From an uncultured Clostridia bacterium (GTDB lineage Bacteria; Bacillota; Clostridia; Oscillospirales; Ruminococcaceae): a stretch of DNA of 41,933 bases. A program made the position numbers and the translations under genes. The notes under the pieces were generated by a model. That model was not told where the DNA came from, made no database searches, and was given only the letters and a program-made list of their open reading frames with translations. Shown in pieces: positions 1-41,933 of the stretch; position 1 is the stretch's first letter; each line of letters starts with the position of its first letter. The stretch spans positions 1 to 41,933 of the forward strand of contig CANRFB010000020.1 in the NCBI GenBank assembly GCA_947629785.1, given 5' to 3'.

Positions 1-27
1 CCGTTCTATTAATTTTTCTATTTTCAT
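1..27 (-). CDS. Possible N-terminus of a gene running off the left edge
   Basis: An ATG on the minus strand at 27 opens a frame reading MKIEKLIER up to the window edge. A TTTACT-17-TAAAAT promoter-like pair lies just upstream, ending only about 6 bases before the ATG. The ribosome site (AGGA, very close) is poor. Nine codons are too few to identify anything, so this may be chance. Confidence 0.25.
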
Positions 28-86
28 ATTCCTATTTTACCATATCTTTTCTAAAAAGTAAATGCTGTTGCCGTGTGAATATGTAC

Positions 87-116
87 TTGACAGATATAGG
101 CTTTGTATGCTATACT
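87..116 (+). promoter_or_regulatory. Sigma-A-type promoter, upstream copy
   Basis: TTGACA (87-92), an 18-base spacer and TATACT (111-116). It points towards the LRR gene at 302 and would give a leader of about 180 bases. Confidence 0.5.
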
Positions 117-208
117 TTAAGCAATATATGTCAGTTTTTGTGGCTTAATTATCGCATATTTGTGGATAGTGTACAAACCGGACTGGAAAAATTCGTAAAA
201 GACACCTA

Positions 209-237
209 TTGCAAATAGGATATGGACACACTATAAT
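209..237 (+). promoter_or_regulatory. Sigma-A-type promoter of the LRR surface protein gene
   Basis: TTGCAA (209-214), a 17-base spacer and a perfect TATAAT (232-237), 65 bases before the ATG at 302. The -35 lies inside a small inverted repeat (CCTATT/AATAGG). A GGGAGG ribosome site at 287-292 precedes the start. Confidence 0.6.
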
Positions 238-301
238 AAGGACACTGAACGATATATAGTATCGTGAAATAATACAATAAATTTATGGGAGGAAAAAAAG
301 T

Positions 302-1890
302 ATGAAAAACTTAAATAAAGTTATAGTACTTCTGATGACAGTTATGGTGGTAGCCACAATGAGTGTAATGACAGTAAGTGCAGACAAATGGATAAAGACT
401 GATACAGGAACAAAGTATCAGTATACGGACGGATCATATGCGAAGTCAAAGTGGATAACAGTAAAGGGTAAGAAGTACTATATAAAATCAAATGGTATCA
501 GAGCGACCGGATTGATTAATATTACTTCTAGTGGTACTAAGAATCTTTATTGCTTTGACGATAATGGCGTAATGCTCACTGGTTGGGTACAGCGTGGTAA
601 GAACGTATACTATTTTCAAAGTAGCGGTAAAGCAGTACAGAATAAGAAGGTAAAGATAGGCAACTATTCTTATAAGTTTGATGAAAAAGGCTGTTGGACT
701 GGTAAAGTTTATAGTGTCAATGGTAAGAAAGATGTTACATCTACGGTTGATGTTAAGAAACTTACAGGATTGGATATAGATGTGACAACGGGAACAAGTG
801 CAACAAAATCAAGTGAAACTAAGTCGAGTGAAACGAAAGCGACAGTAGTTAAGGATGAGGATATACCTGAGTATGTAACAATTAAAGGTACAAAATATTA
901 TATTCCGCAGTATAAAAACCAGGAAACTTTTACAGTTGGTGGTAGAACATATGATTTTTTAGGTGGACATCCTGTAAATATAAATGGTAATGAAAATACA
1001 AAATATGTAGTAAATGTTGCAGGTTGTACAAATGAGGATTTGGAGTGTTTAAAGTATTTTAAGTATGTGAAGTACTTGGATTTAATAGCAGAACCAACGA
1101 ATGATATTAAGGATTTTAATAGTTCAATTACAAATTTGGATTTTTTACAGTATATGCCTAATTTAATAACTTTATCAGTTGACAATTTTTATAATTTAAC
1201 AAATATAGATGGTATCTCAAATTGTAAAAAATTACAAGTTTTGCAAATAATGAGTGCACCTATAACTAATATAGATGCACTGGAAGATATTACAACGTTA
1301 AAAGAAGTATATTTTATTTTATGTATACATTTTTAGAAAATTTAGATGGACTTAAGAATAGTAATAACTTAAGTAAAGTTTCATGTTTGTATTCTGTTTT
1401 GACAGATATTACAGGTTTAAAAGATAAACAGAAGTTAAATTTTGTGGATTTAAATATGAATAGACGACTGAAAGATATAAGTATATTATCTACTTGTACT
1501 AATTTAGAGCAGTTGTATCTTTCAGGCTGTACAGGTATATTAGATTTTTCACCGTTAAAAGCAATTAATCTTAAAAGGTTGGCATGCGGTTGGGTGAATA
1601 AAGAAAGTAATATAGAAGATTTTGATACGTGGTTTACAGCGAAATTAGGAAAAGTAGGTACTACACTAAATTTAAAAACTAAAAAATCTGTAATTGCATA
1701 TGGCGTAATTGATCATCCAGTACGTAAAGAAACGTTAGAAGAGAAGAGTTGGGATTATGAGTATAGAGCTAAAAATGTTTATGGTGATGATGTAAAGTGT
1801 GATTGTAATTATTGTAATTATTATTACATAGATAGTTATGTTTGGGAACATAATCCTGTAATGAAACTTTTATATGTGAAAATAAAATAG
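302..1890 (+). pseudogene. Secreted cell-wall-binding / leucine-rich-repeat protein, frameshifted
   Basis: The first frame (302-1336) has a signal peptide (residues 1-27, MKNLNK followed by a hydrophobic core), then about four choline/glucan-binding-type repeats (KGKKYYIKSNG, KNVYYFQSSGK and similar, about residues 30-140). A Ser/Thr/Lys linker with a doubled SSETK follows, then 22-residue leucine-rich repeats. The frame ends at a TAG inside a 5-T run at about 1330-1334. The repeats continue in another frame from 1321 to 1890. Adding one T would give LKEVYF, six residues, then LENLDGL, which restores the 22-residue period exactly. The C-terminal 75 residues include a CDCNYCNYYY patch and are not repeats. 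The gene is AT-rich, unlike the chromosome to its right. It could be a true pseudogene, phase-variable, or a sequencing error in the T run. The role as a surface adhesin or binding protein is inferred. Confidence 0.75.
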
Positions 1891-1917
1891 TATTTACATG
1901 ATGTAACGTGTTTATAG

Positions 1918-1957
1918 AAAATGTCTTGCGTTATTTTATTAACGCAAGACATTTTTA
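1918..1957 (+). terminator. Rho-independent terminator of the LRR gene
   Basis: A perfect stem of at least 13 bp (arms 1921-1933 and 1940-1952, extendable with the flanking A/T run), a 6-base loop, then a T run. It lies 30 bases after the stop. Confidence 0.85.
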
Positions 1958-2031
1958 TATTACATATAATTATGTTGTAATTAATAAGTAAAGAATGATT
2001 ATTATGTGTAAATAAGTTATTAACTTTATAT

Positions 2032-2046
2032 GAACTTGTCCACATA
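2032..2046 (+). repeat. Left terminal inverted repeat of the IS
   Basis: Fifteen bases that match the reverse complement of 2821-2835 perfectly. Confidence 0.85.
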
Positions 2047-2062
2047 AAAAATATGGTATAAT
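2036..2062 (+). promoter_or_regulatory. Transposase promoter overlapping the IS end
   Basis: TTGTCC (2036-2041, inside the terminal repeat), a 15-base spacer and TATAAT (2057-2062). The -10 ends only 7 bases before the ATG at 2070 and there is no ribosome site, so a leaderless transcript is possible. Confidence 0.5.
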
Positions 2063-2069
2063 AATAAGT

Positions 2070-2818
2070 ATGAGATATACAAGTGATTTAACAGATAGTC
2101 AATGGGAACTGATAAAGGAATACTTTCCAGCCGGAAATAAAAGCAAATACGACAAGAGAGAGATGGTGAATGCAGTATTATATCTTGTGAAAACCGGTTG
2201 CCAGTGGAGAAATCTGCCAAAGGATTTTCCAAACTGGAAGGCAGTATCCATGTTTTACTACAGAGCCTCAAAAAATGGCGTCTGGGATAAAGTACAGCAA
2301 ATGTTGGTGAAGAAGGTACGAACATCTAAAGGAAAAAACGAAACGCCAACCTATGCCCTGATCGACTCACAATCAGTAAAAACAGTGTCTGCAAGTCAGA
2401 ACAGAGGATATGACGGAGGAAAAAAACAAAAGGAGTAAAACGTCATATTGTTACTGATACAATGGGAAATTTGCTTTGCGTACATATTCACGCTGCTAAT
2501 ATCCACGATACCAAGGGCGGAGTATATACTTTTGAAAAAGCTTTGTATCGCTATCCGACTATTATTGCCGGATTAGCTGATCAAGGGTACAGGGGTATTT
2601 TTAAAAATACATTTGAAATTTTTCATAATATCAGAATTGATATTTCTCCACGCATAAAAAATGATTTTGAGGTTCAGCCTACACGTTGGGTTGTGGAACG
2701 TACTTTCGGCTGGATGACATGGGACAGACGTCTTTCTAAAGATTATGAGATCAAGTCTTTTTATGCTGAAACTATGTGTATTATTTCAAATTTGCATACT
2801 CTTCTTCGCAGATTTTAG
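2070..2818 (+). CDS. IS5-type transposase, made by -1 frameshifting from two frames
   Basis: ORF A (2070-2438, 122 aa) begins MRYTSDLTDSQWELI, the typical DUF4096 N-terminus of IS5/IS427 transposases, and ends in the DDE-domain start (ALIDSQSVKT carries the first catalytic Asp; GYDGGKK follows). ORF B (ATG at 2462, ending 2818) holds the rest of the DDE domain: GLADQGYRG with the second Asp and ...RWVVERTFGWM with the catalytic Glu. The frames join at seven A residues (2420-2426). A -1 slip gives GGKKTKGVKRHIVTD, which is the usual family sequence, so the open frame runs from the slip site through 2462. No inactivating change is seen, so the element may be active. Confidence 0.85.
2420..2426 (+). 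promoter_or_regulatory. Slippery heptamer A_AAA_AAA for programmed -1 frameshift
   Basis: The zero frame reads GGA AAA AAA CAA. Both lysine codons can re-pair after a -1 slip, joining the two transposase frames. Programmed frameshifting is known in this IS group. Confidence 0.75.
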
Positions 2819-2820
2819 CC

Positions 2821-2835
2821 TATGTGGACAAGTTC
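2821..2835 (-). repeat. Right terminal inverted repeat of the IS
   Basis: Perfect complement of 2032-2046, starting two bases after the transposase stop. Confidence 0.85.
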
Positions 2836-2836
2836 T

Positions 2837-3050
2837 TAATGCAGAAACAAGTAATAGTCTAGTGTACTCAGCTAATTCTAATAACGAAAAAAATATATTA
2901 TCATTGTTGACATATTTATCAGATTTAAATGGAGATTTTAAAAATCCTCCCATTATGATATCTGAAGGAGATACTGTAAATATTGATGGTAAACAAGTAG
3001 GTACTACTGTGGTGCCATTAACAAAGGAATTAGTAAATAAACAGAATAAA
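2837..3050 (+). pseudogene. Gene scrap between the IS and the spoVT terminator
   Basis: An open frame continues straight out of the IS as LNAETSNSLVYSANS... for about 70 residues (with MISEGDTVNIDGKQVGTTVVP in the middle). It then reads without a stop into the terminator and antisense of spoVT. It has no start of its own, since the left flank of the IS does not supply one, and no natural end. It looks like an internal piece of an AT-rich gene lost on both sides. The family is not recognised. Confidence 0.5.
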
Positions 3051-3079
3051 AAACGGCGGTGTCCTTTACGAACCCGCCG
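3045..3079 (-). terminator. Terminator of spoVT
   Basis: Stem CGGCGG (3054-3059) with CCGCCG (3074-3079). On the minus strand the stem is followed by a T-rich run (A run at 3045-3053 on +). It lies just after the spoVT stop and marks the start of native chromosome. Confidence 0.7.
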
Positions 3080-3085
3080 CTTTTG

Positions 3086-3628
3086 TTATTCTTCAATTTG
3101 TTTTCCAAGGAACTGCGCCGCCGCCTGAATAAGATTCTGCTGAACTTCGTTGGCAACAGCCTCGTTATTGGGTGCAAGGAATGCAACCGCGCCCGTAACA
3201 TCTCCCGACGCCATTATCGGCGAGCAGGCAATTGCGGGACGGTCAATTCCCTCCACGGGGCAGACCTTTGCATCGCTGTGGGAAGTGTAAAGGTAATTCT
3301 TGCGGCTTTCGAGGTATTCCTCAAGTGCCTGAGAAACACGTCTTTCGCTGAATTCTTTCTTCTGCACCCCCGCTACGGCGACTACATGGTCGCGGTCAAA
3401 AACTACCGTGGGGCAGTTTGCAAGCTTGGTCATGACTTCCGCAACCTGAGCCGCGGAACCCGCCATTTCGTTTATGGCGCTGTATTTCTTGAAAATAACT
3501 TCACCGTCGTTGCTTGTGTAAATTTCAAGAGGATCGCCCTCACGGATCCTCATAGTACGTCTTATCTCCTTTGGGATAACTACACGTCCGAGATCATCGA
3601 TCCTTCTGACAATTCCCGTTGCTTTCAT
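3086..3628 (-). CDS. spoVT: Stage V sporulation protein T, forespore transcription factor
   Basis: 180 aa, close to the roughly 178 aa of Bacillus SpoVT. Residues 1-50 are an AbrB-type swapped-hairpin DNA-binding domain (MKATGIVRRIDDLGRVVIPKE, then RRTMRIREGDPLEIY). The rest is the GAF-like regulatory domain, ending in AAAQFLGKQIEE. SpoVT tunes late forespore (sigma-G) genes in the family. I start it at MKATG because GGAGG sits 8 bases upstream; an ATG 8 codons earlier has no such site. It stands alone with its own terminator and no neighbouring promoter was clear. Confidence 0.93.
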   Translation of the reverse strand: MKATGIVRRIDDLGRVVIPKEIRRTMRIREGDPLEIYTSNDGEVIFKKYSAINEMAGSAAQVAEVMTKLANCPTVVFDRDHVVAVAGVQKKEFSERRVSQALEEYLESRKNYLYTSHSDAKVCPVEGIDRPAIACSPIMASGDVTGAVAFLAPNNEAVANEVQQNLIQAAAQFLGKQIEE

Positions 3629-3808
3629 TTTATATTCCTCCGTTTTATTCAATAAAATGTTTGTAAGAATAGTTTTTCACATAGATTTTGGATTATACAT
3701 ATCAATTTTGAAACTTAAAAAGCGGGGATTTTATCCTGAAAATCGCGGTTTTGCCTGTATTTCCGATAAAATTTTCATTCAGGAAATTTTTTCTTTTATG
3801 GGAAATTT

Positions 3809-4675
3809 CTACATATTATACGGATCTTCGCTGTTTTTGGAATTTTCTACCGCCGTCAGGAAATCGTCCTTGACCGCGGGAACTTCTTCCGCCGCGGTGC
3901 TGTCTTTCATACGGAAAGCAAATATCATAGCCGCTGCGCCTATGGCAAGAGGAACTACCGAAGCGGCTATAACATTCGGAATTACAGCAGAAATATTTTC
4001 CAGTAAAATCACAACTGCGGAAATCAGAATTCCGAGAAAAGTTTTTTTTGCGCAAACGAACCGCATGATGAACACCCCCGACGCGGCAGCCGCAAGCGAA
4101 AGCCCGAAAGTTGACGCAGTTTCCGAAGCTATTGCGGGAATGGTATAGTCAGTATACACGGCTTTCATGGCGGCAAAATCTTCCTTTGAAAGCACTCCCT
4201 GTTCAATAAGAATTGTATACTGTGTGTCAAAAATTCCGCTGTTTATCATACTGAATATCGTATATATTGACACAAATCCTATAGCCGTGGTAACGGCATA
4301 TCCCGCCGCGAAACCCAGACCGCAGGAAATTCCGCCTTTGAAAGAGCGTGTCTTTTTCATGCAGGACTTTATGCAGATTCCCATAGAAAGCGCAAAGCAA
4401 AGGGCGATAATAATGCTTGAAACCACGCCGATTCCTGCCGAAGATGTGCTTTCAGGCGTCGGGAAACCGTCCGACTGCATTAGCATAGGCATGGACGCTA
4501 TTGAAATAATTATTGACGAGACGATAATTGCAATTATATAGGTAAGAACTCCCGCCCAGAAACTGCTTCCCTTTAATTTCCCCGCTGCAAGCAGGATAAT
4601 TCCTCCGATCACGGGTATCACGCCTGTTATTACTATTCCGATAAGGACTGCATATATAACATTCTGTCCTATCAT
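3809..4675 (-). CDS. Polytopic membrane protein, unknown function
   Basis: 288 aa with about seven hydrophobic segments: residues 6-30, 40-62, around 82-97, 118-143, 190-206, around 212-230 and 235-256. They are followed by an acidic cytosolic tail rich in A, E, D and K. The N-terminal layout (VIPVIGGIILLAAGKLKGSSFWAGVLTY) resembles YhfC-type putative intramembrane peptidases, but I see no metal motif I could defend, so this is only a possibility. GGAG lies 7-8 bases before the ATG. It has its own promoter at 4702-4730. Confidence 0.7.
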   Translation of the reverse strand: MIGQNVIYAVLIGIVITGVIPVIGGIILLAAGKLKGSSFWAGVLTYIIAIIVSSIIISIASMPMLMQSDGFPTPESTSSAGIGVVSSIIIALCFALSMGICIKSCMKKTRSFKGGISCGLGFAAGYAVTTAIGFVSIYTIFSMINSGIFDTQYTILIEQGVLSKEDFAAMKAVYTDYTIPAIASETASTFGLSLAAAASGVFIMRFVCAKKTFLGILISAVVILLENISAVIPNVIAASVVPLAIGAAAMIFAFRMKDSTAAEEVPAVKDDFLTAVENSKNSEDPYNM

Positions 4676-4701
4676 ATAAAAGCTCCTTTCTAAACTATTG
4701 T

Positions 4702-4730
4702 ATTATAACAATACTACAATTTTAGCACAA
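4702..4730 (-). promoter_or_regulatory. Promoter of the membrane protein gene
   Basis: On minus: TTGTGC (4725-4730), a 17-base spacer and a perfect TATAAT (4702-4707), 27 bases before the start codon. Confidence 0.65.
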
Positions 4731-4819
4731 AATTCCCCCGCTGTCAAGTATTTTTAGGCAAGGAAAATTAATACAATTCTGCTATTTTTTGTATTTGACA
4801 GGAAATATTCAAAAAATAG

Positions 4820-4848
4820 TTGCAGAATTCGCAAATATATGGTATAAT
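4820..4848 (+). promoter_or_regulatory. Promoter of the ruvC-to-clpE gene train
   Basis: TTGCAG (4820-4825), 17 bases, TATAAT (4843-4848), 41 bases before the TTG start of ruvC. A TTGACA at 4795-4800 is too far away to pair with this -10. No other promoter of this quality was noticed before 18548. Confidence 0.7.
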
Positions 4849-4889
4849 TAATTGTTAAACTGTATTATGTATCAAAGAAGTGAAGAAAA

Positions 4890-5390
4890 TTGAGAATTCT
4901 TGGAATTGACCCCGGCTACGCTATCGTAGGATTCGGCGTGCTGGAATATGACGGCTATAATTTCGTGCCGGTGCATTTCGGAGCAATAACCACACAGGCG
5001 GGAACGGATTTCTGCCTGCGGCTGAAAACCATCTACGACGACATGAACACCGTGCTAAATACCTTTAAGCCCGATTCCATGGCAATTGAAAAGCTTTTCT
5101 TCAACACAAACCAGAAAACAGGCATAGACGTCGCTCAGGCAAGAGGCGTTACTATCCTCGCCGCGGCAAATATGGGCATTCCCATATCCGAATACACACC
5201 GCTCCAAGTCAAGCAGTCAGTGGTAGGATATGGCAGAGCCGAAAAAAAACAGGTCATGGAAATGACAAGGAAAATTCTGGGCTTGGCGGAAGTTCCCAAA
5301 CCTGACGATACTGCCGACGCACTGGCAATAGCTATCTGCCACGGACATACAGGCGGTACAAACGGTTTCCGCACAAAACAGGGACTGTAA
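4890..5390 (+). CDS. ruvC: Holliday junction resolvase RuvC
   Basis: 166 aa, the normal length. It cuts four-way DNA junctions made in recombinational repair, working with RuvAB. The RNase H-like catalytic acids are present: D7 (GIDPG), E67 (AIEKLFF), D140 and D143 (KPDDTADALA). The start is TTG with only a weak purine-rich site (GAAGTGAAG), which may keep expression low. First gene of the long + strand train; ruvA follows 12 bases later. Confidence 0.96.
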   Translation: MRILGIDPGYAIVGFGVLEYDGYNFVPVHFGAITTQAGTDFCLRLKTIYDDMNTVLNTFKPDSMAIEKLFFNTNQKTGIDVAQARGVTILAAANMGIPISEYTPLQVKQSVVGYGRAEKKQVMEMTRKILGLAEVPKPDDTADALAIAICHGHTGGTNGFRTKQGL

Positions 5391-5402
5391 AGGAGTATTT
5401 TT

Positions 5403-5999
5403 ATGATATACAGCGTAAGAGGAAAAATTATCCATAAAGGCACGGATATGGCGGTCATTGAATGCGGCGGCGTGGGTTATGCCTGCCGGACCACTCTTTC
5501 CACACTTTCGGAAATGGGCAGAACAGGCGAAGAAGCCATGCTCTATACATATCTTCACGTCCGCGAGGACAATGTGGAACTGTTCGGATTCCACACGGAA
5601 CAGGAACTGAACTGTTTCAAAATGCTTATAACCGTTTCGGGCGTAGGTCCGAAAGTGGGATTGGCAATTCTTTCCGATACCGACCCCGAACGCTTCGCCC
5701 TGACCGTTGCAACGGGAGATTACAAGGCTATCACCAAAACCAAAGGCGTAGGCGCAAAACTTGCACAGAGAGTCGTTCTTGAATTGAAAGACAAAATCGC
5801 CAAGGAACAGTCCGTGGGAAATGCGGATATACCAAGCGTTCCCACAGGCAGCGGAAATATTTCCGAGGCAATTTCCGCGCTGGTAGTCCTCGGCTACAGT
5901 CAGGCGGAAGCGGCTTACGCTGTGGCAAAGCTTGACCCTGCGCTTCCCGTGGAGGAACTTATACGACTTTCGCTGAAAAAGATGGCGGCAAATTTATAA
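5403..5999 (+). CDS. ruvA: Holliday junction branch migration protein RuvA
   Basis: 198 aa. An N-terminal OB-fold (1-62, with the typical GVGY and HVREDNVELFGF) is followed by two helix-hairpin-helix motifs (SGVGPKVGLAIL around 79-90 and KGVGAKLAQRVVLEL around 114-128). A C-terminal UBA-like domain (about 150-198) contacts RuvB. RuvA binds the junction and loads the RuvB motor. AAGGAG precedes the ATG by about 8 bases. Confidence 0.96.
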   Translation: MIYSVRGKIIHKGTDMAVIECGGVGYACRTTLSTLSEMGRTGEEAMLYTYLHVREDNVELFGFHTEQELNCFKMLITVSGVGPKVGLAILSDTDPERFALTVATGDYKAITKTKGVGAKLAQRVVLELKDKIAKEQSVGNADIPSVPTGSGNISEAISALVVLGYSQAEAAYAVAKLDPALPVEELIRLSLKKMAANL

Positions 6000-6012
6000 A
6001 GGAGTGGTAAAA

Positions 6013-7194
6013 ATGCTTTCCTACCCCGATTATACAATATGTCCCGTGAATGTGATCGCTTCCGTAAGGAAATATTACAGAGCCCATACGAATTATCCCA
6101 CGATCCCGAAATTAGACAAGGCGCTGGACAAATTTTACAAAAATGTAGTGCTGATAGTTCTTGACGGCATGGGAAAAACAATGTTTGAAAGGGATCTTCC
6201 CGACAGTTCTTTTCTCAGGAAGAACTATGCTGACGACCTGACTTCGGTTTTCCCGTCGACTACCGCCGCGGCTATGACAAGTTACTACACGGGCGTTTCC
6301 CCGAAAGAACACGGTTGGCTGGGCTGGTCGCTGTTTTTCAAGGAATTCTGCCGCATGGTGGACGTTTTCCCCAATACCGACAGCTACACCGGAACTCCCG
6401 TTTCCAACCTGAATGCGGCACATTTTGTCATGCCGTATGAAACCATTTACAAGGATATTCTGAATTCCATAATCGGAGACGTTCAGCCCTTTACCATCGC
6501 ACAGCCGGGAATGTATATTCCCGAAAACGGAAATTTCCACAAAGTGGCTGACAAGTTTGAACGGGTAGTCGAGCTTGTGAAAATGATCTGCGCCAGTCCG
6601 CAGAATACATTCACTTTTGTAGAATGGAACAGCCCTGACGATGTTGCCCACCGCAACGGCTGCTATTCCGAAGAAACATCAGACTGCCTTTTAAACCTGA
6701 ACTACAGGATAAAAGAGCTTTGCGACGGGCTTACCGACACGCTTGTAATAGTTACCGCCGATCACGGGCTTATCGACATAACCGAGGAGATACGCATAGA
6801 CCACATTCCCGAAATTGCCGAATGTCTTGTACTTCCGCCCTTTGTGGAGAACCGCGCGGCGGCGTGCTATGTGAAATACGACCGCAAGACCGATTTTGAA
6901 CGGGCGGTGCGGAATTATCTGGGAAATGACTTCCTGCTGCTTTCACGGAACGAGATACTTTCAAAAAATATTCTGGGGAACGGCGAACCGCACCCCAAAA
7001 CCATAGATTTCATAGGGGATTACATGATCTGCGCCATCGGAAACAAGAGCATACGCTTCCAGCCGCTGAACGCCAAGCCGAAACGCCTGCAAAAGGCTAT
7101 GCACGGCGGTTTCACCGATGAGGAAATGCTTATCCCGCTGATAATAATTCCCACCAAACAGACAAAAGAATACAAACAGAAAAGGCTGATCTGA
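6013..7194 (+). CDS. Alkaline-phosphatase-superfamily phosphodiesterase/nucleotide pyrophosphatase
   Basis: 393 aa. It has the metal-site pattern of type I phosphodiesterases: D51 (VLDGMG), nucleophile T83 (FPSTTAAA), Asp/His in [12 protein letters not shown], the DH pair in TADHGLID, and a late His in [14 protein letters not shown]. Substrate unknown; relatives hydrolyse nucleotide or phospholipid-type phosphodiesters. No signal peptide, so probably cytosolic. I start it at ATG 6013 because GGAG (6001-6004) sits 8 bases upstream; the in-frame GTG at 6004 lies inside that ribosome site. It sits between ruvA and ruvB, so it is co-transcribed with repair genes, but no functional link is evident. 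Confidence 0.85.
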
Positions 7195-7207
7195 AAGGAA
7201 GATTAAT

Positions 7208-8272
7208 TTGCTGGAATCAAGCGAAATGAATTTTGAGCCGCAGCCGGGCAGAATGGTTTCCCCTAACATCAACGAAAACGACACCGAGGACATAGAAGTC
7301 GGTCTCCGTCCGAAAACCCTTTCGGAATATATCGGGCAGGACAAAGTAAAGGAAAATATGTCCGTTTATATAGAAGCGGCGAAAAAGCGGGGCGAACCGT
7401 TAGATCATGTTCTGCTTTACGGCCCGCCGGGACTTGGCAAAACCACGCTTTCCGCAATAATTGCCCACGAAATGGGGGTAAATATCCGCATTACTTCGGG
7501 ACCCGCCATTGAAAAGCCCGGGGATCTTGCGGCGCTTCTGACAAATCTTTCGGAAAACGACGTGCTTTTCATTGACGAGATACACCGCCTTTCAAGGGCA
7601 ATTGAGGAAGTTCTCTACCCTGCCCTTGAAGATTACGCTCTTGACATTATAATAGGAAAAGGACCTGCCGCCCGTTCCCTGCGGATAGATCTTCCGAAAT
7701 TCACTCTCATAGGCGCGACAACGCGGGCGGGACAGCTCACTTCCCCGCTGCGGGACCGTTTCGGAATGATACAGCGTCTGGAACTTTACACCTATGAGCA
7801 GCTTTGCGATATTGTACTGCGTTCTTCGGTAATATTAGGCGTTCCCTGCGACAAAGCGGGAGCTATGGAAATTGCCAAGCGCGCCCGGGGAACTCCCCGT
7901 ATCGCAAACAGGCTCCTGAAACGCGTGCGGGATTTTGCAGACGTTCTGGGAAACGGCAGAATTACCGAGGAAATCGCAAAGATAGCCCTTGACAGAATGG
8001 AAATAGACAGCCTCGGACTTGACACTCTTGACAAGCGAATGTTAAATATGCTCATAAAGGGTTATAACGGCGGTCCTGTTGGTCTGGAAACCCTTGCTTC
8101 TGCTATCGGCGAAGAAGCAGTGACCTTGGAGGACGTTTGCGAACCGTTCCTTATGCAGCTTGGATTTATCGCAAGAACTCCCCGCGGACGATGCGCCACG
8201 GCTCTTGCATATAAGCACTTGGGTTATGAATATAAAGATGACGGCAGCGGACAGCAGTCATTCTTTGAATAA
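7208..8272 (+). CDS. ruvB: Holliday junction branch migration ATPase RuvB
   Basis: 354 aa. AAA+ motor with Walker [10 protein letters not shown] (72-80), Walker B FIDEIHR (121-127), sensor I IGATTRAG (168-175) and arginine-finger region SPLRDRFG (179-186). A C-terminal winged helix ends in [17 protein letters not shown] start with AAGGAAG about 7 bases upstream. It completes the RuvABC set in this operon, separated from ruvA by the phosphodiesterase gene. Confidence 0.96.
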
Positions 8273-8305
8273 AACAACTATTTATAAACAAAGGAGATAA
8301 TCACA

Positions 8306-9694
8306 ATGGGCAGACTATTCGGAACAGACGGAGCAAGGGGTGTCGCCGTTACCGAACTTACCTGTGAAACGGCTATGCAGATAGGCAGAGCGGCGGCGAT
8401 GGTTCTGACAAAAAAGGCTAACCACAAACCGAAAATTCTTATTGGAAAAGACACCAGAATTTCCTCGGACGTTCTGGAAGCGGCGCTTATCGCGGGAATT
8501 TGCTCGGTAGGCGCGGACGCCGTAACTCTGGGAGTTATTCCCACGCCCGCAGTGGCTTTTCTGGTGAAAAAGCGTGGTGCGGACGCGGGAGTTATGATAT
8601 CCGCTTCTCACAACAGCATGGAATTCAACGGCATAAAACTGTTTTCGGGAACGGGCTACAAGCTTTCGGACGATATTGAGGAAGAAATAGAAGCGCTTGT
8701 CCTCGACACTCCCGAAAAAATAACCGAGGCTATGACAGGTTTTGACAATATCGGAAAAGTTACCCACGACAAGAAAGCGGAATGGGATTATATCCGTCAT
8801 ATCATGAAAACCATTGACCATGACCTTTCGGGAATACGCGTTGCCATTGACTGCGCAAACGGTTCTGCAAGCGTTACCGCGGAACGGCTTTTCGGCGGTC
8901 TGGGGGCAACTGTTTTCCTTACAAACTGCACTCCCAACGGCACGAATATCAATGACGGCTGCGGTTCTACCCACATTGACAACGTTGCAAAATGCGTTCT
9001 GAAAAACAAGTGCCACGTGGGTGTTGCCTTTGACGGAGACGCCGACCGCTGTCTTGCCGTTGACGAAACGGGAACGGTCATCGACGGCGACAAGCTGATA
9101 GCAATTTTCGCAAGGGATATGCGGGACAAAGGCACTCTGAAAAAGAACACCGCCGTTGTTACCGTTCTGACAAATCTCGGGTTTACCCATTTTGCACATA
9201 ACAACGACATAAATATGGTGACTACAAAAGTCGGCGACAGATATATAATGGAACAGATGCTTGCGGGAGGTTACAACCTCGGCGGCGAACAGTCGGGGCA
9301 TATTATTTTCCACGATTTTGCCACAACGGGCGACGGACAGCTTACGGCGGTGCAGTTTCTTAGTATTCTGAAACGTCAGGAGCGGAAAGCCTCGGAGCTT
9401 GGTTCAATGATGGAAAGATACCCGCAGGTAATGATCAATGTAAAGATAGAGCCTAAATGGAAAGAAGCTTGGAAGAACGACGAGGAGATAGAAAAGCTTA
9501 TTTCCGAAAACCAGAAAAAGCTTGGTTCAAGCGGACGTATACTTGTCCGCGAAAGCGGTACCGAACCGCTTATAAGGGTAATGATAGAGGGCAGAAAGTT
9601 CAGGCTTATCAACGAAATGGCTATGGAAATTGCCGATTTCATAAAAGTACGCTGTACGGACGAAAAGCCCGCGGAATCACAGAACGAGGAATAA
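8306..9694 (+). CDS. glmM: Phosphoglucosamine mutase
   Basis: 462 aa, slightly longer than the usual 445-450. It converts glucosamine-6-phosphate to glucosamine-1-phosphate for peptidoglycan precursors. Active-site phosphoserine is S101 in MISASHNSMEFNG. The metal loop is DGDADR, the sugar loop is GGEQSGHI, and the phosphate-binding loop is RESGTEPLIRVM. GGAG precedes the ATG. The extra length is a charged C-terminal tail (EKPAESQNEE). Confidence 0.95.
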   Translation: MGRLFGTDGARGVAVTELTCETAMQIGRAAAMVLTKKANHKPKILIGKDTRISSDVLEAALIAGICSVGADAVTLGVIPTPAVAFLVKKRGADAGVMISASHNSMEFNGIKLFSGTGYKLSDDIEEEIEALVLDTPEKITEAMTGFDNIGKVTHDKKAEWDYIRHIMKTIDHDLSGIRVAIDCANGSASVTAERLFGGLGATVFLTNCTPNGTNINDGCGSTHIDNVAKCVLKNKCHVGVAFDGDADRCLAVDETGTVIDGDKLIAIFARDMRDKGTLKKNTAVVTVLTNLGFTHFAHNNDINMVTTKVGDRYIMEQMLAGGYNLGGEQSGHIIFHDFATTGDGQLTAVQFLSILKRQERKASELGSMMERYPQVMINVKIEPKWKEAWKNDEEIEKLISENQKKLGSSGRILVRESGTEPLIRVMIEGRKFRLINEMAMEIADFIKVRCTDEKPAESQNEE

Positions 9695-9703
9695 GAACGG
9701 CAT

Positions 9704-10585
9704 ATGAGAACAGCGGACAAATGGACGGATTATCGGCTCTTAGACTGCACCTGTTCGGAAAAGTTAGAGCTTTGGGGGGATATTCCCCTTATCCGCCCCG
9801 ACCCACAGATAATCTGGAAAACGGAGCGGCGTTCGGACTGCTGGGAAAAGGCTTACGGTCAATATCACCGTTCGGAAAAGGGCGGCGGACAGTGGAGTTT
9901 CAAACGGAAAATTCCCGACAGCTGGACAATTTCATACGGGGAACTGACTTTCAACATCAGACCCACAGGCTTCAAGCACACGGGACTTTTCCCCGAACAG
10001 GCAGTAAACTGGGACTATATGGATAACGCTATAAGAATGGCAGGACGGGAAATAAGCGTGCTGAACCTTTTTGCCTACACGGGCGGGGCAACTCTCGCCT
10101 GTGCAAACGCAGGGGCGTCCGTTTGCCATGTGGACGCTTCAAAGGGCATGGTTCAATGGGCTCGTGACAACGCCGCCGCTTCGGGGCTTTCGGATAAACC
10201 CATACGCTGGATAGTGGACGACTGCGAAAAATTCGTTGCGCGGGAAATTCGCCGCGGACGGCGTTATGACGCCATTGTAATGGACCCGCCGTCTTACGGA
10301 CGGGGACCCAATCAGGAAGTCTGGAAGCTTGAGGACTGCATTTACGACCTTGTGAAACTCTGCATGGGCGTTCTCAGCGACAAGCCTCTGTTTTTCCTGT
10401 TAAACAGCTACACCACGGGGCTTTCCCCGTCGGTAATGGCGTATATCCTTAACGTGACCGTCGGGGCGAAATTCGGCGGGAACGTCACCGCCGACGAGAT
10501 AGGACTTCCCGTTGAATCGGGTAATGCAGAAACGAAGAAATTCGTTCTGCCATGCGGTTCTACGGCGATATGGAGGGCTTGCTGA
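9704..10585 (+). CDS. Class I SAM-dependent methyltransferase, RlmI-like
   Basis: 293 aa. The Rossmann core carries motif I (VLNLFAYTGGATLACANAG), an acidic residue after strand 2 (CHVDASKGMVQWA), and the catalytic-region motif VMDPPSYGRG. This is the COG1092-type layout of RNA or protein methyltransferases related to the rRNA cytosine methylase RlmI. The PUA domain of true RlmI is missing; the N-terminal 100 residues are a different, Trp-rich domain (WSFKRKIPDSW). The target is unknown, rRNA by analogy. The stop overlaps the next gene's ATG. Confidence 0.85.
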   Translation: MRTADKWTDYRLLDCTCSEKLELWGDIPLIRPDPQIIWKTERRSDCWEKAYGQYHRSEKGGGQWSFKRKIPDSWTISYGELTFNIRPTGFKHTGLFPEQAVNWDYMDNAIRMAGREISVLNLFAYTGGATLACANAGASVCHVDASKGMVQWARDNAAASGLSDKPIRWIVDDCEKFVAREIRRGRRYDAIVMDPPSYGRGPNQEVWKLEDCIYDLVKLCMGVLSDKPLFFLLNSYTTGLSPSVMAYILNVTVGAKFGGNVTADEIGLPVESGNAETKKFVLPCGSTAIWRAC

Positions 10586-10785
10586 TGTTCTGGCTGTCGC
10601 TCCTTGGGGGAATTTACCTTATAATATCGGGACTTTCGGGAAAGGGCAGGGCGTACCGTTCAAAAATGGGCACTCCCCTTTCGGGAAAAGAAGCTAAAAC
10701 AGTCAAGATAATTTATATATCGGTGGGGATTATCCTGCTGATAATTGCCGTTTTCAGCGGCATAGAACTTTTTTCGGGAGAATAA
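10585..10785 (+). CDS. Small two-helix membrane protein
   Basis: 66 aa, beginning [13 protein letters not shown]. Two hydrophobic helices (about 2-18 and 44-62) flank a short basic loop ([11 protein letters not shown]). I start it at 10585 because GGAGG (10572-10576) sits 8 bases upstream and the ATG overlaps the methyltransferase TGA. Function unknown. It directly precedes ecfA1, only 2 bases apart, so it is translated with the ECF transporter genes. Confidence 0.75.
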
Positions 10786-10787
10786 CA

Positions 10788-11645
10788 ATGGCTGAAAAAA
10801 TTATTTCCGCGCAGAATGTGGATTTTCATTACGAAAACGACCCGGAGGACAAGACTCCGCCGAAACAGGTACTGAAAAACGTTTCACTTGACATAGAACG
10901 CGGGCAGTTCACGGCAATTCTCGGGCATAACGGTTCGGGAAAATCCACAATTGCCAAGCATATGAACGGAATACTCCTGCCCTGCGGCGGGAAAGTCTAT
11001 GTAGACGGCATAGACACCTGCGACGAAGACAGGATATTTGACGTCCGTCAGCGGGTGGGAATGGTTTTCCAGAACCCCGACAATCAGCTTGTGGCGACTA
11101 TTGTGGAGGAGGACGTGGCTTTCGCCCTTGAAAATCTGGGCGTTCCCACGGACGAAATGCGTCAGCGGGTGGACGATGCCTTAAAATCTGTCGGAATGTA
11201 CGAGTATCGGGAACATTCCCCCCATCAGCTTTCGGGCGGACAGAAACAGCGGATCGCAATTGCGGGAATAATTGCCATGCGCCCCGACTGCATAGTTCTG
11301 GACGAACCTACGGCAATGCTTGACCCGAAAGGCAGGCAGGAAGTTCTCAGGACTATACGGAAGCTGAACCACGATTTCGGCATAACAGCGGTGCTGATAA
11401 CCCATTACATGGAGGAAGCGGCGCAGGCGGACAGAATAGTCGTTATGGACAACGGCGAAATACTTATGGATGACATTCCGAAAAATGTATTTTCAAATGT
11501 TGAGCTTATGAAACGGATAGGACTGGACGTTCCGCAGGTGACGGAACTTATGTACCTGCTGGGACAGAGCGGTCTGCCGTCCGATACGCATATAATTTCC
11601 GAGGGCGAATGTGCAGACGCACTTGCTCTGCTGCTGAAAGGCTGA
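10788..11645 (+). CDS. ecfA1: ECF transporter ATPase, A1 subunit
   Basis: 285 aa. ABC ATPase of the energy-coupling factor module that powers vitamin and cofactor uptake. Walker A GHNGSGKS (46-53), Q-loop VFQNPDNQ, signature LSGGQKQR, Walker [16 protein letters not shown] and switch His in LITHYMEE are all present. The VFQNPDNQ Q-loop is the EcfA1/CbiO type. It works with ecfA2 and ecfT just downstream. No S subunit is in the window, so the module is probably shared with substrate-binding subunits encoded elsewhere. Confidence 0.94.
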
Positions 11646-11649
11646 TTTT

Positions 11650-11670
11650 ACGGAACGTTATTCCGTTTTG
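11650..11670 (+). promoter_or_regulatory. Small hairpin between ecfA1 and ecfA2
   Basis: ACGGAA (11650-11655), a 5-base loop and TTCCGT (11661-11666), followed by TTTT. It is short and could be a weak attenuator or mRNA processing site in the only sizeable gap (54 bases) of this operon. Effect unknown. Confidence 0.35.
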
Positions 11671-11699
11671 CGGAAAACGTATCTGCGGGAGGAATTCAA

Positions 11700-12578
11700 A
11701 TGCCAATGATAAAAACCGAAGGGCTTACCTACACTTACAGCATAGGCACACCTTTTGAGAAAACGGCTGTAAACAACATTGACCTTGAAATCGAGGAGGG
11801 AACATTTTCCGGAATTATCGGGCACACCGGTTCGGGAAAGTCCACTCTTATACAGCACCTGAACGGACTTATCAGGCCCACTTCGGGAAAGGTTTTCATA
11901 GACGGCGAGGACATCTGGAGCAAGGACGTGAAGATACGGGATATACGTTTCAAAGTGGGACTTGTTTTCCAGTACCCCGAATATCAGATATTCGAGGAAA
12001 CGGTGTACAAGGATATTGCTTTCGGACCGAAAAACATGGGACTTCCCGATGATGAAATCGACCGCCGCGTTAAAGAAACAGCGGAACTTGTAGGTTTAAA
12101 GCCCGAAACGCTTGACAAGTCGCCTTTTGAACTTTCAGGTGGACAGAAACGGCGGGTTGCCATTGCGGGAGTCATGGCTATGGAACCCAAAGTCCTCATT
12201 CTGGACGAACCCACCGCAGGACTTGATCCAAAAGGTCGGGATAAGATACTTGGTCAGATAAAAGAGTACCACCGTCAGAAAAACACCACCGTTCTGCTTG
12301 TTTCTCACAGTATGGAAGATGTGGCAAAATTTGCCGACAAGATACTTGTTATGAACAAGGCGCAGGTGTTCTGCTACGAGGACACGCCGGAAGTTTTCAA
12401 GCGCGCCGACGAACTCACGGGCATAGGGCTTTCCGTTCCGCAGATAACAAGGGTGTTCCTTGACCTGAAAAAGCGCGGGATAGACATCCGCACCGATGTT
12501 TACACCACCGAATTTGCAAAGAAAACCATTCTGGAATATCTTGAAAACAAGGGAAAGCGGGGCGGAGCAGATGCTTAA
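11700..12578 (+). CDS. ecfA2: ECF transporter ATPase, A2 subunit
   Basis: 292 aa. Second, non-identical ATPase of the ECF module. Walker A GHTGSGKS (41-48), Q-loop VFQYPEYQ, signature LSGGQKRR, Walker B LILDEPTAGLDPKGRD and switch His in LVSHSMEDVAKFAD. The VFQYPEYQ Q-loop is typical of EcfA2. GGGAGG lies about 8 bases before the ATG. Its last 8 bases overlap ecfT. Confidence 0.94.
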   Translation: MPMIKTEGLTYTYSIGTPFEKTAVNNIDLEIEEGTFSGIIGHTGSGKSTLIQHLNGLIRPTSGKVFIDGEDIWSKDVKIRDIRFKVGLVFQYPEYQIFEETVYKDIAFGPKNMGLPDDEIDRRVKETAELVGLKPETLDKSPFELSGGQKRRVAIAGVMAMEPKVLILDEPTAGLDPKGRDKILGQIKEYHRQKNTTVLLVSHSMEDVAKFADKILVMNKAQVFCYEDTPEVFKRADELTGIGLSVPQITRVFLDLKKRGIDIRTDVYTTEFAKKTILEYLENKGKRGGADA

Positions 12579-13374
12579 AGACATTACTATCGGGCAGTTT
12601 TTCCCCGGGAAATCGCCCGTTCACAAGCTTGACCCGCGGTTCAAGATAATAATTACGGGAATTTTCATAGGAATGTTATTCTCCGCTGACGGCTTTATCG
12701 CCCTCGGGGTGGGAATCGTATTCCTTATTATGGCTTTCCTTATTTCGGAAATACCTTTCAAGCTTATGCTGAAAAGCCTGAAACCCATCGTGCCGATAAT
12801 CATATTCACGTCGGTGCTGAATATATTCTTTCTGGACGGAGCGCCGCTTTTAAAGCTTGGATTTATAAAAATAACGGCGGAAGGACTCCGCACAAGCGCA
12901 TTTATGGTGATACGGATAATCGCGCTTATTATGGGAAGTTCCCTGCTTACCTACACAACTTCCCCCATAACTCTGACGGACGCCATCGAGCGGCTGCTTT
13001 CTCCGCTTAAAAAGATAAAACTTCCCGTTCACGAACTTGCCATGATGATGACAATAGCTTTGCGGTTCATACCGACGCTTATAGAGGAAACAGACAAGAT
13101 AATTTCCGCCCAGAAAGCAAGGGGCGCGGACATGGAAAGCGGAAGCATCATGCAGAGAGTCAAGGCGCTTACGCCTATTCTTATTCCGCTGTTTGTGTCG
13201 GCGTTCAGGCGCGCGGAAGAATTAGCTGTGGCTATGGAATGCCGCTGCTATCAGGGCGGCGACGGCAGAACGCGTCTCCGTCAGCTCAAATCGGACGGCA
13301 GGGATTACTTTGCGTTGGGACTTTCCATAGTTTTCCTGAATATCGTTATCGGGCTGAATATCATTTTCGGGTGA
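12571..13374 (+). CDS. ecfT: ECF transporter transmembrane subunit T
   Basis: 267 aa. Membrane protein coupling the two ATPases to the substrate-binding S component. It opens MLKDITIGQFFPGKSPVHKLDPR, as in the family, and has five or six hydrophobic helices. The cytosolic coupling-helix motif appears as QKARGADMESGSIM. A second basic stretch follows (AMECRCYQGGDGRTRL). I start it at 12571, inside the end of ecfA2, with GGAG upstream; a frame open from 12496 is only the overlap. Confidence 0.93.
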   Translation: MLKDITIGQFFPGKSPVHKLDPRFKIIITGIFIGMLFSADGFIALGVGIVFLIMAFLISEIPFKLMLKSLKPIVPIIIFTSVLNIFFLDGAPLLKLGFIKITAEGLRTSAFMVIRIIALIMGSSLLTYTTSPITLTDAIERLLSPLKKIKLPVHELAMMMTIALRFIPTLIEETDKIISAQKARGADMESGSIMQRVKALTPILIPLFVSAFRRAEELAVAMECRCYQGGDGRTRLRQLKSDGRDYFALGLSIVFLNIVIGLNIIFG

Positions 13375-13379
13375 AAGCT

Positions 13380-14114
13380 ATGCGGAATCTTAAAGTTATG
13401 GCTGCATACCGGGGAACGGCGTATCACGGTTTCCAGAGGCAGGAAAACGCCGTGGGAGTTCAGAACATCATAGAAGAAAAACTCGGATATATCACCGATT
13501 CCCCTGTAAAGATAAACGGCTGTTCACGGACGGACACAGGCGTTCACGCCAACGAATACTGCTTTTCCTTTGAAACAACGCATAAAATTCCCTGCGGGAA
13601 CATAGTCCGCGGAATGAATTCGCTGCTGCCCGATGATATTTCCATACTAAGCTGCGAAGAAGCGGCTCCCGACTTTCATGCGCGGTATTCCTGCACTGCA
13701 AAGGAATATCTTTACCTTATACTGAACCGCCCCTGCAAAGACCCGTTCCTTGCGGACTTGGCGCTGCATTACCCATACGCGCTGGACGTTCCGCTTCTGG
13801 AAAAAATATCGCAGGACTTCGTGGGAACCCATGATTTTACATCGTTCTGCGGCACGGCTAATCAGAAAGAAGACAGTATCCGCACGATAGAGTATTTCAG
13901 AATTCAGAAATGTGAAAACTTTGTGAAATTCCTTGTAAAAGGCGACGGATTTTTGTATAATATGGTTAGGATCATGGTGGGAACACTTATATTTATAAAC
14001 GAGGGAAAGCTTGCGCCCGATTCCATACCGCAGATACTTGCGGCGCAGAACAGAGACCTTGCAGGGAAAACCATTCAGGCGCACGGGCTTTATTTAAACA
14101 GGGTATTCTATTAG
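13380..14114 (+). CDS. truA: tRNA pseudouridine(38-40) synthase
   Basis: 244 aa, normal length. It makes pseudouridine in the anticodon arm of many tRNAs. Catalytic Asp is D52 in CSRTDTGVHA. Other family signatures are AYRGTAYHGFQRQ near the start and FLYNMVRIMVGTL near the end. The start at 13380 follows the ecfT stop by 5 bases and has only a weak site (GTGAAAG), so translation may depend on coupling to ecfT. The ecfA1-ecfA2-ecfT-truA order is common in Firmicutes. Confidence 0.95.
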   Translation: MRNLKVMAAYRGTAYHGFQRQENAVGVQNIIEEKLGYITDSPVKINGCSRTDTGVHANEYCFSFETTHKIPCGNIVRGMNSLLPDDISILSCEEAAPDFHARYSCTAKEYLYLILNRPCKDPFLADLALHYPYALDVPLLEKISQDFVGTHDFTSFCGTANQKEDSIRTIEYFRIQKCENFVKFLVKGDGFLYNMVRIMVGTLIFINEGKLAPDSIPQILAAQNRDLAGKTIQAHGLYLNRVFY

Positions 14115-14126
14115 GAGGAAAGCAGA

Positions 14127-15326
14127 ATGGCAGTAACAGATGTTTCGATGCTGCGTCAGCGAAGAAAAAAGAAAAAAGCCGTGAAGTTCGTGAAAAAGCT
14201 GCTGATAATTCTTGCTGTGGCAGCTGTGATAGGCATTATCATTCTGACCAAAAACCTGTGGTACCCAAAGCTTGACGGAATTTTAAACAAAATTCCCGCT
14301 CCCGAAAATACCGCCGAACTTGCGGAGGGGTACTTTCCCCTTTCAATAGAGGGCGGGGCAAGCTATCAGCTTCTCGCCCTTGATAACGGGCTTGCCCTTG
14401 CGGACGATTCGCACTTTTTTGTACACAATGCGGACGGAAAGCTTCTTTCAACGTCGCAGCACACCTTTGCAAATCCCGTAATGACGGCGGGAGACAAAAA
14501 AGTCCTGCTTTACGATTTAGGCGGAAAAAGCTTTTCGCTTTACAGCAAATATAAGAATATCTACACAAAGACCACCGACGACCCTATACTTATCGCACGT
14601 CTCGGAAGCGGCGATTCTGCGGCGATAGTCACAAAAAGCGAGAATTATCCCTCCGTTCTTATGGTATATGACGGCAACGGCAGGAATATTTTTAATTACC
14701 GCTCCGTTTCAAGAATAATTGACGTTACGTTCAATTCGGACAGCAGCGGCTGTTACATCACTACAATAAACGCTTCGGGCGGGTATATCGTTTCGGGAAT
14801 ATTATACTACCGTTTCGACAAAATAGACCGTGACGAAGCGGGCGACCCCGTTCCCGTATGGCAGACCGAAAATGTGCGGACTCTTGCGCTTTCGGTGCAG
14901 ACTTTCGGAAACAGCGACAGCGGCGGGATTATCATGCTTGGCGATACCATGTGTGCATATTACGACACCAACGGTCAGTTCATGGGTTCGTATGAATACA
15001 AGCGCAGACTGGTGGATTATTCCATAGACGGAAGTATCGCGGCTATGATATTTGTAAACGAGGAGCGGAGGACTTCCGAACTGGTAACGCTGAATGCTGC
15101 GGACGGAACGGTTTACGAAACGCCCCTTGATTACGAAGTCCTGAACGTTCAGGTCAGCGGCGACATGATATATATGCTCAGCGCGAACAAGGTGGAATCC
15201 CGCACGCCTGTAGGAGAAGCAGTCTCCTCGGTCGCTCTGGACACCGACTATGACGATTTCTGCCGAATGGGCGGGTACATTTACCTGCTTGGCTATGACA
15301 CCATAAACAGGATAAATTTCAACTAA
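14127..15326 (+). CDS. DUF5711 family membrane-anchored beta-propeller-like protein
   Basis: 399 aa. A short basic N-terminus (RQRRKKKKAVKFVKK) precedes one membrane helix (about 25-42). A long extracytoplasmic region of repeated beta-strand blocks follows (SHFFVHNADGKLL, VLMVYDGNGRNIF, TMCAYYDTNGQFM). The layout matches DUF5711 proteins of Clostridia, whose role is unknown. AGGAGG stands before the ATG. It sits between truA and cvpA. Confidence 0.8.
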   Translation: MAVTDVSMLRQRRKKKKAVKFVKKLLIILAVAAVIGIIILTKNLWYPKLDGILNKIPAPENTAELAEGYFPLSIEGGASYQLLALDNGLALADDSHFFVHNADGKLLSTSQHTFANPVMTAGDKKVLLYDLGGKSFSLYSKYKNIYTKTTDDPILIARLGSGDSAAIVTKSENYPSVLMVYDGNGRNIFNYRSVSRIIDVTFNSDSSGCYITTINASGGYIVSGILYYRFDKIDRDEAGDPVPVWQTENVRTLALSVQTFGNSDSGGIIMLGDTMCAYYDTNGQFMGSYEYKRRLVDYSIDGSIAAMIFVNEERRTSELVTLNAADGTVYETPLDYEVLNVQVSGDMIYMLSANKVESRTPVGEAVSSVALDTDYDDFCRMGGYIYLLGYDTINRINFN

Positions 15327-15342
15327 ACGGAGGAATTACGGA

Positions 15343-16221
15343 TTGTACTGCATACTTGATATAGGAACGGCGGTAATAATAATTCTTTCCGTTCTGAACG
15401 GGCGGAAAAAGGGCGCAATAAGAATGTTGATATCTGCTTTCGGGGTAATAGCCGCGTTTGCTCTTGCGTTTATCATAAGCAGCACATACGATCAGACAGT
15501 TTACGACAAATTCGTAAAGCCCCGCGTTATTGAATCCATTGAAAATAACATACAAGAAGCTTCGGAGGAAACTATCAACGAAAATACTCTTGCGGATATT
15601 TTCAAAGCCGCGGGTACAATGCTTACTCCCGATAATGCAAAAGAATTACAGCAGATACTTAAAGACGAGCCCGACCTCTTGACTAATGATGAATTTCGTG
15701 ATAAACTTAATAGTGAGCTTATTGAGTATAAGGACGCGGTAATGACTTCCCTTGCGGATATACTTCCCGAAAGTATGCTGGGAGAAGCGGAGAAAATATA
15801 TGATAAGATAATTTCAGGCAGCGAGAATATTCCGGAAATATTTGCCCGAGCCGAAATTACTCCCGCTGCGGAAGCCATTGAGCAAAGAACTATTCGCCCC
15901 ATAGCGGTGGAAGTTGTGAGAACGGTACTGTTTTTCATCGTATACATTCTGGCGATGATAGTTTTCACAGTAATTTCATGGGCGGCAAAAGCAGTTCACG
16001 AATTACCCATTATACACGGCGCGGACAAAGCCGTGGGAGGTATTCTGGGTATAATACGCGCGGCGGCTTACCTTACGGTAATTTGTCTTGTCGTAAGGCT
16101 TATTATACAGTTCAGCGAGGACGGAAGCGAATATATCAATTCGGGAGAAATATCCAAAACAGTGTTATTTAAATGGATCTACTCCGGAATATTTTTCATA
16201 ATATCACTTATACAGAAATAG
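15343..16221 (+). CDS. CvpA family membrane protein
   Basis: 292 aa, TTG start with GGAGG 9 bases upstream. It begins YCILDIGTAVIIILSVLNGRKKGA, the typical CvpA opening, and has four membrane helices: two N-terminal (to about 50) and two or three after residue 185. A long acidic loop (about 55-180, partly helical) is inserted between them; this is longer than in minimal CvpA proteins of about 160-180 aa. Members are linked to colicin V production and to envelope stress resistance, but the exact role is unsettled. Confidence 0.8.
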   Translation: MYCILDIGTAVIIILSVLNGRKKGAIRMLISAFGVIAAFALAFIISSTYDQTVYDKFVKPRVIESIENNIQEASEETINENTLADIFKAAGTMLTPDNAKELQQILKDEPDLLTNDEFRDKLNSELIEYKDAVMTSLADILPESMLGEAEKIYDKIISGSENIPEIFARAEITPAAEAIEQRTIRPIAVEVVRTVLFFIVYILAMIVFTVISWAAKAVHELPIIHGADKAVGGILGIIRAAAYLTVICLVVRLIIQFSEDGSEYINSGEISKTVLFKWIYSGIFFIISLIQK

Positions 16222-16244
16222 AAGATTTGGAGGACAACGGCAAT

Positions 16245-18548
16245 ATGCTTTGTACAAGATGCAAGAAAAGAACAGCGGTAGTTTTTATCACGGCTATGCA
16301 GGGAAACGAAAAGCGCAACGAGGGGCTTTGCCTTGTATGCGCAAGAGAACTCGGGATCCCGCAGGTAAAGGAATATATGGATCAGATGGGCATTTCCGAC
16401 GATGACGTTGAGGAATTTGCAGACCAGATGACCGACATCAGCGATGCAATGGACGGAGATTCCTTTCAGCGCGGCGGAACGGGCGCGCTGCCGGGATTTA
16501 TACAGAACCTTTTCGGCGGCTCTCTTAAAGATCTTGGCGAAAAGTTAAAGAGCAGTTCTGACGAGCCTGATATGTTCGGCAAGCGGGAAAATACTGCCCA
16601 GCAGGAGAAAGTTTCCCGCAAAAAACACGGCAAAACTAAATTTTTAGGCAGCTACTGCACCAATCTTACCCAAAGAGCGGAAGAAGGCAAGCTTGACAAC
16701 ATTATCGGCAGAGATAAGGAAATTGCCCGAACTATCCAGATACTTTCCCGCCGACAGAAGAACAATCCCTGCCTTATCGGCGAACCGGGCGTAGGAAAGA
16801 CCGCTATTGCGGAGGGAATTGCCCAGAAGATCGCTGAGGGAGACGTTCCTTTCAATCTGAGGAACAAAAGCCTGTATCTTCTCGACCTGACGGCACTTGT
16901 TGCGGGAACGCAGTTCAGAGGGCAGTTTGAAAGCCGTATGAAAGGACTTATTGACGAGGTAAAATCCGAGGAAAACGTTATACTTTTCATAGATGAAATT
17001 CACAATCTTGTGGGAACAGGCGACAGCGAGGGTTCAATGAACGCCGCAAATATTCTGAAACCCGCACTTTCAAGGGGCGAAGTTCAGGTCATAGGCGCAA
17101 CGACATTCAAGGAATACAGAAAATACATCGAAAAGGACAGCGCGCTGGAAAGGCGTTTCCAGCCCGTTACGGTGACAGAACCCAGCATTTCCGAAACGGA
17201 ATCGGTACTTCTCGGAATAAGGAAATATTACGAGGAACACCACCGCGTAAAGATAACCGATGAGCTTTTAAAGCGGTGCGCCGTTCTTTCGGAAAGATAT
17301 ATCAACGACAGATTTCTCCCCGACAAGGCAATCGACCTCCTTGACGAAGCCTGCGCCTGCGCCTGCATAAGAAGCAAGGAAATCGGCGAATATGACGAGG
17401 TTTGCGAAAAGCTTGTTGATACGGAAGCAAGCATAACTGCCATGATGGAAGAAGAACCTGTCCCCGATTACGCAAAAATAAGCGAAGCCAAGTCGGAAGT
17501 TATCAAACTAAGTGAAGAAAAAGAAGAACTTGAAAAGAAAATAAACGAAATTTACGTCACCGAAGCGGATATTTCCAAGGTAATAGAACTCTGGACGGGT
17601 ATTCCCGCCACAAAGATCATGGAAAGCGAATACACCAAGATAAACGGTCTTGAAGCCGCGCTGAAAAAACGTATAATCGGTCAGGACGAAGCAGTGGAAG
17701 TCGTTACAAAGGCGATAAAGCGTTCAAGAGTACAGCTTTCAAAGCGCCGCCGCCCCGCGTCATTCATCTTTGTAGGACCGACAGGCGTAGGAAAGACCGA
17801 ACTTGTAAAAGTCCTCGCCTCCGAGATGTTCAACGATACCGACCCGCTTGTACGGCTTGACATGACCGAATACATGGAAAAGCACAGCGTTTCAAGGCTT
17901 ATCGGTTCGCCTCCGGGATATGTAGGATATGACGAAGCGGGACAGCTTACCGAAAAAGTCCGCAGAAAGCCTTACTGCGTAGTCCTGTTTGACGAAATTG
18001 AAAAAGCGCATCCGGACGTTATGAATATCCTGCTCCAGATACTTGACGAGGGCAAGATAAACGACGCGCAGGGACGTTCGGTAAATTTCGAGAATACCAT
18101 AATCGCCATGACTTCAAATGCGGGTTCTACCGACAAAGGCACAGGCGTGGGATTCAACAAGACGGAAAAGGATATTTCCAAAGAAAAAGCCATGAAAGCC
18201 CTTTCCGACTTTTTAAGACCGGAATTCCTCAGCCGCGTTGACGAAGTAGTGGTTTTCAATCCGCTTACTATTGAAAATTACGAGCAGATCTCCGCGCTTA
18301 TGCTGGACGAAATGAAAGAACCTCTTGCAGAAAAGGGAATCGCTCTCAAATACAGCAAAAAGGCTCTTACCGCTATCGCAGAAAAGTCCTTTGGCAAGAA
18401 GTTCGGAGCCCGTGACATTCGCAAAGTCATACGCACCGAGATCGAAGATAAGATCGCCGAACTTATAATAAGCAGAGCAGAAGAACAACCCATAGGCGTT
18501 ATAAAAATCAGCGAGAAAAAGGGCGAAATTGAAGTAGAACCGGTATAA
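16245..18548 (+). CDS. clpE: ClpE-type AAA+ unfoldase with N-terminal zinc finger
   Basis: 767 aa. It opens MLCTRCKKRTAVVF with Cys at 3, 6, 29 and 32, a zinc finger like that of ClpE and McsA. It lacks the usual ClpC N-terminal repeat domain. Two ATPase modules follow: Walker A GEPGVGKTA and Walker B LFIDEIHN, then GPTGVGKTE and LFDEIEKAHPD, with a coiled region between them. A GVGF loop fits docking to ClpP. It unfolds damaged proteins for ClpP; ClpE is a heat and stress protein in other Firmicutes. I start it at 16245, where GGAGG lies 11 bases upstream; an in-frame ATG at 16173 is inside cvpA. No CtsR-like operator was recognised. Last gene of the train. Confidence 0.85.
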   Translation: MLCTRCKKRTAVVFITAMQGNEKRNEGLCLVCARELGIPQVKEYMDQMGISDDDVEEFADQMTDISDAMDGDSFQRGGTGALPGFIQNLFGGSLKDLGEKLKSSSDEPDMFGKRENTAQQEKVSRKKHGKTKFLGSYCTNLTQRAEEGKLDNIIGRDKEIARTIQILSRRQKNNPCLIGEPGVGKTAIAEGIAQKIAEGDVPFNLRNKSLYLLDLTALVAGTQFRGQFESRMKGLIDEVKSEENVILFIDEIHNLVGTGDSEGSMNAANILKPALSRGEVQVIGATTFKEYRKYIEKDSALERRFQPVTVTEPSISETESVLLGIRKYYEEHHRVKITDELLKRCAVLSERYINDRFLPDKAIDLLDEACACACIRSKEIGEYDEVCEKLVDTEASITAMMEEEPVPDYAKISEAKSEVIKLSEEKEELEKKINEIYVTEADISKVIELWTGIPATKIMESEYTKINGLEAALKKRIIGQDEAVEVVTKAIKRSRVQLSKRRRPASFIFVGPTGVGKTELVKVLASEMFNDTDPLVRLDMTEYMEKHSVSRLIGSPPGYVGYDEAGQLTEKVRRKPYCVVLFDEIEKAHPDVMNILLQILDEGKINDAQGRSVNFENTIIAMTSNAGSTDKGTGVGFNKTEKDISKEKAMKALSDFLRPEFLSRVDEVVVFNPLTIENYEQISALMLDEMKEPLAEKGIALKYSKKALTAIAEKSFGKKFGARDIRKVIRTEIEDKIAELIISRAEEQPIGVIKISEKKGEIEVEPV

Positions 18549-18600
18549 TTCCATATTATTCCTGTCAGGAAAATTTCTTCAAAAAAATTTGAAAAAACTC

Positions 18601-18629
18601 TTGACAACAAAGTCAATTTATGATATAAT
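18601..18629 (+). promoter_or_regulatory. Consensus promoter of the tRNA operon
   Basis: TTGACA (18601-18606), exactly 17 bases, TATAAT (18624-18629), 24 bases before tRNA-Gly. A perfect sigma-A promoter, as expected for stable RNA. Confidence 0.85.
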
Positions 18630-18653
18630 TAATTTTGTCGTTGAGAGTTACGT

Positions 18654-18727
18654 GCGGGTGTAGTTCAATGGTAGAACTCCAGCCTTCCAAGCTGGTCGCG
18701 TGGGTTCGATTCCCATCACCCGCTCCA
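18654..18727 (+). tRNA. tRNA-Gly (anticodon TCC)
   Basis: A full cloverleaf folds by eye. Acceptor GCGGGTG pairs with CACCCGC, the anticodon loop is CTTCCAA, the T-loop is TTCGATT, and CCA is encoded (18725-18727). Reads GGA and probably GGG codons. Confidence 0.95.
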
Positions 18728-18731
18728 TTTT

Positions 18732-18808
18732 GCGCCTTTAACTCAGTTGGATAGAGTAACTGCCTTCTAAGCAGTAAGCCACTGGTTCGAGTCCAGTAAG
18801 GCGCGCCA
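18732..18808 (+). tRNA. tRNA-Arg (anticodon TCT)
   Basis: Acceptor GCGCCTT pairs with AAGGCGC, the anticodon loop is CTTCTAA, discriminator G, CCA encoded (18806-18808). Four bases after tRNA-Gly. Reads AGA and AGG codons. Confidence 0.95.
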
Positions 18809-18811
18809 TAT

Positions 18812-18889
18812 GGTGGGTGTAGCTTAGCTGGTTAAAGCGTCGGATTGTGGTCCCGAAGATCGTGGGTTCGAATCCCATCTCCCACCCCA
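18812..18889 (+). tRNA. tRNA-His (anticodon GTG)
   Basis: Anticodon loop TTGTGGT. The His-specific extra G (18812) faces discriminator C (18886), and CCA is encoded. The acceptor stem has one T-T mismatch (18818 against 18880), which is unusual but does not break the fold. Last of the three tRNAs, three bases after tRNA-Arg. Confidence 0.93.
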
Positions 18890-18903
18890 TTTATAAAAAT
18901 CAC

Positions 18904-18925
18904 GCTGCTTCGGGCAGCTTTTTTA
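18904..18925 (+). terminator. Terminator of the tRNA operon
   Basis: GCTGC, a stable TTCG loop and GCAGC, followed by six T. It lies 15 bases after tRNA-His. Confidence 0.85.
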
Positions 18926-18930
18926 ATGCA

Positions 18931-18968
18931 GAATTCCCCCAAGGAAATCGCTTTCCTTGGGGGAATTC
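18931..18968 (+). repeat. Perfect 17-bp hairpin with no T run
   Basis: Arms 18931-18947 and 18952-18968 pair without a mismatch around a TCGC loop. No T run follows on either strand, so it is not a standard terminator. It lies between the tRNA terminator and the convergent terminator of the FN3 gene. Confidence 0.8.
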
Positions 18969-18992
18969 TTGCATACCTTTGTAATACAAACG

Positions 18993-19016
18993 AAAGGACT
19001 GCCGAAGCAGTCCTTT
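18993..19016 (-). terminator. Terminator of the FN3 surface protein gene
   Basis: Ten-bp stem AAAGGACTGC/GCAGTCCTTT with a 4-base loop, just past the stop at 19021. On minus it is followed by a T-rich stretch. Confidence 0.75.
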
Positions 19017-19020
19017 CAAA

Positions 19021-22000
19021 TTATTTTACAATTTTTTCAATATTCTTTATGCGGTATCTTTTTCTTCCGCCCGAAACCACATGGAGCTTGTTATTATTCA
19101 GAAGTATATCCGGAAGTCCTGTGAAAAGGAGCAAGCCCGAATTGAAGTTTCCCGCAAACATACCGTCTGCAACACCGCCGCCGGACGAAACGTCCGAAAT
19201 GTGATCCTTATATATTACAATGGCGAAAGGCGAAAAGCTGGAAACATTGAACTGTATGCACCATACATTGTCAATATCAATTACCGCCGCCGGAAGAACT
19301 TCCATTCTGCGGTCTGTCGTGTTGTACCATTCATCGTCAATGGTTTCCGTTCCTGCGTCCTCATTGATGTGTATAACAGTTATGTAATCGCGATACGCAA
19401 TAAGTCTGTCAGGAATAGGCATTGTGATCGTAACATTATATCCCCTGTTAGGTTCCATCTCAATGCGGGTATTTTCCTGATAAATGCTGATATCAAAAGG
19501 ATATACAATGAAGCTTCCTATGCCGTCCGCATAACCGTTAAGAATTTCCCTTACTGTCTTTGTAGAAATATCGCTTGCGGTAAAGTAAACATCAACCGAC
19601 TTGTCAAAGGCACCGTGATTTGCCGCCGCGGAAATATATTCTCCATGGGAAATTCCGTAAGGCGCTGTTCCTTTTATAGTAAGTTCCCTGTCAATATCAT
19701 CAAGATTACCGGTCATGGGAATAGCGTCAACTGGCATTGAATATTCGCCGTAAACCCTTTCTCCGCCTACTGTCTTATACGCCGCAACCATGTATCTGTA
19801 ATTTTTTCCGTTTACAAGACCCTGATGCGTGTATGTAGTCTTGGAAGTAGCGGTTATCGGTTCATATTCCATGGTATAGTCATTGTAAAGATACACCACA
19901 TAGCCTTCCGCGCCCTTTACAGCCGACCATTTAAGAATTACCTGACGGTTTCCGGGAGTTGCTGTAAGGTCAACGGCAGCATTCATTGAAACGCCAACCT
20001 GCACGCTTATCGACTTAGTAGGCTGACTGTAAGTCCTTACACCGTTAACAGTCTTATAAGCAACAACATAATAAGTCCATGTATCACCGTTTATAAGTCC
20101 GCTGTGTGCATAGCTGGTTCTGCTTACATCAAACTGGTACGGATATGGTACAGAACTGGAATCGGCATAAACAATATATCCTTCTGCACCCTTTGAAGCA
20201 CTCCATCTGAGGTTAGCCGTTCCATCGGTAGTTGTTACGGTAAAATCTTTAGGCGTGTCGAGAACATCACCGACCGTCATGCTGATAGTCACAGATTCGG
20301 GACTGACGAGTCTCTCACCGTTTACTTCCTTATAAGCAACCAACTTATATTCGTAAACATCACCGTTCTGAAGTCGTGTATGGTTAAATGAAGTTCCCGC
20401 TATATCCGGCATAACAGACCATTCACTGCTTCCTGCTTTGCGGTAATAGAGAATATATCCCTGCGCGCCGGATACGGCATTCCATTTAAGGCTTATCTGA
20501 CCGTCTTTTGAAGTTGCCGTAAGGTTCTGCGGAGTACCAAGTTTGACACCTACTACCTGAATAACAATATTTGAATACGGACCGGGATAAACTTCACCCG
20601 TTACATTTTTATAGGCATGGACTCTGTATTCATAAACATCATCATTCCTCAATCCGGTGTGAACATAAGTCTCTCCGCCAACATCCACAGACGTCCATCT
20701 ATCAGTGCCTTTTAATCTGTAATCCAGAACGTAGCCTTGCGCACCTGTAACTTTTGACCATTTTACGGTTATCTGACCGTCTGTTGTAGAAGTCGTAATG
20801 TCCTGAGGAGCCGACAATGGAATACCCACTGTAGCGCTGACAGTTACTGACGGAGTTCCGGTATCACGAACACCGTTTACAGTTTTGTATGGAACAATGT
20901 AATAATAATACACATCGCCATTTTTAAGGTTCTTATGCTCAAAACTGTTTCTGCTTCTGTCTACAACAGTTTCTCCGGTTTCCCCTTCTTTCCAATAATG
21001 CACCTCATATCCCGTAACACCGGGAACAGCAGTCCATGTAACATCAACGGCACCGTCTTTAGCTGTAGCGGTAACATCTTCAATCGAAGAAATACTTTCA
21101 CCTACCTCAGCATTTCTGGGACCGGTCGGAGGTGAACTTATCAATCTGTATCTGTTTGGATCGTTAGGATCGTCATTAATCTTGACCCTTATGTATGCTT
21201 CTACCGTATAGGAGTATATTTCGTTATTATGCAGGTCAAATCCATCAAAATCAGTATGTGTATACTTGTTTGTCGGCAAATCGATAGTTTCTGTCTGCTG
21301 TTCTTCTTCGGGAATATCGTTTCCTTCACTATCCCTTAGTTTGGTAATATGTAAGAAATATCCATCTGCATTTTTAACACTGCTCCAGCTTACTTCAACT
21401 CTGCCATCATAAGGCGTGGCTTTAAGACCCGTAGGGGGATCTATCTTAGCGTTTATCATTCCGCTTGAACTTCCGGGAAGACTGTAAAGCTGATCACTGG
21501 TAGTACTGCTTGTATTAACATATGCAATTACATAGTACCAATACATTTCGGTATTGACAAGTTCAGCATCATTATCTGTAAAACTGTATTTGCTTGCAGA
21601 AGTAGCATCTTGTGTATCAACCAGCTTAGTGCCTGATGCCTTTGAATCAATTATATACTCGGCAAAACTGCTGTAACCTTTTGCATCGGCGTCTTTCTGC
21701 GTTATCTCATCGCCTTCGGAACGATAAACATAGAATCCGTCAACATTTCCCTTGCCCTTTGTCCACTCAACAGTCAACGCGTTTTTGCCGTTGGATGCAA
21801 CACTGACCGGATGCGGAGATGTTGGCATTGTTGTTAATCTTTTAGTGCTGCCGATACTGGTAATTGTTCCGGCATTGCCGGCTACATAATTACCGCTTGA
21901 TTCGCCGAAAACATCACGATACGCCAGTATACGATATTCGTACACCATACCCTGTATTGCGGTTTTATCATGCCATTCAACTATTCCTTCATCTTCATTT

Positions 22001-22977
22001 ACGCGGAATTCAGGGTTTGTTATAGGAGCAGAAAATACTGTAGAAAATCCTTTCGTTCCCGAATTTGCGGTATTGACTTCGCTCCGCTCAACAACATATC
22101 CTTCGGCAAATCTCGACGGATCATCAACCTGATGAGCTATGCTCCATTTTATTGTGACATCATTGTTTGCCGCGTCATAATCTATTTTCTGTATATCCGG
22201 AGGTGACATGGCTACATTTAACTTGCCCAACTCAAAAGTAATTGTTTCACCCTTTACAGGTTCTGCATCTCTGAGAGGTTCCCAGTCAACAACCAATCTC
22301 GGCGGCTGAATATCATCGTCCGGCTCCAGTTTATTATAAAGTGTAACATTTTTTACAGGCGTAACTTCTACTGTATAATTGACCTGCGGAGATAAGCCTT
22401 CAAAAACTCTGCTTGTTATTCTTCCGTTAGTAGTTATTGTTGTCTCAAGTCCATCTTCATCAATCAATACGATTTCATATTTGTCAACACCACAGGCACC
22501 GGATACTTTCCAGATAACTTTTGCGGAACCATTGCCTATGATCTGATTTACATATGATATTTCAGGTCTTTCACCGTTCCATTCTGTTTTATCGTAATAG
22601 TAGCTGCCGCGAGGAGCCATATCTGCTTCGTTTTTAACAACAGCATTTACCGTGATGCTCAGTCCGAGATCCGCCGCCGGAACGAGCATAAGCAGCATTG
22701 AAAACGCCAGAACAGCAGAAATAAGCCGTCCTGATATCGGCTTTCTGACATATATAATATCGTCCTTTTTAGGAGCTTTGCCACGTTCGCCCAGACCCTT
22801 TATTCCGAGGAGATTGCCCTCCTTGTCCGAAAGAGCCATGTCTGCGCGGCAAACTACCGCGTACCATGCTTTCACAAAAAATGCGGCAGCAGCACAGGGA
22901 ACATACATAAAAAAGTTCTTCTGACCTTTAGTATGCAGCCTGCGAAGTATTTCCTTTTTAGAATTAAAATCCAGCAT
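19021..22977 (-). CDS. Giant surface protein with about nine fibronectin type III domains
   Basis: 1318 aa. I start it at MLDFNSKKEI because GGAGG sits 6 bases upstream. The N-terminus is odd: a hydrophobic stretch (about 21-43), then about 40 charged residues, then a second one (about 84-111, LISAVLAFSMLLMLVPAADLG) which could be a late signal or anchor. FN3-like modules span about 138-1085. Each has a strand with a Trp (VDVTWT, ITVKWS, ISLKWN and so on) and a GYxxYY-type strand; several neighbours are very alike, suggesting internal duplication. The last roughly 230 residues form a separate domain ending in a glycine patch and a basic tail (GGRKRYRIKNIEK). No LPxTG motif is seen. It is probably exposed at the surface and may bind protein or carbohydrate, but this is inference. 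Confidence 0.8.
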   Translation of the reverse strand: MLDFNSKKEILRRLHTKGQKNFFMYVPCAAAAFFVKAWYAVVCRADMALSDKEGNLLGIKGLGERGKAPKKDDIIYVRKPISGRLISAVLAFSMLLMLVPAADLGLSITVNAVVKNEADMAPRGSYYYDKTEWNGERPEISYVNQIIGNGSAKVIWKVSGACGVDKYEIVLIDEDGLETTITTNGRITSRVFEGLSPQVNYTVEVTPVKNVTLYNKLEPDDDIQPPRLVVDWEPLRDAEPVKGETITFELGKLNVAMSPPDIQKIDYDAANNDVTIKWSIAHQVDDPSRFAEGYVVERSEVNTANSGTKGFSTVFSAPITNPEFRVNEDEGIVEWHDKTAIQGMVYEYRILAYRDVFGESSGNYVAGNAGTITSIGSTKRLTTMPTSPHPVSVASNGKNALTVEWTKGKGNVDGFYVYRSEGDEITQKDADAKGYSSFAEYIIDSKASGTKLVDTQDATSASKYSFTDNDAELVNTEMYWYYVIAYVNTSSTTSDQLYSLPGSSSGMINAKIDPPTGLKATPYDGRVEVSWSSVKNADGYFLHITKLRDSEGNDIPEEEQQTETIDLPTNKYTHTDFDGFDLHNNEIYSYTVEAYIRVKINDDPNDPNRYRLISSPPTGPRNAEVGESISSIEDVTATAKDGAVDVTWTAVPGVTGYEVHYWKEGETGETVVDRSRNSFEHKNLKNGDVYYYYIVPYKTVNGVRDTGTPSVTVSATVGIPLSAPQDITTSTTDGQITVKWSKVTGAQGYVLDYRLKGTDRWTSVDVGGETYVHTGLRNDDVYEYRVHAYKNVTGEVYPGPYSNIVIQVVGVKLGTPQNLTATSKDGQISLKWNAVSGAQGYILYYRKAGSSEWSVMPDIAGTSFNHTRLQNGDVYEYKLVAYKEVNGERLVSPESVTISMTVGDVLDTPKDFTVTTTDGTANLRWSASKGAEGYIVYADSSSVPYPYQFDVSRTSYAHSGLINGDTWTYYVVAYKTVNGVRTYSQPTKSISVQVGVSMNAAVDLTATPGNRQVILKWSAVKGAEGYVVYLYNDYTMEYEPITATSKTTYTHQGLVNGKNYRYMVAAYKTVGGERVYGEYSMPVDAIPMTGNLDDIDRELTIKGTAPYGISHGEYISAAANHGAFDKSVDVYFTASDISTKTVREILNGYADGIGSFIVYPFDISIYQENTRIEMEPNRGYNVTITMPIPDRLIAYRDYITVIHINEDAGTETIDDEWYNTTDRRMEVLPAAVIDIDNVWCIQFNVSSFSPFAIVIYKDHISDVSSGGGVADGMFAGNFNSGLLLFTGLPDILLNNNKLHVVSGGRKRYRIKNIEKIVK

Positions 22978-23046
22978 ATATATCCTCCGAAAATGAAATT
23001 TTCCGTTCACGGTATATTTCAGGTCACACTTCACCCATTATTTATT

Positions 23047-23075
23047 ATAATACCACATTTTTTCCCGATTGTAAA
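23047..23075 (-). promoter_or_regulatory. Promoter of the FN3 gene
   Basis: On minus: TTTACA (23070-23075), 17 bases, TATTAT (23047-23052), about 70 bases before the ATG. Confidence 0.5.
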
Positions 23076-23156
23076 GAGGTTTTTATTCAACATTTTGCAC
23101 AAATTTGTACCTGTTCCGGTTATCATTTGTATAAAATTTTTGTTGAAATGCAACAA

Positions 23157-23174
23157 GGGCGGATACTTCCGCCC
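23157..23174 (-). terminator. Terminator of the PilZ-to-DUF6472 operon
   Basis: GGGCGGA/TCCGCCC, a 7-bp stem with a 4-base loop, 7 bases after the DUF6472 stop. The following minus-strand sequence (CTTGTTGC) is only moderately T-rich. Confidence 0.6.
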
Positions 23175-23180
23175 CTGCCG

Positions 23181-23351
23181 TCACTGTTTCCGTGCAATTT
23201 CGTATTCATCATCGCTGCGGTAATACGGACATTCGTCGTTATTCCCCGTCAGGAACTTCTGCATTTCGTCCTCGTCAAGGCTCACCATGCAGGAATTGAA
23301 CCCGTATTCCACGTCGAATTCATAGTTTGCACAGCTTTCACATTTACTCAT
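23181..23351 (-). CDS. DUF6472 family small Cys-rich protein
   Basis: 56 aa, MSKCESCANYEFDVEY then ...CMVSLDEDEMQKF, ...NDECPYYRSDDEYEIARKQ. Four Cys (CESC, a single C, then CPYY) and the acidic DEDEM block match the DUF6472 pattern seen across Clostridia. Probably a small metal-binding protein of unknown role. Its ATG overlaps the sfsA stop (ATGA), so it is translationally coupled. Confidence 0.85.
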   Translation of the reverse strand: MSKCESCANYEFDVEYGFNSCMVSLDEDEMQKFLTGNNDECPYYRSDDEYEIARKQ

Positions 23352-24019
23352 AGCTTTATTTCCACCCCTTTATTGATTTCCATACTTCCGGGCGTTACCT
23401 TGCAATCATAGGCAAGGATCTTAACGCCGCTTTCCGCCGCCCGTTTCAGGGTTTCCCCGAACTGCGGGTGGGTATCGTAATTAGGCGTAAAATACCTGAC
23501 ATTTTCCATTTGAATAACAAACATTATATACGTTTCAAAACCCTCCGACAGGGCTTGGATAAGTCCGTTAAGATGTTTTATCCCCCGCTCCGTCGGCGCG
23601 TCGGGGAACATCACTATGCCGTCATTTTCAAGGGTAACGCCCTTGACTTCAAGCAAAATTTTTCTTTCCTTTTCCTCGATATAAAAATCAAACCTTGAAT
23701 CCCCGTGTGTATACTCGGCTCGGATATTCCCTTCCGGAAACAGTTTTGGCAGGAACTCCCCCGCCGCTTTATTCGGCGCATAGCTGTCCATGTTTATAAG
23801 CCGTTCTCCCTTCTGAACAGCCACAAGATCGAACGCCGTCTTTCTGTCCTTTGAAAACGACCGCTCCAGCCAGACCGTGCAGCCCTCGGTAAGAAGTTCC
23901 CTGCACCGCCCTGTATTTTTCACATGGCACTTTTCAATTCTGCCGTCAATTTCCGCATATGCCACGAACCTGTTCGGGCGCGTGAGGAATTTTCCCTGTA
24001 CAATATTCCCGTAATTCAT
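23348..24019 (-). CDS. sfsA: SfsA family DNA/RNA nuclease
   Basis: 223 aa. It contains an N-terminal OB-fold region (KFLTRPNRFVAYAEIDG, CHVKNTGRCRELL) and the nuclease-like core with SRFDFYIEE, LLEVKGVTL and FPDAPTERGIKHL. SfsA was named as a sugar-fermentation stimulator in E. coli; later work points to a nuclease, and the true role is unclear. It overlaps the ComFB-like gene by 4 bases upstream and DUF6472 by 3 downstream. Confidence 0.92.
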   Translation of the reverse strand: MNYGNIVQGKFLTRPNRFVAYAEIDGRIEKCHVKNTGRCRELLTEGCTVWLERSFSKDRKTAFDLVAVQKGERLINMDSYAPNKAAGEFLPKLFPEGNIRAEYTHGDSRFDFYIEEKERKILLEVKGVTLENDGIVMFPDAPTERGIKHLNGLIQALSEGFETYIMFVIQMENVRYFTPNYDTHPQFGETLKRAAESGVKILAYDCKVTPGSMEINKGVEIKL

Positions 24020-24426
24020 GCTTTTTCGTGTTTTTTAAGCCGTCTGCGCTTTATGGCAAGGCGTATCAGTATTGTAAGAATTTCCCTGCGGCTTTTTGCC
24101 TTGATAGCTTCCGCCTGTCTTAAATCGTCCTTGTTGTTTATGCGTATTTTCAACGTAGGGGCTTTTGCCAGAGCGTCCGACATTGCTTCCGCATAGCAGA
24201 CAGGGCACTTACAGCAGTTGAAACGTTCCAGCACCTGCGGAAGAAACTCGCTTACAAGCTCGCCTGCAATATCAATTTCCGTTCCGTCGTTTTTGGGCGG
24301 CGTTCTGGAAGTTATATTCTCCTCTTTGAACCCGCTGTCAAGGATAGGATTCTTTTTGACCGAAGTTTTCTTACCCGTCAGCAAACGCATTACCGCGTCG
24401 GTTTTGTTGGTTGATTTCCCTGACAT
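24016..24426 (-). CDS. ComFB-like (late competence) protein
   Basis: 136 aa. A disordered basic N-terminus precedes the ComFB-type core IAGELVSEFLPQVLERFN with the Cys cluster CCKCPVCYAEA at about residues 71-81, then a basic C-terminal tail (RRREI...KRRRLKK). ComFB-domain proteins have recently been reported as receptors for cyclic dinucleotides; that is from memory, not from this sequence. It lies between ParA and SfsA in an operon starting with a PilZ gene, which would fit a second-messenger role. Assignment rests on the motif only. Confidence 0.7.
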   Translation of the reverse strand: MSGKSTNKTDAVMRLLTGKKTSVKKNPILDSGFKEENITSRTPPKNDGTEIDIAGELVSEFLPQVLERFNCCKCPVCYAEAMSDALAKAPTLKIRINNKDDLRQAEAIKAKSRREILTILIRLAIKRRRLKKHEKA

Positions 24427-24453
24427 TTGAATGATCCTTTCTGAAAACCTGCG

Positions 24454-25221
24454 TTATCCTGCGTTCACTATCTCCGGATAAAGAGATTCGGCAAGTTTCA
24501 CATAGTCTCTTGCCGCGCGGCAGCCCGGCGAATAGGTAGTTATTACCTCCTGATGTGCAGGAGCCTCCGCCACAGCCACCGAAACGGATATTTTCTCTTT
24601 CAGAACGGTGGTATGGAGCTGCTCGGCTACTATTTCGACCATTTCCTCAACGTCACGGGCAAGAGCCTGTTTCTTTACATATTTTGTAAGAAGTATTCCT
24701 CTTATATTCAGCTTTTTGTTATAATATTTCTTGACCGCAAGGATAGTTTCCCGCAGCTGGGCTATTCCCTGCAAAGAAAGTATTTCCGGCGTCATGGGGA
24801 TTATAAGGTCGTCCGCCGCGGTGTAAGCGTTTATAGTAAGAATTGACAGTGCCGGCGGTGTATCTATTATAATATAGTCATAGCTTGTTCTAACGGTTTT
24901 CAGTATATCTTTCAGGATAAATTCCCTGCGCGCGCTGGTAAGTTCCAGTTCGCTGCCCGACAGCAGGATATTTGAGGTTATGACATCGCATATGTGAGTG
25001 GTTTTTATAGCGTCGTGAATGTCACATTCGCCGGTCATAACGTCGTGGATAGTATTCCCCTCGTCCTCCGCTCCCAGCGAAAAGGAAAGATTTCCCTGCG
25101 GATCCATATCTATTGCAAGGACGCGTTTGCCCCTGCTCCTGAAAATACCTGTAAGAGCGGCGCAGGTAGTGGTTTTTCCGACGCCGCCTTTCTGATTCGT
25201 AACAACGATAACTGTTGCCAT
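24454..25221 (-). CDS. ParA/Soj-type ATPase
   Basis: 255 aa. Deviant Walker A KGGVGKTTT (residues 11-19), switch I DMDPQGNLS and Walker B IIIDTPPALS are all intact. Such ATPases position chromosomes, plasmids or protein complexes on the nucleoid or membrane. No ParB gene is adjacent. The partners here are PilZ upstream and ComFB-like downstream, so a role in placing a protein cluster (chemosensory, pilus or similar) is as likely as DNA partition. AAGGAAG precedes the ATG. Confidence 0.88.
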   Translation of the reverse strand: MATVIVVTNQKGGVGKTTTCAALTGIFRSRGKRVLAIDMDPQGNLSFSLGAEDEGNTIHDVMTGECDIHDAIKTTHICDVITSNILLSGSELELTSARREFILKDILKTVRTSYDYIIIDTPPALSILTINAYTAADDLIIPMTPEILSLQGIAQLRETILAVKKYYNKKLNIRGILLTKYVKKQALARDVEEMVEIVAEQLHTTVLKEKISVSVAVAEAPAHQEVITTYSPGCRAARDYVKLAESLYPEIVNAG

Positions 25222-25263
25222 AAATTTATCTGCTTCCTTGAAAATTAATAGAGTATGCGCCGA

Positions 25264-25926
25264 CTACCATCTTTTCTTGGCGGCGGCAGCCTTGCGGCGT
25301 TCCCTGTCGGCTAACTGACAATCGAAGATGAACCTTGCAAGTTTTTCCTCCTGCGACGGGTTTATATTCATAAATCTGCACCCATAGCCCACAATATCTC
25401 CGTTTTCGTCACGCTGAACGCGCAGCACTTCCGCAAGAAGCTGCATTTCTCCGTCCAGAAAATGGAGCATTACCTGATCCCCGACTTCAAATTCCGATGT
25501 GGAACTGAAAAGCACTCCGCCCAGATTGAGGTTTATGAAATGCAGTTCCACCGGATCGTCAAAGGAATACATTTCCTCCCCGCGGATATAGAACGGTGAC
25601 ATGGCGTTGAAGTCCACCATTACCTTGAAGCTCCGCCGCCGCTCCTGAAGCATTTCGCCCTCCGAAACGTGGAAGTTCATCTGATACTCGGTGCAAAGGT
25701 CGACCTTGGTCTGATACCTTACCCTGTCGCCGTTAATGTATTCAAAAATAGCTTCTATCCGTTCGTCCTTGGCGATAACGGGGTAATCGCTGCCTTTGAG
25801 CATAACAAGTTCAGAGCCTTTTATCTTGAAAAAATCCTTGGGGAAGTACACCGATTCCGTAGAGATCAGCAGTTTGCCCATAGAATTATATATAAGCACC
25901 TTACTTATTTTATCCTTGTTTATCAT
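25264..25926 (-). CDS. PilZ domain protein
   Basis: 220 aa. The N-terminal domain (1-90) is YcgR/YpfA-like. The PilZ barrel follows, with RRR at 96-98 and NLNLGGVLF at about 132-140. PilZ proteins normally bind cyclic di-GMP through RxxxR and (D/N)xSxxG. Here the first motif reads RxxxK and the Ser is Asn, so binding may be weakened or lost. A basic tail (RERRKAAAAKKRW) ends it. First gene of a five-gene minus operon with promoter at 25965-25993; GGAGGGG precedes the ATG. Confidence 0.85.
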   Translation of the reverse strand: MINKDKISKVLIYNSMGKLLISTESVYFPKDFFKIKGSELVMLKGSDYPVIAKDERIEAIFEYINGDRVRYQTKVDLCTEYQMNFHVSEGEMLQERRRSFKVMVDFNAMSPFYIRGEEMYSFDDPVELHFINLNLGGVLFSSTSEFEVGDQVMLHFLDGEMQLLAEVLRVQRDENGDIVGYGCRFMNINPSQEEKLARFIFDCQLADRERRKAAAAKKRW

Positions 25927-25964
25927 CAGACCCCTCCAACATTCATACTTAGATACTTAATTAT

Positions 25965-25993
25965 ATTATACAAAATTTTCTCACGTTTTGCAA
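25965..25993 (-). promoter_or_regulatory. Promoter of the PilZ-ParA-ComFB operon
   Basis: On minus: TTGCAA (25988-25993), 17 bases, TATAAT (25965-25970). Divergent from the promoter at 26073. Confidence 0.7.
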
Positions 25994-26072
25994 TAGAAAT
26001 TTTTCATATTGTGAAATTTATTTCATATTTCGTAATTTTTTTGTGTAAATTATAGTAATTTTAAAGTTACTA

Positions 26073-26101
26073 TGTACAATTCCACAAAAAAATGTTATAA
26101 T
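26073..26101 (+). promoter_or_regulatory. Promoter of the membrane protein gene at 26154
   Basis: TGTACA (26073-26078, weak -35), 17 bases, TATAAT (26096-26101). Confidence 0.5.
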
Positions 26102-26153
26102 TACAACAGTGAAAAAAGCAGAAACCGCATTTTCCAAGAAAGGAGGCAGTGCC

Positions 26154-26894
26154 ATGCAGAAAATGATACGCGTCAACGAGAAGCGTCTTGCGGTGAAATA
26201 CAACAACCGCATTTTTCTTGCGTCCATACCCGCCCTTAGCATACTTGTGTCGCTGACGGCGGTAACGGCGATATTCATGCTGTATCTTGACGCCGACCTG
26301 CCGCGGGAAATGTACGTTACCATAATTTACGCGTTATATGCCGCCTTTGCATACGGATTTCTTGTCTGCCTGATAGGTTCTGTCACCGAAGATATACTTA
26401 TCCGCGCCCACCGCGAACATACATATATACAGATCTCAGGCTCGGTAATGGTAGTTTCTCAGCACAGCAGAAGCGCGTTTCTCGACTGGAAGTGGGTACA
26501 TTACAAAAAAATGTGGGTCATAAAGCTCGCCGATGTAGAGAATGTAGAGTGCATACGTAATCAGCTTACCATCACCGCAAAAGCACGGTATTTCCACGAA
26601 AATGCCGACTGGCTGAAATACCGCACCACCGATGACGGCATCTCTTTTGACCGCTGGTGGTATGACGAAAACGGCGGGAAAGACGTAAACATAATAGAAG
26701 TGACGGATTTCTACACATACGGCGAACGCATAGCACGCCACATAACCCACTGCGCCGAAAAGACCCGCGACCGAGAACAGCGGCGGCAGGCATTCCGGAA
26801 CGAAATGCTTGAAATTGCCCGCAATGTCAAACGCCCTAAAGGAATTGCGAACAAGTACATTCCGCCCGAAAAACGCTCTCGTACACACAAGTAA
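26154..26894 (+). CDS. Membrane protein of unknown function
   Basis: 246 aa, opening MQKMIRVNEKRLAVKYNN. Two hydrophobic helices (about 23-45 and 54-78) are followed by a large soluble region with many aromatic residues (FLDWKWVHYKKMWVIKL). The C-terminus is basic and ends NKYIPPEKRSRTHK. The soluble part looks like a PH-like or YcxB-type beta domain, but I cannot confirm it. I start it at 26154 because AGGAGG lies 7 bases upstream; a GTG at 26109 has none. It is divergent from the PilZ operon, and its stop overlaps the palindromic repeat element. Confidence 0.65.
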   Translation: MQKMIRVNEKRLAVKYNNRIFLASIPALSILVSLTAVTAIFMLYLDADLPREMYVTIIYALYAAFAYGFLVCLIGSVTEDILIRAHREHTYIQISGSVMVVSQHSRSAFLDWKWVHYKKMWVIKLADVENVECIRNQLTITAKARYFHENADWLKYRTTDDGISFDRWWYDENGGKDVNIIEVTDFYTYGERIARHITHCAEKTRDREQRRQAFRNEMLEIARNVKRPKGIANKYIPPEKRSRTHK

Positions 26895-27100
26895 TACTAA
26901 TCCCTCGTTAATACTAATCCCTCATTAAAGTGTAGACAAAAAATCTGCACAAAAACACATATACGCAAGTTTTTGTTTGATTTTTTGTACACTTTATAAT
27001 CGGGGATTAGTATAAAGTGTAGACAAAAAATCTGCGCAAAACCACATATACGAAAGGTTTTGCTTGATTTTTTGTACACTTTATGATCGGGGATTAGCAT
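26893..27100 (+). repeat. Nested/tandem palindromic element, 87-bp period
   Basis: Two near-identical 87-bp units (26927-27013 and 27014-27100) are preceded by two copies of a 17-bp end sequence (26893-26909 and 26910-26926). Each unit folds on itself: AAAGTGTAGACAAAAAATC near its start pairs with GATTTTTTGTACACTTT. The end sequence AATACTAATCCCTC is roughly complementary to the right end CGGGGATTAGTAT. The order L-L-core-R-core-R is what results if one L-core-R element of about 104 bp inserts into another between L and core. No coding capacity is credible. Confidence 0.85.
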
Positions 27101-27103
27101 AAA

Positions 27104-27131
27104 AAAGACCGCTCCCGACGGAACGGTCTTT
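27104..27131 (-). terminator. Terminator of rpsT
   Basis: AAAGACCG/CGGTCTTT with an inner TCC/GGA pairing; on minus a six-T run follows (27101-27106 on +). It lies 18 bases after the rpsT stop. Confidence 0.85.
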
Positions 27132-27148
27132 GTTTCTTTCTTGAATTC

Positions 27149-27412
27149 TTATGCTTTTACAGCGTTCAGCTTCTTTGCAAGCTGGGATTTCTTTCTTGCA
27201 GCTGCGTTCTTGTGAATAATGTTCTTAGCGGCAGCCTGATCGACTTTCTTCATAGCCAGTCTGATAGCAGCCTCGGAATTATCTGCTTTCTGTGCGCAGG
27301 CAGCATCGGCAGTTTTGAGGACTGTCTTGAGATTTGACTTGATCATCTTATTCTGTGCAGCCTTGGTCTTGATGACTTTAACTCTTTTCTTAGCGGACTT
27401 AATGTTTGGCAT
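27149..27412 (-). CDS. rpsT: 30S ribosomal protein S20
   Basis: 87 aa, the normal size. Lys/Ala-rich helical protein starting MPNIKSAKKRVKVIKTKAAQ and containing the family block NIIHKNAAARKKSQLAKKL. It binds 16S rRNA early in small-subunit assembly. AAGGAG lies upstream. Single gene with its own terminator. Confidence 0.96.
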   Translation of the reverse strand: MPNIKSAKKRVKVIKTKAAQNKMIKSNLKTVLKTADAACAQKADNSEAAIRLAMKKVDQAAAKNIIHKNAAARKKSQLAKKLNAVKA

Positions 27413-27758
27413 AGTTTTCTCTCCTTAAATAATTTCGTTTTTTACGGAAATAATAACATAAAATTCGGCATCAGCAGCACCAAAGCCTGACACGGACGGC
27501 TCGGCAGCCGATAAAATGTCATTTTATAATTCAAGCGGCTTCACAAAGATGTAATGACTCACCTCTGCGGCGGGAATTCAATGATTTAACAGTACGACTG
27601 CCCTGATCCTTTCATTCCGGCACAAGCCTAATAATAATATTAACATTTTTCCCGACACTTTTCAATAGGCATATTCCAAAAAGACATAGAATTTTTACGG
27701 TAAATTTTATACATCTTGCACAAACATCTCAATTCTGCCAAAGAAAGGAAATTTTTGT
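27413..27758. other. Divergent intergenic region between rpsT and gpr
   Basis: 346 bases with no gene. On minus a TTGGTG-17-TATGTT pair close to rpsT is a possible promoter. A small CGGCT/AGCCG hairpin further up could belong to the rpsT leader. On + I could not find a convincing sigma-F/G promoter for gpr, although AT-rich sequence and several CAT-starting blocks lie at 27665-27720. AAAGGA sits 9 bases before the gpr ATG. Confidence 0.5.
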
Positions 27759-28616
27759 ATGTCCATAAGAACAGATCTTGCAGTGGAAATGATAGACGAG
27801 GACGCGGAAAATCTGCCAAAAGGCATAAAACGCCGTCTCCGCAAGAGTTCCGCCTGCTCCATAACAGAAATTACCGTCACCGACGATTCGGCAGGGCTTC
27901 GCATAGGCAAGCCCAAAGGGCGGTATGTTACCATTGAAACCGACAGACTTTCCGCAAGCCCGCAGGATTTTGACGAACAGGTCTCCAATATTGCCGACGA
28001 GATCGTAAGTCTTAAAGGCGAAAACCGTCACACCGCGCTTATTGCCGGTCTGGGAAATTCCGACATAACTCCCGACGCCCTCGGTCCTATGGTAGTTTCG
28101 CAGATAATTGCGACCCGACATCTGCATGAAGAACTTCCCGAGGGGCACGAACTGCGCCGCCTGAACAAAGTTTCCGCCATCGCCCCCGGAGTTCTGGGAC
28201 AAACGGGCATAGAAGCCGCTGAAATTATCCGTTCCCTTTGCGGCGAGGTAAAGCCCGATTTTGTCATAGCCATAGACGCGCTTGCCTGCTCGGATATTTC
28301 CCGCCTCGGTTCCACCATACAGCTGAATGACTCAGGCATTTCCCCCGGTTCGGGAGTACAGAACCGCAGAAAGGAACTTTCGGAAGCGACTCTGGGAATT
28401 CCCGTAATAGCAATAGGCGTTCCCACTGTTGTGGATATGCACACCATTGTGGAAAACATCACCGGCGCTCCTCCCGACAAGCACCTTCCCAACATGATGG
28501 TAACTCCCCGTGACGTGGACAAGCTTATCGAACGGACTTCGCGGCTGCTTGCCTATTCCATAAACAAAGCGCTCCAGCCGGAACTCACCATTGAGGATAT
28601 TACCGCGCTGTCATAA
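27759..28616 (+). CDS. gpr: GPR endopeptidase, germination protease for SASPs
   Basis: 285 aa. It degrades the small acid-soluble proteins that coat spore DNA, at germination. It opens MSIRTDLAVEM, and ALIAGLGNSDITPDALGP, APGVLGQTGIEAAEI and IAIDALACSDISRLGSTIQL are the core family blocks. Bacillus GPR carries about 15 extra N-terminal residues as a self-removed propeptide; here the protein begins about three residues before the conserved RTDLAVE, so that propeptide is almost absent. No in-frame upstream start exists, and the ribosome site fits this ATG. Confidence 0.94.
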   Translation: MSIRTDLAVEMIDEDAENLPKGIKRRLRKSSACSITEITVTDDSAGLRIGKPKGRYVTIETDRLSASPQDFDEQVSNIADEIVSLKGENRHTALIAGLGNSDITPDALGPMVVSQIIATRHLHEELPEGHELRRLNKVSAIAPGVLGQTGIEAAEIIRSLCGEVKPDFVIAIDALACSDISRLGSTIQLNDSGISPGSGVQNRRKELSEATLGIPVIAIGVPTVVDMHTIVENITGAPPDKHLPNMMVTPRDVDKLIERTSRLLAYSINKALQPELTIEDITALS

Positions 28617-28620
28617 CAAA

Positions 28621-28655
28621 ATCAGCCGCACTTTTCCGGTACGGCTGAACTTTTT
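28621..28655 (+). terminator. Terminator of gpr
   Basis: Ten-base arms (28622-28631 and 28639-28648) with one mismatch, then a T run. It overlaps the end of the convergent S1-domain gene by two bases. Confidence 0.7.
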
Positions 28656-29103
28656 ACTTTCTTCTTGCGGGATTTCTCCGCTTTACGTCAAGGACTTTTT
28701 TCAGATCGCCCATGCGTTCGTCGGAACTCTGCTTGAATTTATTGAGCATATCCTCAAATGCCGCTTCGGGGGTCTGGGGGGCTTTTTCCTGAACGGGTTT
28801 ACGGTTGTTTTCCTGCGGACGCCCGCCGTTTCCGCTGCGTTTGCCGCCGTCCTTCTTAGGCTGCTGATCCGCAAGCGCCTTTTTGATGGAAAGGGAAACT
28901 TTTCCCTCGCTGTTTACCGACAGGACCTTTACCTTTACCGACTGACCCTCGGAAAGATGATCCTTTATTTCGTTGACATAAGTGTTTGCCACTTCGCTGA
29001 TATGTACCATTCCGGAAGCGCCGGGTTCGATCTCCACGAACGCTCCGAACTTGGTTATTCCTGTCACTTTACCCTCGTAGATTTTTCCTACTTCCAACTG
29101 CAT
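28654..29103 (-). CDS. S1-domain RNA-binding protein (YabR/YugI-like)
   Basis: 149 aa. An N-terminal S1 fold (1-75: EVGKIYEGKVTGITKFGAFVE, ...GMVHISEVA, ...VKVKVLSVNSEGKVSLSIK) is followed by a basic, low-complexity linker (KKDGGKRSGNGGRPQ) and a C-terminal helix (AAFEDMLNKFKQSSDERMGDL). Small S1 proteins of this type bind RNA or ribosomes. The place after divIC matches yabR in Bacillus, which supports the assignment. Confidence 0.85.
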   Translation of the reverse strand: MQLEVGKIYEGKVTGITKFGAFVEIEPGASGMVHISEVANTYVNEIKDHLSEGQSVKVKVLSVNSEGKVSLSIKKALADQQPKKDGGKRSGNGGRPQENNRKPVQEKAPQTPEAAFEDMLNKFKQSSDERMGDLKKVLDVKRRNPARRK

Positions 29104-29164
29104 AAAAATTTTTTGATCCTCTCATTTTAATTATATAAAACCGCCGTTTAAGCAGTTTCTTGCT

Positions 29165-29518
29165 TTAATTGCCCGTGGTGTCGTAGAAACGCCGTTCATT
29201 GGGGTACGCGTAGCCGAGGACTTCTATAGCATAGCGTTCCATGAATTCCCTTTCGTCCTCTTCGGAAAGGATACTCTGATACTCGTCGTTTTCGTCCTCA
29301 AGCTTTTCGGCTTTTTCGGTAAGTACGGCAAGTTCCTGCTTTTTCTCGGAAATTTCAGACTGAGTAATTACTATCGAACTAAGGCAATACATGATAAAAG
29401 CTGCTCCCGAAACGGTTACGAGCGCATTCAGAACTGCGTGTTTTTTCTTTTTAGGTCTGATAAAGGTAGTTTTAATTTTCTTACCCTTGCGGGCTTTCAT
29501 GACCTCGGCTTCGTTCAT
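29165..29518 (-). CDS. divIC: DivIC/FtsB-type septum formation initiator
   Basis: 117 aa. A basic cytosolic N-terminus (1-27), one membrane helix (about 28-51), a coiled coil (about 52-82, Glu/Lys-rich) and a short C-terminal domain with EREFMERYAIEVLGYAYPNE. It joins FtsL and DivIB in the divisome. Its position between yabQ and the S1 gene is as in Bacillus yabP-yabQ-divIC-yabR. Confidence 0.88.
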   Translation of the reverse strand: MNEAEVMKARKGKKIKTTFIRPKKKKHAVLNALVTVSGAAFIMYCLSSIVITQSEISEKKQELAVLTEKAEKLEDENDEYQSILSEEDEREFMERYAIEVLGYAYPNERRFYDTTGN

Positions 29519-29522
29519 GTAT

Positions 29523-30062
29523 TCACCTCCCCGATAATCTTTTCCTGACGGTCTTCCCCATGTCAGTACATCTATTATACAACATTAGCGCCGTATTTTT
29601 CAAGGGTTTTTTAAATTTTTGGGTATTTTTATGATTTATCACAAAAAGCGGCGTTACTTTTTGACAAATTATTTTAAATATTTTTACAAAAGGTTCAATC
29701 AATGCGGAATATACTTTATGTAATATTCTGTAAAATGTCCCGAAAACCGCTCTGATAACGCCTATGACCACGCTGCCCACGGTGACAAGATACAATATGA
29801 ATCCCAGAACCGACCCGAAAAACATAAAAAAACGCACTTTGCCGTCCGCAAACGCCGCGGCGAAGCAGAAAACCGAAAATCCGTATATCAGCCAGAAAAG
29901 TATATCTTCAAAAACGACCGCTCCGCGCTTTGCGGCAGGAGGAAATATCACCCGAAAAGCGCGGAAACAGTCATAAACTGTTCCCAGCACTGCGCCCAGC
30001 AGCACCGAGAACAGGAAAGTAACAGTATGTTCCGATACGGAAAAGAAAGTATCTAACTGCAA
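29523..30062 (-). CDS. yabQ: Spore cortex biosynthesis protein YabQ
   Basis: 179 aa. About four hydrophobic helices in the first 110 residues (VTFLFSVLLGAVLGTVYDCFRAF is the family opening), then a basic tail. YabQ is a mother-cell membrane protein needed for cortex in Bacillus. Twelve bases separate it from yabP upstream and four from divIC downstream, so the three are one transcript. Confidence 0.88.
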   Translation of the reverse strand: MQLDTFFSVSEHTVTFLFSVLLGAVLGTVYDCFRAFRVIFPPAAKRGAVVFEDILFWLIYGFSVFCFAAAFADGKVRFFMFFGSVLGFILYLVTVGSVVIGVIRAVFGTFYRILHKVYSALIEPFVKIFKIICQKVTPLFVINHKNTQKFKKPLKNTALMLYNRCTDMGKTVRKRLSGR

Positions 30063-30074
30063 ATTCTCACCTCG

Positions 30075-30356
30075 TCAGCGGAATATTTTCCCCAGCAGCG
30101 AAAGAGGCGTTTTGCGGTCGGGGTCGCCGTAAATTATAGCCTTTATCTCGCCCTCAACGGTCATTTCGCCGCTTTCCACTGAAAGACCGTTCACATGGAG
30201 GTCAGAACCTTTCACGGTCATTTCGCCCATGCTCGTATAAAGCAGCACGGTGTTCTCGTCGAAATGGTCAACATCTGTAACTCCCGACAGGGAAAGCTTT
30301 TTGCGTTCCTCAAGAATAATGTTGTGTACAGGCTGCTTCTTGTTTACTTCATTCAT
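30075..30356 (-). CDS. yabP: Sporulation protein YabP
   Basis: 93 aa, MNEVNKKQPVHNIILEERKKL then a repeated beta pattern (SLSGVTDVDHFDENTVLLYT, GEMTVKGSDLHVNGLSVESGE) as in the YabP/YqfC spore-coat family. I start it at 30356, where GGAG is about 9 bases upstream; the longer open frame to 30434 has no site. First gene of the cluster, divergent from pckG. Confidence 0.9.
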   Translation of the reverse strand: MNEVNKKQPVHNIILEERKKLSLSGVTDVDHFDENTVLLYTSMGEMTVKGSDLHVNGLSVESGEMTVEGEIKAIIYGDPDRKTPLSLLGKIFR

Positions 30357-30379
30357 TATAAAACACTCCTTTTTGATAA

Positions 30380-30406
30380 ATGATATGCGGACACGCCCCG
30401 CAATAG
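30380..30406 (-). promoter_or_regulatory. Possible sigma-E promoter of yabP
   Basis: On minus: CTATT (30402-30406), 14 bases, CATATCAT (30380-30387), 23 bases before the ATG. This is close to the mother-cell sigma-E pattern (ATA/ATT-rich -35, CATACAxT -10), and yabP is sigma-E controlled in Bacillus. Confidence 0.4.
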
Positions 30407-30427
30407 AACGGCATTTTTTTAAATCGT

Positions 30428-30457
30428 ATTGCACAATTTTTTAAAAATTTGTGCAAT
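30428..30457. promoter_or_regulatory. 30-bp near-perfect palindrome, likely operator
   Basis: ATTGCACAA (30428-30436) and TTGTGCAAT (30449-30457) face each other across an A/T spacer that is itself nearly symmetric; only one of 15 pairs fails. The half-sites are 21 bases apart, two helix turns. It lies 22 bases upstream of the pckG -35, where an activator or repressor could sit, and also upstream of yabP. No T run suits it as a terminator for either gene. Confidence 0.6.
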
Positions 30458-30479
30458 ATGCTTAAAAGTAAATTTTGCC

Positions 30480-30508
30480 TTGACTTATTGACGGAAATGA
30501 GATATAAT
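30480..30508 (+). promoter_or_regulatory. Promoter of pckG
   Basis: TTGACT (30480-30485), 17 bases, TATAAT (30503-30508). The leader is about 75 bases, with AAAGGAGCTG before the ATG. Confidence 0.75.
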
Positions 30509-30589
30509 AGTATTTGTGGGAATTTTGAATATTTTTGCCGTTAATCGGAAAGTTTCCAATCAATTTTTTACAAAGGAGCTGCAAAAATT

Positions 30590-32425
30590 ATGTCTCTTAC
30601 TAAAAACCCTAACGTTAACAAATGGGTCGATGAAATGATCGCCCTTACCAAGCCCGATAAGGTAGTCTGGATCGACGGCTCAAAGGAACAGCTTGACGCT
30701 CTTACCGATGAAGTCTGCTCACTCCCCGACGGCGATAAGGACAAAATGTACAGACTTAACCCCGAAAAACTCCCCGGCTGCCTCTACCACAGAACTCTCC
30801 CCAATGACGTTGCCCGCGTTGAGGACAGAACTTTCATATGCAGCCGCAGAAAAGAAGACGCCGGTCCTACAAACAACTGGTGCGACCCCAAGGAAATGTA
30901 TGCTAAGCTCACCCCCCTTTATGACGGCGTTATGAAAGGCAGAACCATGTATGTTATCCCCTATTCCATGGGTCCTATAGGTTCTCCTCTTGCAAAAGTC
31001 GGCGTTGAGATCACCGACTCCATCTATGTTGTTCTTAACATGAACATTATGACAAGAATGGGCAAGGCTGCTTTTGAAAACCTCGGCGACACTTCAAACG
31101 ATTTCGTAAGAGGTCTCCACTCCAAAGCAAATGTTGACCCCGAAAACAGATATATCGTTCACTTCCCCGAAGATAATACCATCTGGTCAATTAACTCCGC
31201 TTACGGCGGAAACGTTCTTCTGGGCAAGAAGTGCTTCGCTCTGCGCATCGCTTCCTATCAGGGCAAGAACGAGGGCTGGATGGCTGAGCATATGCTTATT
31301 CTCGGCGTTAAGAAGCCTGACGGCGAAGTAAAATATATCACGGCTGCATTCCCCTCCGCCTGCGGAAAAACCAACCTTGCAATGCTCATTCCGCCCGAGG
31401 GATACAAGGCAAAGGGCTATGAAGTATTCACAGTCGGCGACGACATCGCTTGGATGAAGCAGGGCGAGGACGGCAGACTCTATGCCATCAACCCCGAAAA
31501 CGGCTTCTTCGGCGTTGCTCCCGGAACCAACGCAAAATCCAACTACAACGCTCTTGCTTCCACAAGCAGGAATACAATATTCACAAACGTTGCCCTCAAC
31601 AATGCGGACAACACCGTCTGGTGGGAAGGTCTTGACAAGAATCCTCCCGAGGACGCTACCGAGTGGAAGGGCGCAAAGGTAAACGGCAAGGAATACACTT
31701 CTGTTATGGGTGCTGACGGAAAGCCCCAGAAGCTTGCTCACCCCAACTCCAGATTTACTGCTCCCGCTGAGAACTGCCCCTGCATTTCTCCCGAATTCAA
31801 CAACCCCAAGGGCGTGCCTATCTCCGCAATGATCTTCGGCGGAAGAAGAGCTTCCACAACTCCTCTTGTATATCAGGCATTTGACTGGACTCACGGAACA
31901 TACATCGGCTCCGCTGTTTCCTCCGAAACAACTGCCGCTGCAACAGGCGCTGTAGGCGTTCTCCGTCACGATCCTATGGCTATGAAGCCTTTCATCGGCT
32001 ACAATGTAGGCGATTACTGGCAGCACTGGCTCGACATGGGCGAAAAGCTTGGCGACAAGGCTCCGAAGATCTTCAACGTTAACTGGTTCAAGCAGGACGA
32101 GAACGGTGACTTCATGTGGCCCGGATTCGGCGACAACATGAGAGTTCTTGACTGGATCATCAAGAGATGTGAAGGCACTATCGACGCCGAGGAAACTCCT
32201 ATCGGATATATTCCCAAGAAAGGCGACATCGACACCACAGGCATTGAGGACGAAGTAACTCCCGATGTTATGGATAAGCTTCTTGATGTTGACAAGGATC
32301 TCTGGAAGAAGGAAATTGCCGAGATGAGAAGATACTATGACGAGGATATTGCCGCTAAGGGTGGAAAGATCCCCGCTGCTCTCAGAGAACAGCTTGACGC
32401 TCTTGAAGCAAGACTTAACAAGTAA
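30590..32425 (+). CDS. pckG: Phosphoenolpyruvate carboxykinase (GTP)
   Basis: 611 aa, the size of GTP-dependent PEPCK (ATP forms are about 530-540). It interconverts oxaloacetate + GTP with PEP + CO2; in gut anaerobes it often runs in the carboxylating direction. The nucleotide loop FPSACGKTNLAM carries the active-site Cys. GDDIAWMK and the guanine-side motif NWFKQDENGDFMWPGFGDN follow. The codon usage is strongly biased (AAG, CTT, GGC), as for an abundant enzyme. Own promoter and terminator. Confidence 0.95.
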   Translation: MSLTKNPNVNKWVDEMIALTKPDKVVWIDGSKEQLDALTDEVCSLPDGDKDKMYRLNPEKLPGCLYHRTLPNDVARVEDRTFICSRRKEDAGPTNNWCDPKEMYAKLTPLYDGVMKGRTMYVIPYSMGPIGSPLAKVGVEITDSIYVVLNMNIMTRMGKAAFENLGDTSNDFVRGLHSKANVDPENRYIVHFPEDNTIWSINSAYGGNVLLGKKCFALRIASYQGKNEGWMAEHMLILGVKKPDGEVKYITAAFPSACGKTNLAMLIPPEGYKAKGYEVFTVGDDIAWMKQGEDGRLYAINPENGFFGVAPGTNAKSNYNALASTSRNTIFTNVALNNADNTVWWEGLDKNPPEDATEWKGAKVNGKEYTSVMGADGKPQKLAHPNSRFTAPAENCPCISPEFNNPKGVPISAMIFGGRRASTTPLVYQAFDWTHGTYIGSAVSSETTAAATGAVGVLRHDPMAMKPFIGYNVGDYWQHWLDMGEKLGDKAPKIFNVNWFKQDENGDFMWPGFGDNMRVLDWIIKRCEGTIDAEETPIGYIPKKGDIDTTGIEDEVTPDVMDKLLDVDKDLWKKEIAEMRRYYDEDIAAKGGKIPAALREQLDALEARLNK

Positions 32426-32439
32426 TCCTTATAAAAAAC

Positions 32440-32477
32440 ACTCCTGTCGGATCATGCTCCGGCAGGAGTTCTTTTTT
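32440..32477 (+). terminator. Terminator of pckG
   Basis: Twelve-base arms (32440-32451 and 32458-32469) with one mismatch, then TCTTTTTT. Confidence 0.85.
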
Positions 32478-32486
32478 GACGCAAAG

Positions 32487-32518
32487 AACCGGCAAACGAT
32501 CCTTGTCATTTGCCGGTT
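32487..32518 (-). terminator. Terminator of the GH31 gene
   Basis: AACCGGCAAA/TTTGCCGGTT, a perfect 10-bp stem, 24 bases after the GH31 stop on minus. The T run after it is weak (CTTTGCG). Confidence 0.55.
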
Positions 32519-32541
32519 AATATAATTTAAAACGCAAAATA

Positions 32542-34563
32542 TCAGTTCTTTTCAAATACGGGCATATAGTCGATAGGCGCGTCGACCTTTACGGTCTGAC
32601 CGCCGTTATATTTTTCGCCCGTGGACGTAAGCGTCCAGTTTCCTGCGGGGAGGTAAACTTCACGCTCAAACTGGTTAAGGTGCAGGATCGGAGCAACAAG
32701 ATATTTGTCGCCGAACATATACTGATCTTTCAGTTCCCAGCACTTTTCATCATCGGGGAACTCGTAGAACATAGTTCTGATAAGCGGTGAACCGTTGGTA
32801 TGCGCTTCCTCATAAAGTTTCTTTATATAATCGTGCATACCGATACGGATATCGTAATACTTCTTCATTATCTTGTAATTATCCTCACCGTAGCTCCAGA
32901 GTTCATTGGGCTGACCTGTATGGAGGTATCCGCCGCCCCAGTCGCGATCGTCAAGAGCGGGTATATTATACGGACCTCTGTCGCCGTGCATACGCAGAAC
33001 TGCCGAATAAACCGCAAACTGATACCATCTTATAAGAAGCTGTCTGAAATCGGGATCATTCACATCATCGGTCATAAATCCGCCGATGTCCGTTGTCCAC
33101 CAAGGAATTCCTGCAAGACCCATATTAAGTCCGCACTGGAGCTGATCTTCAAATGCTTCAAAAGTTGAGGGAACATCTCCCGACCATACGACGTTTCCGT
33201 ATTTCTGTGAACCTGCCCACGCGCATCTCAGAAGATTTACAACGGGCTTGCCCTCTTTGACCATTTCGTCATAGAACACGCGGCTGTACATCTGCGGATA
33301 GATATTGCTGACTTCAAGGGCAGGTCCTGCGGAATATCTGTAATGATCGAAGTCATAAACGCCGTAGTCCGGTTCGGAGTTATCAAGCCAGAAAGCATCT
33401 ATTCCCAGATCGTAGTAATTCCTCTTGCAAACGTCCCACACATACTTGCGTGTTTCAGGATTGAAAGGATCAATTTCAACACAGTCACCCTGATAATCAT
33501 AAGTCTGAGCGGCGCCGCGTTCGGTTTTTATGAGAAGTCCTTTCTCCATCATCTGCCAGAAGTTTTCACTGCGTCTGTCCACCGAGGGCCACACGGAAAC
33601 GATTACTTTTATGCCCATACTGTGAAGCTCGTCCACCATTGCTTTGGGATCGGGCCAATATGTCTTGTCAAATTTCCAGTCGCCCTGAACGGTCCAGTGG
33701 AAAAAGTCTATAACTATCTGGTCGATCTTTATGCCCTCTTTCTGATACTGACGGGCAACGGACAGAACTTCTTCCTGAGTTCTGTATCTTAATTTGCACT
33801 GCCAGAGACCCATAAGGTCCTCGGGGAACATATCCGCACGTCCTGTTGCGGCGGTGTAATTTTCAAGAATAGCCTTTGGAGTATCGCCTACGGTTATGTA
33901 GTAATCCATTTCGCGGGTAGAGTTTGCGATCCACTCGGTATAGTTATTTCCGAAAGTAGCGCGTCCCACAGCGGGATTATTCCACAAAAATCCATATCCC
34001 AGCGATGAAACGGCAAAGGGAACGGAAATTTGTGAATTTCTCTGGGCAAGTTCAAGAACACAGCCTTTCAGATCGAGGCAGTTATGCTGATACTGACCCA
34101 TACCGAAGATCTTTTCGCCGGGTGTGGGGTCGAACTTTACATTAAGAGAATATTCCGTGCCGCCTATTATGCCTTTCCACTCACGGTTGATAATTTTAAG
34201 ACAGCGGCTTCCTCTTGAAAGCGTTCCGTCGTACATACGGAAATATTCACGGAGAACCAGCTTGTCGTCCTTATAGAAAGAAATAATTCCCACGAAATTT
34301 ACAACGGCTTTGATCCTGCCGTTGGTTATGGAAGCAATTTCCCGCTTGTCGATATTTCCGTCACCTGCCCAGTGGTCTATCCACTCTGTTTTTACCACTG
34401 CTTCGGTCTTAGCGGGAGTTTCGGTCAAAGCCCATTCGTTTCCCGTAAACTTTCCCAGCATGGTACTTCTGACTCTCAGGGAATCCTTGCCCCAAGCTTC
34501 GATTCTGAGCATTTCGCCGTTGTTATAGCACACCAATGCTCCGTTGTCGTTTTCAAATCTCAT
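32542..34563 (-). CDS. Glycoside hydrolase family 31 (alpha-xylosidase/alpha-glucosidase type)
   Basis: 673 aa. An N-terminal beta domain (about 1-200) precedes the (beta/alpha)8 barrel. The nucleophile Asp is in DAFWLDNSEPDYG, the WxDxxE form seen in xylosidase-like members. The acid/base Asp is in VVWSGDVPSTFEA, and the barrel also carries RMHGDRGPYN. No signal peptide, so it probably cleaves imported oligosaccharides. I start it at MRFENDNG because GGAGG lies about 9 bases upstream; 26 codons of open frame before it are not supported. Exact substrate unknown. It is divergent from a TetR gene that may control it. Confidence 0.9.
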   Translation of the reverse strand: MRFENDNGALVCYNNGEMLRIEAWGKDSLRVRSTMLGKFTGNEWALTETPAKTEAVVKTEWIDHWAGDGNIDKREIASITNGRIKAVVNFVGIISFYKDDKLVLREYFRMYDGTLSRGSRCLKIINREWKGIIGGTEYSLNVKFDPTPGEKIFGMGQYQHNCLDLKGCVLELAQRNSQISVPFAVSSLGYGFLWNNPAVGRATFGNNYTEWIANSTREMDYYITVGDTPKAILENYTAATGRADMFPEDLMGLWQCKLRYRTQEEVLSVARQYQKEGIKIDQIVIDFFHWTVQGDWKFDKTYWPDPKAMVDELHSMGIKVIVSVWPSVDRRSENFWQMMEKGLLIKTERGAAQTYDYQGDCVEIDPFNPETRKYVWDVCKRNYYDLGIDAFWLDNSEPDYGVYDFDHYRYSAGPALEVSNIYPQMYSRVFYDEMVKEGKPVVNLLRCAWAGSQKYGNVVWSGDVPSTFEAFEDQLQCGLNMGLAGIPWWTTDIGGFMTDDVNDPDFRQLLIRWYQFAVYSAVLRMHGDRGPYNIPALDDRDWGGGYLHTGQPNELWSYGEDNYKIMKKYYDIRIGMHDYIKKLYEEAHTNGSPLIRTMFYEFPDDEKCWELKDQYMFGDKYLVAPILHLNQFEREVYLPAGNWTLTSTGEKYNGGQTVKVDAPIDYMPVFEKN

Positions 34564-34612
34564 ATGCTTCCGCCTCCAAATAAAATTTTGCCGATGATAA
34601 ATATATGTAAAC

Positions 34613-34641
34613 ATTATACCATTTTGCCGCCGTAAAGTCAA
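34613..34641 (-). promoter_or_regulatory. Promoter of the GH31 gene
   Basis: On minus: TTGACT (34636-34641), 17 bases, TATAAT (34613-34618), about 50 bases before the ATG. Confidence 0.75.
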
Positions 34642-34703
34642 TAAGTTTAAAAGAAATAAACACTATTATCTCACAAATTTAAAAATATGACATAAAAATC
34701 CTG

Positions 34704-34732
34704 TTGCAAAATACGCAAAACCGATATATAAT
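34704..34732 (+). promoter_or_regulatory. Promoter of the TetR gene
   Basis: TTGCAA (34704-34709), 17 bases, TATAAT (34727-34732), 34 bases before the ATG. It lies about 60 bases from the divergent GH31 promoter, so one regulator could act on both. Confidence 0.7.
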
Positions 34733-34766
34733 AAACAGTATAGCAATTTACACAGGGGTAAAATTT

Positions 34767-35396
34767 ATGAAAGCGGATAAAAAAGAACTCATTATAAAAT
34801 CACTTGAATCACTTATGAACACCGTTCCTTACAGCGAAATATCAGTTGACGCAATCGCCGGAAACGCAGGCATCGGCAAGGGAAGCATTTACTACTACTT
34901 CAAAAGCAAGGACGATATTCTTTACTCGCTTATCGAGGAAAGCTACCGCAGGGTGATACGCGAATATTTCGACAATATCAGATACCGCGCCGACGCGTCC
35001 GCTCCGGAAAAGATAAAAACGCTGTTCATGAGCGTTATAAAGGAGGATTTCAGCGAAAACGAACGCAACCTGCTTATTACCCTTAACCTGAACGATGACA
35101 CGCTTCTGCACAGCAAGATGAGGACCGTTGCCGTTCAGGAGTTCTCCCCTATCCTTTCGGGGCTGCTTGAACAGGGTATCCGCGAAAACACCATTAAGAC
35201 CGACACTCCGCAGGAAAGCGCGGAAATCATCGTCGCCGTGCTTACGTTCTTTCTGGACGATGCGACGTTCCCCAAAAGCAAGGAAAGCATGACAAACAAG
35301 CTGAAAATTTTCGCGAAAGTCCTTGAGACCTGTCTGCAAACGGAAGAAGGCAGTTTTGATTTCCTTTATACGTCCTTTAACGGCGAGGCTGAATGA
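34767..35396 (+). CDS. TetR family transcriptional regulator
   Basis: 209 aa from ATG 34767 (a weak GGGG site is upstream; the frame is open further back without support). Residues 1-50 form the TetR helix-turn-helix (ISVDAIAGNAGIGKGSIYYYF, KSKDDILYSLI). The rest is the helical ligand and dimer domain. The ligand is unknown. Position suggests control of itself and of the GH31 gene, but no obvious shared operator palindrome was found. Confidence 0.88.
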   Translation: MKADKKELIIKSLESLMNTVPYSEISVDAIAGNAGIGKGSIYYYFKSKDDILYSLIEESYRRVIREYFDNIRYRADASAPEKIKTLFMSVIKEDFSENERNLLITLNLNDDTLLHSKMRTVAVQEFSPILSGLLEQGIRENTIKTDTPQESAEIIVAVLTFFLDDATFPKSKESMTNKLKIFAKVLETCLQTEEGSFDFLYTSFNGEAE

Positions 35397-35415
35397 CAGC
35401 ACGCCGTTTTTCTGC

Positions 35416-35443
35416 ACCTATCCTTTCCCAAAAACATACAATA
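35416..35443 (+). promoter_or_regulatory. Predicted sigma-K promoter of the dipicolinate synthase operon
   Basis: AC in GCACC (35416-35417) as -35, 16 bases between cACc and the -10, then CATACAATA (35435-35443), which fits the sigma-K -10 CATAnnATA exactly. The dpaA ATG is about 100 bases on. In Bacillus the spoVF operon is sigma-K controlled. Confidence 0.6.
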
Positions 35444-35545
35444 AGGTATGGACGGTAAATATACCGCGCCTTTCCCGAAGTCGGCGGACGATTCCGCTTA
35501 TGAAACGGGATATCAATGTTTTATGGGAAAGGATGTATTTTTTAT

Positions 35546-36430
35546 ATGAACAGAACCTTTTTTATAGTCGGCGGCGACCTGAGATTTGCCGCGCTGGCGG
35601 ACGTTTTAGCGGAGAATAACAGGGTGTTTGCCGTCGGTTTTGACAGGACGGCGGCCATGTCGGACAAAGTGCAGACCTGCGACAATGTTCTTTCCGCGGA
35701 GGAACGGGCGGACTGCATAGTTCTTCCCCTGCCCGCTTCTGCGGACGGAGTGACGGTCAGCACGCCGTTTTCCGGCAGAAATGTTTCCCTTGAAAGTCTT
35801 ACACATATCATAAAGGAAAACGGAGTGGTTTTCGGCGGAATGATTTCCCCGAAAGTCAGGGAAATTTTTGAAAACCGCGGCATAACCGTTTTTGACTATG
35901 CGCAGAGGGAAGAATTTGCCGTAATGAACGCCGTAGCCACAGCGGAGGGCGCCGTTCAGGCGGCTATGGAAGAACTTGCTTCCACGCTTTCGGGCAGGAA
36001 AATACTTATTCTCGGCGCAGGACGAATTTCCAAAGTGCTTATTGATGTACTGTCGGGTTTCCACACGGATATTACGGTGGCGGCTCGGAAATGTTCCGAT
36101 CTGGCATGGGCAAAGGTTTACGGCTGTCACGGTGTGCGCATAAGCGGAATTGACGATATTCTGAGCGGTTTTGAAGTGATATTCAACACCGTTCCTGCCG
36201 TTATTCTTGACGAAAACAGACTTAAACGCATAGACAAAAATTGTCTTGTAATAGACCTTGCTTCCAAACCGGGCGGCGTTGATTTTGAAACGGCAGGAAT
36301 GTTGGGAGTCCGCGCGCTGTGGCTGCTTTCCCTGCCGGGAAAAGTCGCGCCCGTCACGTCAGGTAAAGTCATTGCCGACACTATAGGAAATATCCTTTCC
36401 GAAAGGAGTGAAAGCAATGACCGACCTTAA
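35546..36430 (+). CDS. dpaA: Dipicolinate synthase subunit A
   Basis: 294 aa. It oxidises dihydrodipicolinate to dipicolinic acid in the mother cell, together with DpaB; dipicolinate then fills the spore core. It has an N-terminal nucleotide-like fold (FFIVGGDLRFAALADVLAE) and a second Rossmann region with ILILGAGRISKVL (NAD(P) binding), then SLPGKVAPVTSGKVIADTI, all family blocks. I start it at MNRTFFIVGG. The GGAAAGGA ribosome site is rather far (12 bases); an earlier in-frame ATG at 35516 is possible. It overlaps dpaB by 14 bases. Confidence 0.92.
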   Translation: MNRTFFIVGGDLRFAALADVLAENNRVFAVGFDRTAAMSDKVQTCDNVLSAEERADCIVLPLPASADGVTVSTPFSGRNVSLESLTHIIKENGVVFGGMISPKVREIFENRGITVFDYAQREEFAVMNAVATAEGAVQAAMEELASTLSGRKILILGAGRISKVLIDVLSGFHTDITVAARKCSDLAWAKVYGCHGVRISGIDDILSGFEVIFNTVPAVILDENRLKRIDKNCLVIDLASKPGGVDFETAGMLGVRALWLLSLPGKVAPVTSGKVIADTIGNILSERSESNDRP

Positions 36431-36812
36431 AGGAAAAAGGATAGGATTTGCAGTGTGCGGCTCGTTCTGCACATTCAAAAAAGCATTTGAACAGCTTGAA
36501 CGGCTTATAGGATTGGGAGCGGACGTAACAGCTGTAATGTCCTTTAACGCGGCGTCCCTCGATACGCGTTTCGGAACGGCTGCCGGACACATAGAATATC
36601 TTGAACGCATCACCGGAAAGCCTGTTATAAAAACCATTGAAGCGGCGGAACCCATCGGTCCCAAAAGAATGTTTGACGTTCTTGTTATTGCCCCCTGTAC
36701 GGGCAACACCCTTGCAAAGCTTGCGCTGGGAATAATTGACACAGCGGTTATTGAAAAACGGAAACTTTTCAGGACAGACAGCCTGTGCTGCCTGATCGTC
36801 TGCCCCATATAA
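36417..36812 (+). pseudogene. dpaB: Dipicolinate synthase subunit B, cut short by the recombinase element
   Basis: The first 111 residues are a normal flavoprotein-like DpaB/SpoVFB: MTDLKGKRIGFAVCGSFCTF, AEPIGPKRMFDVLVIAPCTG and NTLAKLALGIIDTAV. After V111 (codon 36747-36749) the next family block (xMAAKxxLRNxRPVV) is absent in all frames. Twenty unrelated residues follow before a stop at 36812. The usual length is about 195-200, so some 85 C-terminal residues are missing. From 36769 the other strand is the recombinase gene. AAGGAG is 8 bases before the ATG. The 3' part is presumably beyond the window, on the far side of the element. Confidence 0.85.
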
Positions 36813-38418
36813 AAACACTGAGTGTCCTCCCGTTCCATACAATTTTTTTAATGTTCTGCCGTATAAAACGCCGCTTATATTCAGCGCTTAGATCGTCAAA
36901 ATTTTCCTTGAAAAATGCAAACGCTTTCTTTGTCGTATCAAAATTATTTTTTGACTGCTTATGCCCTGTTTCCATAAGTCTGAGCCGCTTGATTTCGTTG
37001 TCAGCTGCGGTTATAGTGTCATTGATCTCGGATATTTCCTTATTTATGTATTGAATTGCAGTCGCATTTACGTCTGCTGTCAAAGCTTTTATAAGTGCGC
37101 TTATCTCTTTTTGTTTTTTTGCCTTTATTGCTTCTTGATTTTTTATAAGTTCGCTTGTGTCAGTTTTAAAATTTGATTTAGATAATTTGTCCAAATATCT
37201 GTTAAAGATATTATCGGGTATGTCATAATTTAAAAGAATACTGCATATAAGCTTATCCGCCGCCATTCCGTTTAAATTATTGCAGTCGCATTTTTCTTTT
37301 TTACTGCGTTCCTTTAATTCACACATATAAGAATATGGTTTGATACCTTTTTTATTGGCGCGGTGATACTTTGGGCGCATATGGCTGCCGCACTCGCAAA
37401 ACAGTATTCCCGACAGTAATGCATCAGGATTGTGACTTTGCTTATACTTGAGTTTGCTGTCGGCGTTTTCTTCCAAAATTCCTTGTACTTCAACCCATTC
37501 CTCGCCCGAAATTATGCCCTTATGTCTGCCAACGGCTACTATCCATTCCTTTCGGTCGTTTATAATGCGTTCGCCGCCTCTTGACGTTTCTGTTTTACTG
37601 TATCCTATAAATCCGTGGCTGCCGTCGCATTCTTCCTTTGAGGCGGCAATATCACAGCCTTGAATATTAAAGTAATCGTATGCAAATTCATCAGCGGTGC
37701 AGTAAACAGGGTTTGTAAGTATAGTACGTATTGTTGTTACATAAAATTGGCAATCATTTTGAGTAGTTATTTTATGGTTGAGCAGATATGTTTCAAGTTT
37801 TTTCATTGAACGGAGTTCTATGAATTTTTTGTACATCAGTTTGACGGTTTCAAGTTGTATATGATTTTCTGTCAGCTTGCAGCATTTTCTGCTTACTCCT
37901 TTGTCGTCAATATAATCTACCTTTTCGGAATCAAAACCCAACGGCGTTGTTCCGCCGAGCCAGCGTCCTGTTTTTGCAAGCATATACATATTGTCTTTGA
38001 CGCGTTCAGCAATTGTTTCTCTTTCAAGCTGGGCGAAAACAGCGGCTATATTCATCATTGCCCTGCCCATAGGCGTTGATGTATCGAATTGCTCTTTGAC
38101 CGACACAAAAGCAGTTTTATATCCGTTCAGTTTATCTATCAGTCCTGCAAAATCACCAACGTTACGGCTTATTCTGTCAAGTCTGTATACTACTATTACA
38201 TCAAACGGTACTTTTTTTTCGATCTCCATAAGGCTTTTGAACTGCGGTCTGTTAAGAGATTGACCCGAAAAGCCTTCGTCCTCAAAAATCGAGATATTAT
38301 CTTCTGTGGCTTCGGGGAAATGGCTGAAAATATAGCTTCGGCACATATCAATCTGATTTTCAATAGACTCGCCTTTGCCGGTAAACTTAGATTTTCTTGA
38401 GTATATTGCTATTTGCAC
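36769..38418 (-). CDS. Large serine recombinase
   Basis: 549 aa. The resolvase domain has catalytic Ser10 in IYSRKS, then GKGESIENQ, EDEGFSGQSLNRP, VYRLDRISRN and AQLERETIAERVKDNM. The recombinase domain follows (about 165-270). A zinc ribbon has GILFCECGSHM and then MCELKERSKKEKCDC. The long C-terminal coiled coil (about 430-500) is typical of integrases that need a directionality factor. I start it at GTG 38418, where GGGGGTG is about 7 bases upstream; frames open to 38481 have no site. The stop is about 20 bases from the dpaB junction and it is transcribed towards it. It is driven by a consensus sigma-A promoter. Confidence 0.93.
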   Translation of the reverse strand: MQIAIYSRKSKFTGKGESIENQIDMCRSYIFSHFPEATEDNISIFEDEGFSGQSLNRPQFKSLMEIEKKVPFDVIVVYRLDRISRNVGDFAGLIDKLNGYKTAFVSVKEQFDTSTPMGRAMMNIAAVFAQLERETIAERVKDNMYMLAKTGRWLGGTTPLGFDSEKVDYIDDKGVSRKCCKLTENHIQLETVKLMYKKFIELRSMKKLETYLLNHKITTQNDCQFYVTTIRTILTNPVYCTADEFAYDYFNIQGCDIAASKEECDGSHGFIGYSKTETSRGGERIINDRKEWIVAVGRHKGIISGEEWVEVQGILEENADSKLKYKQSHNPDALLSGILFCECGSHMRPKYHRANKKGIKPYSYMCELKERSKKEKCDCNNLNGMAADKLICSILLNYDIPDNIFNRYLDKLSKSNFKTDTSELIKNQEAIKAKKQKEISALIKALTADVNATAIQYINKEISEINDTITAADNEIKRLRLMETGHKQSKNNFDTTKKAFAFFKENFDDLSAEYKRRFIRQNIKKIVWNGRTLSVFIWGRRSGSTGCLS

Positions 38419-38452
38419 GTATAACACCCCCATTATAATATTTAATAATATA

Positions 38453-38481
38453 ATTATAACAAGCTTAGATACAAATGTCAA
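38453..38481 (-). promoter_or_regulatory. Consensus promoter of the recombinase
   Basis: On minus: TTGACA (38476-38481), exactly 17 bases, TATAAT (38453-38458). A perfect housekeeping promoter; no sigma-E or sigma-K pattern was seen here. Confidence 0.8.
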
Positions 38482-38727
38482 TAGATTTTTGAAAAAATTA
38501 ATTATATTAATTATTTTTTATCAACTTTGCTAATTTATGCCAATAAAAGAACATTGTCGACGATCGGCTTGATCAGATTGCGGAAATTATAGCAAAGTAC
38601 TTGGTACATACTTATATTATACATATCCGTCCGCAATCATTTGAAATCGCTAATAGATTTTATTAAAAACAGAAAGATGAATTTACTTGTATAAAAAACC
38701 AAATTATTGTAAGTTTCGCAAAAAACA

Positions 38728-38756
38728 TTGACAGTCTCGAATGAAAAATATATAAT
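38728..38756 (+). promoter_or_regulatory. Consensus promoter of the DUF2971-to-XRE operon
   Basis: TTGACA (38728-38733), exactly 17 bases, TATAAT (38751-38756), 62 bases before the ATG. Such a strong promoter suggests it is held down by a repressor; the XRE protein in the operon is a candidate. Confidence 0.8.
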
Positions 38757-38818
38757 TATGTCAAATATTGATGTGCTATATCATAATTATCATTATTTTT
38801 CAAGGGAGGGCTGATTAT

Positions 38819-39697
38819 ATGAAACAAGGGATTGAATACGACAAACAAGCGTGGATAACGCTTTTTGACAAGGAGTATAAGGATAATCAGTATTTGTATC
38901 ATTATACGGATATACTTAAAGCAATAAAGATTTTAAATACGGATTCATTAAAATTTTCTAAGCTTTGCAAAACAAATGATACAATAGAAGCAAAACCTAA
39001 AATAAAGTTGGATGAAAATGTTGAATGTGATAATAAGCGAAAATCTAAGATAATGGATTATTTCTTTAAAACAAATACAAGTTACATTCAACTTTTATGT
39101 TTTACGGACGATCAGCCTCGGAGAAATGAATCACATGTCAATGAGGTAAAAATGTATTCCGACTTTTCGGGAAGAGGCTTTTCACTTCCTCGAATGTGGG
39201 CACAGTATGCTGAAAAAAACACCGGTGTCTGTTTAATGTTTAACCGGTTTAAATTAAATCAAATAATAAATGAATTGCTTGAGGATTATATTTTGGAAAG
39301 AGGGAGTGTTACTTATATAAATCAATTTCAGGAATATCCTTTAGAAAGCAAAACTATTAACTATATTCTATCGGATGCTGAATTACATAACAGTGATATT
39401 GAAACAACGGTAAGAAATCAGAAATTTTTTGAAAGGCATAAAGATTTTATAAAGTATAATTATCTCTACAAATTAGATGATTGGGCTGGAGAAAGAGAGT
39501 TTAGATATATCGCATACGGAGATAATGATTTTTTCGTAAACGGAATATCTGAAGCATTAAGTGGCGTGATTATTGGTGAAAAAATCGAACCGGAGTTTGA
39601 AAAAATAGTTACTGTTTTTTGCCAAAATATTTGTGAGGTGAAAAAAATATCATTTACTTGCAATGGATGTAATATATCAAACGTACATTCAGATTGA
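38819..39697 (+). CDS. DUF2971 family protein
   Basis: 292 aa from ATG 38819 (GGGAGGG about 9 bases upstream). The family pattern is visible: YLYHYTDILKAIKIL near the start, a block around LKFSKLCKTNDTIEAKP, LLCFTDD, then LPRMWAQYAEKNTGVCLMF, and late DWAGEREFRYIAYG with GVIIGEKI. Members occur widely in accessory DNA and often near defence genes; their activity is unknown to me. Soluble, no signal peptide. It is followed 20 bases later by the 339-aa gene with its own CGGAGG. Confidence 0.8.
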   Translation: MKQGIEYDKQAWITLFDKEYKDNQYLYHYTDILKAIKILNTDSLKFSKLCKTNDTIEAKPKIKLDENVECDNKRKSKIMDYFFKTNTSYIQLLCFTDDQPRRNESHVNEVKMYSDFSGRGFSLPRMWAQYAEKNTGVCLMFNRFKLNQIINELLEDYILERGSVTYINQFQEYPLESKTINYILSDAELHNSDIETTVRNQKFFERHKDFIKYNYLYKLDDWAGEREFRYIAYGDNDFFVNGISEALSGVIIGEKIEPEFEKIVTVFCQNICEVKKISFTCNGCNISNVHSD

Positions 39698-39717
39698 TGT
39701 GAAACGGAGGAATTAGT

Positions 39718-40737
39718 ATGGGCAATAAAAAAAGAAATACACTCAGAGCGGCTTTTATGAAAAATTTCAGCACAAATGAAATTAATAGGTATATACTTAT
39801 TGACAATGATAATATTTCCCATGAAGATAAAACAAGTTTCATTAAGGAAATCAATGAGAGATTATGGTTTGCTATACAAGAAGTGAATTCATTATGTAAA
39901 GGACGTATTTTGCCATTTGTTAAAGTTAATCTTGTAGAGAGAGAAAGTGGTAGTCAATTTCTTAGAGTAATAGTGACTGAAATGAATTCGAATAAATCTT
40001 TTGAGGATATAATCGGGGACAGAGTAAATATAGATGAATTATCACATTTAATTATTTTTAAAACATTATCACCTGAACGTATTGTTATGGTTAGTGATGA
40101 ATTTGCAAAGGGCAATGCAAAAATGCTGATTGACGAAAAAGACCAGATAGCAGCTGCCGTAGATATTTTCTTGGATATTGCAATGTTTAATTCACTTTCC
40201 TTTTTAAAAAATCTACCTAATGAAAGTAAAAAAAAATTTAGCAAGGAAAAATATGATTTCTTTAAATCAAATGGTGATAGCTGTTATTATAGATATATTG
40301 ATTCTGATGGGGTGCCTCCCGCATATTATTCTTTTGCTTTTTCTGCAAGAACAGATGATAAAAATATTGATTTTGGTAAATATCTGTATTTATGGGACTT
40401 TTTTATTAAATCAAAATACAAAAAGGAAAAAAATCGGGTTCCCCCTCCATATGAGCAGCTTAAACAACACATTGATACCGGAAATATTCCTAAGAAGTAT
40501 TTAGAAGAAAAACCATTTTGGAATAAAATCAAAAATGGAGACTATCTATTCTTAAAAATTAACATAGAGGTAAAAACAAATGCAGAAAAAAACCAAATTC
40601 TTTATTATTTGGGATTTAAAAGATATAGTAAAAAAATTATAAAATTGGTACCTTTAAATGAGTATCATAATCCGCTTTTGAAAAAGTGGCTTCGGCAACT
40701 TAATATTTCGGCTTTTAAAATTGTTGTTGACAAATAA
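39718..40737 (+). CDS. Unrecognised 339-aa protein
   Basis: 339 aa, strongly charged and Lys-rich, with no signal peptide or membrane segment. The first 150 residues look alpha/beta (INERLWFAIQEVNSLCKGR, FLRVIVTEMNSN, DELSHLIIFKTLSPERIVMV). The C-terminal half is Tyr/Lys-rich (FGKYLYLWDFFIKSKYKKEK, ILYYLGFKRYSKKI). I recognise no family. It is translated after DUF2971 and 14 bases before agrB, so it belongs to the same operon. A toxin, antiphage effector or regulator are all open. Confidence 0.75.
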   Translation: MGNKKRNTLRAAFMKNFSTNEINRYILIDNDNISHEDKTSFIKEINERLWFAIQEVNSLCKGRILPFVKVNLVERESGSQFLRVIVTEMNSNKSFEDIIGDRVNIDELSHLIIFKTLSPERIVMVSDEFAKGNAKMLIDEKDQIAAAVDIFLDIAMFNSLSFLKNLPNESKKKFSKEKYDFFKSNGDSCYYRYIDSDGVPPAYYSFAFSARTDDKNIDFGKYLYLWDFFIKSKYKKEKNRVPPPYEQLKQHIDTGNIPKKYLEEKPFWNKIKNGDYLFLKINIEVKTNAEKNQILYYLGFKRYSKKIIKLVPLNEYHNPLLKKWLRQLNISAFKIVVDK

Positions 40738-40751
40738 TTATGGAGTTTTTT

Positions 40752-41339
40752 ATGGAAAAACTGATTGATAAAATAATTTCAGAGATGAAAGCGAATGATT
40801 CGCTTACCGATGATGAAGAAATTATAAGAACAGGATTAGATCTTATATTCTCAAAGCTGTTTTTTACCATTATGATATTGTTTATGGGCTTAATTTTGAA
40901 TTGTTTTTGGGAAAGTGTTGTATTTACAGTGTCTTTTTCTTTGCTTCGTGAATATGGTGGGGGTTATCATGCAGAAACAAGGAAAAAATGCTTTATGTTG
41001 TCAATTCTAACTTTGGCAGCAGCTTTGAGTATAATCAAGCTTGTTGAAAACTTTCAATTATTAACGTTCCCTTTTTATGGAATAGCGTTGGTTTCGGTTA
41101 TATACATATTATTAAATGCACCGATTGATACATTGAACAAAAGATTTGACGATGATGAAATAAAGGTTTACGGGAAAAGGGCAAGACTGTTGACTGTCAT
41201 TATATCAGCGATTGCTGCGCTCCTTTGGTGCTTAAGGCTCGGTAATTTTACGTTTTCAATTTTAACGGGGATAATTGTAGAGGCATATCTAATGATTAAA
41301 GGACAGATTTCAAATTCCATTAACAGGGAGGAAGTATGA
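40752..41339 (+). CDS. agrB: AgrB-type accessory gene regulator protease
   Basis: 195 aa, an integral membrane cysteine protease that cuts and cyclises AgrD-type peptides in quorum sensing. Catalytic His73 and Cys80 are seven residues apart in EYGGGYHAETRKKC, as in the staphylococcal enzyme. Four to six membrane helices follow the usual pattern. I start it at 40752 with GGAG (40742-40745) six bases upstream; the ATG at 40740 overlaps that site. Its stop overlaps the ATG of the XRE gene. No AgrD precursor or AgrC/AgrA pair is in the window. Confidence 0.88.
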   Translation: MEKLIDKIISEMKANDSLTDDEEIIRTGLDLIFSKLFFTIMILFMGLILNCFWESVVFTVSFSLLREYGGGYHAETRKKCFMLSILTLAAALSIIKLVENFQLLTFPFYGIALVSVIYILLNAPIDTLNKRFDDDEIKVYGKRARLLTVIISAIAALLWCLRLGNFTFSILTGIIVEAYLMIKGQISNSINREEV

Positions 41340-41692
41340 ACATAGGAACATTCGGTAAATATGTTTCATATCTTCGCATAAGCAGGGATCTTTCTATTAG
41401 GCAATTTGCGGAAATGATTGGTTTATCACCCTATTATCTTTGTTCTATTGAAAATGGTAGAAGGAAAAATCCTAAAATCAAAACGCTTGGGAAAATGTAT
41501 CTTGCCCTTGGACTTCGCAAGGATGAAATGGAGAAGCTGCTTGACCTCTACGCAAAAGCAAACGGACAAGCCAGTGCGGATATTATTAATTATATAATGG
41601 AAAACGATGATACCCGATCGCAGCTTCGCAAGGAGAGGGATCATTGTTCTGAAGAATATTGGAATATATTTATTGAAAAAATAACGAAATAA
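41336..41692 (+). CDS. XRE-family helix-turn-helix regulator
   Basis: 118 aa. The HTH spans about residues 6-60 (YVSYLRISRDLSIRQFAEMIG, LSPYYLCSIENGRRKNPK). The C-terminal part is helical (LRKDEMEKLLDLYAKANGQ, ERDHCSEEYWNIFIEK). It starts within the agrB stop (ATGA), so the two are made together. GGAGG lies before the ATG. It may repress the operon promoter at 38728 or control the recombinase. Confidence 0.88.
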   Translation: MNIGTFGKYVSYLRISRDLSIRQFAEMIGLSPYYLCSIENGRRKNPKIKTLGKMYLALGLRKDEMEKLLDLYAKANGQASADIINYIMENDDTRSQLRKERDHCSEEYWNIFIEKITK

Positions 41693-41717
41693 ATAGCGGT
41701 TATCCGTTATTTATTTT
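41687..41717 (+). terminator. AT-rich terminator after the XRE gene
   Basis: AAATAAATA-g-CGG (41687-41699) pairs with CCG-t-TATTTATTT (41704-41716) around a TTAT loop and ends in T-rich sequence. It overlaps the stop codon. Confidence 0.6.
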
Positions 41718-41720
41718 GCA

Positions 41721-41748
41721 TAGGTGTTTCCTAACGAGGAAACACCTA
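41721..41748 (+). repeat. Perfect 12-bp hairpin before the last ORF
   Basis: TAGGTGTTTCCT (41721-41732), AACG loop, AGGAAACACCTA (41737-41748). No T run follows. It sits right after the terminator and 6 bases before the GAGGTGA ribosome site of the next ORF, so it may affect its translation or protect the transcript. Confidence 0.75.
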
Positions 41749-41769
41749 AAAGTGAGGTGAGTACAGTAA

Positions 41770-41933
41770 TTGATAGCAGTTAATTCAAACATAATTATGC
41801 GGCAGACTAAAAAAATATGTTGTCCCGAATGCCACGGAAGAATATGTGATGTGGTTGTTCCCGAACAAGCAGTATGCCGTCATAAATATAGAGTAATTCT
41901 TGACGGCAACAGTGACTTTTTTATAGCAATAAA
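41770..41933 (+). CDS. Cys-rich, zinc-ribbon-like ORF, cut by the window edge
   Basis: Open to the end (54 codons seen). TTG start at 41770, chosen because GAGGTGA (41754-41760) is 9 bases upstream; the in-frame ATG at 41797 has no site. It reads MIAVNSNIIMRQTKKICCPECHGR then ICDVVVPEQ and AVCRHKYRVILDG. The CCPECHGRICD block looks like half of a zinc ribbon. Short proteins of this look are common in Clostridia integrative elements. Function unknown. Confidence 0.65.
   Translation, partial: MIAVNSNIIMRQTKKICCPECHGRICDVVVPEQAVCRHKYRVILDGNSDFFIAI

Follow-up and report, generated by a model that had tools for sequence, protein, structure and literature searches.

The window analysed here (the whole 41,933-nucleotide stretch, which is contig C20 of genome G000, a 3.05 Mb assembly in 162 contigs from an uncultured gut-type bacterium) carries a mother-cell sporulation gene, dpaB, on which the heat resistance of spores depends; it is interrupted by a mobilizable element with a large serine recombinase at its end, and both halves of the gene are retained in the same genome, one in the window and the other on contig C11. 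That dpaB (spoVFB) belongs to the mother cell is stated in PMC4191935. We regard it as nearly certain that the insertion is site-specific and reversible, and we lean towards an excision that would be timed to the sporulating mother cell. The features of the locus are collected in Table 1.

The two halves of dpaB and their attachment sites

Within the window, dpaB departs from the family sequence at the dinucleotide AC, in the Thr codon of G-I-I-D-T-P-V-T. The preliminary description of this DNA had DpaB normal as far as V111 (36749); homology is indeed lost there, but the true break lies about two codons earlier, because the junction by chance reads D-T-A-V. The missing C-terminal residues, which that description proposed to look for, were found in the same genome, on C11. 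A DpaB family search of G000 gave two matches, the C20 5' part and the C11 3' part, and the wider flavoprotein family led to the same two places; a second, whole dpaB elsewhere in the genome was rejected, since only these partial places matched. Besides dpaA and spoIVA, the genome retains a full-length sigK (C6:9530-10201, positions 3-226 of 227), whose 294.8 bits fall just below a curated cut-off passed by only 1 of the 21 genomes of the genus; an interruption of sigK, as in skin proper, is not what we find here. Further sporulation-sigma matches in G000 were read as sigE and sigG.

Table 1. Features of the interrupted dpaB locus (window coordinates unless a C11 position is given)
Feature	Position	Strand	Evidence
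dpaA (dipicolinate synthase subunit A), intact, directly upstream of dpaB	35516..36430	+	NF006162 272.7 bits vs cut-off 261; DpaA_N domain
dpaB 5' part, codon 1 to first two bases of Thr109	36417..36742	+	NF006161 positions 2-112 of 196
Crossover core AC of attL, inferred	36741..36742	+	Common to both junctions, centre of dyad
Recombinase-side attachment arm	36743..36766	+	Inverted repeat of far arm C11:14161-14184, 20/24 bp
Large serine recombinase, 550 aa	36769..38421	-	PF00239, PF07508, PF13408 over cut-off; phrog_95 integrase 353.7 bits
Vegetative-type promoter of recombinase, TTGACA-17-TATAAT (predicted)	38453..38481	-	Consensus match only
DUF2971 protein, cargo	38819..39697	+	PF11185 39.2 bits vs cut-off 22
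339-aa ORF, cargo	39718..40737	+	No match in NCBIfam, Pfam, PHROGs or PADLOC
AgrB-type protein, cargo	40740..41339	+	PF04647 123.4 bits vs cut-off 23
HTH regulator, cargo	41336..41692	+	PF12844, PF01381 over cut-off
dpaB 3' part, outside window (locus L036 of G000)	C11:14185-14442		Profile match C11:14170-14442
Matching core of attR	C11:14185-14186		Common to both junctions

The two junctions in G000 have AC in common, the first two bases of the Thr109 codon. A short repeat common to both junctions had been anticipated; little direct sequence is shared past the stretch around AC, but the ends of the element form an inverted repeat (20 of 24 bp; 20,000 random positions in this DNA gave no dyad better than 17). 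The serine recombinase, with Resolvase, Recombinase and zinc-ribbon domains all over cut-off, is a large serine recombinase and points at the break, as first described. It has 550 residues, and its 3' end lies 27 bp from the core. On the far side, the listed GTG start of an HTH ORF is 34 bp from the core.

When the flanks are rejoined in silico at AC, they give an uninterrupted 193-aa DpaB with the conserved G-I-I-D-T-P-V-T-M-A-A-K; against an HMM made from 22 intact genes this DpaB scores 336.9 bits. Rejoining in silico was likewise in frame in every genome with both halves present and cut at this site (4 of 4: G000, G018, G290 and G076). In the mechanism that we propose, a large serine recombinase would have joined attP, in which inverted arms of 24 bp flank the core AC on both sides, to attB, the codons for D-T-P-V-T in dpaB; if attL and attR recombined, the element would leave as a circle and dpaB would be exactly rebuilt. 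Both parts of the gene do lie in open frames, so that they could be imagined as separate polypeptides assembling into a working DpaB with no need of excision. We consider this very improbable, given that the break falls inside a single flavoprotein domain, that an intact relative aligns end to end with the solved DpaB chains 3mcu and 3lqk, and that the 3' part has its first ATG only at the conserved M of M-A-A-K.

Because the att sites match, C20 and C11 probably carry the two ends of one element. The insert measures at least 19.4 kb (5.2 kb on C20 plus 14.2 kb on C11), with an assembly gap between; the contig end at 41933 is inside the element, which continues beyond it. The AgrB-type cargo first noted in the window is present, and in a defence-family search of seven cargo proteins the sole match, a weak one, was to the DUF2971 protein. 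The first 14.2 kb of C11 hold Rhs-type genes, a relaxase (PF03432), MobC/NikA, a CHC2 zinc-finger protein and then a terminal double-HTH protein, while the middle of the element is missing from the assembly. One of the Rhs-type genes was searched and showed a non-specific endonuclease domain besides RHS repeats; its neighbours of this type resemble it and are read as Rhs on that ground. Carrying a relaxase and MobC, the element is mobilizable, not simply prophage-like. A plasmid counterpart of the mob region was found in one record, from Ruminococcus albus 7 (65.8% over 31%).

Recurrence at the same codons and movement between species

Among the 21 genomes of the genus, dpaB is full in 14 and split at this site in four (G000, G002, G006 and G018), G002 and G006 being represented by the 3' half only; none was seen in the remaining three, all of which are less than 80% complete. 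Across the 396 genomes of the family, 294 had a DpaB match above the curated cut-off, and we looked more closely at the seven others in which the best match was about as strong as a partial gene would give. In three of the seven (G290, G076 and G036) the cut falls at the same codons. A single contig spans both halves in G290 and likewise in G076, with elements of about 7.9 and about 2.7 kb, and in G036 only the 3' half was seen. In G430 dpaB looks split at another place in the gene. A split was rejected for G108 and G110, where contig ends account for the partial match, and for G357, whose dpaB is full-length but divergent. The serine recombinase of G290 is clearly different from that of the window; the recombinase ORF of G076 has 359 aa and, judged by length only, looks truncated. 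The codons for D-T-[PS]-V-T thus serve as the target of at least three element types.

These genomes also bear on the integrity of the assembly. With the halves of dpaB on different contigs and the middle missing, the junctions of G000 might be taken for chimeric joins, but independent assemblies carry corresponding junctions, the attR of G006 is exactly the same, and in G290 and in G076 the two halves lie together on a single contig. We therefore rejected misassembly, the chance of which we judge to be negligible.

The element occurs in both orientations. G000, G006 and G036 share one of them: in G000 the recombinase end faces the 5' half of dpaB, and in G006 and G036 the HTH end adjoins the 3' half. 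G018 and G002 show the opposite one, with the recombinase end next to the 3' half. Beside the recombinase-side arm the core is AC in G000, GT in both G018 and G002. In large serine recombinases it is the core that sets direction; with arms so close to symmetric, the flip of the element between G000 and G018/G002 would be explained by a change of core.

Comparison with G006, which belongs to another species of the genus, points to recent movement. The right part of the element is 99.17% identical between the two genomes over 10,005 bp, of which about 260 bp are dpaB, and 98.4% identical over a further 6,700 bp, against 78% for the dpaB 3' part and 79.8% for the sigK region. The attR sites are exactly alike and identity drops at the core, from 150 of 150 bases on the element side to 125 of 150 on the dpaB side. 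The element has evidently moved recently between species, integrating site-specifically.

The recombinase, the double-HTH protein and the timing of excision

A regulated element of the skin or vfbin type had been suggested at the outset. Much of this suggestion holds: dpaB is split by a serine-recombinase element, the other half is present, the frame can be rebuilt, sigK, spoIVA and dpaA are kept, and the dN/dS of the halves is like that of intact genes. The word regulated fared less well, given the predicted vegetative-type promoter of the recombinase, sporulation motifs near chance and no excised form in viral contigs. Median dN/dS against intact relatives was 0.077 (N part) and 0.107 (C part) in G000 and 0.03 (N) and 0.086 (C) in G018, and for the C part 0.096 in G006 and 0.099 in G002; pairs of intact genes gave 0.082 (N, 57 of 91 pairs usable) and 0.118 (C, 66 of 91). 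The split halves look as constrained as intact genes, with no sign of relaxed selection, but because the element arrived recently, undamaged halves and low dN/dS are weak evidence in G000 and G006. Counts of sigma-E-like motifs in the element were 0 and 0 (0.5 and 1.3 expected from simple base shuffles), and those of sigma-K-like motifs were 3 and 9 (2.1 and 5.8 expected in the same way), near chance, which gives no support to sporulation promoters in the element. No directionality factor (RDF) was found in the element sequence available, and no free circular form or attP among the viral contigs scanned.

To place the recombinase, we examined loci of its relatives. Among 69 named loci (78 fetched), a sigK half lies within 600 bp in 33 and a dpaB half in one, that of G002; among 80 recombinase loci on viral contigs, four have a sigK half and none a dpaB half. 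A family-wide search matched 26 of the 396 genomes at E 1e-130 and gave no recombinase more than 48% identical to that of the window besides that of G002. Ten new loci came from this search, six of them with a sigK half, and three of the best new loci were read as adjoining birA. Within the genus of the window, related recombinases split sigK in G007 (13.9 kb, on one contig) and G008; in G013 and G016 only the sigK 5' part was seen, that of G016 at a contig edge. The split sigK genes of the genus speak for a sporulation element. A tree of 64 rows joined the window and G002 recombinases with support of 100/100, next to four rows of unclear target (two of which are the same gene) and then to an 11-row clade, in which nine rows adjoin the 3' part of feoB, only feoB 3' parts having been sought. 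We had expected the recombinase to be nested within the sigK clade, but the tree placed both dpaB recombinases outside it; their first join may, according to a warning of the tree program, be a long-branch effect. Closer kin of the window recombinase are thus found beside feoB, which is not a sporulation gene, or elsewhere; this and the place in the tree weigh against excision coupled to sporulation.

A serious alternative, to which we give rather less than an even chance, is that an ordinary integrated mobilizable element has inactivated dpaB; it would be excised occasionally for transfer regardless of sporulation, and spores would be DPA-poor or sporulation would be in the course of being lost. 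The recent transfer between species, the mobilization genes, the predicted vegetative-type recombinase promoter with sporulation promoters not above chance, and the sister recombinases beside feoB would all suit such an element, as would G002, which gave no sigK, sigE or sigG match at E 1e-12 in its 360-contig assembly, though its spoIVA is intact. It is less easily reconciled with the finding that at least three element types have settled, time and again, at the same codons with the halves left in frame, with the lack of any sign of relaxed selection on these halves, or with the retention of spoIVA in G000, G002, G006, G076, G290 and G430, and in part in G018. Under the sporulation-timed excision that we favour, the recombinase would be made all the time and a directionality factor would set off excision in the terminal mother cell; spores would still get dipicolinate, and the inherited chromosome would keep the element, as in skin, SP-beta and vfbin.

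The double-HTH protein deserves attention in this respect. The one at the far arm of the G000 element shares 53% identity over 133 aa with a double-HTH protein encoded next to the 5' part of dpaB in G018, and a search with five double-HTH proteins matched 40 of the 396 family genomes at E 1e-10. In 21 of the 30 HTH loci fetched, the gene stands directly behind a truncated sigK 5' part; two are dpaB junctions (G000 and G036) and seven are neither. G033 (7 contigs) and G160 (1 contig) show a whole element, in the order sigK 5' part, HTH, cargo, recombinase, sigK 3' part. In locus L095 and the phage contigs L177, L182, L213, L210 and L196, the HTH gene lies about 20 to 760 bp after the recombinase gene, as expected if attP lies between them. 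On an HTH model trained on 29 loci (the 21 at sigK, two more at sigK from G008 and G013, and six others), the G000 copy scored 63.6 bits over both domains, a clear homology; those of G018 (51.7 bits) and G036 (36.0 bits) did not rise above other HTH proteins (58.3 bits for single-domain ones). Homology was for this reason rejected as proof of a link between the HTH proteins at dpaB and sigK, a link that rests partly on position. The G000 element is inverted relative to that of G018 and to the sigK elements, and its double-HTH gene is therefore not behind the dpaB 5' half, a point against sporulation-coupled excision. We raise as a speculative, rather unlikely possibility that the double-HTH protein beside attP may act as the switch for excision in a widespread class of elements that interrupt sporulation genes, its gene usually lying behind the interrupted 5' part (sigK in 21 of 30, dpaB in G018) and being driven by the mother-cell promoter of the host gene; the window element would then belong to the same class, inverted.

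Comparison with known systems

A split spoVFB/dpaB, described from a Bacillus case, is now seen in uncultured bacteria of the Oscillospiraceae type. There at least three element types share the same few target codons, and one of these types is mobilizable and has recently passed from one species to another. The exact att sites make excision checkable in existing long-read data, and in genome surveys bacteria of this sort can be recorded in error as having no DpaB or SigK. In searches of the open PMC library, we recognised no report of a split dpaB outside Bacillus, nor of elements in sigK within this family. A general class is formed by integrative mobilizable elements that carry a serine integrase. 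The window element shares with them the integrase, the relaxase, MobC and recent species-to-species transfer; its attB is inside a conserved sporulation gene.

Intervening elements of sporulating bacteria (vfbin, vrin, gin, yin, SP-beta and skin) are described in PMC4191935, PMC5595907, PMC10747680, PMC5025042, PMC6957869 and PMC5553647, on which the comparisons that follow draw. The closest by target is vfbin, in spoVFB (dpaB) of Bacillus weihenstephanensis KBAB4, for which these papers report phage-related genes, a recombinase expressed at sporulation and proven excision (PMC4191935, PMC10747680, PMC5595907, PMC5025042). Likened by description, vfbin and the window element interrupt the same gene, both have a serine recombinase, and excision restores the gene (for the window, in silico only); they differ in that vfbin has phage-related genes and a sporulation-expressed recombinase and the window element has mobilization genes and a predicted vegetative-type promoter. 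As for skin in sigK of B. subtilis, C. difficile and C. tetani, PMC5025042 and PMC5553647 describe an element that ends in a large serine recombinase next to one half of a mother-cell gene, as in the window. In C. difficile skin that recombinase is described as constitutive and sigma-A dependent (PMC5025042), and the window recombinase has a predicted sigma-A consensus promoter; SP-beta and C. difficile skin are both described with a constitutive recombinase and a sporulation-specific RDF (PMC5025042, PMC5595907). Related recombinases and double-HTH genes are found at sigK in the bacterial family of the window, in a skin-like arrangement. Unlike skin, the window element targets dpaB and not sigK, its recombinase lies outside the sigK clade, and it is mobilizable and recently transferred.

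The gin element in gerE of Bacillus cereus resembles that of the window, as described in PMC5595907, in not being prophage-like, in its possible traces of conjugation, in its serine recombinase and in its inverted-repeat att sites, and differs from it in having three recombinases and a proven RDF, GirX. The recombination units of skin, SP-beta and ICEBs1 are reported in these same PMC papers to be interchangeable between phage and conjugative elements, so a mobilizable element with attB in a spore gene fits known rules. The kind of element, an intervening element in spoVFB/dpaB, is known; new are its setting and its carrier, a mobilizable element in Oscillospiraceae-type Clostridia, with one codon group used recurrently in both orientations.

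Insertions in dpaB

The element that splits dpaB, the putative excisable insert carried by the window, belongs to a family found in both orientations within this gene, and the core beside its recombinase arm is read as either AC or GT at the sites compared (Table). The dpaB insert of G076, of 2.7 kb, has a direct repeat of 14 bp or longer on either side and holds only a short recombinase ORF and one other gene, read as encoding an AI-2E-type transporter. Genome G290 has both dpaB and sigK, the mother-cell sporulation sigma gene, interrupted, apparently by unrelated elements. In G430, dpaB appears to be interrupted at about profile position 76, and sequence read as the 3' end of dpaA is directly adjoined by a recombinase ORF, possibly a second insertion within the same operon.

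Interrupted sigK and the double-HTH gene

Many genomes of the family have an interrupted sigK. In 21 of the 30 HTH loci fetched, the 5' part of sigK is followed immediately by a double-HTH gene, the type present at the far arm of the dpaB element. The sigK of G007 is split, yet no HTH gene was detected there; this insert includes genes taken to be sugar-nucleotide or polysaccharide synthesis genes. Additional double-HTH matches, with no adjoining sigK half, occur in G229 (L293) and in the window's own genome (L304, G000:C27). The match in G229 adjoins a short ORF resembling a truncated ABC-transporter start.

Cargo and related recombinases

The DUF2971 protein carried as cargo by the window's element shows a weak match to PDC-S31, a candidate defence family (best score 38.7 bits). 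In a comparison that covered the 3' side of the iron-transport gene feoB, recombinases of a sister group were seen to adjoin an apparent 3' part of that gene.

Loci and coordinates of the insertions, sites and genes compared
Feature	Genome and contig	Locus or position
Orientation sites, dpaB element		window 36741-36766; L036:14161-14186; L037; L038; L040
Interrupted dpaB	G290:C2	L066
Apparently interrupted dpaB	G430:C90, C68	L070/L071
dpaB insert	G076	L067:1091-4380
Interrupted sigK	G290:C26	L288
Interrupted sigK	G007:C17	L267/L073
Insert in this sigK	G007:C17	L267:2313-9855
Interrupted sigK	G008	L269/L074
Interrupted sigK	G013	L268
Interrupted sigK, further		L276-L292, L295-L297, L299, L308, L309
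feoB-side recombinases		L075, L101, L102, L110, L112, L113, L115
feoB-side recombinases, further		L133, L137, L138, L141, L142
DUF2971 cargo gene	G000:C20	window 38819-39697
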